A stretch of DNA of 64,000 nt from an uncultured Alphaproteobacteria bacterium (GTDB taxonomy: Bacteria; Pseudomonadota; Alphaproteobacteria; RF32; CAG-239): assembly GCA_944391405.1 (NCBI GenBank), contig CALXTN010000001.1:68503-132502 (forward strand), written 5' to 3'. How positions within the stretch are numbered: the first letter of the stretch is position 1; each line of letters starts with the position of its first letter. Below the pieces are notes generated by a model, which saw only the letters and a program-made list of their open reading frames with translations, did no database searches and was not told the origin of the DNA. This document shows, piece by piece, positions 1-64,000 of this stretch. Both the position numbers and the translations under genes were made by a program.

Positions 1-1
1 T

Positions 2-880
2 TTAAGCGGGCAGGTTAACCGTGTTATTTTACAAGCTGATTTTAAATATCGTCGTACAATTGATGATGTAAAAAATCTTTATGTAAAAAATAATTCAGGT
101 AATTTAATTAAAATAGACAGCTTTGCTGGTGTATCTACTGAATTGTCTCCAACAATTATTTATCGTTATAATCTATATACAGCTGCGGCTATTACATCTC
201 AAGCTGCTGAAGGTATTAGTAGTGGTCAAGCTATGGATACTGTTGAACAAATCGCAAATGATTATCTTCCTGATGGATTTGCTATTGATTGGACTGCTCT
301 TTCACTTCAAGAAGCAGAAACACGTGGTCTTGTTGAAGCTTTAATCGCTCTTGCCATTATTTTTTGTTATTTATTTTTAGTCGCACTTTATGAAAGTTGG
401 ATGTTGGCTTTTTCGGTTATGTTTTCTACAGTTTTTGCGGTTTTAGGAGCTTTTGTTGGTCTACATTTATTTAATCTACCTCTTAGTATTTATGCACAAT
501 TAGGTATTATTTTGCTTATTGGTTTAGCGGCTAAAAATGCTATTCTTATTGTTGAGTTTACTAAAGATTATCGAGAGCAAGGTAATAGCATTCTTGAAGC
601 GGCGGAAAAAGGTGCAGGGGAAAGATTTAGAGCTGTTTTAATGACTGCTTTAACTTTTATTTTAGGTGTATTTCCAATGGTTATTGCAACAGGCCCTGGT
701 GCAAGTTCTCAAATATCTATTGGCGTTACTGTATTCTTTGGAATGATTTTAGCTACTTTAGTTGGTATTATCTTTATTCCTGCACTTTTTGCTTTATTTG
801 AAAATATTAAAGAAATGTTTTCTCCTAAAAAAAATATTTTTCATAAAAAATCTTCCTTTAAGGAGAATAATCATGCGTAA
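2..880 (+). CDS. RND-family efflux pump inner-membrane subunit (AcrB/MexB-like), 3' part only
   Basis: The frame is open from base 2 to the stop at 880, so the gene begins upstream and only about 292 C-terminal residues are visible. They show the second periplasmic pore segment followed by a run of membrane helices typical of AcrB-type proton-driven drug or solute exporters. The run includes helix text such as [13 protein letters not shown] and the late [11 protein letters not shown] loop, both close to the family consensus. The protein would sit in the inner membrane and form a trimeric pump with an adaptor (not in the window) and the outer-membrane factor encoded immediately downstream. Its stop overlaps that start by 8 bases (ATGCGTAA), which suggests translational coupling. 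The substrate cannot be read from this part. Confidence 0.93.
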
Positions 881-2273
881 TCTTATTATATTTATTCCTT
901 TGTTTTTGCTTCAAGCTTGTCACGTCGGAGAAAATTTTTCCTTTGATTTTCCTCTAACCGATGATAGTATTAAAAAAAATTTAGAGCTATCAAATAAATC
1001 TGAAAAAATTTCTACTGATTGGTATAAAATATTTAATGATGACACTTTAAATACACTGATTCAATCAGCTTTAAATGGTAATTTATCTATAAAACAAGCT
1101 ATTCAACGATTGCAGCAATCTAGATATTCTTATTTAATCAATTCAACCACCACTCTTCCACAACTTAATGCTTCAGGAGAATATGAATTTAGTAAAGCTA
1201 GCAATACTCAGGATTATATGTATGATGTAAACGCTTTTAAAACCGGTCTTGATGCATCTTGGGAGTTAGATATTTGGGGAAAAGGAAAATATATTTCTGA
1301 ACAGTATTTTGAAATTATGCATAATGCACAATATTCTCTTGATCATCTTAAAGTATCTATTACTGCAGAAATTGTTTCGAATTATGTTAATTTACGTTCT
1401 TTGCAAGAAAAACTAAAAATTACAAAACAAAATCTATCATTGCAAAAACAAATATTAGACATTGTCATAAGTCAAAATAAAGCAGGAATTACTGATAATT
1501 TAGCTCTTAATCAAGCAGAATATACAATTGAAATAACTAAATCATCTATCCCAAATTTAAAATATCAAATCGAAAATTATAAAAATGCTTTAGCTGTTCT
1601 TATAGGTGTTGCCCCCAATTCTTTTCCTGTAAATCTTGATATCTGCAAGAAAAACATAACATCAAATACTTTTCTTTTTGATATAAAAAAATTAACTAAA
1701 TTACCTTTTAATGTTATTCGTTCACGCCCTGATATCTTAGTAGCAGAAGCTGCTTTAAAGCAACAAAATGCTGTAGTTAATCAGGCTATTACAAATCTTT
1801 ATCCTAATATTTCTCTAAAGGCTACATTTGGTTTTGTTTCGTCTAGCGGACATTCTCTTTTTAATAAAGAAAGTCAGATTTATGGTTACACTCCTGGTTT
1901 TACTCTTCCCATTTGGAATTGGAAACAGTTATCTAATAATATTGAACTGCAAAAAAGTATTAAAGAAGAGTATTTGCTTAATTACAATGAAGTTGTTCTT
2001 ACAGCTTTGACGGAAATTAAAAATGCCATTTTTGCTGTTAAAGAAACATATACAGCTAATCATTCCATCCAAAAATCTGTAAATAAAATGCATAATATTT
2101 TAAATTTATCTCAAAAAAAATATGAAAATGGTTTAATTTCTTTTACAGATGTTGCTACCGCTGAACAAAACTTGTTAGAAGCTCAATTAAATCTTATAGA
2201 AAGTAATGCTGAAATTTATAAGAATCTGACTGCTTTTTATAAATCTGTCGGTGGAGGATATTACTTTAATTAA
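873..2273 (+). CDS. NodT/OprM-family outer-membrane efflux lipoprotein (TolC-like)
   Basis: This 466-residue protein starts at the ATG at 873, preceded by an AAGGAG ribosome-binding site at 860-865. The frame is open further upstream, but this start gives a clean lipoprotein signal ending in LLQAC (Cys16). The body has two repeats of the outer-membrane efflux protein domain with long alpha-helical coiled-coil stretches. Motifs include [13 protein letters not shown] and the [16 protein letters not shown] segment characteristic of the NodT subfamily. It would form the trimeric outer-membrane channel for the RND pump encoded just upstream. Family assignment is firm; the exported substrate is unknown. 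Confidence 0.93.
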
Positions 2274-2726
2274 TCATGGATATGTACTATCTAAAGGCGC
2301 ATCTTGGTTCACGCTTTGTGGTTTATAAACAAATAAATTTGTTGTTCCAGGAATATCTGTCGTTCTCTCTACATATCCTTTTTTGAGCATACATTTTTGA
2401 TATTTTCTTGGACTTGCATCCGTATCATCTCTTACAGAGTTTACTAATATTGGCATTGCTCCAGGATAAGGCACAAAACTAGCCCATATACCATGTTCTT
2501 TATGCCATTTTACCACGATATTGTATCGTTGTTCTTCTGTATAAAACCAACTTCTAAAATTTGGAAAAAATTTAAATGCTTCTGCTTCTCTCATACATTC
2601 AGAGTGATCTCGGGCAAATTTTCCTCCACCTGTATTATATCTATCCCAATGAAAAACAACTTGTCCTTGTGTTGTGGTACAAGAGGTTAAAAATAAAATA
2701 TATAGCAGTAGATACAACTTTTTCAT
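2274..2726 (-). CDS. Small lipoprotein of unknown function
   Basis: The 150-residue product has a lipoprotein signal peptide with lipobox LTSC (Cys16), so it is probably anchored in the outer or inner membrane facing the periplasm. I do not recognise a family. It is rich in aromatic and charged residues and has two further cysteines in HSECMREAEAF and KYQKCMLKKGY; this spacing recalls small structural envelope lipoproteins. Its stop abuts the stop of the convergent efflux gene with no spacer. Only 2 bases separate its start from the end of the GST-like gene upstream, so it is probably the last gene of a minus-strand operon. Confidence 0.8.
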   Translation of the reverse strand: MKKLYLLLYILFLTSCTTTQGQVVFHWDRYNTGGGKFARDHSECMREAEAFKFFPNFRSWFYTEEQRYNIVVKWHKEHGIWASFVPYPGAMPILVNSVRDDTDASPRKYQKCMLKKGYVERTTDIPGTTNLFVYKPQSVNQDAPLDSTYP

Positions 2727-2728
2727 TA

Positions 2729-3394
2729 TTAAAAATCCAAATTTGCATAGTTGTTTGATGGAGGTATTCCTCTAATATTATCTCGTAATATTTCTTTAAA
2801 ACTTGGTCGAGATTTTATTTTAGCATACCACAATTTTGCATTTTTATATTCTCCCCAAGGAATATCTCCAAGATAATCTATGATTGATAAATGAGCTGCG
2901 ACAGTTAAATCTGCTAAACTTATTTCTTTTCCTGCTAAATAATTATTTCTATCTGCTAAATAATCTATATATTCCATATGAAATTTCAGGTTATTTAATC
3001 CGGCTTTAAGCACCTTTGAGTTTGGTGCTTGCTTATACTGGAAACGTTTGATGATTTTCTCTGCTACTATATATTTATATACTTCATTATAGAACTTTGT
3101 ATCAAACCAATCCATAATCCTTCTAATTTCCGCTCGTAATATTAAATCTTCCGGTAATAATTTATATTGAGGATTACTCTCTTCTAAATATTCTGTTATG
3201 GCGTAGTTGCCTGCAATAACTTTACCGTCAAAGACTAATATTGGAAGATCTCCACTAGGATTTATATCTAGCATTTCTTGAGATAATTTCCATGGTTCTT
3301 CCTCTTTTAAAACAAAAAGCATTTTTTTCTCAGCCATTATCAAACGAATTTTCCGTGATTGTGGTGATATGCTATGATGAACTAAAAGAACCAT
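2729..3394 (-). CDS. Glutathione S-transferase family protein
   Basis: This 221-residue protein has the two-domain GST layout. An N-terminal thioredoxin-like fold (about 1-80) contains HHSISPQSRKIRL, NPSGDLPILVFDG and the glutathione-binding NYAITEYLEES segment. An all-helical C-terminal domain (about 90-205) contains the N-capping-type motif ISLADLTVAAHLS. A GGGAGAA ribosome-binding site precedes the start. It belongs to the broad bacterial GST group resembling stringent-starvation or beta-class enzymes; the acceptor substrate is unknown. It sits 55 bases after a solute-binding protein gene and directly before a small lipoprotein gene on the same strand, a mix that gives no clear functional clue. 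Confidence 0.88.
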   Translation of the reverse strand: MVLLVHHSISPQSRKIRLIMAEKKMLFVLKEEEPWKLSQEMLDINPSGDLPILVFDGKVIAGNYAITEYLEESNPQYKLLPEDLILRAEIRRIMDWFDTKFYNEVYKYIVAEKIIKRFQYKQAPNSKVLKAGLNNLKFHMEYIDYLADRNNYLAGKEISLADLTVAAHLSIIDYLGDIPWGEYKNAKLWYAKIKSRPSFKEILRDNIRGIPPSNNYANLDF

Positions 3395-3449
3395 TTTATT
3401 TTTCTCCCTTTTGCTGTATGTTATATTTCTCTTTTTTCTTTTTCAAGCA

Positions 3450-4412
3450 TTATTCATTTGTTTTTTCGGTTGGTAGTTGTTCTGAAGAAATATCTATATT
3501 TTTTTCTTGTTGGTATTCTTTGGGCCCAACGTTTATATATGTCGGAGGAACTATTCCTCGAGTATTTTCTTTATATATTTGTAGTAATTCATTCATCCCT
3601 TCTTCTTTTGCTTTAGCATAAGAGGCACTTTTTAAATATTTTTTTAAATAGGCTATTCGTGGATGATTTGCAACTTCCGGTGTTACTCTAAAAAACATAG
3701 GTATTTTCCATATAGGATTAGTGCTGTACGCTACATAATCATGTATGCCTAATTTGTATAGTTCAATTTGACTAGGATAATAACTAGCTACAACATAATC
3801 TATTTCACCTGTTAGCAACTTTTTATAAGCCTCTGGAAAATCTTTTACTTTTTCAATTCCAAGTTTTGCAAAATCTTTTAGCACAAAGCTAGAAAAATAA
3901 TCTTGAGAAACGTAAACTCCCTTATAGTTCTTTAATTCTTCTTTTGTTTTTAAAGAAATTGTTGTTTGTAAAGGGGTTATGATATGAATGTTGTTTTCAA
4001 AAAATGATGGATATATGTATTGGTTTTTTGAATATGGAATATTTTCATAATAACTTGCAAACACTCCTTGTATTTCACCTATATTCTTTTCAAAATTATC
4101 TATCATTTGAGCATAATCTCTTAGTGGATATTTTAATATTATAACAATATGCTCTTTCTCTGCTAAATCACTAAATATTTTTTCAAAAACTGAACCCAAA
4201 CGACTTGATGACCATGGAAAAATATTCGGATTTGCTAATAATTCTATATCAAAACGATCCCTCCAATCATATCGGTGCGCACTACCTGTATATTGTGGTT
4301 CACTATAACCATTTTCTTTCCATCCAACCATTTTTATTATTTTTTCTGCGGCTTGAATATTTGTACACATTAATGTTGCAAGAGCTAACGTCATACAGAA
4401 TATTTTTTTCAT
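3450..4412 (-). CDS. Periplasmic solute-binding protein, family 3-like
   Basis: The 320-residue product begins with a Sec signal peptide ending TNIQAA. The mature part has a PBP type-2 organisation: an early segment naming a conformational pocket (residues 35-75), a hinge region with LKTKEELKNYKGVYVSQ, and AYKKLLTGEIDYVVASYYPSQ, which is the usual family-3 second lobe. It resembles polar amino-acid-type binding proteins, but no permease or ATPase gene lies nearby, so it may be an orphan receptor or serve a transporter elsewhere. The C-terminal 30 residues are polar and probably disordered. A GAGGAAA site precedes the ATG. It is divergent from the FlhG-like gene at 4527. Confidence 0.75.
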   Translation of the reverse strand: MKKIFCMTLALATLMCTNIQAAEKIIKMVGWKENGYSEPQYTGSAHRYDWRDRFDIELLANPNIFPWSSSRLGSVFEKIFSDLAEKEHIVIILKYPLRDYAQMIDNFEKNIGEIQGVFASYYENIPYSKNQYIYPSFFENNIHIITPLQTTISLKTKEELKNYKGVYVSQDYFSSFVLKDFAKLGIEKVKDFPEAYKKLLTGEIDYVVASYYPSQIELYKLGIHDYVAYSTNPIWKIPMFFRVTPEVANHPRIAYLKKYLKSASYAKAKEEGMNELLQIYKENTRGIVPPTYINVGPKEYQQEKNIDISSEQLPTEKTNE

Positions 4413-4526
4413 TTTTTCCTCATTATAAACAAAAAGAATCTTTATTTGTTTAAACTATAATGTTATTATGTTAAAAAATGATTTATCTGTTTTTTATTTA
4501 GTTTAATATATGGTTTTAAACTTTCT

Positions 4527-5345
4527 ATGGATAAGCAATTGACTGATGATGCTAATGTAATATACCAAAGTTTATTTTTAAGCAAAGGAATGCCTAGAAA
4601 TATATCTATTATTATTTCGGGAGCGGAGAGAATCGGCTCTTCTTGGTGTTCCTTGACTTTAGCTCATGCTGTTAATCTTGGAAGAAAAAAAGTTTTATTA
4701 GTTGATGGAAATGGTAAATTTTCAAATATTGCTTCTTATCTTGTTTTGCAAAATACAAAAAATATTGAAGACTATATAAAAGGGAAAAAGACGCTTAATC
4801 AACTTGTTATTCCGTATAAAAATAAAAATTTTCATATTCTTATGGCTCAGCAAGGTAATAACTATCTTTCAGAACTACCTTTAGGGCGTGTTCAAATTTT
4901 TGCAGAAGATTTACAAATCCTTTCTGAAAATTATGATTGTACTATTATTGATATTGGTACTGAATTGAATTGTAAAAATTTGAGCCTTTGTCAAATTGCT
5001 GATAATATTTTAATCATGTCTTCAGAAAATAGTGCTGACTTAATTAAAACCTTTGAGCTTATTAAATTTTTGAATAATATAAATATTGATGCTAATTATA
5101 ATTTAATAATTAATCGAGTAAATTCTTTCGAAGATGGTTATAAGAGTTATGATAAACTTAATAAGGCTTCTGATAGATTAGGCTTAAGGTGTCCGGAATT
5201 ATTAGGAAGTATCCGTATAGATACAAGAATTCGTGATACTATTCGTAATAAAGAGTTATTATTGTCTCGTTATCCAACATCTGAAGCAGCTTTGGATATT
5301 TGTCATATTGCAAAAAAACTATATCAGGGGATATTACATGAATAA
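4527..5345 (+). CDS. FlhG/MinD-like P-loop ATPase homologue with degenerate Walker A
   Basis: The 272-residue protein follows the FlhG/MinD fold: KKVLLVDGNG (Walker A' region), YDCTIIDIGTEL (Walker B), the IMSSENSADLIKTFELIKFL helix, and a C-terminal LLSRYPTSEAALDICHIA block typical of FlhG. The Walker A loop is eroded. Where the family has SGKGGVGKT, residues 31-39 read SGAERIGSS, so both the signature lysine (Ala33) and the P-loop lysine (Ser38) are missing. The usual VDxD of Walker A' reads VDGN. ATP hydrolysis is therefore doubtful, although nucleotide or partner binding may persist. Its stop overlaps the next start by 8 bases (ATGAATAA), linking it to the J-domain protein. No flagellar genes are in the window. 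Confidence 0.78.
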   Translation: MDKQLTDDANVIYQSLFLSKGMPRNISIIISGAERIGSSWCSLTLAHAVNLGRKKVLLVDGNGKFSNIASYLVLQNTKNIEDYIKGKKTLNQLVIPYKNKNFHILMAQQGNNYLSELPLGRVQIFAEDLQILSENYDCTIIDIGTELNCKNLSLCQIADNILIMSSENSADLIKTFELIKFLNNINIDANYNLIINRVNSFEDGYKSYDKLNKASDRLGLRCPELLGSIRIDTRIRDTIRNKELLLSRYPTSEAALDICHIAKKLYQGILHE

Positions 5346-6486
5346 TAGATTTAAATATGATAGCTTAGATTATTATCAACTATTGGGGTGCTCTTTTTCT
5401 TCTTCGGAAGATGATATTCGTCAAAAATATCGCGATTTAGCTAAATTCTGGCATCCGGATCACAATACTGATCCTAGAGCAGTTGATATGTTTCAGAAAA
5501 TTTCTGTTGCTTATGATATTTTAAAAGATGCTAAGTCTAAATTAAGATATACCCTGCTTTCTATTATTTATAATACTCAGAACTTTCCCGATATCTCTGC
5601 TCTTTGTACCTTAAAAAATATGCATGGGCAAGATGATGTTAATTTAAGGGCAATTCATCTTGTTGAAGTCACGGGAAAATTTATCGGTCATTCTAAAATC
5701 GATAAAATTTATTATTGCAACCCTTTGGAGGCTGCTCATGTTGTCAAACAAATCACAAAGCATAACTGGTTTTATGGCTTTTGGGGAATTAGTGCTTTTT
5801 TTGTAAATATGTGGGCGATATTTCGTAACTTTTTTGCATTTAATAATAAAAAAGATAATCTTTTTCTTTGTATCCATAATGCTCTTGCTTTTGAAAGCGA
5901 TAATAAATACCAAGAAGCTTTAACTTGTGCTTTAAGAGCTAAGGAGTTTGCTCATAACGAAGAACTTCCGTTCATTAATCTTTATATTCAACATTTGGGT
6001 AATTACTCACCTTTAACTATAAAAAAATGGAATTTAAATAAGCTTAAAAGAATTCAATTACTTTATCCCTTTTTGCTACTATTACTTATTTCATGTCTTT
6101 ATAGTTATCTATACTTGAAAAAACTTCAAGATACAGAAAAAACTTCTATTAGTGTAAAAGAAGTTGTTGTTTTTAAGGATGGGCAAAAAACATTTAGCGA
6201 TGTTGCTGTTGCAAGAATCTTTGATATTCCTGTTGACGTCCATGATAAACAGAAGCTTTATTATGTTATACAAACCACTCAAGCTATGCATGGTGCTGAT
6301 AGTAGTTTTGACGTATATGGAACTATTGAAAAAGGTACGACCGTTAGACTTACCGGATATTCTTCTAATAAAAAATGGTATCGAGTTATGTTTGATAATG
6401 GTGAAATGGCTTTTATCGAATCTGATAAATTACAACAAGGAATCGGCAATAAGATTCCTTTATGGAGTAAAATTTATAAGGAATAA
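5338..6486 (+). CDS. Membrane-anchored J-domain protein with C-terminal SH3-like domain
   Basis: The frame is open upstream, but the ATG at 5338 puts a canonical J-domain at residues 10-75, with the HPD triad at 39-41 that stimulates DnaK ATPase. Residues 100-245 hold a hydrophobic stretch (WFYGFWGISAFFVNMWAIF) and TPR-like helices. A single strong membrane helix lies near 250-268. The last 70 residues resemble a bacterial SH3 domain (GTIEKGTTVRLTGYSS followed by KWYRVMF and GEMAFIES). Topology suggests a cytoplasmic J-domain and an extracytoplasmic SH3 domain that could touch peptidoglycan. It is translationally coupled to the FlhG-like ATPase. I know of no named family with this exact combination. 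Confidence 0.85.
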   Translation: MNNRFKYDSLDYYQLLGCSFSSSEDDIRQKYRDLAKFWHPDHNTDPRAVDMFQKISVAYDILKDAKSKLRYTLLSIIYNTQNFPDISALCTLKNMHGQDDVNLRAIHLVEVTGKFIGHSKIDKIYYCNPLEAAHVVKQITKHNWFYGFWGISAFFVNMWAIFRNFFAFNNKKDNLFLCIHNALAFESDNKYQEALTCALRAKEFAHNEELPFINLYIQHLGNYSPLTIKKWNLNKLKRIQLLYPFLLLLLISCLYSYLYLKKLQDTEKTSISVKEVVVFKDGQKTFSDVAVARIFDIPVDVHDKQKLYYVIQTTQAMHGADSSFDVYGTIEKGTTVRLTGYSSNKKWYRVMFDNGEMAFIESDKLQQGIGNKIPLWSKIYKE

Positions 6487-6503
6487 ATAATAAAGGAAAA
6501 TAA

Positions 6504-7634
<1,131 letters not shown>

Positions 7635-7661
7635 TTATTAAATCATTTGGGAGAACAAGTT

Positions 7662-8615
7662 ATGACTGTTAAAAAAGCTACTAATAAAAATGATGATTTG
7701 CTTTCTGCTTTTTTAAAAGAAAATAAAAAAGATGGTATTAGAGTTTTTGTTGCTGGCGGTTCTAGAGGTGGTCATAACCCTGTTTATGTCAAGGAAGCTT
7801 ATACTCTTGGTAAAAAAATTGTCGAAATGGGATTTAAATTAGATTTTGGTTTATCTAATGCGGGTATTATGGGAGCTGTTGCTAAAGGCGTTATGGATGC
7901 TTGGAATAAAAAACAACATTCTGCGAATCCTGATTTTCCAATTCAAGGTATAACTACTGAGGAGTATTACAAACTTTATGATTCCGATGATGCAATGCTT
8001 AAACATATTAATGTTATTTTTGCAAAAACATTGGAAGAGAGAAAAAGGCGTTTATTAAATGCTGATTTTGTTGTTTTTGCTCCGGGAGGAGTTGGAACTT
8101 TAGATGAACTTGCATATGATTGTGTGGCTATGCAAGATGGACTTTTGCAAAAAAAGCCTTTTATTCTTTATAACATTAGCGGGTTCTTTCATCATTTACT
8201 AGAATTCCTAAAAGCTATATCTAATAAAGGATTTTCAGATCCTGTTCCTTTTGTGGTTGTTGATAATGATTTTGAACTAGAAGTTGCATTTAGTTTGTTA
8301 AAAAATCGCTATTACAAATGTGAAGAAAACGGAGGCGTTTATGATAATACACGTCAATTAGTTTATGAACTTCCTTATTTTATCCAACAACGCCTTAAAA
8401 CAGGAAAGGACGTTGTAGATATTATTCGTGAAGTCTGTAGCATTCGTGGGTTAGGTGATGATGAAGAGAAGGTTGCTCTTGATAACGATATTGAAACAGC
8501 TTATTTAGAAAAAGAGATTGAACGTATGTATGATAGATTAGCTAAGACCGGACGAGATACTTCTGTGGTTAGTTATAAACTTTCACGACTTAAAAGAAGA
8601 CAAGGAAAATTATAA
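7662..8615 (+). CDS. LOG-family (lysine decarboxylase-like) nucleotide phosphoribohydrolase, long form
   Basis: I take the ATG at 7662, which has GGGAG 8-9 bases upstream; a TTG at 7647 is less likely. The 317-residue product has the Rossmann-like LOG fold with FVAGGSRGG (28-37), the active-site PGGVGTLDE (141-149) and the nearby basic ERKRRLLNADFVV helix. LOG enzymes remove ribose 5-phosphate from nucleoside monophosphates, classically giving cytokinins; many bacterial members have unclear substrates. Typical members are about 190 residues. This one has around 80-100 extra residues at the C-terminus, charged and probably helical, with no motif I recognise. Confidence 0.88.
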   Translation: MTVKKATNKNDDLLSAFLKENKKDGIRVFVAGGSRGGHNPVYVKEAYTLGKKIVEMGFKLDFGLSNAGIMGAVAKGVMDAWNKKQHSANPDFPIQGITTEEYYKLYDSDDAMLKHINVIFAKTLEERKRRLLNADFVVFAPGGVGTLDELAYDCVAMQDGLLQKKPFILYNISGFFHHLLEFLKAISNKGFSDPVPFVVVDNDFELEVAFSLLKNRYYKCEENGGVYDNTRQLVYELPYFIQQRLKTGKDVVDIIREVCSIRGLGDDEEKVALDNDIETAYLEKEIERMYDRLAKTGRDTSVVSYKLSRLKRRQGKL

Positions 8616-8632
8616 TCGAATTTATCTTTGAA

Positions 8633-10330
8633 CTAAGCTATTTCTTTCTCAAGTATTTCTAATTTTTTATCCTTATTTATCAACACTTGTGCCGCTGCTC
8701 GTGCTTCTTTTGTTATTTTTTCACCGGCAAGCATACGAGCTATTTCTTCTATTTTTCCCTCAAAGTTTAATCTTTTCAAGCTTGTTGTTGTTTGGTTATT
8801 TATTGTATTTTTCTCAACCTTAAAATGCTCATCACTAAAGGCAGCAACTTGAGGGGAGTGCGTTACAACCATAGCTTGAACTATTTTTCCTAGTCGAGAT
8901 AAACGTTCTCCAACTGCTTCTGCTGTTGCTCCTCCTATTCCTGTATCTATTTCATCAAAAACAAGTGTTTCTTGACTGGAATTTTGAGCTAAATTTACTT
9001 TTAATGCCAGCATAAAACGAGATAATTCACCTCCAGATGCTATTTTATTTAATGCCCCCATTGGAGTGTTTGGATTGGTAGATACCTCAAAACACACGGC
9101 ATCCCACCCTTTTTCTGACCACTGATTTTCATCTTTTAATGTTATCTTTGTTTGAAAAATTGCTTTTTCCATTTTTAATGGTGGCAATTCTTTCATTATA
9201 TTTTTATCTAAATTCAGAGCTATCTGTTGTCTTTTTTCACTTAACTTACTGGCGGCATCAATATATTTTTCGCGTAATATTTTGGCTTCTGCGGTTAATT
9301 CTTGTAAGTCATCTTCTCCTTTTTGTAATGTATGGAGCTCTTGTAGTAATTCCTCTAACTTTTCAGGAAGTAAGTCTATTTCTGTTTGATGTTTCCTTGC
9401 TATATTTCGTAGTGCAAACAGCCTTGTTTCTATGGTATCAATTTCATTTTGATTCAAACTTATGTCCGCAGAATTAGATTCTATACCTTCTACTGCCTCA
9501 TTTAAGCTGTACAGCGCTGTTTCAATGTTTTGTTCTATATCTGTATATTTACCATTTACAATTTCGTTAGCTCTGGATATGGCATTTTGCGCTTTGGCAA
9601 TCTGGTCCAATACGGACATTCCTCCATTCAAATATGAATATGCCATATTTAATTTTTCAATAATTTTTTCTGCATTCATCAGTTCATTACGCCGGTTACG
9701 TAATCTTTCCTCTTCACCTTTTTGTGGAGCTAATTTTTCTAGCTCTTGCACCCAATGTCTAAGATTTTCTTCATCTTCTTTTGCTTTATTTAGAGCTTTT
9801 TCTTTTTCTACTAGTAATTCTGTTATTCTTTTATATTTAAAATAAGCATCTTGCGTTGCTACAATTTCTTTCTTGTATTTGCCATAATTATCTAATATTT
9901 CACAGTGAGTTGACGGATTGAGTAAACCTTGATTATCGTGTTGTCCATGAATTTCAATTAAGTTTGCGCCGATTTCTTTTAGCAATTTTAATGTTATTAT
10001 TTGATCATTGAAAAGTATTTTTCCTTTTCCTTCTGCGGTAATAGTTCTCTTGATAATTATATCTCCATCTATCTCTAGATCATAATCTTTTGCTATTTCA
10101 TATATTTTATTATCTGGTTGAATTTCAAACACTCCAGTTACAGATAGTTTATCTGTTCCAACTCTTACTAACGATGATTCAGAGCGATTTCCCAATAACA
10201 ATCCTAAAGAATCTAAAAGTATTGACTTTCCGGCTCCGGTTTCTCCACTCAAAACCGTTAAACCTTTTTTAAAATCTATATCCAGACTGTCAATTAAAAC
10301 GACATTTCTTATTGATAAGGTTTTGAGCAT
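8633..10330 (-). CDS. recN: DNA repair protein RecN (SMC-like ATPase)
   Basis: The 565-residue protein has the RecN architecture: an N-terminal Walker A, GETGAGKS (residues 29-36), then a long antiparallel coiled coil, then the signature GGELSRFMLALK, Walker B LVFDEIDTGIGG and the H-loop VVTHSPQVAA. RecN gathers DNA ends at double-strand breaks and helps RecA-dependent repair. It is in the expected length range. It starts 9 bases after bamD, and the order lpxC-bamD-recN is a common alphaproteobacterial arrangement. The AAGGA ribosome-binding site is about 14 bases from the ATG, rather far. Confidence 0.97.
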   Translation of the reverse strand: MLKTLSIRNVVLIDSLDIDFKKGLTVLSGETGAGKSILLDSLGLLLGNRSESSLVRVGTDKLSVTGVFEIQPDNKIYEIAKDYDLEIDGDIIIKRTITAEGKGKILFNDQIITLKLLKEIGANLIEIHGQHDNQGLLNPSTHCEILDNYGKYKKEIVATQDAYFKYKRITELLVEKEKALNKAKEDEENLRHWVQELEKLAPQKGEEERLRNRRNELMNAEKIIEKLNMAYSYLNGGMSVLDQIAKAQNAISRANEIVNGKYTDIEQNIETALYSLNEAVEGIESNSADISLNQNEIDTIETRLFALRNIARKHQTEIDLLPEKLEELLQELHTLQKGEDDLQELTAEAKILREKYIDAASKLSEKRQQIALNLDKNIMKELPPLKMEKAIFQTKITLKDENQWSEKGWDAVCFEVSTNPNTPMGALNKIASGGELSRFMLALKVNLAQNSSQETLVFDEIDTGIGGATAEAVGERLSRLGKIVQAMVVTHSPQVAAFSDEHFKVEKNTINNQTTTSLKRLNFEGKIEEIARMLAGEKITKEARAAAQVLINKDKKLEILEKEIA

Positions 10331-10339
10331 TGTTTGATA

Positions 10340-11089
10340 TTAGTCCTTTGACACTAATTGTGATGCCATTTTTGACCATTTGCTATCAGGGTAGTTTCGG
10401 CGTAAAATTGCTTCTTTTTTGGTAGCTTCATCATTTAAACCAAGCAGTGTATATATTTCAACTTCCCTATACAAAGCCTCCTCTATTTGGCTGGTTGTTT
10501 GGTAGACATCCGTTACTGTTGAAAATCTATTAAGTGCGGAGATATATTCCTTATTTTCTAAGTAATACCGTCCAACACTCATTTCATGGCCAGCTAAATG
10601 ATCTTCTATTAAGGCCATTTTGGCTTTTGCATCTTTGGCATATTCGCTATCTGGAAACATGACTATTACTTGTGAAAATGTTTCATAGGCATCTTTTGTT
10701 GCTGATTGTTCTTTTTCTGATGGAGCAATTTGGTCATAATAACATACACCTTTTAAATAAAAAGCATATGCAACATCTTTGTTTCCTGGATGTAGTCTTA
10801 TAAAGCGATCCAAAGCTGCAATAGCATCATCATATTTTTCATCTTTGTAGTAAGCGTAGGCACTCATAAGTTTAGATTTTGTTGCCCATTTTGAATAAGG
10901 GTGTTCCATTTCAACCTTATCAAAAGTTTCAGCAGCTTTTTGATATGAAGTCTTATTCAAATAATCATATGCTTCATTATACAAAGTTTCTGCACTTTTA
11001 TCTTCATCTTTAATTGGCTCTTCTGTTGTTGCGCATCCACCTATTAACATTAGTCCAATTATCGGTAAAATATACAGAATCTTTTTCAT
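10340..11089 (-). CDS. bamD: Outer-membrane assembly lipoprotein BamD
   Basis: The 249-residue lipoprotein has lipobox IGGC (Cys19) and five TPR-like repeats, including the conserved EHPYSKWATKSKLMSAYAYY and YYLKGVCYYDQI-type helices. It is part of the BAM complex that inserts beta-barrel proteins into the outer membrane, facing the periplasm. A GAGAGG site precedes the ATG. It lies between lpxC (11 bases upstream) and recN, consistent with one transcript. Nothing is unusual in length or motifs. Confidence 0.95.
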   Translation of the reverse strand: MKKILYILPIIGLMLIGGCATTEEPIKDEDKSAETLYNEAYDYLNKTSYQKAAETFDKVEMEHPYSKWATKSKLMSAYAYYKDEKYDDAIAALDRFIRLHPGNKDVAYAFYLKGVCYYDQIAPSEKEQSATKDAYETFSQVIVMFPDSEYAKDAKAKMALIEDHLAGHEMSVGRYYLENKEYISALNRFSTVTDVYQTTSQIEEALYREVEIYTLLGLNDEATKKEAILRRNYPDSKWSKMASQLVSKD

Positions 11090-11100
11090 ATTGCCCTCTC

Positions 11101-11955
11101 TTATAAGATTTCATAATTATCTGTTGATGCAAACAACTGTTTCAAAACTTCGTTATTATGATAGTGTCCACTTTTATTGGCAACAACTTTTGCTAATATA
11201 TAATATCCTGATGTATATAAATCACCTATTGTATCCATAACTTTGTGATTTACACATTCATTTGGGATACGGAAACCTCCTGGATTTAATATTTTTTCAC
11301 CATCTAAAACTACAGCGTTTTCTAACGATCCACCTTTTATTAATCCTATTGATTGTAGATAGTCTACTTGATATTTTTCACAAAATGTACGACATGGCGC
11401 TATTTGTCTTTCAAAAATATTTGATGTTATATCCTGGTCAAAGTTTTGATGACCTACTATTTTTGACGGAAATTCTATGTCAAAGCAAATGTGCAATTTA
11501 TCTGCCGGCAGTAAAGTTACACTTCCCCCCTTTCCATCATCAAAAGTTACTTCTTTTTTTACTTTTATAAATTTACGAGGTGCTGATTGCTCTTTTAGTT
11601 CTTCAATTTGTAAAATTCTCAGAAATTCTTTTCCACTACCATCAAGAATCGGTATTTCTGGATTATTAATTTTTATCAGAGCGTTATCTATCCCTAAAAT
11701 GTAAAAAACAGACATAATATGCTCAATAGTACTAACAATATTTTGTTTATCTGTTCCTAAACATGTACAATTACGAGTATCGATAACTTTATTGTATAAA
11801 GCGGGTATTTCTTCAGCATTGGCTATATCTGTTCTTAAAAAGCGAATCCCGTAATTTTCAGGTGCTGGTTCTATTTCCAACATAGATACACAACCAGAAT
11901 GAAGACCAATCCCTTTTATTCCTATTGTTTTTTTTAATGTCTGTTGTTTTTGCAT
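11101..11955 (-). CDS. lpxC: UDP-3-O-acyl-N-acetylglucosamine deacetylase (LpxC)
   Basis: The 284-residue enzyme catalyses the committed deacetylation step of lipid A synthesis in the cytoplasm. Zinc ligands and active-site motifs are visible: STIEHIMSVFYILGIDN (first histidine), LDGSGKEF, and VNHKVMDTIGDL, which carries the second histidine and the aspartate. Length is slightly under the usual 300 residues because the C-terminal tail is short. The ribosome-binding site AAGGAG is clear. rnpB ends only 22 bases upstream on the same strand with no visible terminator, so lpxC may be transcribed partly from the rnpB promoter. The presence of lpxC shows that this organism makes lipid A. Confidence 0.97.
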   Translation of the reverse strand: MQKQQTLKKTIGIKGIGLHSGCVSMLEIEPAPENYGIRFLRTDIANAEEIPALYNKVIDTRNCTCLGTDKQNIVSTIEHIMSVFYILGIDNALIKINNPEIPILDGSGKEFLRILQIEELKEQSAPRKFIKVKKEVTFDDGKGGSVTLLPADKLHICFDIEFPSKIVGHQNFDQDITSNIFERQIAPCRTFCEKYQVDYLQSIGLIKGGSLENAVVLDGEKILNPGGFRIPNECVNHKVMDTIGDLYTSGYYILAKVVANKSGHYHNNEVLKQLFASTDNYEIL

Positions 11956-11977
11956 ACTTTTCTCCTTTTAATTTTCT

Positions 11978-12367
11978 AGGTGGTCTATAAGCCGAGTTCT
12001 GTACTTATCATTTGCTTTACAATAACGTAAAGATTCTAAGCGATAGCTATTCATCTAGACTAAATGTTGCCATTTAGCTCAAGCGACCTACCTCTGGAGC
12101 AGAGTGGAAACGCTCTTTTTAGTGATTTGATTTGCATCACTCTCCTAATTTGGTCTTGCGTTAGATAGGGTTTACCTTGCCAAAGATATTACTACCTTTG
12201 CGGTGAGCTCTTACCTCGCCTTTTCAACCTTACCAAAACTTGTTTGGCGGTAATTTTCTGTGGCACTTTCCCTTAGATTTCTCTAGCCGGACGTTATCCG
12301 GTATCTTGTTTCCATAACGCTCGGACTTTCCTCACTAAATTTATTTAGCGCAGCTATCCGACCACCT
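11978..12367 (-). ncRNA. rnpB: RNase P RNA, bacterial class A
   Basis: Read on the minus strand, the transcript starts near 12367 with AGGTGGTC and ends near 11978 with GACCACCT, which pair perfectly as helix P1. Near the 5' end is the invariant GAGGAAAGTCCGAG (P4 strand and J3/4 region). Near the 3' end are GTCTAGATGAATA and ACAGAACTCGGCTTAT, as in the E. coli RNA. The length, about 390 nt, fits a class A RNA. This ribozyme matures the 5' ends of tRNAs together with RnpA. The exact ends come from P1 pairing and could shift by several bases. No terminator separates it from lpxC. Confidence 0.96.
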
Positions 12368-12389
12368 TAATTATGACTTATCACACTTT

Positions 12390-12395
12390 ATTATA
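12390..12395 (-). promoter_or_regulatory. Likely -10 element for rnpB
   Basis: On the minus strand TATAAT occurs 23 bases upstream of the mature 5' end of rnpB, a perfect sigma-70 -10 hexamer. The sequence 17 bases further upstream (AAGCGT) is a poor -35 match, so the promoter may rely on other contacts. The position allows a short 5' leader that would need trimming. Base composition is AT-rich, so a chance match is possible. Confidence 0.4.
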
Positions 12396-12532
12396 AAATC
12401 AATCTTTTTAATACGCTTTGCCCCTATTGTAAAAAAAATTTACTTTTTGTTAATTTTTTACTTGTTTTGTTTAAATTTTGTGCTATTTTGTCTACGAATC
12501 GATTTTATGACTATTTATCGGAGTTTTTCTTA

Positions 12533-13153
12533 ATGACAAAAATTAACAAAAATATTCCAGGTTTGCTTACGGCAATTGTAATTTCTCTTACTGCACTTCC
12601 AGCTCTAGCTGAGTGTGATGGTTTCTATATAGCTGGACGCGCTGGATTTGCCAAATACGAAATTGAAGACGATAGAAGTGGTGTCAGCCAAAGTGTTTCT
12701 GATTATATCGTTGATAAAAAGAGATTTATTGCCAGCGGTGCTCTTGGATATAGGTACGAGCATTTTAGAGCGGAACTTGAATATGTTTGGAGAGATAAAA
12801 ATAGCGGAAACAAAGCAGGGATTACAGATATAAAATTCAGTTCTAGATCTTATATGTTTGTTGTTTACTATGATTTTTTCCCATATTCTTGGTTCACTCC
12901 TTTTGTTAATGCTGGTATTGGTTGGACCGACAATAAACTCACTATAAACAATACAGCTGTTCCAAATTATGACAAAATTGATGCTACTAATTTTACTTGG
13001 TCTTTAGGTGCTGGTATTTCTGCCAAAATTACTAATAGATGGAATCTTGATCTCGGCTACCGCTATTATGATATGGGTGGTTTAGATAAATACAATGGTG
13101 ATACAAGTATTACAGATCAAGAAATTTATGTCGGCTTAAGGTACGTTTTATAA
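12533..13153 (+). CDS. Outer-membrane beta-barrel protein (OmpA/OmpW-type 8-stranded barrel)
   Basis: I choose the ATG at 12533 because it follows a CGGAGT site and yields a proper signal peptide with cleavage after ALPALA; the frame is open upstream without such features. The 206-residue precursor gives a mature protein of alternating polar/hydrophobic strands: GFYIAGRAGFAKYEIE, ALGYRYEHFRAELEYVW, SYMFVVYYDFFPYSWFTPFVNAGIGW and NLDLGYRYYDMGG. It ends YVGLRYVL, a slightly atypical C-terminal strand that lacks the usual final Phe. The pattern fits the small outer-membrane beta-barrel domain of surface proteins. Its specific role is unknown. Confidence 0.85.
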   Translation: MTKINKNIPGLLTAIVISLTALPALAECDGFYIAGRAGFAKYEIEDDRSGVSQSVSDYIVDKKRFIASGALGYRYEHFRAELEYVWRDKNSGNKAGITDIKFSSRSYMFVVYYDFFPYSWFTPFVNAGIGWTDNKLTINNTAVPNYDKIDATNFTWSLGAGISAKITNRWNLDLGYRYYDMGGLDKYNGDTSITDQEIYVGLRYVL

Positions 13154-13193
13154 TAAGAAGTCGGTAAATTTAATTTGTAATAAATATTTCTTG

Positions 13194-13234
13194 AATTATC
13201 TATCCTAGATATTTATTCTTTAGGATAGATAATT
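13194..13234 (+). other. Perfect 14-bp inverted repeat between the barrel gene and glmM
   Basis: The arms AATTATCTATCCTA and TAGGATAGATAATT pair over 14 bases with no mismatch around a 13-base loop. There is no U-run after either arm, so a classic intrinsic terminator is doubtful. The hairpin sits 22 bases before the glmM start codon and ends close to its GAGG ribosome-binding site. It may be an RNA stability or processing structure, or an operator. Confidence 0.6.
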
Positions 13235-13255
13235 TATGTAAAAGAGGAACTATTG

Positions 13256-14608
13256 ATGGATAATAAACTATTTGGAACAGATGGCGTCAGAGGGGTTGCT
13301 AATACTTTTCCTATGACTGCTGATTTTGCTTTTAAATTAGCTAAAATTTTAAGCAAAACTGTATGTTTTAATTATAAAAAAGTTGCCATTGGGAAAGACA
13401 CTAGAATTTCTGGTGATATGATTGAAGCGGCACTTTCTGCTGGATTTATGTCTTGCGGCATATCTGTTATCCCACTTGGCGTTGTTCCTACTCCTCTTAT
13501 TACATTAAAAACTCCTTCTCTTAAAGTTGACATGTCTTTAATGATAACAGCTTCTCATAATCCATATCAGGATAACGGAATTAAACTTATAAATGCTTAT
13601 GGGGATAAATTCCCTGACGAGTTTTATACAAAAATAGAAAATCTTTTCGAAGATAAAGATGCCTTATTAATTGATACAACTTCTGATATTGGTTCTATTT
13701 TACCCCAAACAGATATTGTAGAACAATATATTGAAAATATGCGAAATATTGCACCAAACTATAAAGCATTGCAAGAGTTACGTGTTGTTTTAGATTGCGC
13801 AAACGGAGCTTATTCGTATATTTTACCTCAAACATTTAAAGATTTAGGGGCCGGTGTAATTGCTATTAACAACAACCCTAATGGTATCAATATTAATGAA
13901 AAATGCGGTTCCCAACATACTGAACAATTGGCCAAAACAGTTATTGATACTCATGCCCATTTTGGTATTGCTGTTGATGGTGATGGTGATAGAATTATCC
14001 TGGTCGACGACAAGGGGAATATAATTGATGGAGACCAGTTGTTATGTTTTCTGGCTCTTTATCTTAGAAGACATAACAAACTGTCAAATAATACCGTAAT
14101 TAGCACAGAATGGTCTAATTTAGGGTTAGAAAAATATTTGCTTTCGGAAGGTTTTTCTTATTTTAAAAGCAAAGTCGGCGAACGGTATGTTATTGATTTA
14201 ATGAAGGAAAAATCAGCTACTCTTGGTGGCGAGGTTGTAGGTCATATTGTTTTATCTCAATATGCAAAAACTGGAGATGCATTGGTTACTGCGATAAATA
14301 TTGCTTTAGCCTTTCTGGAAAACAAAATTCCCCTCAGTGAAGTTTTTCCCATTTTTAAACCTTTTCCATGTGTCATTGAAAATATTCGTTTTTCTAATGC
14401 ACAGTATATGTCAGAAAGTATTGAGCATGAAGATGTGAAACAAGCCTTGATTAAATACAAAAAAGAATTAGGTGAGACAAGTACTTTAATTGCCAGAAAA
14501 TCAGGAACAGAACCGGTTATCAAATTGCGTGTTGAAGGACTAGACGCCGAAACTGTCAATAAAGTTTCAAACAATTTGAAGTTGCTTATTTTAAAATATC
14601 AAAAGTAA
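13256..14608 (+). CDS. glmM: Phosphoglucosamine mutase
   Basis: The 450-residue enzyme converts glucosamine 6-phosphate to glucosamine 1-phosphate, feeding peptidoglycan and lipopolysaccharide synthesis. The start is the ATG at 13256 after AGAGGA; an in-frame TTG lies one codon upstream. Domain landmarks are FGTDGVRG (6-13), the phosphoserine loop ITASHNP with Ser100, the magnesium loop DGDGDR (about 240-246), a sugar-binding loop near GGEVVGHIVLSQY, and the C-terminal phosphate-binding RKSGTEP. It is full length. It ends at a strong bidirectional terminator shared with the convergent TPR gene. Confidence 0.97.
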   Translation: MDNKLFGTDGVRGVANTFPMTADFAFKLAKILSKTVCFNYKKVAIGKDTRISGDMIEAALSAGFMSCGISVIPLGVVPTPLITLKTPSLKVDMSLMITASHNPYQDNGIKLINAYGDKFPDEFYTKIENLFEDKDALLIDTTSDIGSILPQTDIVEQYIENMRNIAPNYKALQELRVVLDCANGAYSYILPQTFKDLGAGVIAINNNPNGININEKCGSQHTEQLAKTVIDTHAHFGIAVDGDGDRIILVDDKGNIIDGDQLLCFLALYLRRHNKLSNNTVISTEWSNLGLEKYLLSEGFSYFKSKVGERYVIDLMKEKSATLGGEVVGHIVLSQYAKTGDALVTAINIALAFLENKIPLSEVFPIFKPFPCVIENIRFSNAQYMSESIEHEDVKQALIKYKKELGETSTLIARKSGTEPVIKLRVEGLDAETVNKVSNNLKLLILKYQK

Positions 14609-14619
14609 CTCTATAAAAA

Positions 14620-14652
14620 AATAAAAACTCCCCGAAGGGAGTTTTTATTTTT
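14620..14652. terminator. Bidirectional intrinsic terminator between glmM and the TPR lipoprotein gene
   Basis: A perfect stem, AATAAAAACTCCC / GGGAGTTTTTATT, with a CGAA tetraloop carries T-runs on both strands. It lies exactly between two convergent genes, so it can serve both. Confidence 0.93.
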
Positions 14653-14653
14653 C

Positions 14654-16450
14654 TTACTCTGTTATATAATTTAGCCCCTGCAGATTTTCACGTATTTTCT
14701 CGTCTTTTATTAAGATACTATGCTCCTCTTGGAGGCCGTTTTCTATTTTGCTTTTTACTTTTTTAATGTTTAGTTCTTCTTGGTCATCTTTTTGTATCAA
14801 TGATTGCTTCCACAAAAATACTGCCTCATTTTTTCGACCACCACACCAATACGCATCCCCCAAGTGATCGCTTATCACTGCGTTTTGGGGATTTAGTTCT
14901 GAAGCTTTTTCTAAGTACATAATGGCGTTTTTATAATCTCCTGTTCGAAAATATACCCACCCTAAACTATCTATTATAATACTGTCATTTGGATCTTTTT
15001 CATATGCTTCTAAGATCATTGCTGCTGCATTGTCTGTATTTATATTATATTTTAACCAACTATAACCTAAGTAATTTAATACCTGAGGATGACGTTTACT
15101 TAATTTTAGAGCCTTTTGTAAATTCTCTTCCGCTTTATTCCATTCATTGTTTCTATCATAAGACACTGCCAGCGCGTAATATATTGGCCAATATTTTTCA
15201 TTTTCATAAAAAATAGACTGCAGTGCCTTATTATAATATTTTATAGCTTCAGACTGATTGTCACTAATGCGCAAGATATCGCCTAAATTAAATAATATTT
15301 GAAAATCATTTGGATTTTTTCTTGATAATTTCTTTAAAACTTTTATTGCTTCTTTGTATTTTTTTTCTGCTGCTAAATTACTTGCTTTTCGCATTTGTGC
15401 TGGATAGTACATTTCCGAATCTTTTTTTATTGTTTCATAATAGCTGTTAGCTTCTTTTAGCATTTTGCGCTCTTCAAAAATATCTGCCATTGCTATTTTG
15501 GCAATATCATTGTCTGGATTAAAATATTCAGATATGGCCATATAAATCTGGGCATAATCATATCCTACAGGGACAGATTTGAAAAGTAATGCAATTTCCA
15601 AAAATACTTCTCCCGCACCTTTATTGGCTGTATTTATCAATTTATCTGTTTTTATACTTCCTTTTTCTATTTTATTCTTTAGGCAAGAAAGCATTTCTTT
15701 TAAATTTGCAGCACCATAATATTTAGCAACTAGATTCAAAGCTTTTTCTTTTTGATTTGTCCTCACATAAAAATTTGAAATAATTTGCAAAGCCCGAAAC
15801 GACATATCATTTGCTTTATCATTAACTATAAAATCATAATATTTTTCAGCCTCAACGTTGTCGTTAAAATATTCTGCAATTAATCCTCTGTGCAAACTAT
15901 ATACTGTCTGCATATCTTTGTCGTTTGATATTGTTTTTAATGCTTTTATTGCGTTTTGATAATTACTTTCTCCAGCATAGCTCCAGGCATTAAAAAGAGG
16001 ACCAACTAGTTTTTTGTAGGTTTTTTCATGTATATTATTAATTTGCGCTCGAGCAAATTTGTAATTTCCCTCTTTAAAGGCTTTTACAGAATTAATAATA
16101 TCTATAAAATTATTTTTATCACCCTTTTGACGTGCAATATTAGCATATTTTACAGCTTCGTCAATCCTACCCTGCGACGCAAGTATAATATATGTTTTAC
16201 CTAGAATATCCTTGTTAACAAAGCCTTTTTCAATGGTTTTCATATAATAATTTACAGCATTATCATAATCTTGACGAATATGCGCTACACGACCTGCTAA
16301 ATAATTTCCATACGCCGTTTCTTGTTTTTGTAAATAAACAATTTCTTGAGGATATTCTTGCTTATTAATAAAATTTCCAGTGCAAGAATTAAATAATCCT
16401 ATTCCACTTAGTAAGGTAATAATGTAGCTTGCTTTTAACATTTCTTTCAT
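14654..16450 (-). CDS. TPR-repeat lipoprotein
   Basis: The 598-residue protein has a lipoprotein signal with lipobox FNSC (Cys23), then tetratricopeptide repeats along nearly its whole length. The clearest units, such as FQILFNLGDILRISDNQSEA, HPQVLNYLGYSWLKY and DSIIIDSLGWVYFRTGDY, lie in the C-terminal half. Proteins of this kind are common in alphaproteobacteria and act as periplasmic scaffolds; the partner is unknown. The repeat spacing and the DSLGWVYF motif match a conserved bacterial TPR family often annotated simply as TPR protein. It stands alone, convergent with glmM and divergent from the glycosylase gene at 16557. Confidence 0.88.
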   Translation of the reverse strand: MKEMLKASYIITLLSGIGLFNSCTGNFINKQEYPQEIVYLQKQETAYGNYLAGRVAHIRQDYDNAVNYYMKTIEKGFVNKDILGKTYIILASQGRIDEAVKYANIARQKGDKNNFIDIINSVKAFKEGNYKFARAQINNIHEKTYKKLVGPLFNAWSYAGESNYQNAIKALKTISNDKDMQTVYSLHRGLIAEYFNDNVEAEKYYDFIVNDKANDMSFRALQIISNFYVRTNQKEKALNLVAKYYGAANLKEMLSCLKNKIEKGSIKTDKLINTANKGAGEVFLEIALLFKSVPVGYDYAQIYMAISEYFNPDNDIAKIAMADIFEERKMLKEANSYYETIKKDSEMYYPAQMRKASNLAAEKKYKEAIKVLKKLSRKNPNDFQILFNLGDILRISDNQSEAIKYYNKALQSIFYENEKYWPIYYALAVSYDRNNEWNKAEENLQKALKLSKRHPQVLNYLGYSWLKYNINTDNAAAMILEAYEKDPNDSIIIDSLGWVYFRTGDYKNAIMYLEKASELNPQNAVISDHLGDAYWCGGRKNEAVFLWKQSLIQKDDQEELNIKKVKSKIENGLQEEHSILIKDEKIRENLQGLNYITE

Positions 16451-16556
16451 TTTTCCTGTTGATTGCTTTAATATTTTATCACTTTACTCTTAACTTTAAA
16501 GTAAATTTATTATATTTGTGTAAATAATTGCTTTATGTTGCAATAAAAAGTCTCTA

Positions 16557-17393
16557 ATGTATAATTTAGTTATAATGGAAAAACGAGTTAATATTGAAGA
16601 AACATTAGATTGGTATATTTGGGCGGGAGTTACAGAAACTTGCGCTACTGAAGTTTGTTTGAACAATTTATTAGAAACTTTAGATATTTCATTGTCAGCA
16701 CGGTCTCACCCTATTACACCTATCTTGAAAAAAAATAAAGATACTTTAGATACTATTCACGTTAATTCATCTACTGCATCTTTTGATAATATTGCCAAAA
16801 ATGCCAGAGAACTATGTTCCAAGGCTTCATCTTTAGATGAACTAAAAGACTTAGTTCAGAAATTTGACGGATGCAATCTAAAAAAGACTGCCGCCAATAC
16901 CGTTTTTGGTGATGGTTCTCCACATGCCCGTGTTGTTCTTATCGGTGAAGCCCCCGGTGCCGATGAAGATAGAATCGGCTCTCCTTTTGTTGGAAAATGC
17001 GGGAAATTGCTTGATAAGATGTTGGCTGCAATCAACATAAATCGTGCAGATTGCTACATTACAAACGTTTTGCCATGGCGACCACCAGGAAATCGGACTC
17101 CAACGGATGAAGAAGTCGCGATTTGTCTTCCATTCTTAAAGCGACAAATAGAATTAATTAAACCAGATTTTTTGCTTCTCTTAGGTGGAATTGCTCTTAA
17201 AAGTTTATTAGATGTTCCTGATTCTATTTCAAGGACACGAGGTAAATGGTTGGAGTATGTTATAGATGAACAAAAAACAGCTCAAGTTTTAGCCACATAT
17301 CATCCTTCCTATTTATTGCGTTCACCTTCTCAAAAAGCAAAAGTATGGGGCGACTTTTTACGTTTACAGAAAAAAATGAATTGCGAAGAATAA
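16557..17393 (+). CDS. Uracil-DNA glycosylase, family 4-like (Fe-S type)
   Basis: The C-terminal 190 residues form a family 4/5 uracil-DNA glycosylase domain: VVLIGEAPGADED (uracil-binding loop), GSPFVGKCGKLLDKML, the TNVLPWRPPGNRTPT segment and the DNA-intercalating ATYHPSYLLRSP motif. Cysteines before and inside the core (LCSKASS, GCNLKK, ICLPFL and others) fit the four-cysteine iron-sulfur cluster of this family. The enzyme removes uracil that arises by cytosine deamination. An N-terminal extension of about 85 residues, as in alphaproteobacterial homologues, has no recognised motif. Neither candidate start (16557 or 16575) has a good ribosome-binding site, so the N-terminus is uncertain by six residues. 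Confidence 0.92.
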   Translation: MYNLVIMEKRVNIEETLDWYIWAGVTETCATEVCLNNLLETLDISLSARSHPITPILKKNKDTLDTIHVNSSTASFDNIAKNARELCSKASSLDELKDLVQKFDGCNLKKTAANTVFGDGSPHARVVLIGEAPGADEDRIGSPFVGKCGKLLDKMLAAININRADCYITNVLPWRPPGNRTPTDEEVAICLPFLKRQIELIKPDFLLLLGGIALKSLLDVPDSISRTRGKWLEYVIDEQKTAQVLATYHPSYLLRSPSQKAKVWGDFLRLQKKMNCEE

Positions 17394-17489
17394 ATTTTGT
17401 ATTTCACCTGTTTTTTTATTTTAATTAATAAAAATTAAATATTCTTTTGTTTATGATATGGATAACAATATATATTTATGAGGTTTGAA

Positions 17490-18257
17490 ATGAAAAAATC
17501 GATAAAATTTTTAGCCGCATTTATTTTAGGGGTTGCGTTTGTTTTACCTTCTCAAGTTATTGCAGCTGATAAAACCGCAAAAACTAAGACTGCTACGACT
17601 AAAAAAAATGTTGAACCGACAACTCGCTCTGATGCTGTTATTTTTAAAATCCATGACATTGACCCTGTTTTGGAAGAGGGCGTGGTTAAAGGTTGTAACT
17701 ATATGATTACTTTATATAATAGAACTTCTATAAATTTCAGAACTTTTACTATTAATCTTTCTTGGGATGATGTTGTTGATGAACGTTTTAAATTTGATCG
17801 TTATGTTGAAACACTTTTAGGTGTTGAAGAAGCGGATAAGCAAAGAGATCTTTTTTCTAAAGTAGATCCAGTTAAACCTGTTCAGACATCTGTTACAGTT
17901 AATGCCTTTGGAGCTGATAAACAAATTTCTTTGCGTTCTTACATGGATAGTGAAAAATGTTATTTAATGCTATCCGACGCTAAATTTAATGTTACTCCTT
18001 GTGATATTGCTCGTTCAATGGATACTGTTGGCAGTTTTGGAATTAGTTCAGAACAAAGTAGCTGTACAGAACTTTTCCAATTCGTCAGCACAAAAAATCC
18101 TGAGTATTTTGGCGAATTTAAACGTATTTCTGCGTCTGAAGAAGCAGCCGAGAGCGAATCTGCTGAGAGTCGCGAATTATCAGACATTGATATCGTTATT
18201 AATAAAATAGTTGAAAATATGGGAACTTCTGATAAGACTTTAACGAATATTTACTAA
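17490..18257 (+). CDS. Exported four-cysteine protein A, unknown family
   Basis: The ATG at 17490 follows a TGAGG ribosome-binding site; an ATG at 17478 overlaps that site and is less likely. The 255-residue product has a Sec signal peptide (cleavage near VIAA, residue 26), a Lys/Thr-rich linker, and a globular part with four cysteines at 69, 157, 171 and 192. The last 30 residues are acidic and Ser-rich. By eye it shares a pattern with the product of the next gene: a first cysteine followed by a beta-rich segment, then Cys-Tyr with a second cysteine exactly 14 residues later, then a last cysteine. A periplasmic disulfide-bonded protein is likely. I do not recognise a function. Confidence 0.8.
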   Translation: MKKSIKFLAAFILGVAFVLPSQVIAADKTAKTKTATTKKNVEPTTRSDAVIFKIHDIDPVLEEGVVKGCNYMITLYNRTSINFRTFTINLSWDDVVDERFKFDRYVETLLGVEEADKQRDLFSKVDPVKPVQTSVTVNAFGADKQISLRSYMDSEKCYLMLSDAKFNVTPCDIARSMDTVGSFGISSEQSSCTELFQFVSTKNPEYFGEFKRISASEEAAESESAESRELSDIDIVINKIVENMGTSDKTLTNIY

Positions 18258-18264
18258 TATTATT

Positions 18265-18297
18265 AGCCGGATTGTATTAATTCGGCTTTTATTTTTG
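18265..18297 (+). terminator. Intrinsic terminator after four-cysteine protein A
   Basis: The stem AGCCGGA / TTCGGCT (7 pairs including one G-T) with a 9-base loop is followed by TTTATTTTT. The hairpin ends about 25 bases before the next gene, so it probably reduces rather than abolishes read-through. Confidence 0.65.
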
Positions 18298-18311
18298 TGG
18301 AGAATAACTTT

Positions 18312-18977
18312 ATGAAAAAGCTCTGTTTTTGTTGGTTATTAATATTTTTTATAGTAGGTATTCATTCTTCTATTGCTCAAATTCTTGATGAAGGTGTTAT
18401 TCAGGAAGCAACTCCTTCTATTATTGATACGAAAGCCCCCTCTGGTAATGATGACAGCGAGGATCTTTTTAATGAACTTTTTAGCGATAAAGATATTACA
18501 GAGCGTGAACCTGATAGAATCGATAATTTTAATAGTGCGGCAGAAAATGTGGCTAAAACCTTAAAAGAAACTGGAACTATTAATGAAATAGAACAAAAAC
18601 GTCTTGCTCTCGACCCCATACAAGGAGATTTGAAAATTGGTGTTGTTCCTGGTAGCTTTAGAGTTTTTCAGAACTTTTCAGGCAAAACACTATGTACCTT
18701 TAATATTGTACTGAAATCTGAAATAAATCGTAATATAAAAACGATGGGATTGCGGTTAATTTATCCTCATGCAGCCTTTGCTTTTGTCTTTCGAGATGTA
18801 GAAGCTAAAGCCTCGCAAGTGCGTACGATTACTACATCCGGTAATATCTGTTATACTTTTGGTGGTGTGCCAGATATAGAAGTTAATCTTTGTCGCATCG
18901 TTAATACTGTTACTTCAGAATGCGCAAAACGGCTAAAATGGGATAATAATTTGGAAGCGGCAAATCCTCAAGAATAG
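18312..18977 (+). CDS. Exported four-cysteine protein B, probable diverged paralogue of protein A
   Basis: The ATG at 18312 is preceded by TGGAGAA. The 221-residue product has a signal peptide ending near SSIAQ, an acidic spacer (about 25-105), then a globular domain with cysteines at 128, 180, 194 and 204. The Cys180-Tyr and Cys194 pair has the same 14-residue spacing as Cys157 and Cys171 in the preceding protein. The strand after the first cysteine (NIVLKSEINRNIKTMGL) can be aligned by eye with ITLYNRTSINFRTFTIN in protein A. This supports a tandem duplication. Function is unknown; the pair lies upstream of tolQRA but is separated from it by terminators. Confidence 0.8.
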   Translation: MKKLCFCWLLIFFIVGIHSSIAQILDEGVIQEATPSIIDTKAPSGNDDSEDLFNELFSDKDITEREPDRIDNFNSAAENVAKTLKETGTINEIEQKRLALDPIQGDLKIGVVPGSFRVFQNFSGKTLCTFNIVLKSEINRNIKTMGLRLIYPHAAFAFVFRDVEAKASQVRTITTSGNICYTFGGVPDIEVNLCRIVNTVTSECAKRLKWDNNLEAANPQE

Positions 18978-19012
18978 CTTTTGCGGTAAATTTTTATCTT
19001 TTTTCACTTATA

Positions 19013-19036
19013 GGGGCGGTTTTCGCTCCTTTTTTA
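19013..19036 (+). terminator. Intrinsic terminator after four-cysteine protein B
   Basis: The stem GGGGCG / CGCTCC (one G-T pair) with a 5-base loop is followed by a run of seven T. It closes the transcript of the gene ending at 18977. Confidence 0.8.
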
Positions 19037-19108
19037 TTCTAAAAATCTTGAAAAACACCGCAAAATATGGTATAATTTTGTCCAGAAACATATAATTTAT
19101 ATATATTT

Positions 19109-19432
19109 ATGAAAGAAGGTATCTTTTCGTTCATTTGGGCTGGTATTTGCGCCCTTTTGAGCGTCTTGCTGTTAATATACCTTGATGGCAAGTTAAATTT
19201 TTCTTCTGACTATTTTTTCCCAGCTATTGTGGATGCCATCCACGGTTGGGGATTATCTGTCAGAAAAGTGTTATTCTTCGCTTTGTATCTCCTGTATTGG
19301 TTGACAGGAATACATAAGCTGTTCGGTAATGGATTATTGGCCCTTATCGGATGGGTAACACTCCTTGTTATAATTTGTGTTGTAATTGTTGCCGGCTATT
19401 GGTTCGTTACCTGGCTGGTGACATTTCTCTAA
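19109..19432 (+). CDS. Small membrane protein with three predicted helices, unknown function
   Basis: The 107-residue product is almost entirely hydrophobic. Helices lie at about 5-25 (FIWAGICALLSVLLLIYL), 50-68 (VRKVLFFALYLLYWLTGI) and 75-105 (LLALIGWVTLLVIICVVIV). A short polar loop, DGKLNFSSDYF, links the first two. The frame uses normal codons and is flanked by a terminator on each side, which supports a real monocistronic gene. There is no clear ribosome-binding site beyond an A-rich leader. I do not recognise a family. It lies just before tolQ but is not in that operon. Confidence 0.7.
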   Translation: MKEGIFSFIWAGICALLSVLLLIYLDGKLNFSSDYFFPAIVDAIHGWGLSVRKVLFFALYLLYWLTGIHKLFGNGLLALIGWVTLLVIICVVIVAGYWFVTWLVTFL

Positions 19433-19438
19433 ACAGAG

Positions 19439-19484
19439 AGAGTTGTTTTTTTGGGGTTAATCCTTAAAAACAACTCTTTTTTGT
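19439..19484 (+). terminator. Strong intrinsic terminator before tolQ
   Basis: A perfect 12-bp stem, AGAGTTGTTTTT / AAAAACAACTCT, with a 15-base loop is followed by TTTTTG. It isolates the small membrane protein gene from tolQRA, implying that tolQ has its own promoter in 19485-19562. Confidence 0.92.
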
Positions 19485-19562
19485 TTGATTAGTTAAATTT
19501 TTACAATTATATGTTATTGCTAATTTGAATAATTGAAAACTGTCAAGATAACGAGGATTAAA

Positions 19563-20297
19563 ATGGATACACAGGTTGCTACCGAGGTTGTTAATCAACT
19601 CTCTATGTGGGATATGGTTTGGTCTTCCGACTTAATTACCAAGGCGGTTATGATTGGATTGATTGCTGCTTCGGTTTGGTCGTGGGCTATTATTTTTGAA
19701 AAAATTAATACATTACGACAAGTCAAACGCTTGTCTAAACATTTTGAAGAACGCTTTTGGTCCGGTGGCTCTTTGGATAAACTCTACGACTCTATCGGAA
19801 ATCCACAAGACCCAATGTCTGCGATGTTTGTGGCAGCAATGAAAGAATGGCGCAGAACAAATATTATGAAGTCTAAAACAGACAGAGGTTTGCGCGGCGT
19901 TTCTCTTCAACAGCGAATCGAAAAGGCTATGATGGTTTCTATGGATAAAGAATTAGATGATTTGGATAATCATTTGGGCTTTTTGGCTTCTACCGGTTCG
20001 GTTGCTCCGTTAGTTGGTTTGTTCGGAACAGTTTGGGGTATTATTTCTTGCTTTAATGCCATTGCCGTTACTCAAAGCAACTCCTTGACTTCTATCGCTC
20101 CGGGTATTGCCGAAGCTCTGTTTACCACCGCTTTTGGCTTGATTGCGGCAATTCCTGCGTATATCGCTTATAATATGATTACTTCCGATATCGATAGATA
20201 TGCTAAAAAACTTGAAAACTTCTTAGCGGAATTTTCAAGTATCCTATCTCGCGAAATTGACGACACCACTATTAAAGCCGAAATGGCCGGAGAATAA
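19563..20297 (+). CDS. tolQ: Tol-Pal system proton channel subunit TolQ
   Basis: The ATG at 19563 follows a CGAGGA site; a further upstream start is possible but lacks one. The 244-residue protein has the TolQ/ExbB/MotA layout: one N-terminal helix (about 15-38), a long cytoplasmic loop, and two C-terminal helices near 130-155 and 165-195. The latter include FLASTGSVAPLVGLFGTVWGI and SIAPGIAEALFTTAFGL, the proton-channel signatures. With TolR it converts the proton gradient into work on TolA during outer-membrane constriction at division. It is the first gene of tolQ-tolR-tolA, 3 bases from tolR. The usual ybgC gene upstream is absent. Confidence 0.95.
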   Translation: MDTQVATEVVNQLSMWDMVWSSDLITKAVMIGLIAASVWSWAIIFEKINTLRQVKRLSKHFEERFWSGGSLDKLYDSIGNPQDPMSAMFVAAMKEWRRTNIMKSKTDRGLRGVSLQQRIEKAMMVSMDKELDDLDNHLGFLASTGSVAPLVGLFGTVWGIISCFNAIAVTQSNSLTSIAPGIAEALFTTAFGLIAAIPAYIAYNMITSDIDRYAKKLENFLAEFSSILSREIDDTTIKAEMAGE

Positions 20298-20300
20298 ATC

Positions 20301-20729
20301 ATGGCAATTATTAACGGAAGAATCCAAAGACGCGTTAGCCGTCGTAATGCTGATATCAATATGACGAACCTTATGGACGTTATGATGGTGCTTTTGGTGG
20401 TGTTTATGGTTGCCGCTCCTTTGATGACTTCGGGTATTCCTCTTGATTTACCTAAAGTCGGAGGTGGTACTCTAAATGGTAAAGATACTTCTATTAACAT
20501 CAGTGTTGATAAAGACGGTTTTTATTATATCGGTCAAAGCAAAATTGAACCGGACACCATTATTGATAAAATTATGGCTATTAAAGGCGAAAATAAAGAT
20601 GTTACTATCACTATTTCCGGTGATGCAGCATCTTCTTACGGTAGTGTTATTGGTTTGATGGCAATGCTTAAAGATGCCGGATTTAGTAAGGTTGGTTTGA
20701 AAACCGAAGCTCGTCGAGATAAAAAATAG
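20301..20729 (+). CDS. tolR: Tol-Pal system protein TolR (ExbD-like)
   Basis: The 142-residue protein has a short basic N-terminus, one membrane helix with the catalytic aspartate in NMTNLMDVMMVLLVVFM, and a periplasmic ExbD/TolR domain (about 60-140). The helix aspartate is the proton-relay residue that partners TolQ. Three bases separate it from tolQ and 14 from tolA. Length matches the family. Confidence 0.95.
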   Translation: MAIINGRIQRRVSRRNADINMTNLMDVMMVLLVVFMVAAPLMTSGIPLDLPKVGGGTLNGKDTSINISVDKDGFYYIGQSKIEPDTIIDKIMAIKGENKDVTITISGDAASSYGSVIGLMAMLKDAGFSKVGLKTEARRDKK

Positions 20730-20743
20730 AAAGCTGTTTTATT

Positions 20744-21769
20744 ATGAAAAAAAGTTACGTTTATAAATCGGTAGCTCTACACATTGCAGTTGTTCTGCTT
20801 TGTGTTTTTGATATACCTTTTTTAACGCATAAACGTGACTTTGATGAGCAACCTCCTATTATTGTTGATTTAGAAAATATTAAAATAACAGATACAACAA
20901 ATATTCCCGAAAAAGCTGTTAAAGGTAAGGAACGTAAACCAGCTACCCGTAAAGAAAAACCGATTGAAGAAAACTTTACGCAGAAAAAAACAGAACCTAA
21001 AACAGAATCCAAACCAGTGGAACCAAAACCAGAGCCTGAAATTAAAGCTCCGGAAATCAAAGCTCCGGCGTTAATTGAAGAAGCACCCAAAGAGGAAATT
21101 AAGAAAGAAGAGCCTAAAAAAGAATCTAATGAACCAATAAAAGAAAAGAAGAAACCTGCGCCTATTCCTCAGAAAAAGCCGCAAGTTAAACCCAAACCGA
21201 AACCGGCTCAGCCTAAAAAAGCAAATAATAATTCTGCAAACAATGCTCCGGCCTCTTCTGCAAAATCTAAAAAGACGAATGTTCGCAGTACAAATCCGCT
21301 ACAAAGTTTAATGAACTCTGTTGACGATTTACAAAAACAAATCGGTGAAGAAGATGCTCCGGCTCAAGTTCCGGAGGACGAGCCAGTTAACAATCTCGGT
21401 ATTGAGGGCGGAAACAGCAAAGGTTCTTATTTCAGTGAACTGTCTGTTTCTGGTATTGATTTTGTAAAATCTAAGATACAAGAATCTTGGAAAACAATTG
21501 CCGGCGGTAAAGATGACCGCAACATCGAAGTTGTTATCAACGTTAAACTTACTAAAGAGGGACTTATTCAGTCTGTTGATATTGAAGATATGTCTCGATA
21601 TCGTTCTGATACATATTTCCAAGCTTTGGCAGACAGTGCAGAACGTGCAATTTATATTGCGCAAGAAGTACACGGCGTCTTTAAGGTTTTATCAGCACAA
21701 AACGGCTCAAATTATAATGATTGGAAAGAAATACGCTTTACTTTCACACCGTTGGGACTAACGAAGTAA
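20744..21769 (+). CDS. tolA: TolA-like protein with TonB-type C-terminal domain
   Basis: The 341-residue protein has a membrane helix at about 8-26, then a long Lys/Pro/Glu-rich linker (about 60-180) that would span the periplasm. The globular C-terminal domain (about 225-340) contains KSKIQESWKTIAGG, EVVINVKLTKEGLIQSVDIED and ALADSAERAIYIAQEV, in the TolA/TonB C-terminal pattern. It would link TolQR in the inner membrane to Pal and TolB at the outer membrane. Position after tolQR supports TolA rather than TonB. tolB and pal do not follow; the next gene is convergent and starts 14 bases on. Confidence 0.9.
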   Translation: MKKSYVYKSVALHIAVVLLCVFDIPFLTHKRDFDEQPPIIVDLENIKITDTTNIPEKAVKGKERKPATRKEKPIEENFTQKKTEPKTESKPVEPKPEPEIKAPEIKAPALIEEAPKEEIKKEEPKKESNEPIKEKKKPAPIPQKKPQVKPKPKPAQPKKANNNSANNAPASSAKSKKTNVRSTNPLQSLMNSVDDLQKQIGEEDAPAQVPEDEPVNNLGIEGGNSKGSYFSELSVSGIDFVKSKIQESWKTIAGGKDDRNIEVVINVKLTKEGLIQSVDIEDMSRYRSDTYFQALADSAERAIYIAQEVHGVFKVLSAQNGSNYNDWKEIRFTFTPLGLTK

Positions 21770-21782
21770 TTGTCATAAAAAT

Positions 21783-22394
21783 CTATATATTCAGGCGATA
21801 ACCGTTGTTTTCCGTTAAAATTAGCTGACTTCCACCTTCTTGCTCAACTTTTTGGCGCAGGCGATATATATGCGTTTCAATGGTATGGGTTGTTACATCT
21901 GCACAGTACCCCCAAACGTTTTCCAATAAATCTTCTTTACTTACACAATCTGGAGCATTCTGATATAAATATTTCAAAATTATAACTTCTTTTTCTGTCA
22001 GCTTTATCAATTTACCATTAGTTTGAATTTCTATTTCTTTTTTGGCCGGATATAGGTGATATTCCTTAAAACTAATACACTCTTTACGGCGGATTTTAGG
22101 CAACAATGTTCCTTCTTTAAAATCGTGTAAAAATTTATCTAAGCGAAAAGGTTTTCTTATAACCATATCCGCCGCTTCATAAACATCGGTATGAGATGAG
22201 AAAAGAATAATCGGCGTTTCTTTATTTTGCTCTCTAATTGAATTTATTATTTCTTTATCTTCATCAACCAGTATAATCTCTGCATCTTTATCTGGTGTTT
22301 CGGTTATCTCTATTTCTGGTTCTATTAATTTTATTTGCCCTTTCAAATCTTCTGCAAAGGCTTTATTTTTTGAACAAATGCTTATTTTTTTCAT
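21783..22394 (-). CDS. OmpR-type response regulator with degenerate, shortened receiver domain
   Basis: The 203-residue protein has a C-terminal OmpR/PhoB winged helix (about 105-203) with LTEKEVIILKYLYQNA, the recognition-helix region THTIETHIYRLRQKVE and the wing LTENNGYRL. The N-terminal receiver is only about 90 residues. Asp44 (IILVDED) and Lys81 (RKPF) occupy the phospho-acceptor and signalling-lysine positions. The acidic pair that binds magnesium near residues 8-10 is replaced by SKN, so phosphorylation is doubtful. It overlaps the upstream porin gene by 4 bases (ATGA), and no histidine kinase is adjacent. It may autoregulate the porin or act independently of phosphorylation. Confidence 0.88.
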   Translation of the reverse strand: MKKISICSKNKAFAEDLKGQIKLIEPEIEITETPDKDAEIILVDEDKEIINSIREQNKETPIILFSSHTDVYEAADMVIRKPFRLDKFLHDFKEGTLLPKIRRKECISFKEYHLYPAKKEIEIQTNGKLIKLTEKEVIILKYLYQNAPDCVSKEDLLENVWGYCADVTTHTIETHIYRLRQKVEQEGGSQLILTENNGYRLNI

Positions 22395-23494
22395 ATTGCT
22401 AACTCCAACCCGAAGATAAAGGCATATCCTTTACTGCTATTTTTTATCTCGTTATTATTCCCTTCCGCTTTTAGATGTGCAGCAGTCACAGATAATGTGA
22501 CGTATTTATTGTATTGGTAACTATTCGAAAAACTGATAATTTCATCTTTATTATTTGTTTTTTTAGCTTCTGACACAAAATACGAAACACCTGTTGTAAA
22601 AGGTCCTATTTCGTAGCTTAGCCCTATATTGTAAGCATCGCCTTCTCTGTACGAATCGTAGAGATTTTCTTTATCCAAACCATAATGCTTTGTGTCTGCT
22701 TCTGTATGACGGTAAGAACCACCTAATGTCCACCCTTTACGATAAATGCTAATCCCTGCGGAATATTCCGTATCATTATTTTCAAAATCAGCATACCCCA
22801 AAGATGTTTCCACCTCATATCCAAAAACATCCCACATTCCGTAAGCGCCTAAAATATAAGCTTCATCATCTTTATATGGAGCATCTTTTGCTACAAGCCC
22901 TGTTTGACTATATGTCTTGGGAACATAGGTAGCACCTAATTTTATCCCTTGCCACGATGGTGTCACATAGCTAATTTTGGGAGAAACTCCATCTGTATTA
23001 ATATAAGTGGAATTAAGCGTTTTATATCGAGCATCGTGTCCTTTTTTATACCAATTTGGATTAACTATAAAATCAACTAAATCCGTATTGTTGGTGCGGT
23101 AATATCCAATATTAGGAGCTCCTACGGCGAATTCATAGGCAACGTTATTTTTTTGCCCGATAGAAAATTCCCCATACGGAGTTTCTGTTAATAAATAAAC
23201 CTCTTCTCCCCATACTCCTTGGTTGTAATTTTCAACTTCTTTAGCTGTATCCGCCATCAGATAGCCAACAAGAGAAGTTGCATAATCTTCATTAAATTCG
23301 TAGGTTAATCGCCCATAGAAGTTAAATGATGAATTCATATTATTCTGTTTGTATAGCTTATTATAGGGTTTTGCGTAATCTGTATATCCGTAAAAATTAT
23401 TTAGAGACAAAGAATAATCAGTTTCTATCCCTTTTGCATACGCTTCAAACGAACTTATAAAAAGACTCAATAAAAATAATGGGGAAATTTTCAT
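22391..23494 (-). CDS. Gram-negative porin-like outer-membrane beta-barrel
   Basis: The 367-residue precursor has a signal peptide ending FEAYA and then a barrel of amphipathic strands: NFYGRLTYEFNEDYATSLVGY, TPYGEFSIGQKNN, PKISYVTPSWQGIKLGATYVP, GYEVETSLGYADF and a terminal GYAFIFGLELAI. The G-E-F-S-I-G-Q segment is the classic porin strand-loop signature. Diffusion of small solutes is the likely role. A TAGGAAA site precedes the ATG. It is unusual that a response-regulator gene follows as a 4-base overlap in the same operon. It is divergent from gpmI across a 174-bp intergenic region. Confidence 0.88.
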   Translation of the reverse strand: MKISPLFLLSLFISSFEAYAKGIETDYSLSLNNFYGYTDYAKPYNKLYKQNNMNSSFNFYGRLTYEFNEDYATSLVGYLMADTAKEVENYNQGVWGEEVYLLTETPYGEFSIGQKNNVAYEFAVGAPNIGYYRTNNTDLVDFIVNPNWYKKGHDARYKTLNSTYINTDGVSPKISYVTPSWQGIKLGATYVPKTYSQTGLVAKDAPYKDDEAYILGAYGMWDVFGYEVETSLGYADFENNDTEYSAGISIYRKGWTLGGSYRHTEADTKHYGLDKENLYDSYREGDAYNIGLSYEIGPFTTGVSYFVSEAKKTNNKDEIISFSNSYQYNKYVTLSVTAAHLKAEGNNNEIKNSSKGYAFIFGLELAI

Positions 23495-23547
23495 CTGTTT
23501 TTCCTAGAAATATTTTCTCTTGGTGCTAAATATAGAACTATCTTTCT

Positions 23548-23560
23548 GTCTTAACAAGAC
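23548..23560. promoter_or_regulatory. Small palindrome in the porin-gpmI divergent promoter region
   Basis: GTCTTAACAAGAC is a perfect inverted repeat with 5-base arms around AAC. It lies 54 bases upstream of the porin start, where an activator or repressor site would be expected. The winged-helix regulator encoded with the porin is a candidate binder, though OmpR-type proteins prefer direct repeats. This is a weak call. Confidence 0.3.
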
Positions 23561-23668
23561 TAATATTGTTTATAACCTAAAAAATTCTGGATAAATATAA
23601 TGCTTTTTGCTTTAACTTGACTTATATGTTAAGTAGAATGCAGTAAAAAAATATATGGAGTAAATATA

Positions 23669-25198
23669 ATGCAAAAACCTGTTATGCTTTTAATTTTAGA
23701 TGGTTGGGGATACCGTGAACAAACTACAAATGATAATGCGATTGAACAAGGACATACGCCAAATTGGCACTCTTTACTGAAAACTTGTCCTCATTGCTTT
23801 ATTGAAACTTCCGGTTATGACGTTGGTCTTCCTGATGGTCAAATGGGAAACTCTGAGGTTGGACATACAAATTTAGGTGCCGGCCGTGTGGTTATGCAAG
23901 ATTTACCTAAAATTGATCTGGCTATCAAAGATGGTTCTCTTGAAAAGAATCCCACACTTGTCGAAATGATTAATAAATTAAAAGAAACAAAAGGTGCTTG
24001 TCACTTGATGGGATTGATGTCTCCAGGCGGGGTTCATTCTCATCAAAAACACATTGAAGCTATGTGCGAAATATTGCAAAAAAACAATATTCCTGTTCAT
24101 GTGCATGCCTTTTTAGATGGGAGAGATACTCCCCCACAATCTGCTAAAGACTTTTTGGCTGATTTTGAACAAAATATCAAACATTTATCAGATGTAAAAG
24201 TTGCTACAATTTCTGGTCGTTTTTATGCTATGGATAGGGATAAACGATGGGATAGAGTTGAAAAAGCTTATAATAATATTGTTTTAGCAGATGGTCAGCG
24301 TTTTGCATCTTCTCAAGAGGCTATTATTGCCTCTTATAACAATGGCGTTACCGATGAATTTGTAATCCCGACTGTTATTGGCGACTATCAAGGAGCTAAA
24401 GATGGCGATGCCGTTTTGATGATTAACTTTAGAGCTGATAGAGCCAGAGAAATCTTATATGCTTTAGGCGATAAGGAATTTTCAGGCTTTGAAAGAAAGA
24501 AAATCATTAATTTTGCTGAACTCGTTGGTATGGTTGAATATTCTGTTGATCATAATCGTTTTATGAAGACAATTTTTGCACCAGAAACCTTGAAAAATAT
24601 TTTCGGAGAAGTTGTTGCAAACCATGGATTAACACAGTTACGAATCGCCGAAACAGAAAAATATGCTCATGTTACTTTCTTCTTTAATGGTGGGGAAGAA
24701 AAAGAATTTAAAGGTGAAGACCGCATTCTCATAAATAGCCCCAAAGTTGCTACTTATGACTTAAAACCAGAAATGAGCGTTTATGAAGTTACAGAAGCGC
24801 TTACTGATGCGATTGAAAAGCAAAAATATGATGTCATCATTTGTAATTTTGCTAACGGGGATATGGTTGGTCATACTGGTATCATGGATGCTGCGCTTAA
24901 AGCTGTTGCTGCTGTTGATGATTGTTTGGGTAAAGTAATGAAAGCTATTAAAGACGTTGATGGCGTACTCTTTGTTACTGCTGATCATGGTAATGTTGAA
25001 AAAATGATTGATGAGAAAACAGGCGAACCTTATACAGCTCACACGGTTGGTAAAGTTCAAGCTGTTCTATATAATGCAGAACCTCCTGTTAAAGGTCTAA
25101 ACGATGGTAGATTGGCTGATGTTTCCCCAACACTTCTTGATTTAATGGGGATTAAACAACCTCAAGAAATGACCGGTAAATCTTTAATTATTAAATAG
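23669..25198 (+). CDS. gpmI: 2,3-bisphosphoglycerate-independent phosphoglycerate mutase
   Basis: The 509-residue enzyme interconverts 3- and 2-phosphoglycerate in glycolysis. Landmarks are LDGWG with metal ligand Asp11, the phosphoserine loop GNSEVGH with Ser62, HAFLDGRDTPP, GRFYAMDRDKRW, the FRADRARE substrate-binding segment and the C-terminal metal site TADHGNVEKM. Length matches the family. A GGAG site lies 9-10 bases upstream. It begins the gpmI-envC-ctpA-rppH cluster, with 7 bases before the next gene, an order conserved in many alphaproteobacteria. Confidence 0.97.
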   Translation: MQKPVMLLILDGWGYREQTTNDNAIEQGHTPNWHSLLKTCPHCFIETSGYDVGLPDGQMGNSEVGHTNLGAGRVVMQDLPKIDLAIKDGSLEKNPTLVEMINKLKETKGACHLMGLMSPGGVHSHQKHIEAMCEILQKNNIPVHVHAFLDGRDTPPQSAKDFLADFEQNIKHLSDVKVATISGRFYAMDRDKRWDRVEKAYNNIVLADGQRFASSQEAIIASYNNGVTDEFVIPTVIGDYQGAKDGDAVLMINFRADRAREILYALGDKEFSGFERKKIINFAELVGMVEYSVDHNRFMKTIFAPETLKNIFGEVVANHGLTQLRIAETEKYAHVTFFFNGGEEKEFKGEDRILINSPKVATYDLKPEMSVYEVTEALTDAIEKQKYDVIICNFANGDMVGHTGIMDAALKAVAAVDDCLGKVMKAIKDVDGVLFVTADHGNVEKMIDEKTGEPYTAHTVGKVQAVLYNAEPPVKGLNDGRLADVSPTLLDLMGIKQPQEMTGKSLIIK

Positions 25199-25205
25199 GT
25201 CTTAT

Positions 25206-26453
25206 ATGAAGCGGATATATGTCTTTAGTATGGTTTTATATCTATTTGGAGTGAATTGTATTTATTGCAATTTAAGCCATGCTAAAGACGTATCTGAAAC
25301 TGAGGTTAAAAGAATCGAGGCTGAAGCTCGAAAAAAAAGTATTGAGTCTAGACAATTACAGGCAAAAGCTCTACAACTTAACCTCGAGCTTTCTAAGATT
25401 GATAAGACAGTTATTAATTTGGCACAAGAAATTCAAAATAATGAAGATAAAATTTCTGAACTTGAGAACAAACTTATTGCCTTAAAAGAGGATTTAAGAC
25501 TTAAAGAAGCAGCCTTTTCTAAAGAAAATCAATCTTTAGTTCAAACTTTAGCATCCTTACAGAATATGTCCTTAAATCCATCTGAAGCTGTTATTTTACA
25601 ACCTTTCTCTCCTGTAGATGTTATCAGAAGCGCCATTTTGCTTCGAGAAACTGTTCCTTTTTTAAATAACAAATCATCAAAGCTAAAAACAGATTTAGAT
25701 GCTATTTATACTCAAAAAAGACAAATAGAGAGTACAGTTCAAGAAACAAAAAACAGTCAAACAAAATTGGAACAACAACAAAGTGAAATGCGATCGCTTA
25801 TGCAAAAAAAAGCGAATATGCGTAAAGTCTTGGAAACAAGAGGAGCCGAAACACAAAAAGAAGCAGAAACTTTGGCTTCTAAAGCAAAAGATTTAAGAGA
25901 TTTATTTGAGAAACTTGAAAAACAAAAAGAGCTTGCTCGAAAAAAACAAGAAGAAGCTGAACGTTTGGTTGCTTTAAAAAGACAAGAAAATTTAAAAAAA
26001 TTAAATACACAACAACGGACTGTTTCACAACAAGAGCACGCTTCTATAAAAAAACAAGTAAACGGTGGGCGTTTTGCACGGGCTAAAGGGTCTCTCTCTC
26101 GTCCGGTTCGGGGGAATGTTATTACCGAATATGGGCAATTTTTATCTAAAGGCGTTACCTCAAAAGGAATTGTTTATAAAACTAGACCTAATGCTCAAGT
26201 TATTTCTCTTTATGATGGAACGGTTATTTTTTCTGGTCCTTTTAAAGGATATGGTAATATTATTATTGTAGAACATGGTGATGGATATTTGTCTCTTCTT
26301 GCTGGATTAGGAGTTATTGATTGTGAATTAGGGCAAATGCTTCTTGCGGGAGAACCTGTTGGCACAATGCCTAATTCATCCAACGCAAAACTCTATGTTG
26401 AAATTAGAAAAGATAGACATCCCATTAATCCAGCACCTTGGATTGCCAGCTAA
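25206..26453 (+). CDS. EnvC-like murein hydrolase activator with degenerate LytM domain
   Basis: The 415-residue protein has a signal peptide, a long coiled coil (about 30-270, many Lys/Glu/Gln heptads) and a C-terminal LytM/M23-like domain (about 300-412). The last contains TRPNAQVISLYDGTVIFSG, YGNIIIVEHGDGYLSLLAGL and a final YVEIRKDRHPINPAPW. The zinc ligands of active M23 peptidases (HxxxD and HxH) are not present at the expected places, as in E. coli EnvC, which activates amidases instead of cutting peptidoglycan. It would act in the periplasm during septum splitting. Seven bases separate it from gpmI and 21 from ctpA. Confidence 0.9.
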   Translation: MKRIYVFSMVLYLFGVNCIYCNLSHAKDVSETEVKRIEAEARKKSIESRQLQAKALQLNLELSKIDKTVINLAQEIQNNEDKISELENKLIALKEDLRLKEAAFSKENQSLVQTLASLQNMSLNPSEAVILQPFSPVDVIRSAILLRETVPFLNNKSSKLKTDLDAIYTQKRQIESTVQETKNSQTKLEQQQSEMRSLMQKKANMRKVLETRGAETQKEAETLASKAKDLRDLFEKLEKQKELARKKQEEAERLVALKRQENLKKLNTQQRTVSQQEHASIKKQVNGGRFARAKGSLSRPVRGNVITEYGQFLSKGVTSKGIVYKTRPNAQVISLYDGTVIFSGPFKGYGNIIIVEHGDGYLSLLAGLGVIDCELGQMLLAGEPVGTMPNSSNAKLYVEIRKDRHPINPAPWIAS

Positions 26454-26474
26454 TTTTATTTGATAGGAATGATT

Positions 26475-27761
26475 ATGAAAAAAAATAAATTATTGTTTAT
26501 CGCTTTATTTGCAGGGCTGTTCTTAAGCATTGCAGATGTTCATGCGGCGAAAAAAGATGACGAAAAAGCTAATACATATGAATTATTGAATTTATTTGGC
26601 GAGGTTATGGAAAGAGCCAAATTAAATTATGTTGAAGAAGTTAGCGATAAAAAACTTATTGAATCTGCCATTAATGGAATGCTTACATCTCTTGATCCTC
26701 ACTCTAGTTATTTGGATGCTGAAAGTTTCAATTATATGAACGAGCAAACAAAAGGAAAATTTGGAGGCTTAGGTATTGAAGTTACTATGGATAACGGACT
26801 TGTAAAAGTTGTTTCCCCTATTGACGACACTCCTGCAGCTAAAGCGGGTATTAAAGCTGGTGACTATATTACTCATATTAATGGTGAAACTGTTGTTGGC
26901 ATGTCTCTTAACGATGCTGTTAGTAAAATGCGCGGTAAAGTTGGTGAAAAAGTTAAATTATCTATTCGACGCGTTAACTCTAAACCAATTGAACTAACCA
27001 TCAAAAGACAAGAAATTAAAATTCAATCTGTTAAAAGTGAAATAAAAGATGATTCTATTGCTTACATTAGAATTTCTTCTTTCTCAGAGGATGTTGATGA
27101 TGCCGTAAGCAAAGCTATCAGAGATGCTAAGAAAAAACTAAAAAATAAATTATTGGGAATCGTTATTGATGTTAGAAATAATCCTGGAGGATTGTTAGAT
27201 CAGGCAGTTGATGTTTCCGATTTATTCTTAGAAAAAGGAGAAATTGTTTCTACTCGTTCCAGAAATGAGGCTGATACTGTTAAATTTATGGCTAATGAAG
27301 GCGATGTTGCCAAAGGATTACCTATTGTCGTTATAATTAATGAAGGCTCTGCTTCCGCTTCAGAAATTCTTGCAGGAGCATTACAGGATCATCATAGAGC
27401 TATTATTTTGGGCGAAAGATCTTTTGGTAAAGGTTCCGTACAAACCGTTATTCCTCTTAGAGATTATGGAGCAATGAGATTAACCACTGCCAGATATTAT
27501 ACGCCTTCCGGTCGCTCTATTCAAGCTAAAGGTATTGAACCTGATATTGAAGTTAAACCGGCAAAAGTTGAAGAATTAGAATCATACGCTTTAAACATTA
27601 GTGAAGCTGATTTGAATAATGCTCTTAAAAACGATAGTGATGTTTCTGGGAGTTCAGAAAAAAAGAATGGTAAATCAAAAGAAGATTTAGCAGACTACCA
27701 GTTGGTTCGTGCTCTTGATTTAGTTAAAGCTTTGGCTTTATATTCTAAATCTGATGAGTAG
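26475..27761 (+). CDS. ctpA: Carboxy-terminal processing protease (S41 family)
   Basis: I place the start at the ATG at 26475, 7 bases after TAGGAA; an in-frame ATG lies two codons earlier. The 428-residue precursor has a signal peptide ending DVHAA. A PDZ domain (about 85-165) includes GGLGIEVT and AKAGIKAGDYITHING. The S41 catalytic domain has NEGSASASEILAGAL with the nucleophile serine (about residues 292-296) and the general-base Lys319 in FGKGSVQ. It trims C-termini of periplasmic proteins. The tail after 385 is polar. It is the third gene of the gpmI-envC-ctpA-rppH group. Confidence 0.96.
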   Translation: MKKNKLLFIALFAGLFLSIADVHAAKKDDEKANTYELLNLFGEVMERAKLNYVEEVSDKKLIESAINGMLTSLDPHSSYLDAESFNYMNEQTKGKFGGLGIEVTMDNGLVKVVSPIDDTPAAKAGIKAGDYITHINGETVVGMSLNDAVSKMRGKVGEKVKLSIRRVNSKPIELTIKRQEIKIQSVKSEIKDDSIAYIRISSFSEDVDDAVSKAIRDAKKKLKNKLLGIVIDVRNNPGGLLDQAVDVSDLFLEKGEIVSTRSRNEADTVKFMANEGDVAKGLPIVVIINEGSASASEILAGALQDHHRAIILGERSFGKGSVQTVIPLRDYGAMRLTTARYYTPSGRSIQAKGIEPDIEVKPAKVEELESYALNISEADLNNALKNDSDVSGSSEKKNGKSKEDLADYQLVRALDLVKALALYSKSDE

Positions 27762-27775
27762 GAAGGAGATTGGCT

Positions 27776-28264
27776 TTGAGTAAATATTTTAGACGTTGCG
27801 CAGGAGCGGTTGTTTTTAACGATTCCGGTTTGGTGCTTTTAGGGAATCGGAATGATATTTCCGGAGATAACTGGCAACTTCCTCAAGGTGGTATTGAAGA
27901 AGGTGAAACTCCTGTTGCGGCAGCTAAGAGAGAACTTTTTGAAGAGACGGGTGTTTCGTCTGTTATTCCTATCTACACAGATGAAACACCATCTCGCTAT
28001 GAGTTCACAAAAGAAATTAAGCAAAATTTTCGTAACCGCGGAATTTTTAATGACGGACAAGATATTTATTTTTCTTTATTCTTTTTTATAGGAAGTGATA
28101 AAGAAATTAACTTAGCTATGCCTCATCCAGAATTTAAGGAGTACTGTTGGGAAAGTTTGGATTTTGCCGTTGCTAATATTGTTAATTTTAAAAGAGATGT
28201 CTATAAATCTATGGCAGCACGTCTTTCTCCGCTTATTAAGCAATATCTTAGCCGTATCTCTTGA
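27776..28264 (+). CDS. rppH: RNA pyrophosphohydrolase (Nudix family)
   Basis: The 162-residue protein starts with MSKYFRRCAGAVVF, the usual RppH N-terminus, if translation begins at the TTG at 27776. A second TTG lies two codons upstream, but the AAGGAG site (27763-27768) is properly spaced only for 27776. The Nudix box G-x5-E-x7-REUxEExGU runs from Gly38 to Val60. It converts 5'-triphosphate RNA ends to monophosphate and so starts mRNA decay, or hydrolyses dinucleoside polyphosphates. WQLPQGGIEEGE and the YEFTKEI segment match the alphaproteobacterial form (formerly IalA/NudH). Confidence 0.94.
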   Translation: MSKYFRRCAGAVVFNDSGLVLLGNRNDISGDNWQLPQGGIEEGETPVAAAKRELFEETGVSSVIPIYTDETPSRYEFTKEIKQNFRNRGIFNDGQDIYFSLFFFIGSDKEINLAMPHPEFKEYCWESLDFAVANIVNFKRDVYKSMAARLSPLIKQYLSRIS

Positions 28265-28325
28265 TATTTTGTTTATCTTAACATAAATTTATTGGAGAGA
28301 TTGTTTTTAATTAGAGGGATAAATA

Positions 28326-28775
28326 ATGAATAATCTGCCAGAGTTTAGAGATATTCAATTGCCAGACGGTGTTTCCTTTTTCCCTATTGCATATGGTTGG
28401 TGGGTTCTTCTACTTGCCTCTATCTTTTTATTTATTAGTGTAAAATTTTTTATAAATTTTTGGAAGAGTCGCAAAAAGTATTATTCTTTAAAAAAATTGG
28501 AAGCAATTTCCACAGATAATCCTATACAGGCTGCAATGGATATTTCTGAACTTTTGCGTCGTATAAGTCTTGTGAAATATAGAAGTTCTTGCGCATTATC
28601 TGGTCAGGAATGGATTGACTTTCTTAATCAACATACATCAGCCCCTCTTTCTCAAAAAAATGCTGAATTCTTATCTTTTGCTCCTTTTATGAGCTCATCT
28701 GATAAAACATACACACCTCAAGATGCTGAAGAACTCAAGACCTTTTGCAAAAATTGGATTGGAGGCAATTTATGA
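28326..28775 (+). CDS. DUF4381-family membrane protein of the Bat operon
   Basis: The 149-residue protein begins with a conserved LPEFRDIQLPDGVSFFPIAYGWW block, then a single membrane helix (about 28-46), then a helical cytoplasmic part containing ALSGQEWIDFLNQ. This matches DUF4381 proteins found between moxR/DUF58 and batA genes. Its function is unknown; the context suggests a part of the Bat (aerotolerance-type) von Willebrand-factor system. Its stop overlaps the batA start (ATGA). No moxR or DUF58 gene lies upstream in this window; rppH is the neighbour. Confidence 0.85.
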   Translation: MNNLPEFRDIQLPDGVSFFPIAYGWWVLLLASIFLFISVKFFINFWKSRKKYYSLKKLEAISTDNPIQAAMDISELLRRISLVKYRSSCALSGQEWIDFLNQHTSAPLSQKNAEFLSFAPFMSSSDKTYTPQDAEELKTFCKNWIGGNL

Positions 28776-29773
28776 TTATTTTTGCCTATCCTAAATTGTT
28801 TTTATTACTTCTGCTTCCTTTGTTGTTTTTTGTAATTGTTCCACCACAAAAACAACAATTTGGCGATGCTTTGAAAATTCCATTTTTGAATGATTTGAAA
28901 GCCATTAAAGAAAATGCTTCGCATTCCAGATTTCAAATAACAAATAAATCTTTTGCCTCCTTTTTGAAATTTGTATATTTATTTCTTATTTGGTCCTTGT
29001 TAACCATTGCTGTTGCTCGCCCTCAATTAGCGGGGGAACCATATCGTCTTAATGCAAATAACCGTGACATTATGTTGGTCATAGATATTTCTACATCTAT
29101 GCTTAATCCTGATTTTTCAACACAAACTCGACGTATTGATCGTTTATCTGCCGTAAAGGCTGTTGTGAGTGCTTTTATTCAAAAACGAACGGATGATAAA
29201 ATTGGACTTGTTCTTTTTGGAACCAGAGCTTATCTGCAATCTCCTTTAACTTTTGATAGAAAGTCTGTACAAGAAATTCTCCTAAATACAGATGCAGGAA
29301 TGGCCGGACAATCTACTTCTATCGGTGATGCATTGGGGTTAGCCCTAAAAAATCTGCGAAAAGAAAAAAATAAAGAGAATAAAGTAATCATTCTTCTTTC
29401 TGATGGAGAAAGCAATGATGGTGCTCTTAGCATGGCTCAGGCTATTAATTTGGCTGAAAAAGAAGGGATTAAAATCTATACTGTCGGCGTCGGCGCTGAA
29501 GCTAATTTTATTAATTCTTTATTTGGTTTAAGAAATAATGAATTAGATGAGAGAAGCTTAAAAACTCTTGCTCAACGAACTAAAGGTAATTATTTTAGAG
29601 CGACAGATTTAAATTCTTTAGCTGAAATTTATGATCGTATTGATGCACTTGAACCAGAGCAAACCGAGGGAACTTTTGTTCAAGATAAAACTGATTTATT
29701 TTATATTCCATTATTGTCTGCTCTTGTTTTAGTTTTCTTTGGACTCTTCTTTTCTAGGAGTTTCGTAAAATGA
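28772..29773 (+). CDS. BatA-like VWA-domain membrane protein
   Basis: I place the start at the ATG at 28772, which has GGAGG 6-10 bases upstream, rather than an earlier in-frame start. The 333-residue protein has two N-terminal helices (about 5-22 and 62-82), a von Willebrand factor A domain (about 98-290) and a C-terminal helix (about 308-326). The MIDAS motif DISTS is intact (Asp105, Ser107, Ser109), as are LLSDGESNDG and the PLTFDRKSV loop. BatA proteins are proposed to bind metal-dependent partners in the periplasm. The stop overlaps the next start by 4 bases. Confidence 0.9.
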   Translation: MIIFAYPKLFLLLLLPLLFFVIVPPQKQQFGDALKIPFLNDLKAIKENASHSRFQITNKSFASFLKFVYLFLIWSLLTIAVARPQLAGEPYRLNANNRDIMLVIDISTSMLNPDFSTQTRRIDRLSAVKAVVSAFIQKRTDDKIGLVLFGTRAYLQSPLTFDRKSVQEILLNTDAGMAGQSTSIGDALGLALKNLRKEKNKENKVIILLSDGESNDGALSMAQAINLAEKEGIKIYTVGVGAEANFINSLFGLRNNELDERSLKTLAQRTKGNYFRATDLNSLAEIYDRIDALEPEQTEGTFVQDKTDLFYIPLLSALVLVFFGLFFSRSFVK

Positions 29774-31677
29774 CAGAATTTTTAACGAACTTCCATTTTA
29801 TTAGACCGTGGATACTCTTACTGCTTATTATTCCGCTTCTTTTTCTTTGGAGAAAAATGAAAATAAATAGTAATGTGTCTTCTTGGGAAGATGTTTGTGA
29901 TCCTCATCTGCTTAATTTCTTATTGATAAAAGAAAATCAATTGTCTTTTTTCTCACTCAAAAAGATTATCTATCTTGGTATTTTTTCCGCTATTATTGCA
30001 GCGTCAGGTCCTTCTTGGAAGAAAACTGAAATTCCAACTTTTGTTGTTGAGAATCCGAATATGTTTGTTCTGAGCCTTGCTCAAGATATGATGCTTGACG
30101 ATATTACTCCTTCACGATTAGATAGAGCTAAATTTGTTATTTCTGATTTAGCTAATGCTTTTCCTCAAGGACAATTTGGTATTGAAGTTTATTCTGAAGA
30201 GCCTTACATTATTTCTCCTATTTCAGATGATGTAAATTTATTGAAAAATCTTTTACCTCAAATCGTTACTAATATTATGCCTGATCAAGGTGATAGATTA
30301 GACAGAGCTATTAGTCTTGCAATTGAACGCTTTCAATCTGCCGGATATACTCATGGAAATATTATTATTTTTACTTCAGATGTCGGACAACGTTTTGATC
30401 TTGCTCTTGAAGCTATTCAAAAAGCTGCACAATTAAACTATAAAATATATATCGTAGATGCATCTTTTTCCGGAAATGAAAAATTGCAATTACTTGCTAA
30501 CAAGGGTAATGGTTTTTATATTTCTATTAAAGATACAAGCTTTCAGTCTTTAATTGACAACATTACGAAAATAAACGATGAGCAAGTTAAACTTAGTCAA
30601 AATTTACGTTCAAACTTTATTGATTATGGTTACTATCTTTTAATTATCCCTCTGGTCTGTGCTTTATTCTTCTTTCGTCGCGGCGTTTTTCTTGCTTTTG
30701 CTTTATTTTTTGCTTTTGATGCGCATGCTAGTTTTTTCTTAAATGAAAATCAGACTGCTTTGCGTTATTTTAATAATGAAAAATATGAGCAAGCAGCACA
30801 AACTTTTCAGGATTCCGTTTGGAAAGGGGTGTCTTTATTTAAAGCCAATAAATTAGAGAATGCTCTCAAAGAATTCGAAAAAGTAAATACAGATATAGCT
30901 CTTTACAATAAAGGACTTACATTAGCAAAACTTTGTAAATATGAAGAAGCAAAAAATGCTTTTCAACAGGTATTGCAGATTAATCCCGCTCATGTAGATG
31001 CTCAATATAACTTATCTGTTCTAAATGATTTATTTGAAAAAGCTAAATCAGATCCTTCCGTTTTAAGTTGCGGTGAAAATCAACAACAAAACCAAAACAC
31101 CAATCAAAATAATGATAAAAATGATGAGCAAAATAAACAAAAATCCAGCTCTAATTCTTCTTCGAACAATAATGATAATAATTCTCAGAAAAATGATAAT
31201 ACCAATAATGAGCAACAGCAAAACTCTTCTTCGGAACAAAACCAATCTGAAGATAATCAACCACAGCATAATAACTCAGATAATTCAGACCAACAAGACC
31301 AGTCTCAACAAAGTCAATCTTCTACTAATGATGAAAATAATGATAAAAACACTCCTTTATCTGAAAACGATGATGAACAAAGAGGTGAAAATTCTGAAAA
31401 TCAAAATCAGCCCACTCAAGCTAATCAAGATAATGGACAAGAGCAAAAAACAGATAATAAAAAGGGTAATGATACTAATGGCTCCGAAAATCAACAAGAG
31501 GAACAAACTGTTAGTCTTATTAATGCTCAAAAAGGCAATAAAAATGATAAATACGACGAAGAGGCTGTTATTATGCAACGCCAATATAGAGACATCCCAG
31601 AAGACACTGGAGGCCTCTTACGAGAATTCATAAAAAAAGAATATTCAAAAGGCAGGTATCGTGATGAAAATATTTAA
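29770..31677 (+). CDS. BatB-BatC fusion: VWA domain, TPR repeats and Asn/Gln-rich tail
   Basis: The 635-residue protein joins a BatB-like part (two helices at 12-28 and 65-80, VWA domain about 95-280, helix about 290-320) to a BatC-like part. The latter holds TPR units around 330-430, such as NEKYEQAAQTFQDSVWKG and CKYEEAKNAFQQVLQINP. Residues 436-585 are a low-complexity Asn/Gln/Ser/Asp tract. In the VWA domain the MIDAS DxSxS reads SxAxD at 102-106 (VLSLAQD), so metal binding there is doubtful; the following DITPSRLDRA is family-typical. It ends 14 bases inside batD. The fusion and degenerate MIDAS are discussed under findings. Confidence 0.9.
   Translation: MTEFLTNFHFIRPWILLLLIIPLLFLWRKMKINSNVSSWEDVCDPHLLNFLLIKENQLSFFSLKKIIYLGIFSAIIAASGPSWKKTEIPTFVVENPNMFVLSLAQDMMLDDITPSRLDRAKFVISDLANAFPQGQFGIEVYSEEPYIISPISDDVNLLKNLLPQIVTNIMPDQGDRLDRAISLAIERFQSAGYTHGNIIIFTSDVGQRFDLALEAIQKAAQLNYKIYIVDASFSGNEKLQLLANKGNGFYISIKDTSFQSLIDNITKINDEQVKLSQNLRSNFIDYGYYLLIIPLVCALFFFRRGVFLAFALFFAFDAHASFFLNENQTALRYFNNEKYEQAAQTFQDSVWKGVSLFKANKLENALKEFEKVNTDIALYNKGLTLAKLCKYEEAKNAFQQVLQINPAHVDAQYNLSVLNDLFEKAKSDPSVLSCGENQQQNQNTNQNNDKNDEQNKQKSSSNSSSNNNDNNSQKNDNTNNEQQQNSSSEQNQSEDNQPQHNNSDNSDQQDQSQQSQSSTNDENNDKNTPLSENDDEQRGENSENQNQPTQANQDNGQEQKTDNKKGNDTNGSENQQEEQTVSLINAQKGNKNDKYDEEAVIMQRQYRDIPEDTGGLLREFIKKEYSKGRYRDENI
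31075..31520 (+). repeat. Low-complexity Asn/Gln/Ser-rich coding tract
   Basis: About 150 codons are dominated by AAT, AAA, CAA, GAA and TCT with no exact repeat unit. In the BatB-BatC frame the tract encodes an Asn/Gln/Asp/Ser-rich stretch, probably disordered. The composition also leaves other frames open by chance. Confidence 0.85.
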
Positions 31678-33403
31678 AATTTTACTGTGTTATATATTTG
31701 TTTGTGGTTTAACTTTCTCTGCACAAGCTGAAGAAATTAATATTAGTTTGGATAAAAATGTTATTACTGAGGCGGATACAGTTAATTTGACAATTTCTTA
31801 TTCAGGCAATAGTGATGAGAATCCTGACTTAAGCTCCTTGCAAAATGATTTTCAAATTGTTTCAAATATGGCATCACAAAGAATGAATTATATTAATGGT
31901 AATTTTTCTCAAATTAAATCTTGGACTGTCGGTTTGAAACCTCTGAGACAAGGTAAAATAACCATAAAACCTATTAAAATTGGTTCTGTTAGCTCAAATT
32001 ATGCGGACATTGAGATTAAAGAAGTAACTGATGTGGCTTTTGTTCCTGATAGTCGTGAAAATTCAAATTCTCCCTATTTCCAAATTGAACAATCTATTTC
32101 TCCTACAAATCCTTATGTTCAACAACAAAATATTGTTTGGGTTACACTTTATGATAGTTTAGGACTTCAGGATGGCTCTCTTTCTATTTCTGATGATACA
32201 TTGAAAAATTGGAATATTATTCCTATTTCTTCAAAACCTACGGTTACTTCTGAATTCATTAACGGGAAGAAGATGAATGTTGTCAAATACGCATTTGCGG
32301 CCTTTCCATTAAAAAGTGGGAAAATTAATTCTCCGCAGTTTATTTTTGATGGTGCATATATCAAAGATGTGGGTTTTAACTTTCCTAAATTTAACGACCC
32401 TTTTATGGCTTTGGGTATTGATTTTCAAAATGCCTTTGGGCAAAAAGTACCTATTAGAATGAAAACAAAAATTCAACCTATTGAGGTTGTTTCCGTTCCT
32501 GATGGTTTTACCGGAACATGGCTACCTTTATCAAATTTAACCATTGATGCAAAATGGTCGCCTAATACAAAATTTCAAACAGGAGAAGCTTTAACTAGAA
32601 ATGTAACAATTCGTGCTTTTGGTTTACAAGAAGAAATGTTTCCTTCTCTTTCATTTCCTAATATAAACGGATTTAAGCAATATCCTGAAAAACCTGAAAT
32701 TTCTTCATCTGTTCTTAATGGACAAATTGTTACCACCGCAAAATATAATATTGTTTATATTCCATCAAAATCAGGAAATTTTACATTTCCTGCGCAAGAA
32801 ATTGAGTGGTTTAATGTTAATTCTAAGCTTTTTCAAAAGACTGTAATTCCTACAGAAACGATATCCATATCTGTTAATCCTAATATCCCTGATAAAGTAG
32901 AAAATACTCCTATAGAAACGCCAATAGAGCCAGTAATTAAAAATGATAAAAATATTGAAAATAAATCTTCCTCTGGCAGTAGTTCTGCAAGTGTTCTTGC
33001 TAAATTTATGAGCTATAAAGTTTATATTTTACCAGCTATTATTCTTTTGTCTTTATTGCTTTTGTTATTAAAATTATTTACATCAAAACGTAAAAATAAA
33101 GACCTTAGTTCTGCTGTTATTTCTTCTATACGCAAAAAAAATTATACTGAAGCCAGAAAGAATTTAATATTATGGGCGATAATTAAATTTAATAACCCTA
33201 GCATACAGAATCTTAAAGATATTGCAGAAATTGTTCAGGATGCTGATTTCAGTATTCAATTAAATGCTTTAAATCAGATTTTGTATTCTGCTTCTCCAGC
33301 ATCTCTTAACACTTCTGAATTTCTAACTATTTATAAAAAAATTGATAAACAAAATAGAAAGTCTTCCAAAAATAAAGAGATTTTACCAAATCTTTACAAT
33401 TAA
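31664..33403 (+). CDS. BatD-like (oxygen-tolerance) membrane protein
   Basis: The ATG at 31664 is used; a GTG lies one codon upstream. The 579-residue product has a signal peptide ending FSAQA, two or three BatD beta-sandwich domains (about 22-410) and one membrane helix at about 450-472. The sandwich motifs include LTISYSGNSDENPDLSSL, WTVGLKPLRQGKITIKPIKIG and IVYIPSKSGNFTFPAQEI. A cytoplasmic helical tail of about 100 residues follows. The BatD family co-occurs with BatABC and was named for aerotolerance in Bacteroides; its mechanism is unsettled. It is the last gene of the group and is not followed by a visible terminator. Confidence 0.88.
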   Translation: MKIFKILLCYIFVCGLTFSAQAEEINISLDKNVITEADTVNLTISYSGNSDENPDLSSLQNDFQIVSNMASQRMNYINGNFSQIKSWTVGLKPLRQGKITIKPIKIGSVSSNYADIEIKEVTDVAFVPDSRENSNSPYFQIEQSISPTNPYVQQQNIVWVTLYDSLGLQDGSLSISDDTLKNWNIIPISSKPTVTSEFINGKKMNVVKYAFAAFPLKSGKINSPQFIFDGAYIKDVGFNFPKFNDPFMALGIDFQNAFGQKVPIRMKTKIQPIEVVSVPDGFTGTWLPLSNLTIDAKWSPNTKFQTGEALTRNVTIRAFGLQEEMFPSLSFPNINGFKQYPEKPEISSSVLNGQIVTTAKYNIVYIPSKSGNFTFPAQEIEWFNVNSKLFQKTVIPTETISISVNPNIPDKVENTPIETPIEPVIKNDKNIENKSSSGSSSASVLAKFMSYKVYILPAIILLSLLLLLLKLFTSKRKNKDLSSAVISSIRKKNYTEARKNLILWAIIKFNNPSIQNLKDIAEIVQDADFSIQLNALNQILYSASPASLNTSEFLTIYKKIDKQNRKSSKNKEILPNLYN

Positions 33404-33443
33404 ATTGCATTTTATATAATAAACGATGACTTGTGGAGAGGCC

Positions 33444-34313
33444 ATGCTTTGGATTAAAAGAATAGTTTGTGGTATTGTTGCTCTCGTTCTGATTATATGC
33501 AGTATTAAGCTTTTTCAGACGAATGCACAAGTGTGGCAGGCATTGGGGTGTTGTTTATTAATTTCTGGCATTACTTTAGCTCATATTGCAATTTTTCAAC
33601 AATTACCTAAGTATAATTTTTGGGTTACATTAATTGCGATTGGTTTGGCTTTTATTCTTTATTCTACTAATTATCACACCACATATGAAGAAGCCCAAAT
33701 TATTGAAAATAGATTAGATAATGAGCTGAAAAAGAGTAAGAATATAGAAAAAGCAGACAATTCAAAAAAAGAAGTAAAAAAGAAAAAGAAGAAAAAGTCA
33801 TCAACAGGATTTAATCCTTCTGCTTATCCTAAACTCAGTGGTAGTGCTAAAGTTATTCATGCTAATGTCTTTTATATAGGTGGACGTTACATCAGACTTT
33901 ATGGGGTTGATGCGCCTGATAATGATCAAATTTGCTCTGATGCAAGCGGAAGCTCATATAATTGCGGTCAAGAAGCTGTTTCTTGGGTTCGTGGTTGGAT
34001 TGATAATAACGTCATTGATTGTTATCTACTCAAAATCGAACCTAACGGACAAGATTTAGCTACTTGTGTTTGGGGTGAGTATGATATTGGAGCAGCACTT
34101 GTTGCTTCGGGGTGGGCACTTGCAAATACCCGAGAAACAGATATTTATACCCCTTATGAAGTAAAGGCTAAAAGCGAATCTTCAGGTTTGTGGCAAGGAA
34201 CTTTTTATTCACCGGAAGATTGGCGCGATATTAAACGGAGTAGAAATGATTTTACTATAAAAAGAACAACGTCTGGCGGATCTTTCTTTAACTTTGGTTC
34301 TTGGTTTAATTAA
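33444..34313 (+). CDS. Membrane-anchored SNase (thermonuclease)-like protein with altered catalytic residues
   Basis: I use the ATG at 33444 after GGAGAG; an ATG at 33426 adds six residues but has no such site. The 289-residue protein has three N-terminal membrane helices (about 5-25, 32-52, 58-75), a lysine-rich linker (95-120), and an SNase-like domain (about 130-255). By alignment with staphylococcal nuclease, Arg35 is kept as Arg151 (RLYGVDAP), Glu43 is Asp159, and Arg87 is Gln203 (NGQDLA). Two of three catalytic residues are therefore changed, so nuclease activity is uncertain. Cysteines at 164, 174, 193 and 208 suggest disulfides in an exported domain. Confidence 0.87.
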   Translation: MLWIKRIVCGIVALVLIICSIKLFQTNAQVWQALGCCLLISGITLAHIAIFQQLPKYNFWVTLIAIGLAFILYSTNYHTTYEEAQIIENRLDNELKKSKNIEKADNSKKEVKKKKKKKSSTGFNPSAYPKLSGSAKVIHANVFYIGGRYIRLYGVDAPDNDQICSDASGSSYNCGQEAVSWVRGWIDNNVIDCYLLKIEPNGQDLATCVWGEYDIGAALVASGWALANTRETDIYTPYEVKAKSESSGLWQGTFYSPEDWRDIKRSRNDFTIKRTTSGGSFFNFGSWFN

Positions 34314-34314
34314 A

Positions 34315-34782
34315 ATGAATAATTATACGAAAACTTTTGAATGTACAAATGAACTTGATACTCAGAGACTAGCGCAATGTTTTAGTATGATTGCGAAAAA
34401 AGGTGATGTTTTTGCTTTGTTCGGTACACTTGGGGCTGGAAAAAGTACTTTTGCTCGATATTTTATACAATCTTTAACTGATGCGTTAGAGGTACCTAGT
34501 CCTACTTTTACTTTAGTTCAATCTTATGATACAGATAAATTTTCAATTTATCACTACGATATGTATCGACTTAAATGTCCTGAAGAAGCGTATGAGCTGG
34601 GGGTGGAAGAATCTTTCTTTACAGGAGTTAATCTTATTGAATGGCCGGAAAAAATTGGTTATATCTTGCCTAAAAATATCTGGAAAATTGAGATTTCTAC
34701 AAAAGGTGCTTGCAGGTATTTTACCGTTAGCGTTGGTGATGAAGAAAAACATCAAAGACTGGAAAGTATTGCATATGACTAA
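34315..34782 (+). CDS. tsaE: tRNA N6-threonylcarbamoyladenosine biosynthesis ATPase TsaE
   Basis: The start at 34315 is one base after the previous stop and gives MNNYTKTF; a longer reading from 34294 would run inside the upstream gene. The 155-residue protein has a P-loop GTLGAGKST (37-45), the VPSPTFTLVQSYD segment, YHYDMYRL and an EWPEKI motif, all standard for TsaE. It assists TsaB/TsaD in making t6A37 in ANN-decoding tRNAs. Its stop overlaps the hprK start by 8 bases (ATGACTAA), suggesting coupling. Confidence 0.95.
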   Translation: MNNYTKTFECTNELDTQRLAQCFSMIAKKGDVFALFGTLGAGKSTFARYFIQSLTDALEVPSPTFTLVQSYDTDKFSIYHYDMYRLKCPEEAYELGVEESFFTGVNLIEWPEKIGYILPKNIWKIEISTKGACRYFTVSVGDEEKHQRLESIAYD

Positions 34783-35206
34783 TATTCATGCCACATTGGT
34801 ATCTTTCCAGAATAAAGGTATTTTGCTCAGAGGAAAATCTGGTAGTGGAAAATCTGATTTAGCCTTAAGACTTATTACTATGCATGGTGCAACTTTGGTT
34901 GCTGATGATAGAGTTAATTTATGTGTTCAGAAGAACAAACTTTTAGGTTCTGTACCACACGAAATACAAGGAAAATTAGAAATACGTGGTGTGGGAATTG
35001 CAAACTTTCCATTTCTTTCACAATCTGAAATTTCTCTTTGTGTTGACTTGGTTGATGGTGCAAATGATATAGAGAGACTTCCTGTTCTTGAAAAAATCTG
35101 TTTGCAGGGAATTTCTATTGATTATTTAACCCTCTACCCTTTTGAAGCATCAGCAACTTGTAAACTTATTGCAAAAATTAGTGGTATTATTTCTGATTTA
35201 TGTTAA
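34775..35206 (+). CDS. hprK: Short HPr kinase/phosphorylase (alphaproteobacterial type)
   Basis: Only the C-terminal kinase domain of HprK is encoded (143 residues; the classical enzyme is over 300), which is normal in alphaproteobacteria. The P-loop GKSGSGKS is at 20-27, followed by LVADDRVNL and the IRGVGIANF loop that corresponds to the HprK signature. It phosphorylates HPr on serine in the regulatory nitrogen- and sugar-type phosphotransferase systems. The start codon lies in the tsaE end (8-base overlap) after GGAAAG. No HPr or EIIA gene is in the window. Confidence 0.9.
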   Translation: MTNIHATLVSFQNKGILLRGKSGSGKSDLALRLITMHGATLVADDRVNLCVQKNKLLGSVPHEIQGKLEIRGVGIANFPFLSQSEISLCVDLVDGANDIERLPVLEKICLQGISIDYLTLYPFEASATCKLIAKISGIISDLC

Positions 35207-35240
35207 TAGTACTTTAGATTGTATTTTTAAGGAATTTAAG

Positions 35241-36032
35241 ATGATTATACGTTTGGGTGAAGCTTTTTTGCGTACATTAGGAAAACCTTTGGTAAAATTT
35301 CTCTATTCTTTAGGAGATTTAACAGCTTTTGTTGTTAAGGCTATTTATCATTGTTTTGTTCCCCCTTTTTATTTTAAACTTTTTTTTAAGCAAGTACTTG
35401 ATATCGGCTTTTATTCTCTTCCGGTTGTGGGATTAACCACTCTTTTCGCTGGTATGGTTATTGCTTTGCAGACTTATTCTGGTTTTTCAGGTTTTAAAGC
35501 CGAGAGTGTTATTGCTTCTGTTGTTTTAATTTCTGTTACACGCGAATTGGCTCCGGTTCTTTCTGCTTTAATGGTTGCTGGTAGAATTGGTGCGGCAATG
35601 GCTGCAGAAATCGGAACAATGAGAGTTACTGAACAAATTGATGCTCTGGTAACCCTTTCTACTAATCCTTTTAAATACTTAGTAGCTCCACGTCTTTGGG
35701 CTGGTCTTCTGGTTTTGCCTATTTTGGTTTTGATTGGCGATATTATTGGTATTTTTGGTGGTTATATCGTAGGGGTTTATAAATTAGGATTTAATCCGGC
35801 TAATTATATCACAGCTACTTTTCAAGATTTGCAATATATTGGTATTATTTCCGGTCTTGTTAAAGCTGCTGTATTCGGTTTTATTATTTCTATGATGGGG
35901 TGTTATCACGGTTATAAATCTAAAGGTGGAGCTCAAGGTGTAGGAAACGCTACAACTAATGCCGTTGTATCTTCTTCTATCCTTATCCTTATTTTTAACT
36001 ACCTTATTACAGAAATGTTCTTTTCTCGCTAA
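35241..36032 (+). CDS. mlaE: MlaE-type ABC transporter permease (phospholipid/organic solvent transport)
   Basis: The ATG at 35241 follows AAGGA; an upstream in-frame start lies inside hprK and is rejected. The 263-residue protein has the five or six helices of the MlaE/YrbE family and its long conserved stretch, including TTLFAGMVIALQTY, VTRELAPVLSALMVAGRIGAA and AAEIGTMRVTEQIDAL. With MlaF it forms the inner-membrane core that moves phospholipids between membranes. The start of mlaF is 12 bases downstream. The MCE-domain gene mlaD is missing from this cluster. Confidence 0.95.
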   Translation: MIIRLGEAFLRTLGKPLVKFLYSLGDLTAFVVKAIYHCFVPPFYFKLFFKQVLDIGFYSLPVVGLTTLFAGMVIALQTYSGFSGFKAESVIASVVLISVTRELAPVLSALMVAGRIGAAMAAEIGTMRVTEQIDALVTLSTNPFKYLVAPRLWAGLLVLPILVLIGDIIGIFGGYIVGVYKLGFNPANYITATFQDLQYIGIISGLVKAAVFGFIISMMGCYHGYKSKGGAQGVGNATTNAVVSSSILILIFNYLITEMFFSR

Positions 36033-36044
36033 TGGAGGTGCTAT

Positions 36045-36812
36045 ATGGAAAAAGAAATAAAAATCAGAATTAGAGACCTTCATAAAAGTTTCGGAAAAAA
36101 GAATGTCTTAAACGGAGTAAATCTTGATTTGTATAAAGGAGAATCTCTGGTTGTTATCGGAGGGTCCGGTACTGGTAAATCCGTTCTTATTAAGTGTATT
36201 CAAGGTTTACTTACTCCTGATAGTGGTTCAATTGAAATTGACGATGTTGAAATTGTTAATGAAAATCCTGACATTATTGATCGTATGCACAGTAAAATGG
36301 GTATGCTTTTTCAAGGTGGCGCGTTATTTGATAGTTTAACAGTCTGGGAGAATGTTGCTTTTGATTTAATCCAAAATAGAGGTTTTAACAGAAAAGAGGC
36401 TAAAATTGTTGCTATTAAAGTTTTAAGACAGGTAGGATTAACGGAAGATATTGCAGACTTGTATCCATCTGAGTTGTCTGGTGGTATGCAAAAACGAGTG
36501 GGACTGGCCAGAGCTGTTATAACTCGACCGGAAATTATTTTCTTTGATGAACCAACTACCGGTCTTGATCCGATTATGGCTGACGTTATTAATGACTTGA
36601 TTATTGAATCGGCTAAAGATTTAGGAGCGACAACGTTGACTATTACTCACGATATGGCTTCTGCTCGTAAAATTGCTGATAAAATTGCAATGCTCTATCA
36701 GGGTAAAATCATTTGGTATGGCACGGTTAAAGAACTTGACAAGACAACCAATCCTTATGTCAGACAGTTTATTAATGGTTCCTCTAGAGGTCCTATAAAA
36801 GTGGAGAAGTAA
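36045..36812 (+). CDS. mlaF: MlaF-type ABC transporter ATP-binding protein
   Basis: The 255-residue ATPase has Walker A GGSGTGKS (39-46), the Q-loop MLFQGGALFDSLTVWENVAF, the signature LSGGMQKRVGLARA, Walker B IIFFDEPTTGLDP and the H-loop ITHDMASARKIAD. GALFDSLTV and QKRVGLARA are features of the MlaF subgroup. The GGAGG site before the ATG is clear. Only 2 bases separate it from radA, so the whole mlaE-mlaF-radA-cvpA run may be one operon. Confidence 0.95.
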   Translation: MEKEIKIRIRDLHKSFGKKNVLNGVNLDLYKGESLVVIGGSGTGKSVLIKCIQGLLTPDSGSIEIDDVEIVNENPDIIDRMHSKMGMLFQGGALFDSLTVWENVAFDLIQNRGFNRKEAKIVAIKVLRQVGLTEDIADLYPSELSGGMQKRVGLARAVITRPEIIFFDEPTTGLDPIMADVINDLIIESAKDLGATTLTITHDMASARKIADKIAMLYQGKIIWYGTVKELDKTTNPYVRQFINGSSRGPIKVEK

Positions 36813-36814
36813 AT

Positions 36815-38191
36815 ATGGCTAAGAAATCGACAATTGATTATGTTTGCCAAACATGTGGTGCTGTTTACCCCAAATGGCAAGGAAAATGCGATGCTTGTGG
36901 CGAGTGGAATTCAATTGTTGAGGAAAAAAAGCCATCTGCGGAATTCTCTAATATATCCTCTAAAAAGCAAGGAACTCAAATTGATTTTGTTTCACTTAAT
37001 GGGGAAAGTCAAACATATCAACGTCTTGTTACTAATTTATCTGAAATCAATCGTGTATCCGGTGGTGGCTTAGTTCCAGGATCGGTTATTTTAGTTGGGG
37101 GGGATCCAGGTATTGGTAAATCCACTTTGCTTTTGCAGATTTGCGCTGGTGTTGCTAATAAACTTCAAAACAACAGCTGTTTCTATATTTCAGGGGAAGA
37201 AGCTATTGATCAAGTGCGTATTCGCGCTAAACGCTTGGGACTGGCTGATGCTCCTGTCAGATTAGCTAGTACAACCAGCGTTAAGGATATTATCGCAACT
37301 CTAGAGAAAGAAAATCCATCTCTGGTTATTATTGATTCTATACAAACAATGTATATTGACGATATAGAATCGACACCGGGTAGCGTTGCACAAGTTAGAG
37401 CTGCAGCTTATGAACTTATTAAAATTGCTAAGAAAAAAGGCTTTATTTTATTTCTAGTCGGACACGTTACAAAGCAAGGAGCTATTGCCGGACCTCGTGT
37501 TTTAGAACATATGGTCGATACAGTGCTTTATTTTGAAGGCGATAGAGGGCATCATTTTCGTATTTTGCGGGCAGTTAAAAACAGATATGGTGCAACTGAT
37601 GAAATCGGTGTTTTTGAAATGCAAGACAATGGCTTAATTGAAGTTGAGAATCCTTCGGCTCTCTTCTTGGCTGAACGACAAGGTTGTGTTTCCGGTTCTT
37701 GTGTATTTGCTGGAATTGAGGGGTCTCGGCCTCTTTTAGTTGAAATACAAGCATTAGTTGGGAATAGTGGCTACACTGGCGCAAAAAGAGCTGTTGTTGG
37801 TTGGGATTCAAGCAGATTAGCTATGATTTTGGCTGTTTTAGAAGCTCGTTGCGGAATGAATTTTAGTACACATGATGTTTATTTAAATATTGCGGGCGGA
37901 CTAAAAATCACAGAACCTGCTGCCGATTTAGCTGTGGCTATGGCTGTCATATCTTCTATGACAAACAAACCTCTTCCTGCTGATATGGTTGTGTTTGGAG
38001 AAATTGGTTTATCGGGTGAAATCAGAGCAGTTAGTCAACCGACACTTCGCCTTAAAGAAGCTCAAAAATTAGGATTTTCTAATGCTATCATTCCTAACTC
38101 TTTTGCTAAAGATAAAAAACAAAAATTGATTACAGGTATGTCGTATCATGAAATCGGTAATGTTCAAAGGCTTATTTCCAGATTTAATTAA
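36815..38191 (+). CDS. radA: DNA repair protein RadA
   Basis: The 458-residue protein has an N-terminal zinc finger with Cys11, Cys14, Cys25 and Cys28, a RecA-like core with Walker A GGDPGIGKST, the RadA-specific KNRYG motif (in RAVKNRYGATDEIG), and a Lon-like C-terminal domain. RadA promotes branch migration during recombination. Length matches the family. In many alphaproteobacteria radA is followed by cvpA, as here. Confidence 0.97.
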   Translation: MAKKSTIDYVCQTCGAVYPKWQGKCDACGEWNSIVEEKKPSAEFSNISSKKQGTQIDFVSLNGESQTYQRLVTNLSEINRVSGGGLVPGSVILVGGDPGIGKSTLLLQICAGVANKLQNNSCFYISGEEAIDQVRIRAKRLGLADAPVRLASTTSVKDIIATLEKENPSLVIIDSIQTMYIDDIESTPGSVAQVRAAAYELIKIAKKKGFILFLVGHVTKQGAIAGPRVLEHMVDTVLYFEGDRGHHFRILRAVKNRYGATDEIGVFEMQDNGLIEVENPSALFLAERQGCVSGSCVFAGIEGSRPLLVEIQALVGNSGYTGAKRAVVGWDSSRLAMILAVLEARCGMNFSTHDVYLNIAGGLKITEPAADLAVAMAVISSMTNKPLPADMVVFGEIGLSGEIRAVSQPTLRLKEAQKLGFSNAIIPNSFAKDKKQKLITGMSYHEIGNVQRLISRFN

Positions 38192-38202
38192 AGGAGTTTA
38201 TT

Positions 38203-38994
38203 ATGGAACCGTTAAATAATATTGATGTTGTTATTTTGATTGGTGTTGTTCTGTCTATGCTGGTTGCTTTTATACGCGGTTTTGTTAAAGAAGTTCTTTC
38301 TATTCTTGGATTAGCTTTATTTATTATTTTAACTACCTATTTAACACCGGTTTTAACACCTTGGATGAATCAGTTTATTGCTAGTAAATTGATGGCACAA
38401 TTTGTAATTTTCTTGGTAATTATGGCTATATTTTATGCTTTTTGGATTATCGGTACAGATAATTTAATTGCAAAAATAAGAACTAGTACTCTAAGTTTTA
38501 TGGATAGACTCTTTGGTTTAATTTTTGGACTTATTAGGGCGGTACTGATTCTTGGTTTTATTTTTTTAATTGTAAAAATTGTTTTACCTGAAGAAATAAA
38601 AGATAAAGATGGAATTTTAAGAAAATCTCAGTACTTCATGATGGCAGAATCTTGCTCGGATATGATAGAATCTCTGTTACCAGAAGATTTTATTAAGAAT
38701 ACAATGAAATCCGTTGAAGAAATAAATAAAACAGAAAAGAAGACTGATAAAAAAGATACAAAAGAAAATAAAAAAGAGGATGAAAAAACTGCTCAATCTA
38801 AAGAAACAGGTCTTCCTTCTGAATTAGACCAGAAACAAATGGATAAAATGTTTGACTTATTAGTTAAACCAGAAATTAAAAGTTCTTCTAAACAAGAAAA
38901 GACTAAATCTACTGGTAAAATTAACGAAAAAACAGGATATGATAAGAAAGAAACAAACAGCTTAGATAGACTAATAGATATTACAGCTGAATAA
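38203..38994 (+). CDS. cvpA: CvpA-family membrane protein with charged C-terminal extension
   Basis: The 263-residue product has four hydrophobic helices in its first 130 residues (VILIGVVLSMLVAFIRGFVKE begins the family motif; RLFGLIFGLIRAVLIL ends it), matching CvpA, first linked to colicin V production in E. coli. The remaining 100 residues are Lys/Glu-rich and probably cytoplasmic and disordered; this tail is longer than the E. coli protein's. An AAAGGAG site precedes the ATG. purF, a common neighbour, is not present. Confidence 0.88.
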   Translation: MEPLNNIDVVILIGVVLSMLVAFIRGFVKEVLSILGLALFIILTTYLTPVLTPWMNQFIASKLMAQFVIFLVIMAIFYAFWIIGTDNLIAKIRTSTLSFMDRLFGLIFGLIRAVLILGFIFLIVKIVLPEEIKDKDGILRKSQYFMMAESCSDMIESLLPEDFIKNTMKSVEEINKTEKKTDKKDTKENKKEDEKTAQSKETGLPSELDQKQMDKMFDLLVKPEIKSSSKQEKTKSTGKINEKTGYDKKETNSLDRLIDITAE

Positions 38995-39008
38995 TTTTTA
39001 TCTTATAA

Positions 39009-39042
39009 TTAAAAAGGCGGTATTAAATACCGCCTCTTATTT
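39009..39042. terminator. Bidirectional intrinsic terminator between cvpA and tyrS
   Basis: The stem AGGCGGTAT / ATACCGCCT has nine pairs. T-rich stretches follow on both strands (TCTTATTTT on the plus strand, TTTTTAATT on the minus strand). It lies between two convergent genes. Confidence 0.9.
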
Positions 39043-39052
39043 TGTAATTCCG

Positions 39053-40306
39053 TTATTGCAAAATTAATAATCCGTGCTTTTTCTTGCCTTGAGAGAGTTT
39101 TATATTACCATTTTCAATATCAGCTTCGGTAATAACATAATTCTCATCCGTAATCACTTTATCATTTAATTTTAAACCAGATTGTTTAATTAAGCGGCGA
39201 GCTTCCCCTTTACTTGAAACAAATCCCAAAGCAAGAAAAGCATCTAAAACCCCAATACCGGCTTTTGAACCTTCTACTGTTGGCAAATCATCACCGGCAA
39301 TTCCTTTTTCAAAAGTTTGGATAGCTGTTTCTTGTGCAGCTTTAGCCTCTGCTTCACCTCTGCAAATTTTAGTTGCTTCAAACGCCAATATCTTTTTAGC
39401 TTCATTTATTTCTCTATCGCGTAAAACTTCAAGGCGGCGAACTTCATCCATTGGTAAATCTGTAAAAATGCGTAAACATTTACCAACTTCTGTATCCCCT
39501 ATATTCCGGAAATATTGATAATAATCATAAGCTGGTAATTTATCTTCATTTATCCAAACAGCATTACCTTCAGATTTTCCCATCTTTTTGCCAGCGGAAT
39601 CTGTTATTATCGGACTGGTAAAACCAAATAATTCCGTATCATAACGACGGCGACCTAATTCTGTTCCGGAAACGATATTTCCCCATTGATCAGCACCTGC
39701 AATTTGTGCTCGACAACCATATTTTTGTAGTAATACGCAAAAATCATAACCTTGAAGCAACATATAATTGAACTCAAGGAAAGACATTGGTTGTTCACGG
39801 TCTAAACGGCTTTTTACACTATCCATCGTCAACATTCTGTTTACAGAATAGCATGTTCCAATATCTCTTAAAAATTCCAAGTAATTAATATTTTTAAACC
39901 AATCATAATTATCAACCATTAAAGCATCGTTTTTGCCATCTCCGAACTTCAAAAACTTCATAAATGATTTTTTTAGTCCTTCAACATTATGTGCTAATGT
40001 TTCTTCACTTAAAAATGGACGTAATTTATCTTTTCCTGATGGGTCTCCTATGCGCGCCGTTGCTCCTCCAACCAGTGTTAACGGTTTGTGCCCACATTTT
40101 TGAAACCAGCGCAACATCATTAATGGAACAATGTGTCCCACGTGCAAACTGTCTCCTGTTGGATCTGATCCCAAGTAACCCACAGCAGGGATGCCTTTTT
40201 TCTCACAATCAGCCAAGTACTCATCAAAACCTTCTTCGTTTGTACATTGATTGTAGAAACCTCTTTCGTGCATTATATTCAAAAATTCTGATTTAAAACT
40301 TGTCAT
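39053..40306 (-). CDS. tyrS: Tyrosyl-tRNA synthetase
   Basis: The 417-residue class I synthetase has the HIGH-like motif LHVGH at 54-58, the tyrosine pocket (GGATARIGDPSGK and QGYDFCVLLQKYG), the KMSKS variant KMGKS near residue 240 and a C-terminal S4 RNA-binding domain (about 350-415) with SKGEARRLIKQSGLKLN. It is the standard bacterial TyrRS of TyrS type. An AAGGAAG site precedes the ATG. It stands as a single minus-strand gene between two plus-strand blocks. Confidence 0.97.
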   Translation of the reverse strand: MTSFKSEFLNIMHERGFYNQCTNEEGFDEYLADCEKKGIPAVGYLGSDPTGDSLHVGHIVPLMMLRWFQKCGHKPLTLVGGATARIGDPSGKDKLRPFLSEETLAHNVEGLKKSFMKFLKFGDGKNDALMVDNYDWFKNINYLEFLRDIGTCYSVNRMLTMDSVKSRLDREQPMSFLEFNYMLLQGYDFCVLLQKYGCRAQIAGADQWGNIVSGTELGRRRYDTELFGFTSPIITDSAGKKMGKSEGNAVWINEDKLPAYDYYQYFRNIGDTEVGKCLRIFTDLPMDEVRRLEVLRDREINEAKKILAFEATKICRGEAEAKAAQETAIQTFEKGIAGDDLPTVEGSKAGIGVLDAFLALGFVSSKGEARRLIKQSGLKLNDKVITDENYVITEADIENGNIKLSQGKKKHGLLILQ

Positions 40307-40385
40307 TTTTACTTCCTTATTACTAAATTTTGAGTCATATTAACATAATAATTTGATATTGCAATTATATTAAAAGGTTTTTCTT

Positions 40386-41486
40386 ATGCTTATTAGAGGC
40401 TTAAATTGTTTGGGTTTGATGGGAACGTCTACTTTTGGAGGGGTAGAACTCGCTCTTATAAAAACTGATGGTATTGATATTATTGAGCGTAAAAAAGCTT
40501 ATGTTGTTCCCTATCCTGATTATTTGAAAGATCTTATTAAATCTGTTTATGGAATGCAGAGGAATACTCCCGAAAACGAAGAGAAACTTAAAGTTGTTGA
40601 TACTGAAGTTTCTGATTTTTATATTCAACTTATTAATGATTTCAAAAAAGATTGTGATGAAAATATTGATCTTGTCGGTATTGATGGATTAACTATTCTT
40701 CATAATCCCAATATTCCTTATACCTATCAATTAGGCAATGGGCGTTATATTGCATCTCAAATAGGAATTAAAGTTGTTACACACTTCCGTAATGCCGATA
40801 TTTGTAGCGGCGGACAGGGAACTCCTATTTCTTCTAGCTATTTTAATGCCGTTGCAATTGATGAAATAAAACCGGTGGCTTACGTTAATATCAGCGGTAA
40901 ATCTAGTATCACTTGGATTGGCTCTTTTGGGGAATTTGTTGGATTTGATTGTGGTCCTGGAGATAATTTTATCAATGATTGGACTGCAAAACATGCACAT
41001 ATGGAAAATGATTATAATGGACGGTTGGCTATTTTAGGAAAAGTACACGAAAAAATTGTAAACTCTTTGATGCATCATAAATTTTTTGCTAAATTTCCAC
41101 CTAAAGCTGCTTATACCGGCATTTTTGCTGATAAAGCAGAACATCTTGAAGGACTTTCTTTGGAAGATGGAGCTGCTACTGCAACAGCTTTTGTTGCTGA
41201 AGCTATTTGTTATTCTATTTGTCTTTATCTTCCGGAAATACCTAAACGTGTAGTTATCTGCGGTAAAGGAGCTGCAAATCCGACCTTGGTTCGTTTTATT
41301 AGACAACGTCTTCCTAATATAGATGTTATTGTCAGCAAGGAAGAGAATATTCCTATTGATACAGTTAACGCTGAAATTAGTGCTTTCTTAAGTGCCAGAA
41401 CATTATATTCGTTACCGATAACTTTTCCATCAACAACCGGTGTTGCTCAACCTATGCCCGGAGGTGAAATTTATGAAGCAAACTAA
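40386..41486 (+). CDS. Diverged anhydro-N-acetylmuramic acid kinase-like protein
   Basis: The 366-residue protein follows AnmK throughout: GQGTPI loop after FRNADICSGG, FDCGPGDNFINDW, and VVICGKGAANPTLVRFI. Signature positions differ, however. The N-terminal phosphate-binding SGTSxDGxD reads GTSTFGGVE (13-21), losing the first Asp and changing the second to Glu. The usual GSHGQT..H motif is GIDGLTILH. Canonical AnmK phosphorylates and opens 1,6-anhydroMurNAc in peptidoglycan recycling; whether this protein still does so is open. It overlaps the next gene by 14 bases. Confidence 0.85.
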   Translation: MLIRGLNCLGLMGTSTFGGVELALIKTDGIDIIERKKAYVVPYPDYLKDLIKSVYGMQRNTPENEEKLKVVDTEVSDFYIQLINDFKKDCDENIDLVGIDGLTILHNPNIPYTYQLGNGRYIASQIGIKVVTHFRNADICSGGQGTPISSSYFNAVAIDEIKPVAYVNISGKSSITWIGSFGEFVGFDCGPGDNFINDWTAKHAHMENDYNGRLAILGKVHEKIVNSLMHHKFFAKFPPKAAYTGIFADKAEHLEGLSLEDGAATATAFVAEAICYSICLYLPEIPKRVVICGKGAANPTLVRFIRQRLPNIDVIVSKEENIPIDTVNAEISAFLSARTLYSLPITFPSTTGVAQPMPGGEIYEAN

Positions 41487-42264
41487 AAAACCTCAAAATT
41501 TAACTTGTTCTATTTCTTTAGAAAATATTTTTAAGCAATATGATGAAACAATTGCTGTTGATCGTGTTTCTTTCCAAACTTTTCCAGGGGAGGTCATCGC
41601 GCTTTTAGGTCCTAACGGTGCTGGTAAATCTACTTTAATGAATATGATATCCGGCTTTTTAGCCCCCTCTTCCGGTCGTATTATAGTTAATGGTAAGGAT
41701 GTGGAATCTGATAGTATTGAAACTAAAAAAGATATTGGTTTCTTACCAGAAGGTGCTCCAATGTATGCTGACATGTCTGTATCTTTATTTTTGAAATATA
41801 TGATTGAGCTTAAGCTTAATCTTACGGAAACAGAGCAAATTTCAAAAGCGCAAATAAAACAGAACTATCTTAATGAATTTAATCGTATTGTTAATCTTGC
41901 AAAGATTACAGATGTTTTGCATAAGAGAATAGAAACTCTTTCCAAAGGATATCTAAGACGTGTTGGTTTTGCTCAAAGTATTATTGGAAACCCTCCTATT
42001 TTACTTTTGGATGAACCAACAGATGGTCTTGATCCTAATCAGAAAGAGCATATGAGAAGTTTGATTAAGGATATGGGTAAGGATAAAACTATTCTTATTT
42101 CTACTCACCTTCTTGATGAGGCGGAAACTATTGCTTCTCGAATTATTTTGATTGATAAAGGAAAGGTTGTGGCTGACGGAGATGTTAGTTCTATTTTAAG
42201 ATTTGCAAAAAAAGATAATCTTTCAGACGCTTTTCGTACTCTTACGCATACGGAGGATAACTAA
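41473..42264 (+). CDS. GldA-like ABC transporter ATP-binding protein
   Basis: The ATG at 41473 follows GGAGGT. The 263-residue ATPase has Walker A GPNGAGKS (46-53), the GFLPEGAPMYADMSV Q-loop region, the modified signature LSKGYLRRVGFAQ, Walker B ILLLDEPTDGLDP and the ISTHLLDEA H-loop. The LSKG(Y/F)xRR signature is typical of the GldA/NatA branch of ABC-2 exporters. It is followed by a single gene encoding the permease and auxiliary domains, with which it overlaps by one base (TAATG). The substrate is unknown; Gld homologues are known for gliding motility, but here the context gives no evidence of motility. Confidence 0.92.
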   Translation: MKQTKKPQNLTCSISLENIFKQYDETIAVDRVSFQTFPGEVIALLGPNGAGKSTLMNMISGFLAPSSGRIIVNGKDVESDSIETKKDIGFLPEGAPMYADMSVSLFLKYMIELKLNLTETEQISKAQIKQNYLNEFNRIVNLAKITDVLHKRIETLSKGYLRRVGFAQSIIGNPPILLLDEPTDGLDPNQKEHMRSLIKDMGKDKTILISTHLLDEAETIASRIILIDKGKVVADGDVSSILRFAKKDNLSDAFRTLTHTEDN

Positions 42265-45200
42265 TGAGTAGTATTAAAACCATTATACGTTATGAACTAA
42301 TTCGATATTTTTTATCTCCATTAGCTTACGTTTATCTTGTTAGCTTTTTGCTTTTGAGTGGTTCTTGCGCCATTTATTTTGGCCATTTCTTTGTGGATGG
42401 AAATGCTATTTTGTGGGGGCTGTTTGATTATCAACCATGGATATATCTTCTCTTTATTCCGGGAATTGCTATGCGCTCTTGGGCCGAAGAATTTCGCTCC
42501 AAAAGTATTGTTCAGATATTAACTACACCCGTTTCTGTTACCAATTTAGTCTGGGGAAAGTTTTTAGCGTCTTGGATTTTTGCTATTTTTGCAATTTTGT
42601 TGACCTTTCCATTTTGGATTACTGTTAACATTCTAGGAAATCCTGATAATACCGTTATTTTTATTAGCTACGTTGGGTGTTTTATTCTTGCAGGAGCAAT
42701 GCTTGCTATTTCTCAAACAATGTCTGCTCTGACAAAAAGCCCAGTTATTGCTCTCGTTTTAGCCGTTTTTGTAAATCTTCTCTTTTTCTGGAGTGGATTT
42801 GATTATGTTTTATTCTGGGCGAGAGAATTGTTTAATGATGTTATTGTTGATACAATTGTTTCTTTTAGTTTCTTATCTCACTTCGCATCTTTAAGCCGCG
42901 GACTCGTAGAATTAAGAGATTTAATTTTCTTTGCTTCTTTGATTGTTTTCTTTAATTTAATAACTATTGCGGTAATAAGCTTAAAAACTAAAGGCTCCTC
43001 TGGATTAATTTCTTCATCCAGCCTAAAACATAGTTCTTTAGTACTTCTTCTTTTATTCATTGGCTTCTTTGCTATTAATATTATTGCTAATAATGTTTTT
43101 AGGCAAATTAGTTATGATTTTACTGAAGATAAATATTTGAGTTTAACAAAAAATACTAAAGATATTTTAAGAAAATTGGACCGTCCTATAACAGCAAAAT
43201 TATATTACTCACCTATTCTTGGACAAAGAAATCCTGAGATACGGCAGATATTTGACCGTATCAAACTTATTTTAAAGCAATATAAAACTTATTCTAACGG
43301 AAAATTCGATTATAAAATTTATACCCCTTCTTTTTTAGATAAAAATGAAGACCGAGCCTTGGCTGAAGGGTTACAACCAATCCCTCTTATAGATATTAAC
43401 CAAAATGCATTGTTTGGTATAAGCTTTTCAGATACCTTAATGAATAAAGCCGTTATTCCTTTCTTTTCAATAGAACGCTTGCCGTTTTTGGAGCAAGACC
43501 TGACAACAAATATTTATAAAATGCAGCACAAAAAGAAATCATTAGGTATATTGAGTTCTCTTCCCCTTCAAGGAAATGTGCGACAAGATAGTGTTCTCAT
43601 GAATAAGTGGGAAATTGTTAAATATCTTGAAGATTTATATGATGTTAAATTTATCGAATCTCTTGAAGATTTTAATCAACAATTTGATGTGTTTATGTTG
43701 GTGCATCCTTATGGGCTTTCTGATAATATAATTGAAAAAATTAAACAACAGAAAAAAGTTTTGCTCCTTATGGACGTGGCAGATGATGCGTCAAGACTTT
43801 ACTCTCCAATGGGGGGACAATTTATTACTTCTGATTTAGGTACTCTTTCTGACTTTTGGGGAATTCAATTTTATGATTTAGGTGTTGCTGCAGATTTTGA
43901 CAATTCAATTATGGTTGATGAAACGGTTAATTATAAAACAAATCCTTCTTTTACACAGGATTTATTACAATTTAAAGTTACTCCTGATGATTTCAATCCG
44001 AATCATCGCACCACATTTAAACTAAATAGTATATTGTTCTCATCTGCGTCTATGATTATGCCTAAAGAAGGAACTGATGTTTTATACTTTCCTTTAATTA
44101 AAACAAGTAAAAACTCTGCTCTACTTAATGTCTTATTAGCTAAAAAAAGTAAAAGTCCACGTGAAGTTTTAGCTCAGTTTACTCCAGGAAACTCTGTTAT
44201 TGTTATTGCAGCTGAGTTTTTAAGTAATGACCCTACTAGACCTTTTGATGTTATTGCTGTTGGAGATACGGATTTTATATATGATGATTTTTGGTCACGC
44301 TCGTCTAAATTTTTGGATACGACCTATCATATTCCATTATTTGATAGTGCTAATTTCATTCTTAACGCATTAGATTACTTAACTGATAACGACGATTTAA
44401 TTACTCTGAGAGGAAAAACAGTTAGACGAAGACCTCTTTACCTTGTTGATAATATGCGCAAAATGAATTTATATAGGTATAAACTCAAGGAAAATGATAT
44501 ATTTAATGCTATTAATGCAGCTAAACAAAGTCTAGCTGAAGTAGTTGCTAAGAAAAATTTTGAAGAAAGAGATACTTTTAGCTCTGACGAATTAGCTGTT
44601 ATTGGTAATATTCGTTCAGAAATTAATAACTTGCGACAAGAACTAAGCTCTCTTAAGCTTACAGCCAATCATGATATCGAACAACTGGATGTAAAAGTAA
44701 AATTCTTCAATATTTACTTTATTGCTACATTAATTGTTTTTGCTGTTATTGCATTTAATCTTTTTAAAAGAAAAGATATGTTACATAAAGTTACAGATAT
44801 ATTTTATTTTGATAAAAATCTATTGAAATTAGCTTTAACTGTTACGGCTATTGTTGCTTGTGCTTTGTTAAGTGTGTTTTTAGAAAATAAAAATAGTATT
44901 TCTGAATATGAAGATGTTCCTGTCTTTAAACACTTTAACCAGAATCTTAATGATGTTACGACTGTAAAATTTCAGAATACAGATGCAACATTAACTTTTG
45001 AAAAAATTGATGGAATATGGATACTTAAAGAGCATCCTGATTTACCTGTTTATCAAGAGAGAATCAGGCGTTTTCTTATCACTATAAGCACAATGACATA
45101 CTATGAGAAAAAATCAGATAAAGTGGCAGATATGCAATATTTCGGATTTTCTCCATTGGAAAATAAAGCTTCTCCAATGATTTCTGTTGAACTCAATAAT

Positions 45201-45713
45201 ACGAAAGGAGAAGAAATTGCTGGTTTTGATGTCGGATGGTACGATATTGATTTAGGAAGAGGATCTAAATCGGCATTTATTCGTTTAAAAAACAAATTCC
45301 AAATTTGGTTAGTTGAAGCTGATTTTTATGATTTATCCTTAGATGTTAAAAATTGGACTTACAGTAGCTTGTGGAATTTACGTTTTGGACGCTTAATTAG
45401 TTTTAATGATGTAACTATCGATAAAGCGGTTATGAACTTAGCAAAAACGCTTTTAAATTCATATTATACAAATATTGAAGAAAAAATCAAAGCAAGTAAA
45501 TTAGGCTCTGTACAAATTAAAGCTGAGTATAATAATCTCTTAGATATTGTTTTTTACAAATCTTCCGACAATAAATATTTTATTGAATATGTTTTCTTAA
45601 CTCAACCATATGGAAAACATTTAGTATTTTTTGAAAAATATGTACGTGGAAAATTTTTACAAATATCTAGAGAAGTTTGGGAAGAAATAAAAAATGTTAC
45701 AAAGTCAAAGTGA
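42264..45713 (+). CDS. Triple fusion: ABC-2 permease (GldF-like), GldG-like auxiliary domain and DUF4340-like domain
   Basis: The 1149-residue protein has no stop or frameshift. Residues 1-250 form a six-helix ABC-2 permease (PWIYLLFIPGIAMRSWAEE is the GldF-type motif). A helix near 262-282 starts a GldG-like domain (about 285-780) with YDFTEDKYLSLTKNT, LSDNIIEKIKQQKKVLLLMD and FNPNHRTTFKLNS. After a helix at about 813-832 and one at 852-872, residues 880-1149 match DUF4340 (VTTVKFQNTDATLTFEKIDGIWIL, GFSPLENKASPMISVEL). Elsewhere these are separate proteins; one chain would fix their stoichiometry. Substrate unknown. It overlaps the CDF gene by 20 bases. Confidence 0.9.
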   Translation: MSSIKTIIRYELIRYFLSPLAYVYLVSFLLLSGSCAIYFGHFFVDGNAILWGLFDYQPWIYLLFIPGIAMRSWAEEFRSKSIVQILTTPVSVTNLVWGKFLASWIFAIFAILLTFPFWITVNILGNPDNTVIFISYVGCFILAGAMLAISQTMSALTKSPVIALVLAVFVNLLFFWSGFDYVLFWARELFNDVIVDTIVSFSFLSHFASLSRGLVELRDLIFFASLIVFFNLITIAVISLKTKGSSGLISSSSLKHSSLVLLLLFIGFFAINIIANNVFRQISYDFTEDKYLSLTKNTKDILRKLDRPITAKLYYSPILGQRNPEIRQIFDRIKLILKQYKTYSNGKFDYKIYTPSFLDKNEDRALAEGLQPIPLIDINQNALFGISFSDTLMNKAVIPFFSIERLPFLEQDLTTNIYKMQHKKKSLGILSSLPLQGNVRQDSVLMNKWEIVKYLEDLYDVKFIESLEDFNQQFDVFMLVHPYGLSDNIIEKIKQQKKVLLLMDVADDASRLYSPMGGQFITSDLGTLSDFWGIQFYDLGVAADFDNSIMVDETVNYKTNPSFTQDLLQFKVTPDDFNPNHRTTFKLNSILFSSASMIMPKEGTDVLYFPLIKTSKNSALLNVLLAKKSKSPREVLAQFTPGNSVIVIAAEFLSNDPTRPFDVIAVGDTDFIYDDFWSRSSKFLDTTYHIPLFDSANFILNALDYLTDNDDLITLRGKTVRRRPLYLVDNMRKMNLYRYKLKENDIFNAINAAKQSLAEVVAKKNFEERDTFSSDELAVIGNIRSEINNLRQELSSLKLTANHDIEQLDVKVKFFNIYFIATLIVFAVIAFNLFKRKDMLHKVTDIFYFDKNLLKLALTVTAIVACALLSVFLENKNSISEYEDVPVFKHFNQNLNDVTTVKFQNTDATLTFEKIDGIWILKEHPDLPVYQERIRRFLITISTMTYYEKKSDKVADMQYFGFSPLENKASPMISVELNNTKGEEIAGFDVGWYDIDLGRGSKSAFIRLKNKFQIWLVEADFYDLSLDVKNWTYSSLWNLRFGRLISFNDVTIDKAVMNLAKTLLNSYYTNIEEKIKASKLGSVQIKAEYNNLLDIVFYKSSDNKYFIEYVFLTQPYGKHLVFFEKYVRGKFLQISREVWEEIKNVTKSK

Positions 45714-46617
45714 TAATTTTTTAAAGAAATCAGCAGCTGTTGCCGGTGTTTCTTTGGCTATTATGCTTATCTGTCTGAAATTTTTTGCTTTCTTAAAAAC
45801 AGATTCTTTGGCGATATTCTCATCATTGGCTGACAGTGTAACGGACTTATTTGCCTCAATGGTATCTTTTATAGCTGTGTATTTTTCAACAAAACCAGCA
45901 TCTAAAAGCCATCGCTATGGTTATGGTAAGACAGAAGCTTTAAGCGCCTTTTTACAAGCAATTTTTGTTGGTGCTTCTGGCGTTTTTGTAATTATCGATG
46001 GTATTAAAAGACTTATTTCTCCTGTTGCTATTGAAAAAACAGATGTTGGTATTTTTATTATGTTATTCAGCATTTTTGCAACAGTTATCTTGGTTCTTTT
46101 TCAAACCTATGTAGCTAATAAAACTAATTCTTTGGCAATTAAAGCTGACAGAGCGCATTATACCGTAGATTTTTTAACTAACTCTACTGTGGTTATTTCA
46201 TTATTGTTAGTTCATTTTTTGGGTTTTGTTTATTTTGATGTTATTGCTGCTTTATTTATATCAGTTTATTTACTTTATAATGCTTATGAGTTGGCTGCTG
46301 AAGCTATTGAACAAATTACAGATAAAGAATTGCCACCTGAAATTCGTCAAAAAATTCTGGACATTGTTCGTCAAAGTCAAGGAATTCACGGTATGCATGA
46401 TCTAAGAACGCGAAGCCTTGGCGATATTTATTGTATTGAACTCCATCTGGAAATAGATGGCAAAATATCTTTATTTGAAGCTCATGAATATGCCGATGCA
46501 GTTGAACATAAGATTATGAATGAATTTCCTGGTTGTCAGGTTATTATTCATCAAGACCCTTATGGAATTCATGAAGATCGTTTGGATCACCAAATTGAAG
46601 GCTCTTGCCTGCTTTAA
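45694..46617 (+). CDS. Cation diffusion facilitator, FieF-like divalent-metal exporter
   Basis: The 307-residue protein has six helices and a C-terminal cytoplasmic domain. The binding-site residues of FieF are conserved: Asp47 and Asp51 (DSVTD) in helix 2, and His155 and Asp159 (HYTVD) in helix 5. Basic HRYGYGKTEALSA after helix 2 is the family signature. The Asp/Asp-His/Asp quartet fits Zn2+ or Fe2+ and Mn2+ export; specificity is not certain. The C-terminal domain has the conserved HGMHDLRTRSLGD. It starts inside the end of the Gld fusion gene. Confidence 0.93.
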   Translation: MLQSQSDNFLKKSAAVAGVSLAIMLICLKFFAFLKTDSLAIFSSLADSVTDLFASMVSFIAVYFSTKPASKSHRYGYGKTEALSAFLQAIFVGASGVFVIIDGIKRLISPVAIEKTDVGIFIMLFSIFATVILVLFQTYVANKTNSLAIKADRAHYTVDFLTNSTVVISLLLVHFLGFVYFDVIAALFISVYLLYNAYELAAEAIEQITDKELPPEIRQKILDIVRQSQGIHGMHDLRTRSLGDIYCIELHLEIDGKISLFEAHEYADAVEHKIMNEFPGCQVIIHQDPYGIHEDRLDHQIEGSCLL

Positions 46618-46622
46618 TCATT

Positions 46623-47690
46623 TTATCCTTGATTCTTTTTAGATTTTAGCTGTCCACACGCGGCTAATATATCTTGTCCTCTGGCTACTCTTATAGGTGC
46701 TGCAAAGCCGGCTTTTTCCAGTATTTGAGAAAAAGCTTCGACATCTTTACGGTCACTAGGAGCAAATCCGCATCCCGGCCAAGGATTGAATGGTATCAAG
46801 TTAAATAAAGCTCGTATTTTATATTTCTTTAGTAAAGAGATTAATTCTTGCGCGTGTTCTGGCTTATCGTTAATATCTTTCAATAACAAATACTCAAACG
46901 TGATATATCGACTATGATCTCCTTTTTGATATTCTGAACATGCTTTCATTACTTCTTCAATGCGAAATTTATCATTTATAGGCATAATCAGAGATCTTAT
47001 TTGATTGTTTGGAGCATGAAGAGATATAGCTAATCGTACGCCTGTTTTTTGCATAGCTTCAACAATTCTTGGGGCAATTCCTGATGTTGACATCGTTATA
47101 CGTCGTCTGGATATTCCTATACCTTCACAATCAGTAATTATATTTAGAGCCTTTACAACATTATCCAAATTATTTAATGGCTCACCCATTCCCATCACAA
47201 CAATATTTGACAAATAACGCGTTTCATCTGTCGGACTTGGCCATTCGCTATAAGCATCTCTTGCCACCATAAATTGTCCAACAATTTCCCCTACTGTCAA
47301 ATTTCTTGTAAACTTTTGGCTTCCTGTGTGGCAAAAACGGCACCCCATAGCGCACCCTACTTGTGTTGATATACAGACAGCGCCTCTATCCTTTTCAGGT
47401 ATGTATACCATTTCGACGCGTTCTTTATCGTTAAATTCCAAAAGCCATTTGTGAGTTTTATCTATTGATATTTGCTCTGCAACAATTTTAGGGCGTGTTA
47501 TGGAATATTTTTCTTGCAAAGTATTTCTTAGATTTAATGATAAGTTACTCATCTCATTGAAATCTGTTACTCCGCGAAAATATATCCATTGCCAAAGTTG
47601 TTTGGCTCTGAATTTTTTCTCGCCCATTTTTTCAATTTCTTCGTATAGTTCTTCTTTGCTTAAATTTGTTAGTTCAATCTTGTCTGTCAT
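46623..47690 (-). CDS. rlmN: Dual-specificity 23S rRNA/tRNA adenine-C2 methyltransferase RlmN
   Basis: The 355-residue radical SAM enzyme has Cys113, Cys117 and Cys120 (CAMGCRFC), an N-terminal helical domain with KKFRAKQLWQWIY, the MGMGEPLNN motif and the catalytic-cysteine region GQDILAACGQL near the C-terminus. It methylates A2503 of 23S rRNA and A37 of some tRNAs. Its start directly abuts the stop of the IalB-like gene, with no ribosome-binding site clearer than AAGTG, so the two are probably co-transcribed. Confidence 0.97.
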   Translation of the reverse strand: MTDKIELTNLSKEELYEEIEKMGEKKFRAKQLWQWIYFRGVTDFNEMSNLSLNLRNTLQEKYSITRPKIVAEQISIDKTHKWLLEFNDKERVEMVYIPEKDRGAVCISTQVGCAMGCRFCHTGSQKFTRNLTVGEIVGQFMVARDAYSEWPSPTDETRYLSNIVVMGMGEPLNNLDNVVKALNIITDCEGIGISRRRITMSTSGIAPRIVEAMQKTGVRLAISLHAPNNQIRSLIMPINDKFRIEEVMKACSEYQKGDHSRYITFEYLLLKDINDKPEHAQELISLLKKYKIRALFNLIPFNPWPGCGFAPSDRKDVEAFSQILEKAGFAAPIRVARGQDILAACGQLKSKKNQG

Positions 47691-48194
47691 TTATTTACAC
47701 TTTGCACTTATTGCTTTATACGCATTACTAAAACCAGCTAATGAATATGTATCTTTCGTTTTTGTTCCTCTGGATGATGTTCCTTCTACAATCATTCTTT
47801 GACCTCTTTTCATCGCATCAACCAGTTTTTTATCTGTTGTGGAATCCGGCGCCCAAGCATTATCACCGTTTGTAAATAAATTATTGAAAGCTGTTGTACC
47901 TATTTTTACCACAACGTTTGAACCTTTTTTGTAGTCATATCCTGCTACAAAATTTACAACATTATAGCTTTTATCTGCTGGTCTATGGGTTACAACCGCA
48001 TAGATATCACCTCTTTTCTTATAATTTCCTTCATCTTTTTTTGGGGTAGAAGCCATATAGCATACTAAATTTTTTCCTTCTTTATAAGAATATGCAATCC
48101 AATCTCCATATTCTCCTAATTCTGTAGGAACGCTGCTTGCATGAGCTGTTGTCGATAACATTATTGATACAAATAAAATTACATACTTTTTCAT
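47691..48194 (-). CDS. Invasion-associated locus B (IalB)-family exported protein
   Basis: I start at 48194, where AGGAAA lies upstream and a signal peptide (MKKYVILFVSIMLSTTAHA) begins; the frame is open for 23 further codons. The 167-residue product matches the IalB family: GDWIAYSY, LVCYMASTPKK, GDIYAVVTHRP, VGYDYKKGS-like strand, IGTTAFNNLFTNGDNAWAP, and RGTKTKDTYSLAGFSNA near the end. The family is periplasmic or surface-related; in Bartonella it is linked to erythrocyte invasion, but in most alphaproteobacteria its role is unknown. It is followed immediately by rlmN. Confidence 0.9.
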   Translation of the reverse strand: MKKYVILFVSIMLSTTAHASSVPTELGEYGDWIAYSYKEGKNLVCYMASTPKKDEGNYKKRGDIYAVVTHRPADKSYNVVNFVAGYDYKKGSNVVVKIGTTAFNNLFTNGDNAWAPDSTTDKKLVDAMKRGQRMIVEGTSSRGTKTKDTYSLAGFSNAYKAISAKCK

Positions 48195-48296
48195 GATATT
48201 ATTTCCTAAAAAAAACAACTTTGTTATACTATAATTAAGATATTTATAATAAACAATTAACAAGTTTTATAAAATCATAATACTAAAGGCTAAAAA

Positions 48297-49490
48297 ATGT
48301 TTCATCCTGAATATATTAATCCCTCTAAATTAATTACTAATGCCGATATCTTAAAATTATTTGAGCTTGTTGAAAAACACGGGGGTGTATTACGATTTGT
48401 TGGTGGAGCTGTCAGAGATGCTATTGCTGGTTTTGAACGCTCTGATGTAGACTTAGTTACTGATATGTCGCCCTCTGAATTTTCAGATATGTGTATTGAT
48501 GAGGGCTTAAAATGCGTACCGATTGGTATTCAATTTTTTACAACAGGTGTTATCATTAATAATAACTTCTTCAAAGTTACTTCTTTGTGTTCAGAAGAAG
48601 ATAATGGTAAAGATGAATGGAAAAATGATGCTTCAAAACGCGATTTAACTATTAATGCTGTTTATGCTGACGACAAAGGAAATGTTTTTGATTATTATAA
48701 TGGGATAAAAGATCTTGAACAAGGTAATATAAAATTTATAGGTTCTCCGCAAGAAACTATTGATGCTGATTATATCCGTATCATGCGATTTTTTAGATTT
48801 TGCGCAATGTTTGGAAAAAATATTGATCCTAAATCACTAAAAGCTTGCGTTAATAATCGAGAATTATTACATAAAGTTTCTTTGGAAAAAATTAAAGAAG
48901 AACTATTCAAAATCATTATGGCTCCCCATGCTGTTACTGCTTTGAAGCTTATCTTTGATAATAATATACTTGATTTTTTAATTGCTCCGCCAAAGAATAT
49001 TGATAATCTATGTTTTCTTGACAGATTAGTTAGTAAGCTAGATATTCAGAAAAGTATTATTAGAAGAATTTATGTTATGTTTGAACCTGATGTAAAAAGA
49101 GCGGGAAGACTTGCTGATATTTTTAGATTAACAAAAGAACAAAAAGAGCATCTTATAGAGCTGTGTAAAGCTCATATATCTCTCAAATCCTTTAAAGACA
49201 ATGTATCAATTCGACAGATTTTATTCAGATACGGAAAAGAAATTTGTGTTGATAAGTGGTTGTGCTTAAATTTAGATAGTCAAGACTTTAATTCCGTACA
49301 AAGCGTTTTAAATACACTGTACAATACAATTATTCCTATTTTTCCGCTTTCAGGCAAAGATCTTATTGAATTAGGTGCTGACACAAAACTCGTTGGTTTA
49401 TATTTAGATAGTTTGAAAAAAGATTGGTTTGAAAATGGTTGTTTATCAGATAAAGAGGATTTAATCACAAAATACAAATCAATATTTTAA
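48297..49490 (+). CDS. cca: CCA tRNA nucleotidyltransferase
   Basis: The 397-residue protein has the polymerase beta-fold head GGAVRDAI (38-45), the metal-binding DVDLVTDMSP, and RDLTINAVYAD, followed by RFFRFCAMFG and an all-helical body. It adds or repairs the CCA terminus of tRNAs in the cytoplasm. The C-terminus is of the shorter class II type. Its start follows an AT-rich gap and AAAGGC. No gene follows on the same strand; the next annotated item is a minus-strand terminator at 49720. Confidence 0.95.
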   Translation: MFHPEYINPSKLITNADILKLFELVEKHGGVLRFVGGAVRDAIAGFERSDVDLVTDMSPSEFSDMCIDEGLKCVPIGIQFFTTGVIINNNFFKVTSLCSEEDNGKDEWKNDASKRDLTINAVYADDKGNVFDYYNGIKDLEQGNIKFIGSPQETIDADYIRIMRFFRFCAMFGKNIDPKSLKACVNNRELLHKVSLEKIKEELFKIIMAPHAVTALKLIFDNNILDFLIAPPKNIDNLCFLDRLVSKLDIQKSIIRRIYVMFEPDVKRAGRLADIFRLTKEQKEHLIELCKAHISLKSFKDNVSIRQILFRYGKEICVDKWLCLNLDSQDFNSVQSVLNTLYNTIIPIFPLSGKDLIELGADTKLVGLYLDSLKKDWFENGCLSDKEDLITKYKSIF

Positions 49491-49659
49491 ATACATTGTT
49501 ATTCATTTTTCCCAATAAAAAATAGCAAAAACAATACCTTACAAAACTTCTTATTTTTTAACTTTTGAGACAGTATTTTTATTATTTTTGATACAACTCT
49601 CACAAAAATGGAACACAATACTCCACACTAAAAAAATCGCCTTTATCGGCTTCTTTGGG

Positions 49660-49686
49660 ATAATACATATTTTTTTAGAGTGTCAA
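49660..49686 (-). promoter_or_regulatory. Orphan sigma-70-like promoter on the minus strand
   Basis: TTGACA at 49681-49686 (minus strand) is a perfect -35 box. TATTAT at 49660-49665 lies 15 bases downstream, or TTATCC with 17-base spacing. Transcription would begin near 49652 and run toward the 3' end of cca, where no minus-strand gene is visible. The 230-base gap before this point has no ORF I can support. Confidence 0.35.
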
Positions 49687-49719
49687 GACTTGTGTTTATA
49701 AAAAATTTCTTCCTTATAA

Positions 49720-49750
49720 AAAAAAAGCTTCTCTATTTATGAGAAGCTTT
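49720..49750 (-). terminator. Intrinsic terminator of the parAB transcript
   Basis: On the minus strand AAAGCTTCTC / GAGAAGCTTT forms a perfect 10-bp stem with a 7-base loop, followed by a T-run. It lies 10 bases after the parB stop. Confidence 0.9.
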
Positions 49751-49760
49751 AGATTTTTAT

Positions 49761-50651
49761 TTAATTATTTTTATTTCTTTCCAGTATTTCTAAAATCTGA
49801 TTCAACTCTGATGGATTTTTATATTCTATAGTAACTTTACCTTTATCATTTTCACCGGCATTGATTTTTACTTTCATTCCAATATTTCTTGATAAATCTT
49901 TTTCAAGTTCTTTTAAGCTAGGATCTTTTTTAATACTTTTACTAATTTGTGTTAGAGCATTATTTTTTATCTTATTTACTAAATCCTCTGTCTGACGAAC
50001 TGTTAATCCTTTTTCTACAATCTTTTTAGCAATTTCTTCCGCGTTATCTAAGCCAATTAAGGCTCTAGCATGCCCGGCACTCAAAACATTATTTTTTATC
50101 ATTTCTTGAATTGATGCAGGTAAGCTTAATAATCTTAATGTATTTGTGATATAGCTTCTAGATTTTCCAACTATTTGCGATAAAGCCTCATGCGTATGCG
50201 AAAACTCATTTATCAAACGATTAAATCCTTCAGCCTCTTCTATCGCTGTTAAATTTTCACGTAGCAAGTTTTCTATCAAGGCAACCTCAAGAACTTCTTG
50301 ATTATCTAATTCTTTTTCAATTACAGGAACTTCGTTTAAGCCTGCAATTTTAGAGGCTCTCCATCGACGCTCTCCAGCAATAATCTCGTATTTTTCTCCA
50401 TTTTTTCTAACTAAAAGTGGTTGTAAAACCCCCTTTTCTTTAATTGAATTAACAAGAGCATCTAAAGCTTCTTGATTAAATTCTTTACGAGGCTGATATT
50501 TACTAGGCTCGAGATATTCAACCTTTACCGTTTTTATTCCTGTTTCAGATATGTCTCCAGTATTAATGCTATCCAGATTAAAGCTCAAATCATCTTCACC
50601 TAAAAGAGCTTCTAACCCTCTACCTAATCCATGCTTTTTATTCATTGACAT
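49761..50651 (-). CDS. parB: Chromosome partitioning protein ParB (CTPase)
   Basis: The 296-residue protein has the N-terminal GRGLEALLGE motif, the CTP-binding core with EPSKYQPRKEF and AGERRWRASKIAG, the HTH LSQIVGKSRSYITNTLRLLSLP and a C-terminal dimerisation helix. ParB binds parS, spreads as a CTP-dependent clamp and interacts with ParA. Three parS-like sites lie 1.3-3.9 kb away. A GGAG site precedes the first ATG; a second ATG two codons in is also possible. It starts 2 bases after parA. Confidence 0.97.
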   Translation of the reverse strand: MSMNKKHGLGRGLEALLGEDDLSFNLDSINTGDISETGIKTVKVEYLEPSKYQPRKEFNQEALDALVNSIKEKGVLQPLLVRKNGEKYEIIAGERRWRASKIAGLNEVPVIEKELDNQEVLEVALIENLLRENLTAIEEAEGFNRLINEFSHTHEALSQIVGKSRSYITNTLRLLSLPASIQEMIKNNVLSAGHARALIGLDNAEEIAKKIVEKGLTVRQTEDLVNKIKNNALTQISKSIKKDPSLKELEKDLSRNIGMKVKINAGENDKGKVTIEYKNPSELNQILEILERNKNN

Positions 50652-50653
50652 AT

Positions 50654-51424
50654 CTATATCTCCTTTTCTCTTTTTAAAACTTCTTTAGCTAAATTTAAAT
50701 AAGCTTTTGCCCCACTACTCTTAAAATCATAAATTAATACAGGTTGCCCATGCGATGGAGCTTCTGAAATTCGAACGCTTCTAGGTATAACTGTTTTATA
50801 AACCTTTGTACCAAAATATTTTCTTACATCTGTTTCTACCATTTGACTCAGATTATTTCTTTTATCAAACATGGTTAAAACAATTCCTTGCAAATCTAAT
50901 TTTGAGTTAAAATTCTTTTTGATGATATTAATATTTTTGATTAAATCAGTTAAACCTTCAAGTGCTAAAAATTCACTTTGCAAAGGAACTATTACGGAAT
51001 CTGAAGAGACCAATGCGTTTATTGTAATTAAATTTAATGAAGGAGGACAATCTATTAAAATATAATCATATTTACCACTCAACACATTCAGCGCATTTTT
51101 TAATACGTATTCTCTTCTGTTTACATCTATCAATTCTATTTCTGCAGCAGCTAATGCTGGAGCTGATGGCAAAATATCAAATTTCTTTATATCCGTTTTT
51201 ACAATAGCATCTTCAGCTTTGCAATTATTTATCATTAAATCATATGTTGAAAATAGGCATTTATTTTTGTTGATACCTAATGATGTTGTTGCATTACCTT
51301 GTGGATCCATATCCAAAATAAGCACACGCTTTCCGATAGCAGCCATTGCAGTAGCTATGTTTACAGCGGTTGTTGTTTTACCAACGCCACCTTTACGATT
51401 GGCTATAGATATAATTTTTACCAT
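50654..51424 (-). CDS. parA: Chromosome partitioning ATPase ParA
   Basis: The 256-residue ATPase has the deviant Walker A KGGVGKTTTAVN near residue 11, Walker A' ILDMDPQGNAT, Walker B YDYILIDCPPSL and the C-terminal VRISEAPSHGQPV signature of Soj/ParA. Together with ParB and parS it moves newly replicated origins. It overlaps rsmG by one base (TAATG) and precedes parB by 2 bases, the usual rsmG-parA-parB order near oriC. Confidence 0.97.
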   Translation of the reverse strand: MVKIISIANRKGGVGKTTTAVNIATAMAAIGKRVLILDMDPQGNATTSLGINKNKCLFSTYDLMINNCKAEDAIVKTDIKKFDILPSAPALAAAEIELIDVNRREYVLKNALNVLSGKYDYILIDCPPSLNLITINALVSSDSVIVPLQSEFLALEGLTDLIKNINIIKKNFNSKLDLQGIVLTMFDKRNNLSQMVETDVRKYFGTKVYKTVIPRSVRISEAPSHGQPVLIYDFKSSGAKAYLNLAKEVLKREKEI

Positions 51425-52041
51425 TACAATTTTCTCCTTAAATCGCTTATGCGTAAAATTTTTCCTACATCACTGGTATCACTATTGTAAATTTCATATT
51501 TATATAACCATTTTGTTAGAGCTTCATCATTTTCTAAATACCAATTTTCTCCTTTGGGTAAAATCAATCTTGTTTCTTTTTTGCAAAATGGTTTAGCATA
51601 ATCTAAAAGTTTAGGAAGAGCAGCTAATGCTCTTGATGTAATCACATCAACTTTTCCAATATTTAATTTTTCGATTCTTTCTTGATGTATTTCCATATTT
51701 AACTTTAGTTGTTCGTTTACAGCATGCAAAAATGTTATTTTTTTACCAACACTTTCAACCAAATTTATTTGCAGATCAGGATAATTTTTTTGACATGCTA
51801 TAGCTAAAACAACACCAGGAAAACCTGCACCAGAACCTAAATCCAATAATATTTTATCTTCATTTGTTATATATTTAATTAGCTGCAACGAATCAACAAT
51901 ATGACGTTCCCAGATTATTGTTTCTGTTGATTTGCTTATTAAATTAAATTTACTATTCCACTCCAAAACTAGAGCTTGATAGTTTTTTAATTTTTCATAT
52001 GTTTCATGTGAAACATTATATTTTTTCTCTATATCAATCAT
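51424..52041 (-). CDS. rsmG: 16S rRNA 7-methylguanosine methyltransferase
   Basis: The 205-residue protein (GidB) has a SAM-binding Rossmann fold with LLDLGSGAGFPGVVLAI, VESVGKKITFLH, and ALAALPKLLDYAKPF. It methylates G527 of 16S rRNA. A parS-like 16-mer lies at its 5' end, encoding VSHET (residues 9-13). The start has only a GAGT site. A 130-bp gap with a strong inverted repeat separates it from mnmG. Confidence 0.95.
   Translation of the reverse strand: MIDIEKKYNVSHETYEKLKNYQALVLEWNSKFNLISKSTETIIWERHIVDSLQLIKYITNEDKILLDLGSGAGFPGVVLAIACQKNYPDLQINLVESVGKKITFLHAVNEQLKLNMEIHQERIEKLNIGKVDVITSRALAALPKLLDYAKPFCKKETRLILPKGENWYLENDEALTKWLYKYEIYNSDTSDVGKILRISDLRRKL
52000..52015. promoter_or_regulatory. 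parS-like site inside rsmG
   Basis: TGTTTCATGTGAAACA differs from the consensus parS TGTTTCACGTGAAACA by one central base. In the sense of rsmG it reads TGTTTCACATGAAACA, identical to the site in the orphan gene at 54549. It lies about 0.6 kb upstream of parA on the same strand. Confidence 0.85.
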
Positions 52042-52117
52042 ACTCGTAATAATATTTTATGATTTCAGCTTTGTGTATTAAAAAATTAACTTATGAACAT
52101 TAAATATTCAAACCTAT

Positions 52118-52150
52118 TTTATATGCGGAGAATATGACCCCGCATATAAA
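52118..52150. other. Inverted repeat between mnmG and rsmG
   Basis: The arms TTTATATGCGG and CCGCATATAAA pair perfectly over 11 bases with an 11-base loop. There is no T-run after it on the minus strand, so strong termination is doubtful. It may be an RNA processing or stability element in an mnmG-rsmG transcript. Confidence 0.55.
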
Positions 52151-52171
52151 TTCATCTGATAATGTTAAACA

Positions 52172-54019
52172 TTAATTGTTTTTCATATAACCCAAGATTG
52201 CCATAATTGCAGCGGGTGTAACACCAGATATACGAGAAGCTTCACCTATTGTTTCCGGACGAACTTTATCGAGTTTACTAACCATTTCTCTAGATAACCC
52301 TCCAATTTTGGTATAATCAATATCTTTTCTTATTTTTATTCCTTCATCTTTTTTGAATACTTCAATATCATTATTTTGGCGTTTCATGTAGCCAGCATAT
52401 TTTGCCTCTATACATATTTGTTCAAAAACATCATCCGAAAGTTTTTCCAATTCAGGAAAAATTTCATTCACTGTTTCACGTGAAACACTGTCACAAGATA
52501 GCAAATTAAATATAGTTTTCTTACCACCTTCTTTCTTGATAGGGAGACTATATTTATCTATATCTTTCGATTGCAAATAAGTTTCTTTAACAAACCTTAT
52601 AGCATTACTAAGTTCTTCTTTTTTTCTTTTAAATACACCGTATCTATTTTCACTAACACAACCAACTTGATGCCCTTTTTCTGTTAAGCGTAAATCAGCA
52701 TTATCTGCCCTTAAATACAATCTATATTCAGAACGAGAAGTGAACATACGGTATGGTTCATCAACACCTTTAGTAATCAGATCATCAATCATTACCCCCA
52801 TATACCCCTCACTTCTGTCTACAACAAATTCAGCTCCTTTATTTAAAGCATTCAAAGCAGCATTGATTCCAGCAATTACACCTTGCGCGCCAGCCTCCTC
52901 ATAACCAGTTGTTCCGTTAATTTGTCCAGCTAAATACAACCCATCTAATTTTTTTACTTTCAGACAATGATTCAACTCTAAAGGATCAACATAATCATAT
53001 TCAATTGCATAGGCATATCTGGTTATTTTCACATTTTCCAGCCCTTTTATAGTATGAATAAATTCTTCTTGAACATCAGCAGGAAGAGATGTTGAAATAC
53101 CATTCGGATAGACAATATTTGTATTATATCCCTCAGGTTCCAAGAATATTTGATGACTTGTTCTATCAGCAAACTTTACTAATTTATCTTCAATACTTGG
53201 ACAATATCTTGGACCCACTCCTGTTATCAAACCAGAAAATAGTGCACATTTAGAAAAATTATCACGAATAATTTTGTGTGTTTTTTCATTTGTTGACGTT
53301 ATATAACACTCTATTTGAGGTTGTTCAATTTTTTCTGTTAAAAAAGAAAACGGCGTCGGATTTTCATCACCATTTTGTGTATCCAAAACACTCCAATTAA
53401 TAGTATTACCATCCAATCTTGCAGGAGTTCCTGTTTTCAACCTTCCAACCTTAAGTCCAGCCGCTTTTAAATACGCTGTTATTCCCTTACAACTTACATC
53501 ATTTACACGTCCACCAATTGATGTTTGATGTCCTGTAAACATAACACCATTAAGAAAAGTACCTGTTGTCAAAACAACAGATTCAGCGTAAAAACAATCT
53601 CCGGATTCAAGTTTAACACCTTTAATAACCTTATCTTCAATTATAAGATACTCAACAGCGCCTTCAATTATATCTAAATTTTCTTGTTCACTTAAAGCTT
53701 TTTGCATAAATTTTTTATATAAATCTCTGTCTGCCTGCGCTCTAGGGCCTCTTACCGCAGGCCCTTTTGATGAATTAAGTAAACGAAATTGTATACCGGC
53801 TTTATCTATTACCCGCCCCATCAAACCATCTAGAGCATCAATCTCTCTAACAAGATGCCCCTTTCCTAATCCTCCAATAGCAGGATTACAGGACATTTCG
53901 CCTATTGTCGCTATTTTATGCGTTATTAATGCAGTTTTTGCTCCCATTCTCGCCGCTGATGCACACGCTTCACATCCAGCATGCCCTCCACCTATAACTA
54001 ACACATCATACTTATTCAT
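52172..54019 (-). CDS. mnmG: tRNA uridine-5-carboxymethylaminomethyl modification enzyme MnmG
   Basis: The 615-residue FAD enzyme (GidA) has the dinucleotide-binding GGGHAGCEA at 10-18, the motifs GLKVGRLKTGTPARL and AGQINGTTGYEEAGAQG, and C-terminal helical domain. With MnmE it modifies uridine 34 of certain tRNAs. A perfect parS lies within it. mnmE, normally its partner, is 1.5 kb away, separated by the orphan plus-strand gene. The start has only a weak GGAT site. Confidence 0.97.
   Translation of the reverse strand: MNKYDVLVIGGGHAGCEACASAARMGAKTALITHKIATIGEMSCNPAIGGLGKGHLVREIDALDGLMGRVIDKAGIQFRLLNSSKGPAVRGPRAQADRDLYKKFMQKALSEQENLDIIEGAVEYLIIEDKVIKGVKLESGDCFYAESVVLTTGTFLNGVMFTGHQTSIGGRVNDVSCKGITAYLKAAGLKVGRLKTGTPARLDGNTINWSVLDTQNGDENPTPFSFLTEKIEQPQIECYITSTNEKTHKIIRDNFSKCALFSGLITGVGPRYCPSIEDKLVKFADRTSHQIFLEPEGYNTNIVYPNGISTSLPADVQEEFIHTIKGLENVKITRYAYAIEYDYVDPLELNHCLKVKKLDGLYLAGQINGTTGYEEAGAQGVIAGINAALNALNKGAEFVVDRSEGYMGVMIDDLITKGVDEPYRMFTSRSEYRLYLRADNADLRLTEKGHQVGCVSENRYGVFKRKKEELSNAIRFVKETYLQSKDIDKYSLPIKKEGGKKTIFNLLSCDSVSRETVNEIFPELEKLSDDVFEQICIEAKYAGYMKRQNNDIEVFKKDEGIKIRKDIDYTKIGGLSREMVSKLDKVRPETIGEASRISGVTPAAIMAILGYMKNN
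52472..52487. promoter_or_regulatory. Perfect parS site inside mnmG
   Basis: TGTTTCACGTGAAACA is an exact match to the consensus parS palindrome recognised by ParB. In mnmG it encodes VSRET. The centre is 1.8 kb from the parB start and 5.9-6.4 kb from the candidate origin. Confidence 0.97.
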
Positions 54020-54189
54020 TTTATTTTAAATCCTTATTTTAACAAAAATTTTGTAGTGATTTTAATGTAATTGCAGTATTTTTCAAGCATATTATTTATA
54101 TTTTTTTATTTTGTACTAAAATATATTTTATTGACATATAAAACTTTTGATTTATTTTATTATTATATTCAATTTTTAATAGGTGTATT

Positions 54190-55536
54190 ATGAATTATAA
54201 TATAGAAACTTTAACTTCAAAAAAATATCTAATTATAAAAAATATACTAAATAATTCTTTTGATAAAAAAATCTTTAATAAATTAGATACACTTGTTTTA
54301 TCAAAATGCTTTGATAATGCATATGAATATTCTATAATGGAAAATATAGAGCGAATCAATTGCGATGACTTATCAAGTCATGACATCTTAAATATATTAG
54401 AAAATTTTATATATTCCGTTCAATATAAAACGATATTAAATGGTAGAGAATTGTTTGAATTAGTTAAATTATCATTATTACCAACAAAGAAACTTAATAA
54501 AGTTATTTCCAGTGATTTATACTTAAAAATAGCATCATATTTAAAATATGTTTCACATGAAACAAAGCTAATTAGTTTTGACTTTTTAATTTTAAGAATT
54601 GTTGATAATTTTTTATTAAAAGTTAATAATATCAACAATAAAAATTTATCTGAATTTTATTTAGCGTTAAAAAATTCTATATATGAAAAAATGATTTCTT
54701 TTTCTTATATCAATGAAATAAAAGAAAAAGAAGCAACTATGTTGTGTTGGGTTGATATGCTTTTATCTGCTGTTATAAAAAAAGAAATAGATATTTCATC
54801 ATTTATTTTAATTACAAAAAAAATTTTAATAATAACTCAAAATTCTTTATATCTTCTTTGGAAATTGGCGAATTCTATAAATTATATTTTATCACAGAAC
54901 GATTTTTTAGATTTATCTAGCTTAAAAGAATATAAAAAAATATTAGAAAAACAAATAGAAAATAGATATACTTATGCAAATATTTCTACTAATGAATTGC
55001 AAAATATTATGATTAATCTTCTTGCAAATCAGAACATTGTAAAAGATGATTATTATTATTTTTTTGATGCGTTGAGTTCAATAGCTACGCAATCTGAAAA
55101 AAATAAATTCTTTTGTATTCAATTATGCGAATATATTGTCTATTATAATAATAAAAAGCGCATATTTTCTTATAGATTTATTCGCAAATATTTTATAGAC
55201 ATTATTCTTAAATTATTTAATAAAAATGATATAATACAGATAAAAATCAAAGAGCTCAATTTACTAATCAATCTATGGTTTAATGATATCTTTTTTTGTT
55301 TTGAAAAAAAAAGAATTTTACAAGGTATTTTAAATATATTAAAATCTATAAATTCAAAAACTTTTAAATTAAATCATAATAATTTTTACAAATATTGTGA
55401 AGCATTAGACTATATGCTTGCCTCAGATTCCGATTATAATATAACAGATATTATTGATTTTTTAGCTTTTGATAATGGTAATAAAAGTAGAATATCTAAG
55501 CATTTCAAACTGCATCAATCAATTTCTTCATTTTAA
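54190..55536 (+). CDS. Orphan 448-residue protein of unknown function, very AT-rich
   Basis: A continuous plus-strand reading frame of 449 codons lies between mnmG and mnmE, both on the minus strand. The product is rich in Lys, Asn, Ile, Leu and Tyr, predicted mainly helical, without signal peptide, membrane helix or any motif I recognise. G+C is clearly lower than in flanking genes. A TAGGTG site is 7 bases before the ATG. The length of the frame in AT-rich DNA and the protein's normal hydrophobic pattern make a real gene likely. It carries a parS-like site encoding VSHET near residue 121. Whether it is expressed or related to segregation is unknown. Confidence 0.75.
   Translation: MNYNIETLTSKKYLIIKNILNNSFDKKIFNKLDTLVLSKCFDNAYEYSIMENIERINCDDLSSHDILNILENFIYSVQYKTILNGRELFELVKLSLLPTKKLNKVISSDLYLKIASYLKYVSHETKLISFDFLILRIVDNFLLKVNNINNKNLSEFYLALKNSIYEKMISFSYINEIKEKEATMLCWVDMLLSAVIKKEIDISSFILITKKILIITQNSLYLLWKLANSINYILSQNDFLDLSSLKEYKKILEKQIENRYTYANISTNELQNIMINLLANQNIVKDDYYYFFDALSSIATQSEKNKFFCIQLCEYIVYYNNKKRIFSYRFIRKYFIDIILKLFNKNDIIQIKIKELNLLINLWFNDIFFCFEKKRILQGILNILKSINSKTFKLNHNNFYKYCEALDYMLASDSDYNITDIIDFLAFDNGNKSRISKHFKLHQSISSF
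54549..54564. promoter_or_regulatory. parS-like site inside the orphan gene
   Basis: TGTTTCACATGAAACA differs from consensus parS by one central base. It encodes VSHET in the orphan frame. It lies about 3.8 kb from the candidate oriC and 2.1 kb from the perfect site. Confidence 0.85.
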
Positions 55537-55544
55537 ATACACCG

Positions 55545-56885
55545 TTATTTACCAATACAAAAACTACCAAATATTTTATCTAAAATTTCATTAACTTCAA
55601 CACTACCTGTAATTTTTCCAATAGCCCTGCAAGCTAGTCTTATATCTTCAGCAGCTAGCTCAATTTCTTTATTTAAATTGAAAATTTCAATATTTTCTAA
55701 ACATTCTTCTAAGGCCTTCCTATATCTTATTCTTGTTATTAGATAGTTTGACGTTGTAGAAAAACTGTCTTTAATCGTTTCAATAATACTATTCGTTAAC
55801 TCATCAATTCCTTGATTATATTTAGCTGAGATTTTTATATGTTTTTTATCATCTATATTATTTATTTGCTCAGAAGTTAGTTTATCAATTTTATTGGCTA
55901 CATAAAAAACTTTTCCGTTATAATCTTTTAGTACTTTAAATTCACTGTTCAAATTTCTTGAAGCATCATATAATGCTATTACTATATCAGCATCAGAAAT
56001 TTTTTCTTTTGCAATTTCTATCCCTTGTTTCTCAATAGGGTTCTCGGTTTCTCTAATTCCAGCAGTATCAGTTATTATTACTGGATACCCACCCATGTCT
56101 AGATTTATATCAATTGCATCGCGTGTTGTACCAGCTATATCTGAAACAATTACAGCATTTCTTTTAACAAGAGCATTTATTAAACTCGATTTTCCAGCGT
56201 TTGTTTCCCCAGTAATTACTATTCGAAAACCATTTCGCAATCTTTCATTAACATTATTTTGTTGCAAATGTTTTTCAATTTCATTTTTAACTTTAAATAC
56301 AGTGTTTAAAATATTTTCAGATAAATTTTCAGGAATATCTTCTTCAGGAAAATCTATAAAAGCTTCTAGATAAGATAGTACTTTAACTAAATTCTCTCTC
56401 CAAGTAGAATATAATGTTCTCAAATTTCCTTCCATCTGATGCAAAGCATATTTCTGTTGCATAGTTGTTTCAGCATCAATCAAATCAGCAAGACCTTCAG
56501 CTTCGGTTAAATCCATCTTTTGATTGTAAAAAGCTCTTTTAGAAAATTCTCCAGGTTCTGCTAAGCGAACATTATCTAATTTGCTTAATTCATTTAGTAT
56601 ACTAGTTAAAACAGCTTTTGACCCATGACATTGTATTTCTGTAACATCTTCACCTGTAAAAGAATGAGGTGCTTTGAAGTATAATACTAAAGCTTTATCT
56701 AACAATTCCTTTGTTTCTTTTTTTCTAATCGAAGTGAAATAAGCATGGCGTGGTTTAATCATGGAAACATTTATATCTGACATTTGCGATATAATATTTA
56801 AAACTTCAGAGCCTGAAATTCTAATGACAGCCACACCGGATTTTCCATATACAGTTGATAACGCATATATTGTAGATGAAGACAT
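55545..56885 (-). CDS. mnmE: tRNA uridine-5-carboxymethylaminomethyl modification GTPase MnmE
   Basis: The 446-residue GTPase (TrmE) has an N-terminal folate-binding domain, the G1 motif GETNAGKS (226-233), DTAGIRET (G3), NKID (G4) and the C-terminal Cys-Ile-Gly-Lys with catalytic-type Cys443. It works as a dimer with MnmG on uridine 34. An AAGGAG site precedes the ATG. The stop is 8 bases from the orphan gene's stop (convergent). rho lies 246 bases upstream on the same strand. Confidence 0.97.
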   Translation of the reverse strand: MSSSTIYALSTVYGKSGVAVIRISGSEVLNIISQMSDINVSMIKPRHAYFTSIRKKETKELLDKALVLYFKAPHSFTGEDVTEIQCHGSKAVLTSILNELSKLDNVRLAEPGEFSKRAFYNQKMDLTEAEGLADLIDAETTMQQKYALHQMEGNLRTLYSTWRENLVKVLSYLEAFIDFPEEDIPENLSENILNTVFKVKNEIEKHLQQNNVNERLRNGFRIVITGETNAGKSSLINALVKRNAVIVSDIAGTTRDAIDINLDMGGYPVIITDTAGIRETENPIEKQGIEIAKEKISDADIVIALYDASRNLNSEFKVLKDYNGKVFYVANKIDKLTSEQINNIDDKKHIKISAKYNQGIDELTNSIIETIKDSFSTTSNYLITRIRYRKALEECLENIEIFNLNKEIELAAEDIRLACRAIGKITGSVEVNEILDKIFGSFCIGK

Positions 56886-57131
56886 TTTTACTCCTTTTCA
56901 TTTTTTCTTATTTGTATACATTTTTTTTACATCTTTAACAATAAAATTCTTTTTAGAGCTTATGTAAGCTTTATCGTTTTTATGTCTTATTTACTAGCTA
57001 ATGTATACTATAAAAAGTGTAAAATGTCTTTAATTTTTTTCTATAAAAGAGCATAATGCATTTTTATAGAATTTTTTTAGTATTTCTTGAATATACTAAA
57101 TTTATAATCTTAATATTTTATTCCCTCAATA

Positions 57132-58385
57132 TTAGCTATTCATATTATCAAAGAAATCTTTATTGTCTTTTGATTGACGCAACTTATCGAGCAAAAATTC
57201 CATACCATCAGTCATTCCCATTTGCATCAAGACGCGACGCAGTACCCACATTTTAGTAAGTGTTGCTTTATCAACTAGCAATTCTTCTTTTCTGGTTCCT
57301 GAGCGTGTTATATCGATAGTTGGGAATAAACGTTTATCTGTTAATTTTCTATCCAAGATAATTTCAGAATTGCCAGTTCCTTTAAATTCTTCAAAGATAA
57401 CTTCATCCATTCTTGAACCAGTATCAATTAAAGCTGTTGCTATAATAGTTAAAGATCCCCCTTCTTCCACATTGCGGGCGGCACCTAAAAGCCTTTTTGG
57501 ACGTTGTAAAGCATTAGCATCGACACCACCAGTTAATACTTTTCCAGATGATGGTAAAACTGTATTATATGCACGTCCAAGTCTGGTTATAGAATCCAAT
57601 AAAATTACGACGTCTTTTTTAGTTTCTACAAGACGTTTAGCCTTTTCTATAACCATTTCAGCAACTTGTACGTGACGAGCAGCTGGTTCATCAAAGGTGG
57701 ATGATATAACTTCACCTTTTACAGAACGTGTCATATCTGTTACTTCTTCCGGACGTTCATCAATTAATAAAACTATTAAGTAAATTTCCGGATGATTTAC
57801 AGCTATCGCATGCGCAATATTTTGCAACATAACGGTTTTACCTGTTCTTGGAGGAGCAACTATCAATCCACGTTGTCCCTTCCCCTGAGGTGAAATTAAA
57901 TCTATAACTCTTGTTGTATAATCTTTTTCACCGCAAATAATATCAAAATTTAATTTTTCTGTTGGATACAAAGGGGTTAAATTATCGAAATTTATGCGCA
58001 ATTTAGACTTTTCAGGATCATCATAGTTAATTGTATTTATTTTTGTTAGCGCAAAGTATCTTTCATTTTCTTTTGGTGCTCTAATTTCACCTTCAACAGT
58101 ATCTCCTGTTCTTAATCCGTATTTTTTAACTTGTTGAGGTGATACATATATGTCGTCTGCAGATGCTAAATAATTTGATTTTGATGAGCGTAAAAAACCA
58201 AAACCATCTTGCATTACTTCAATAACGCCATCGCCATATAAAATGTGATCATCTTCTGCAACTTTTTTCATGATGGCAAAAATTAAGTCTTGAACACGCA
58301 TTGATGAAGCGTCTTCAACTCCCAGCTCTTCAGCTTGGCTCAAGAGTTGTTTGGGAGATTTATCCTTTAAATCTTTTAAATGCAT
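57132..58385 (-). CDS. rho: Transcription termination factor Rho
   Basis: The 417-residue hexameric RNA helicase has the N-terminal helical domain (about 1-45), a cold-shock-like RNA-binding domain with [17 protein letters not shown], Walker A APPRTGKT (177-184), Walker [17 protein letters not shown], the Q-loop and the arginine finger near GTRKEELL. No ribosome-binding site is obvious before the ATG. Its promoter must lie in the adjacent gap that I propose as oriC. rho next to mnmE and near the origin is common in alphaproteobacteria. Confidence 0.97.
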
Positions 58386-58902
58386 GGATTAAACCTATTT
58401 GGTAAGAAATTTTTAAGAATTAAATGTTAGTTTCTTTATAAGTGATTTTTTTAAGATGTCAATTTAAAATGTTTTTTTGGATGTTTTGATTATTTTTAGC
58501 AAGAGGATTATTTTTTTAGGTGATACAGAAAAGTTATAAACAAGAAAAATTGCCAAACATTTATTTTTAAATAATTTTTTTGTTATTTGTTTATTCTTGT
58601 TAATTGTGTTGATAACTTTTTTGTAAACAGTTTTTTGCAGATTTTTTAGGTCTTGTTTAAAAGGTTGTGTAGGACTCCAAAAATTTGTTTTAAAATCAAA
58701 TTTTTGATTAAATCTGTTTTCTTGTGTATAAAAGATACTTATCAACATATTTCACAAGTAGGTATAATGGTCTAAAAAATGTTTATAACTTGGGTTTATT
58801 TTTTTGCTTAATGGTGATTATTTGTTAAATGTTTTTTAAACGTTATAGTTATGCACAGATGTTTTTCCATATGTGTATAAAAAAAGCTTTTTTGAGGAAA
58901 AA
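58386..58902. other. Candidate chromosomal replication origin (oriC)
   Basis: The 517-bp gap between divergent rho and coaE has no supportable gene and is extremely AT-rich. It holds five nonamers one base away from the DnaA box TTATCCACA: 58607-58615 (minus), 58723-58731 (minus), 58739-58747 (plus), 58849-58857 (plus) and 58872-58880 (minus). A TTAA-N7-TTAA element at 58825-58839 has the layout of a CtrA half-site pair. Position in the parAB-rsmG-mnmG-mnmE-rho / coaE-dnaQ block, nearby parS sites and divergent gene direction all point the same way. There is no hemE here. Confidence 0.65.
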
Positions 58903-59475
58903 ATGATTTTTGTAGCAATTACAGGCTCTATCGGATGTGGTAAAACAACAGTATCTAACCTTTTGCGAAATTTAGGCTATTTGGTGTATGACGCTGATAA
59001 ATGGGTTAGGGTTTTGTATTTAAAAAAAGATTTTTTGAGGGAAATTCAAAAATATTTTCCGCAAGTTTTTAAAAATAATGTTTTTGATAAAAAATTATTG
59101 CGTTCAATTGTTTTTAAGAATCCTCAACAATTGAAAATTCTAGAGAATTTAATTCATCCTTTTTTGACACAGAGATTGAAACAAATTCTTAGATATCGTC
59201 GTAATGAGGGAATCGTTTTTTTTGAAGCTCCATTGTTGTTTGAATTGGGATGGGATAAGTTTTTTGATTATGTTATTGTAACAGATGTTGCTTATGATAT
59301 TCAAAAAGAACGAGTTATGAAACGTGATAAAATTTCTGAAGAGGAATTTGTTCGTATTAATGCTTTACAAATGCCTCGATGTGACAAAATTTGTCGTGCG
59401 GATATAGTGATTGATACAGGTGTGGATTTGGATAAGTTAAGAAGAAATATTGTACTGATGTTGGGAGTTTTTTGA
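58903..59475 (+). CDS. coaE: Dephospho-CoA kinase
   Basis: The ATG at 58903 follows GAGGA; the frame is open upstream into the candidate origin but lacks such a site there. The 190-residue kinase has the P-loop GSIGCGKTT (8-16), YDADKWVR, HPFLTQRL and the substrate lid EAPLLFELGWDKFFD. It makes CoA from dephospho-CoA. It lies 1 base before dnaQ, a pair often found next to oriC in alphaproteobacteria. Confidence 0.95.
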   Translation: MIFVAITGSIGCGKTTVSNLLRNLGYLVYDADKWVRVLYLKKDFLREIQKYFPQVFKNNVFDKKLLRSIVFKNPQQLKILENLIHPFLTQRLKQILRYRRNEGIVFFEAPLLFELGWDKFFDYVIVTDVAYDIQKERVMKRDKISEEEFVRINALQMPRCDKICRADIVIDTGVDLDKLRRNIVLMLGVF

Positions 59476-59476
59476 T

Positions 59477-60202
59477 ATGCAAGGTATTCGTGAAATTGTT
59501 TTTGATACGGAAACGACTGGATTTGATCCTGAAACAGGAGATAAATTAGTTGAAATTGGTGCTGTTGAACTTATTAATCATGTTCCAACCGGAAGAACAT
59601 ATCATCAATATATAAACCCAGAAAGAGAAGTACCTGAAGAAGTTGTTAAAGTCCATGGGTTAACGACGGAATATTTAAAAGATTTTCCAAATTTTGCAGC
59701 GGTTGCTCAGGATTTTATCGATTTTGTCGGTGATGATGGTATTTTGGTGGCGCATAATGCAACATTTGATATGAAGTTTATTAATTTCGAGCTTCGTCAT
59801 CTCGGATTTGAAGGATATAGCTGGGATAGAGTGATTGATACTTTGGAAATTGCAAAAAACAAATTTCCAGGGCAACGAAATAATTTGGATGTACTTTGCA
59901 AAAGATTTGGAATTGATAATTCAGCTAGAACATTTCATGGAGCTTTACTTGATGCTCAATTATTGGCAGAAGTGTATTTGGAATTACTGGGGGGAGCTGA
60001 ACCGTCAATGGAATTGGATGCTGTTCCTGTAGCTAGAAGAGAGCGACATGTAGAGGCAAAAGAAGTGCAGCGAGTTTATAGGGAACCGAGAAATTTTCCT
60101 TTAACAGAGGAGCAAATTGATTTGCATCGAGATTTTTTAACACAAAATATCAAAGATTCCCTTTGGCTTTCTGATGAAAAAAAAGAAGAGGCGGTTCAGT
60201 AA
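59477..60202 (+). CDS. dnaQ: DNA polymerase III epsilon subunit (proofreading 3'-5' exonuclease)
   Basis: The 241-residue protein has ExoI motif FDTETTGFD with Asp10 and Glu12, ExoII AHNATFDMKFIN, and ExoIII HGALLDAQLLAEVY. These are the metal-binding residues of DEDDh exonucleases. It proofreads during replication. The C-terminal tail from about 185, which would contact the polymerase alpha subunit, is Arg/Glu-rich. The stop overlaps the next start by one base. Confidence 0.96.
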   Translation: MQGIREIVFDTETTGFDPETGDKLVEIGAVELINHVPTGRTYHQYINPEREVPEEVVKVHGLTTEYLKDFPNFAAVAQDFIDFVGDDGILVAHNATFDMKFINFELRHLGFEGYSWDRVIDTLEIAKNKFPGQRNNLDVLCKRFGIDNSARTFHGALLDAQLLAEVYLELLGGAEPSMELDAVPVARRERHVEAKEVQRVYREPRNFPLTEEQIDLHRDFLTQNIKDSLWLSDEKKEEAVQ

Positions 60203-60903
60203 TGTTTTATTTTTCTAATGTAAAAGGACGTAAAGTCTTAAAATCGGATTTGTTAAATGACGTGGAACATTTTTTTACGACACGCGAGTTATGTCTTTTT
60301 GCAAAAGAAGAAGATATGTCTGATAATAGGAATTTGGTTGAAAGTTATTTAGGGCAGAAAATGGCAACCAACCAACCTGTTCATGGTACGCATATTGCAA
60401 CAGTTGAGAATGATAAATTTTTTTATAATAAGACCGATGGTTTGCTTATTTCTAAAGGGCAAGCGGCTTTAATGAATTTCGGTGATTGTGTTCCGATAAT
60501 TTTTTATGCAAATAATAAAGGAGTTATAGCTCATGCCGGTTGGCGTGGAACAGTTCAAAGTATGGCGAAAGTTGTTGTTGAAAAGTTGATAAATGAGTAT
60601 GAGGTTAACACTCAAGACATTAAAGCTGTTATTGGACCTGCAATTTGTTCTAGATGCTATGAAGTAGGGCAAGATGTTTTTGCTCAGTTATATAAGACAG
60701 TTGTTAATCATTTTGAGGGTTTTTATCAAAAGGGCAATAAGTATTTTGTTGGGCTTAAAGAAATTAATAAACAACAATTGCTAGAATGTGGAGTTGAGCA
60801 AATAGATGTTTGTCCTTATTGTACAGCCTGTGGCGAAAAATTATTTTATTCTTATCGTTTTGAGAAAACAGGATATAGACATAGTGCTGTTTTGAAATTG
60901 TAA
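60202..60903 (+). CDS. pgeF: Peptidoglycan editing factor/purine nucleoside phosphorylase, YfiH/LACC1 family
   Basis: The 233-residue protein has the family motifs HGTHIATV, TDGLLISK, FGDCVPIIFY, VIAHAGWRGTVQSM and GPAICSRCYEVG, with the metal-binding histidine and cysteines conserved, and ends near CPYCTACGEKLFYSYRF. YfiH-type enzymes act on purine nucleosides, and PgeF in E. coli helps keep serine out of the peptidoglycan stem peptide. The start overlaps dnaQ by one base. The 209 bases after it hold the ppdK promoter region. Confidence 0.93.
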   Translation: MFYFSNVKGRKVLKSDLLNDVEHFFTTRELCLFAKEEDMSDNRNLVESYLGQKMATNQPVHGTHIATVENDKFFYNKTDGLLISKGQAALMNFGDCVPIIFYANNKGVIAHAGWRGTVQSMAKVVVEKLINEYEVNTQDIKAVIGPAICSRCYEVGQDVFAQLYKTVVNHFEGFYQKGNKYFVGLKEINKQQLLECGVEQIDVCPYCTACGEKLFYSYRFEKTGYRHSAVLKL

Positions 60904-60991
60904 TTATTTGTATTGCTTTTTTGTGTTTTTTATTGATTTTATTTTGTTTTATAAATGTTTGTTAAAACAAGGTGAAACCGTAAGTTTTTGC

Positions 60992-61018
60992 TTGAATATT
61001 CTTTTTTAGTAGTATAAC
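60992..61018 (+). promoter_or_regulatory. Possible ppdK promoter
   Basis: TTGAAT (60992-60997) and TATAAC (61013-61018) resemble -35 and -10 boxes but are 15 bases apart. An alternative -35, TTGCTT at 60988, gives a 19-base spacer. Position, about 90 bases before the ppdK start, is reasonable. The match is weak. Confidence 0.35.
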
Positions 61019-61042
61019 TTCTTTGAAGAATTAATCGTTCTG

Positions 61043-61074
61043 CCGTGGGAACTTTTTAATGGAGTTTCGTACGG
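61043..61074 (+). promoter_or_regulatory. Hairpin in the ppdK leader, possible attenuator
   Basis: CCGT, one unpaired base, GGAACT, a 9-base loop, AGTTTC, two unpaired bases and ACGG form a 10-pair stem (one G-T). TTGTTTTT follows. The structure ends 38 bases before the ppdK ATG and could terminate or slow transcription. TACGGTT at 61070-61076 is also complementary to AACCGTA at 60976-60982, an alternative pairing if transcription began further upstream. Confidence 0.4.
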
Positions 61075-61112
61075 TTGTTTTTAACTAATAAGCTGATAGG
61101 AGCTGAATAACC

Positions 61113-63812
61113 ATGAGTAAATGGGTTTATACATTTGGTGATGGCAAAGCCGAAGGCGATGCCAGCATGCGTAACCTCCTCGGCGGTAAAGGTGCTAACT
61201 TGGCCGAAATGAATAAGGTCGGTTTGCCTGTTCCTCCAGGATTTACTGTTACAACTGAAGTTTGTACATATTATTACAATAACAATAAGACTTATCCTGC
61301 TGATTTGAAAGATCAAGTGAGAGCAGGTGTTGCTCATGTTGAAAGTATTATGGGCAAAAAATTTGCTGATGCAAATAATCCGTTGTTATTCTCTGTTCGT
61401 TCCGGTGCAAGAGTTTCTATGCCGGGTATGATGGATACTGTTTTGAACCTTGGTTTGAATGATGAAACAGTTAAAGCTTTGGCTAAAGCTTCCGGAAGCG
61501 AAAGATTTGCTTATGACTCTTATCGCCGTTTCTTGCAAATGTTCTCTGACGTGGTTTTGGGGGCTGATTTGGATTTGTATGAAGAAGCTTTGGATAATAT
61601 GAAAAAAGCTAAAGGATATAAATCTGATACAGATTTGACTGCTGATGACCTTAAAGAATTAGTAAAAGAATATAAAGAAATTGGTCAAAAAATTGGTAAA
61701 GTAGTTCCTCAAGATCCTTGGGAACAATTGTGGGCTGGTATTGGTGCTGTATTTGGTTCTTGGATGGTTGATCGTGCTATTACCTATCGTAAATTAAATA
61801 ACATTCCTGGTGACTGGGGAACAGCCGTTAACGTTCAAACCATGGTATTTGGTAATGCTGGTGACGATTGCGCTACTGGTGTTTGCTTCTCTCGTGATCC
61901 TGCTACTGGTGAAAATGTTTATTATGGTGAATATCTTGTAAATGCTCAAGGTGAAGACGTTGTTGCTGGTATTCGTACTCCGCAACCTATGGCCTCTAAG
62001 GGAGATGGTACTTCTTTGGAAGAAAAATGGCCTCACCTCTATAAAGAATTAGTAGATGTTCGTAATAATCTCGAAGCTCACTATAAAGATATGCAAGATA
62101 TGGAATTTACTATTGAACATGGTAAACTCTGGATGTTGCAATGCCGTAATGGTAAGAGAACTGCTGCTGCTGCTGTTCGTATGGCTGTTGAAATGTATGA
62201 AGAAGGTATGCTTTCTAAAGAAGAAGCTATCATGCGCGTAGGTGCTGATCAACTTGATCAATTGTTGCACCCAATGCTCGATCCTAAAGCTGAAAAGAAA
62301 GTTATCGCTACAGGTCTTCCTGCTTCTCCTGGTGCTGCTGTAGGTCGTGCTGTGTTTAATGCAGAAGATGCTGAAGCATGGGCTTCTCGTGGTGAAAAGG
62401 TTATCCTTATTCGTAATGAAACTTCTCCTGAAGATATTGGCGGTATGCATGCTTCTCAAGGTGTGATTACAGCTCGTGGTGGTATGACTTCTCACGCTGC
62501 AGTTGTTGCTCGTGGTATGGGTACTCCTTGCGTTTCCGGTTCTACAGATATTGTTATTGATTACAAAGCTAAAACAATGTCTACTAAATCTGGCGTTGTA
62601 ATTAATGAAGGTGATTGGGTTTCTTTGGATGGTGCTAAAGGACAAATCATTGAAGGAAAAATTCCAACAGTTCAAGTTGAAATGACCGGTAATTTTGGTA
62701 AATTGATGACTTGGGTTGATGAAATCAAAACTATGAAAGTTCGCGCTAACGCTGAAACTCCAAAAGATGCTAAACAAGCTCGTGATTTTGGTGCTGAAGG
62801 TATTGGTTTGGCTCGTACAGAACATATGTTCTTTGATGCTAATCGTATTGCTGATATGCGTGCTATGATTTTGTCTGATAACGAAGAAGGTCGTCGTACG
62901 GCTTTGGCTCGTTTGTTGCCATATCAAAAACAAGATTTTATTGACTTGTTTACAATTATGGATGGTCTGCCAGTTACTGTTCGTTTGTTAGACCCACCGT
63001 TGCACGAATTCTTGCCGCATACTGATGCTGAAATGAAAGAATTAGCTGATAAAATGGGTATGACTTTGGAACAAGTTAAAACTCGTTCTGAAAAATTGCA
63101 CGAACAAAACCCAATGTTAGGTCACCGTGGTTGCCGTTTGGCTGTTACATATCCGGAAATTGCTGAAATGCAAGCTACAGCTATCTTAGAAGCAGCTTTG
63201 GAATGCCAAGAAAAAGGTATTAAAGTAACTCCGGAAATTGAAGTTCCTTTGACAGGTTCTAAGAAAGAGTTGGATATCGTTAAAAATGTTATTGATGAAA
63301 CAGCTCAAAAAGTATTTGCCGCTAAAGGTAAGAAGATTGACTACCTTGTTGGTACAATGATTGAATTGCCTCGTGCAGCTTTGATGGCTGAAGAAATTGC
63401 AGAATCTGCAGGTTTCTTTGGTTTTGGTACAAATGACCTTACTCAAACAACTTTGGGCATGAGTCGTGATGATACTGGTGCTATCTTAGATGAATATAGA
63501 GCTAAAGGAGTGTATGTTGCAGATCCTTTTGCGTCCATTGATGTTGATGGTGTTGGTAAATTGGTTCGTCGTGCAGCCGTTCATGGCCGTATGACAAATC
63601 CTGATTTACACTTAGGTGTTTGCGGTGAACACGGTGGTGATCCTGCTTCTATTGAATTTTTCAATTCTGTAGGGTTGGATTACGTTTCTTGTTCTCCATT
63701 CCGCGTACCTGTTGCTCGTTTGGCTGCAGCTCAAGCTGCTGTTAAACAAAAAGGACAACCTAAAGCTGTTGATGCTGCTAAAGAAGGTTGCTGTTGTAAG
63801 AAAGCTTGCTAA
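61113..63812 (+). CDS. ppdK: Pyruvate phosphate dikinase
   Basis: The 899-residue enzyme interconverts pyruvate, ATP and phosphate with phosphoenolpyruvate, AMP and pyrophosphate. Landmarks are the N-terminal ATP-grasp domain (GGKGANLAEMNKVG, SVRSGARVSMPGMMDTVLN), the swivelling phosphohistidine domain GGMTSHAAVVARG, and the C-terminal PEP-binding barrel with IGLARTEHMFF, GTMIELPRAALMA and LHLGVCGEHGGDPASIEFF. A TAGGAGC site precedes the ATG. The last residues, EGCCCKKAC, form a cysteine-rich tail not part of the normal fold. Codon use (GGT, GCT, CGT) suggests high expression. It is a single gene with its own terminator. Confidence 0.97.
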   Translation: MSKWVYTFGDGKAEGDASMRNLLGGKGANLAEMNKVGLPVPPGFTVTTEVCTYYYNNNKTYPADLKDQVRAGVAHVESIMGKKFADANNPLLFSVRSGARVSMPGMMDTVLNLGLNDETVKALAKASGSERFAYDSYRRFLQMFSDVVLGADLDLYEEALDNMKKAKGYKSDTDLTADDLKELVKEYKEIGQKIGKVVPQDPWEQLWAGIGAVFGSWMVDRAITYRKLNNIPGDWGTAVNVQTMVFGNAGDDCATGVCFSRDPATGENVYYGEYLVNAQGEDVVAGIRTPQPMASKGDGTSLEEKWPHLYKELVDVRNNLEAHYKDMQDMEFTIEHGKLWMLQCRNGKRTAAAAVRMAVEMYEEGMLSKEEAIMRVGADQLDQLLHPMLDPKAEKKVIATGLPASPGAAVGRAVFNAEDAEAWASRGEKVILIRNETSPEDIGGMHASQGVITARGGMTSHAAVVARGMGTPCVSGSTDIVIDYKAKTMSTKSGVVINEGDWVSLDGAKGQIIEGKIPTVQVEMTGNFGKLMTWVDEIKTMKVRANAETPKDAKQARDFGAEGIGLARTEHMFFDANRIADMRAMILSDNEEGRRTALARLLPYQKQDFIDLFTIMDGLPVTVRLLDPPLHEFLPHTDAEMKELADKMGMTLEQVKTRSEKLHEQNPMLGHRGCRLAVTYPEIAEMQATAILEAALECQEKGIKVTPEIEVPLTGSKKELDIVKNVIDETAQKVFAAKGKKIDYLVGTMIELPRAALMAEEIAESAGFFGFGTNDLTQTTLGMSRDDTGAILDEYRAKGVYVADPFASIDVDGVGKLVRRAAVHGRMTNPDLHLGVCGEHGGDPASIEFFNSVGLDYVSCSPFRVPVARLAAAQAAVKQKGQPKAVDAAKEGCCCKKAC

Positions 63813-63834
63813 TTATTTAGTTTAGCTCATATGG

Positions 63835-63866
63835 AACCCCGCTCTAAACAGAGTGGGGTTTTTTGT
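63835..63866 (+). terminator. Intrinsic terminator of ppdK
   Basis: AACCCCGCTCT / AGAGTGGGGTT (11 pairs with one G-T) and a 4-base loop are followed by TTTTTT. It lies 22 bases after the ppdK stop. Confidence 0.95.
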
Positions 63867-63971
63867 ATATATCTTTTATTTTTATTTGATTAGATTTTTT
63901 ATTCACAGCATTATGTTTATAGATGTAAAGCTTTTGCTTTTTATTTTGAGTTGTTTTTTAGGGAGTTTGAA

Positions 63972-64000
63972 ATGAATAAATTTGAAAGTATTGTTGAAAC
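63972..64000 (+). CDS. Start of a truncated gene at the window edge
   Basis: An ATG at 63972 follows GGGAG at 63961-63965 and opens a frame, MNKFESIVE, that runs off the end. The good ribosome-binding site supports a real start. The product cannot be identified from nine residues. Confidence 0.55.

Follow-up and report, generated by a model that had tools for sequence, protein, structure and literature searches.

Where does chromosome replication begin in an alphaproteobacterium that lacks both genes beside which the origin is usually sought? The question is raised by a short gene-free interval in a 64,000-nucleotide stretch of DNA (the window) from an uncultured member of this class. An earlier note, made from the letters alone, had proposed a candidate oriC between rho and coaE. 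The proposal is very probably right. The DnaA boxes of the gap and their conservation, nearby parS sites, the GC skew of relatives and synteny with hemE-flanked origins all point to the rho-coaE gap as the chromosomal replication origin.

The gap between rho and coaE

The 517-bp AT-rich gap described earlier has exactly the limits that were given, with 22% G+C (78% A+T), and it is directly bordered by two divergent genes.

58386..58902, no strand: candidate oriC, gene-free gap, 517 bp, 22% G+C
57132..58385, minus strand: rho (TIGR00767)
58903..59475, plus strand: coaE (TIGR00152)
59477..60202, plus strand: dnaQ (TIGR01406)

A 94-aa minus-strand reading frame within the gap (58464-58748) was rejected as a chance frame; it overlaps three of the boxes and contains many indels in the alignment of relatives. 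No RNA family was found in or near the gap.

DnaA boxes

All five single-mismatch DnaA boxes that had been counted within 274 bp were located in the gap, along with two weaker sites.

58607..58615, minus strand: DnaA box TTATCAACA, one mismatch
58723..58731, minus strand: DnaA box TTATACACA, one mismatch
58739..58747, plus strand: DnaA box TTATCAACA, one mismatch
58849..58857, plus strand: DnaA box TTATGCACA, one mismatch
58872..58880, minus strand: DnaA box TTATACACA, one mismatch, facing the box at 58849 with 14 bp between
58534..58542, plus strand: weak DnaA-like site TTATAAACA
58780..58788, minus strand: weak DnaA-like site TTATAAACA

None of the five is a perfect TTATCCACA; the gap holds seven TTATNNACA sites. 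In 2000 dinucleotide-preserving shuffles of the gap sequence, the mean was 0.18 +/- 0.43 boxes and the maximum 3, and five or more boxes occurred in 0/2000. The motif TTATNCACA was observed three times, as opposed to 0.04 expected from the shuffles. The earlier note had regarded an equal box density in other AT-rich gaps as fatal to its claim, and the density of the rho-coaE gap proved far higher. It is the densest 300-bp stretch (5 boxes) in 132.5 kb of contig C1, where the runner-up has 3 and, this gap apart, intervals of 150 bp or longer have 0-1 box each. A maximum of 2 one-mismatch boxes per 300-bp stretch was found in 335 kb elsewhere in the genome, so that the one-mismatch scan covered 467 kb in all. 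The exact scan for TTATNCACA covered the whole 1.716-Mb assembly and returned 69 copies, and only in the gap do three of them lie within 160 bp. Within this scanned scope, the box cluster of the gap exceeds chance and is unique in the genome. Only one further close pair exists genome-wide, two TTATGCACA boxes 12 bp apart (G000 C35:8156-8176). DnaA itself, of 488 aa, is encoded on contig C4. A second DnaA-family ATPase of 245 aa (G000 C5:76834-77229) is probably an Hda-type regulator.

The boxes are also conserved in related genomes. The rho-coaE gap is present in 28 alignable relatives of the family or order, and conservation is stronger at the boxes than in 9-base windows drawn at random from the gap (genus, P = 0.0008; family and overall, P = 0.0001). 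The best conserved is box 58849, with at most one mismatch in 28/29 aligned sequences, followed by box 58607 (23/29, and 14/14 in the genus). Within the genus, boxes 58723 and 58739 are kept at this level in 11/14 and 9/14 sequences, respectively, the latter being otherwise mostly TTATNAACA. A facing pair of the 58849/58872 type, TTATNCACA-N12..16-TGTGNATAA, is found in 52 of the 101 genomes of the family, typically a single time, and the reversed control pattern in 0/101. All 30 facing-pair loci that were fetched lie just upstream of coaE; rho is on the other side in 29 of them, and the remaining contig is too short to show it.

Unwinding region and CtrA

The gap contains a candidate for the place where the strands would separate, as well as an element resembling a CtrA site.

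58555..58606, no strand: candidate unwinding element, the richest A+T stretch, beside box 58607
58825..58839, no strand: TTAA-N7-TTAA, possible CtrA site

The stretch 58555-58604 is 90% A+T, and the core TTATTTGTTTAT of the block is conserved in the genus. The TTAA-N7-TTAA element reported earlier is present; the hint of CtrA control that it carried did not gain support. A single copy is within chance (P = 0.29), and the exact element is found only in the closest relatives and is not kept across the genus. For IHF, the consensus is too loose to be informative in DNA of 78% A+T. To count as a DnaA-trio array, three or more NAN trios had to follow one another on the proper strand, no farther than 16 bp from a DnaA box. 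No canonical array is evident in the window, and no run of three follows the conserved minus-strand box 58607. Runs of three do follow boxes 58739 and 58849, both on the plus strand; such runs are common in relatives, at varying places. It is conceivable, if rather doubtful, that the family's origin is opened through a lineage-specific block (a conserved TTATTTGTTTAT-N-CCTGT beside box 58607) instead of canonical DnaA-trios, and that it functions without CtrA sites despite the presence of CtrA and GcrA, both of which are encoded in the genome.

GC skew and partition sites

The earlier note had named a minimum of cumulative GC skew at the gap as a finding that would support its proposal. Two relatives have one at this locus. 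The contig that holds the window dips only locally there, to -457 at contig position 126,833 next to the gap; a lower point of -846 at 29,146 counts against an origin at the gap. The window's genome is in 68 contigs, and skew was computed for separate contigs and stretches. Contigs need not be ordered for such a comparison, because the origin switch, from minus to plus, has the same form in either contig orientation. The clearest case is G029, a genome of the same family and another genus in five contigs. Cumulative skew along its 391-kb contig forms a V with the minimum at 189,558; coaE starts at 194,229, which places the minimum 4.4 kb from the gap on the rho side. Samples of its other four contigs revealed no further minus-to-plus switch, which leaves the one at this locus as the only origin-type switch found in G029. 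Twenty samples of its 829-kb contig C2 contained one plus-to-minus switch at about 317-338 kb, the pattern expected of a terminus, and in each of the three small contigs all samples had the same skew sign. In G025 the minimum (47,098) is about 3 kb from coaE (49,938), again on the rho side. Contig C10 of G009 was left out as proof, as it contains 72 kb of N.

In G003 and G029, third-codon-position skew differs between the two sides of the gap in genes of both strands. Therefore, the skew does not come from gene orientation only, and replication lies behind it. In the window's genus, the rho-side arm is nearly unskewed or mixed (window positions 1-57000; contigs of G003, G011 and G000), and the coaE side is strongly skewed, with a third-position skew of about +0.4 in G003. 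The weak skew of the rho-side arm likewise counts against an origin at the gap. The two arms are far more even in G029, which belongs to another genus.

The rho side also carries the partition genes and their sites.

49761..50651, minus strand: parB (TIGR00180)
50654..51424, minus strand: parA, a ParA-type ATPase below curated cut-offs that adjoins parB
52000..52015, no strand: parS, one mismatch
52472..52487, no strand: parS, perfect TGTTTCACGTGAAACA
54549..54564, no strand: parS, one mismatch

These three are the only near-perfect parS sites (0-1 mismatch) in the whole genome, and all lie 4-6.4 kb from the gap. A 448-aa plus-strand reading frame (54190-55536) between mnmG and mnmE is opposed to the direction of its neighbors. 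Its DNA is very A+T-rich (about 20% G+C), and it matches no NCBIfam model; its only Pfam match falls below the threshold.

Alternative explanations

The gap could serve another function, with the origin elsewhere. Divergent genes need promoters in the gap, and it is established that DnaA boxes can regulate transcription, so a DnaA-controlled rho/coaE promoter region or a cluster that titrates DnaA is a reasonable thought. It is nevertheless very unlikely: the skew of relatives switches at the same locus, the genome's only near-perfect parS sites are close by, the scanned DNA holds no competing box cluster, and the same interval has the densest box cluster in most other hemE-bearing alphaproteobacterial loci. 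An origin in the neighborhood and outside the gap, for example nearer to parAB, is a slightly fainter prospect still. It would agree with the parS sites and the skew minima of G029 and G025 (4.4 and 3 kb), all of them on the rho side. However, a skew minimum locates an origin only to within some kilobases, the genes near the gap themselves point outwards, and the rho-side gaps of 246 bp and 170 bp are without a one-mismatch box. Five boxes that are each one base off the consensus in DNA of 22% G+C might also be a mere product of base composition, yet this has next to no probability given that none of the shuffles reached five boxes, that box positions are conserved over the family and that the reversed control pattern is absent from its 101 genomes.

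Proposed course of initiation

With the rho-coaE gap as the replication origin, initiation can be envisaged as follows. DnaA would bind the facing pairs 58723 (minus)/58739 (plus) and 58849 (plus)/58872 (minus) and the inward-pointing minus-strand box 58607. Bound DnaA would form an oligomer, and the A+T-rich block that adjoins box 58607 would presumably melt. The helicase would be loaded at the melted block, and two forks would set out in opposite directions, one across rho and one across coaE. The new origins would be segregated by ParB at the parS sites, which lie 4-6.4 kb to the left.

Ancestral neighborhood and missing border genes

The neighborhood that the earlier note recognized as shared with known alphaproteobacterial origins is indeed present, with rho, mnmE, mnmG and parAB on one side and coaE and dnaQ on the other. 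Neither hemE nor COG1806 flanks the gap. Profile searches of the whole genome returned neither of them (PF01208 and PF03618), which extends to the genome the absence of hemE noted earlier. COG1806 was found in no family member searched, nor was hemE, apart from one weak partial match in a contaminated assembly. Fifty-seven other alphaproteobacterial loci contain rho as well as coaE. In 27 of them, dnaQ, coaE and COG1806 are followed by hemE and rho, the last two in the opposite orientation; COG1806 was mapped there with one sound query sequence. Where both border genes are present in these loci, the densest box cluster is usually in the COG1806-hemE gap. Because hemE and COG1806 are missing, the direct borders of the origin are now rho and coaE. 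The locus is almost certainly the usual alphaproteobacterial origin minus these two neighbors, and the simplest history is that both border genes were lost and the origin was left in place. The absence of hemE, taken by itself, suggests that the family is unable to make haem by the usual route.

Comparison with known origins

The Caulobacter crescentus origin, Cori, lies between hemE and COG1806, and the Rickettsia origin lies in the same interval (PMC1914354). The gap is very probably the same ancestral locus as these two. Like Cori, the gap is A+T-rich, has multiple TTATNCACA-type DnaA boxes and is flanked by parB, parA, rsmG, mnmG, mnmE and rho on one side and by coaE and dnaQ on the other (PMC1914354). 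Unlike Cori, it has rho and coaE as direct flanks in a genome without hemE and COG1806, and nothing in it clearly corresponds to Cori's five CtrA sites (PMC1914354). The origins predicted in silico for Rickettsia, Wolbachia, Anaplasma and Ehrlichia share with it the ancestral neighborhood, few CtrA sites and TTATNCACA boxes, but one of their borders is still hemE or COG1806 (PMC1914354); the predicted Wolbachia origin, for instance, is bordered by COG1253 and hemE (PMC1914354). The basal unwinding system of Bacillus subtilis is composed of DnaA boxes plus DnaA-trios (PMC8287927). The gap resembles it in having a DnaA box that adjoins an A+T-rich stretch that could melt, and at the aligned place the relative G029 has a GTAGTAGTAGGTAGTA run that can be compared with this system; in contrast to B. 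subtilis, the window does not have three middle-A trios after the conserved box 58607 (PMC8287927).

The gap provides a precise and conserved origin for a family met here only as draft genomes, and it can serve as an anchor for growth-rate estimates from metagenome coverage. The standard search rule is to look next to hemE or COG1806; it does not work in this lineage, even though the locus has stayed in place. In summary, the origin is of a known alphaproteobacterial kind from which the textbook border genes have gone.
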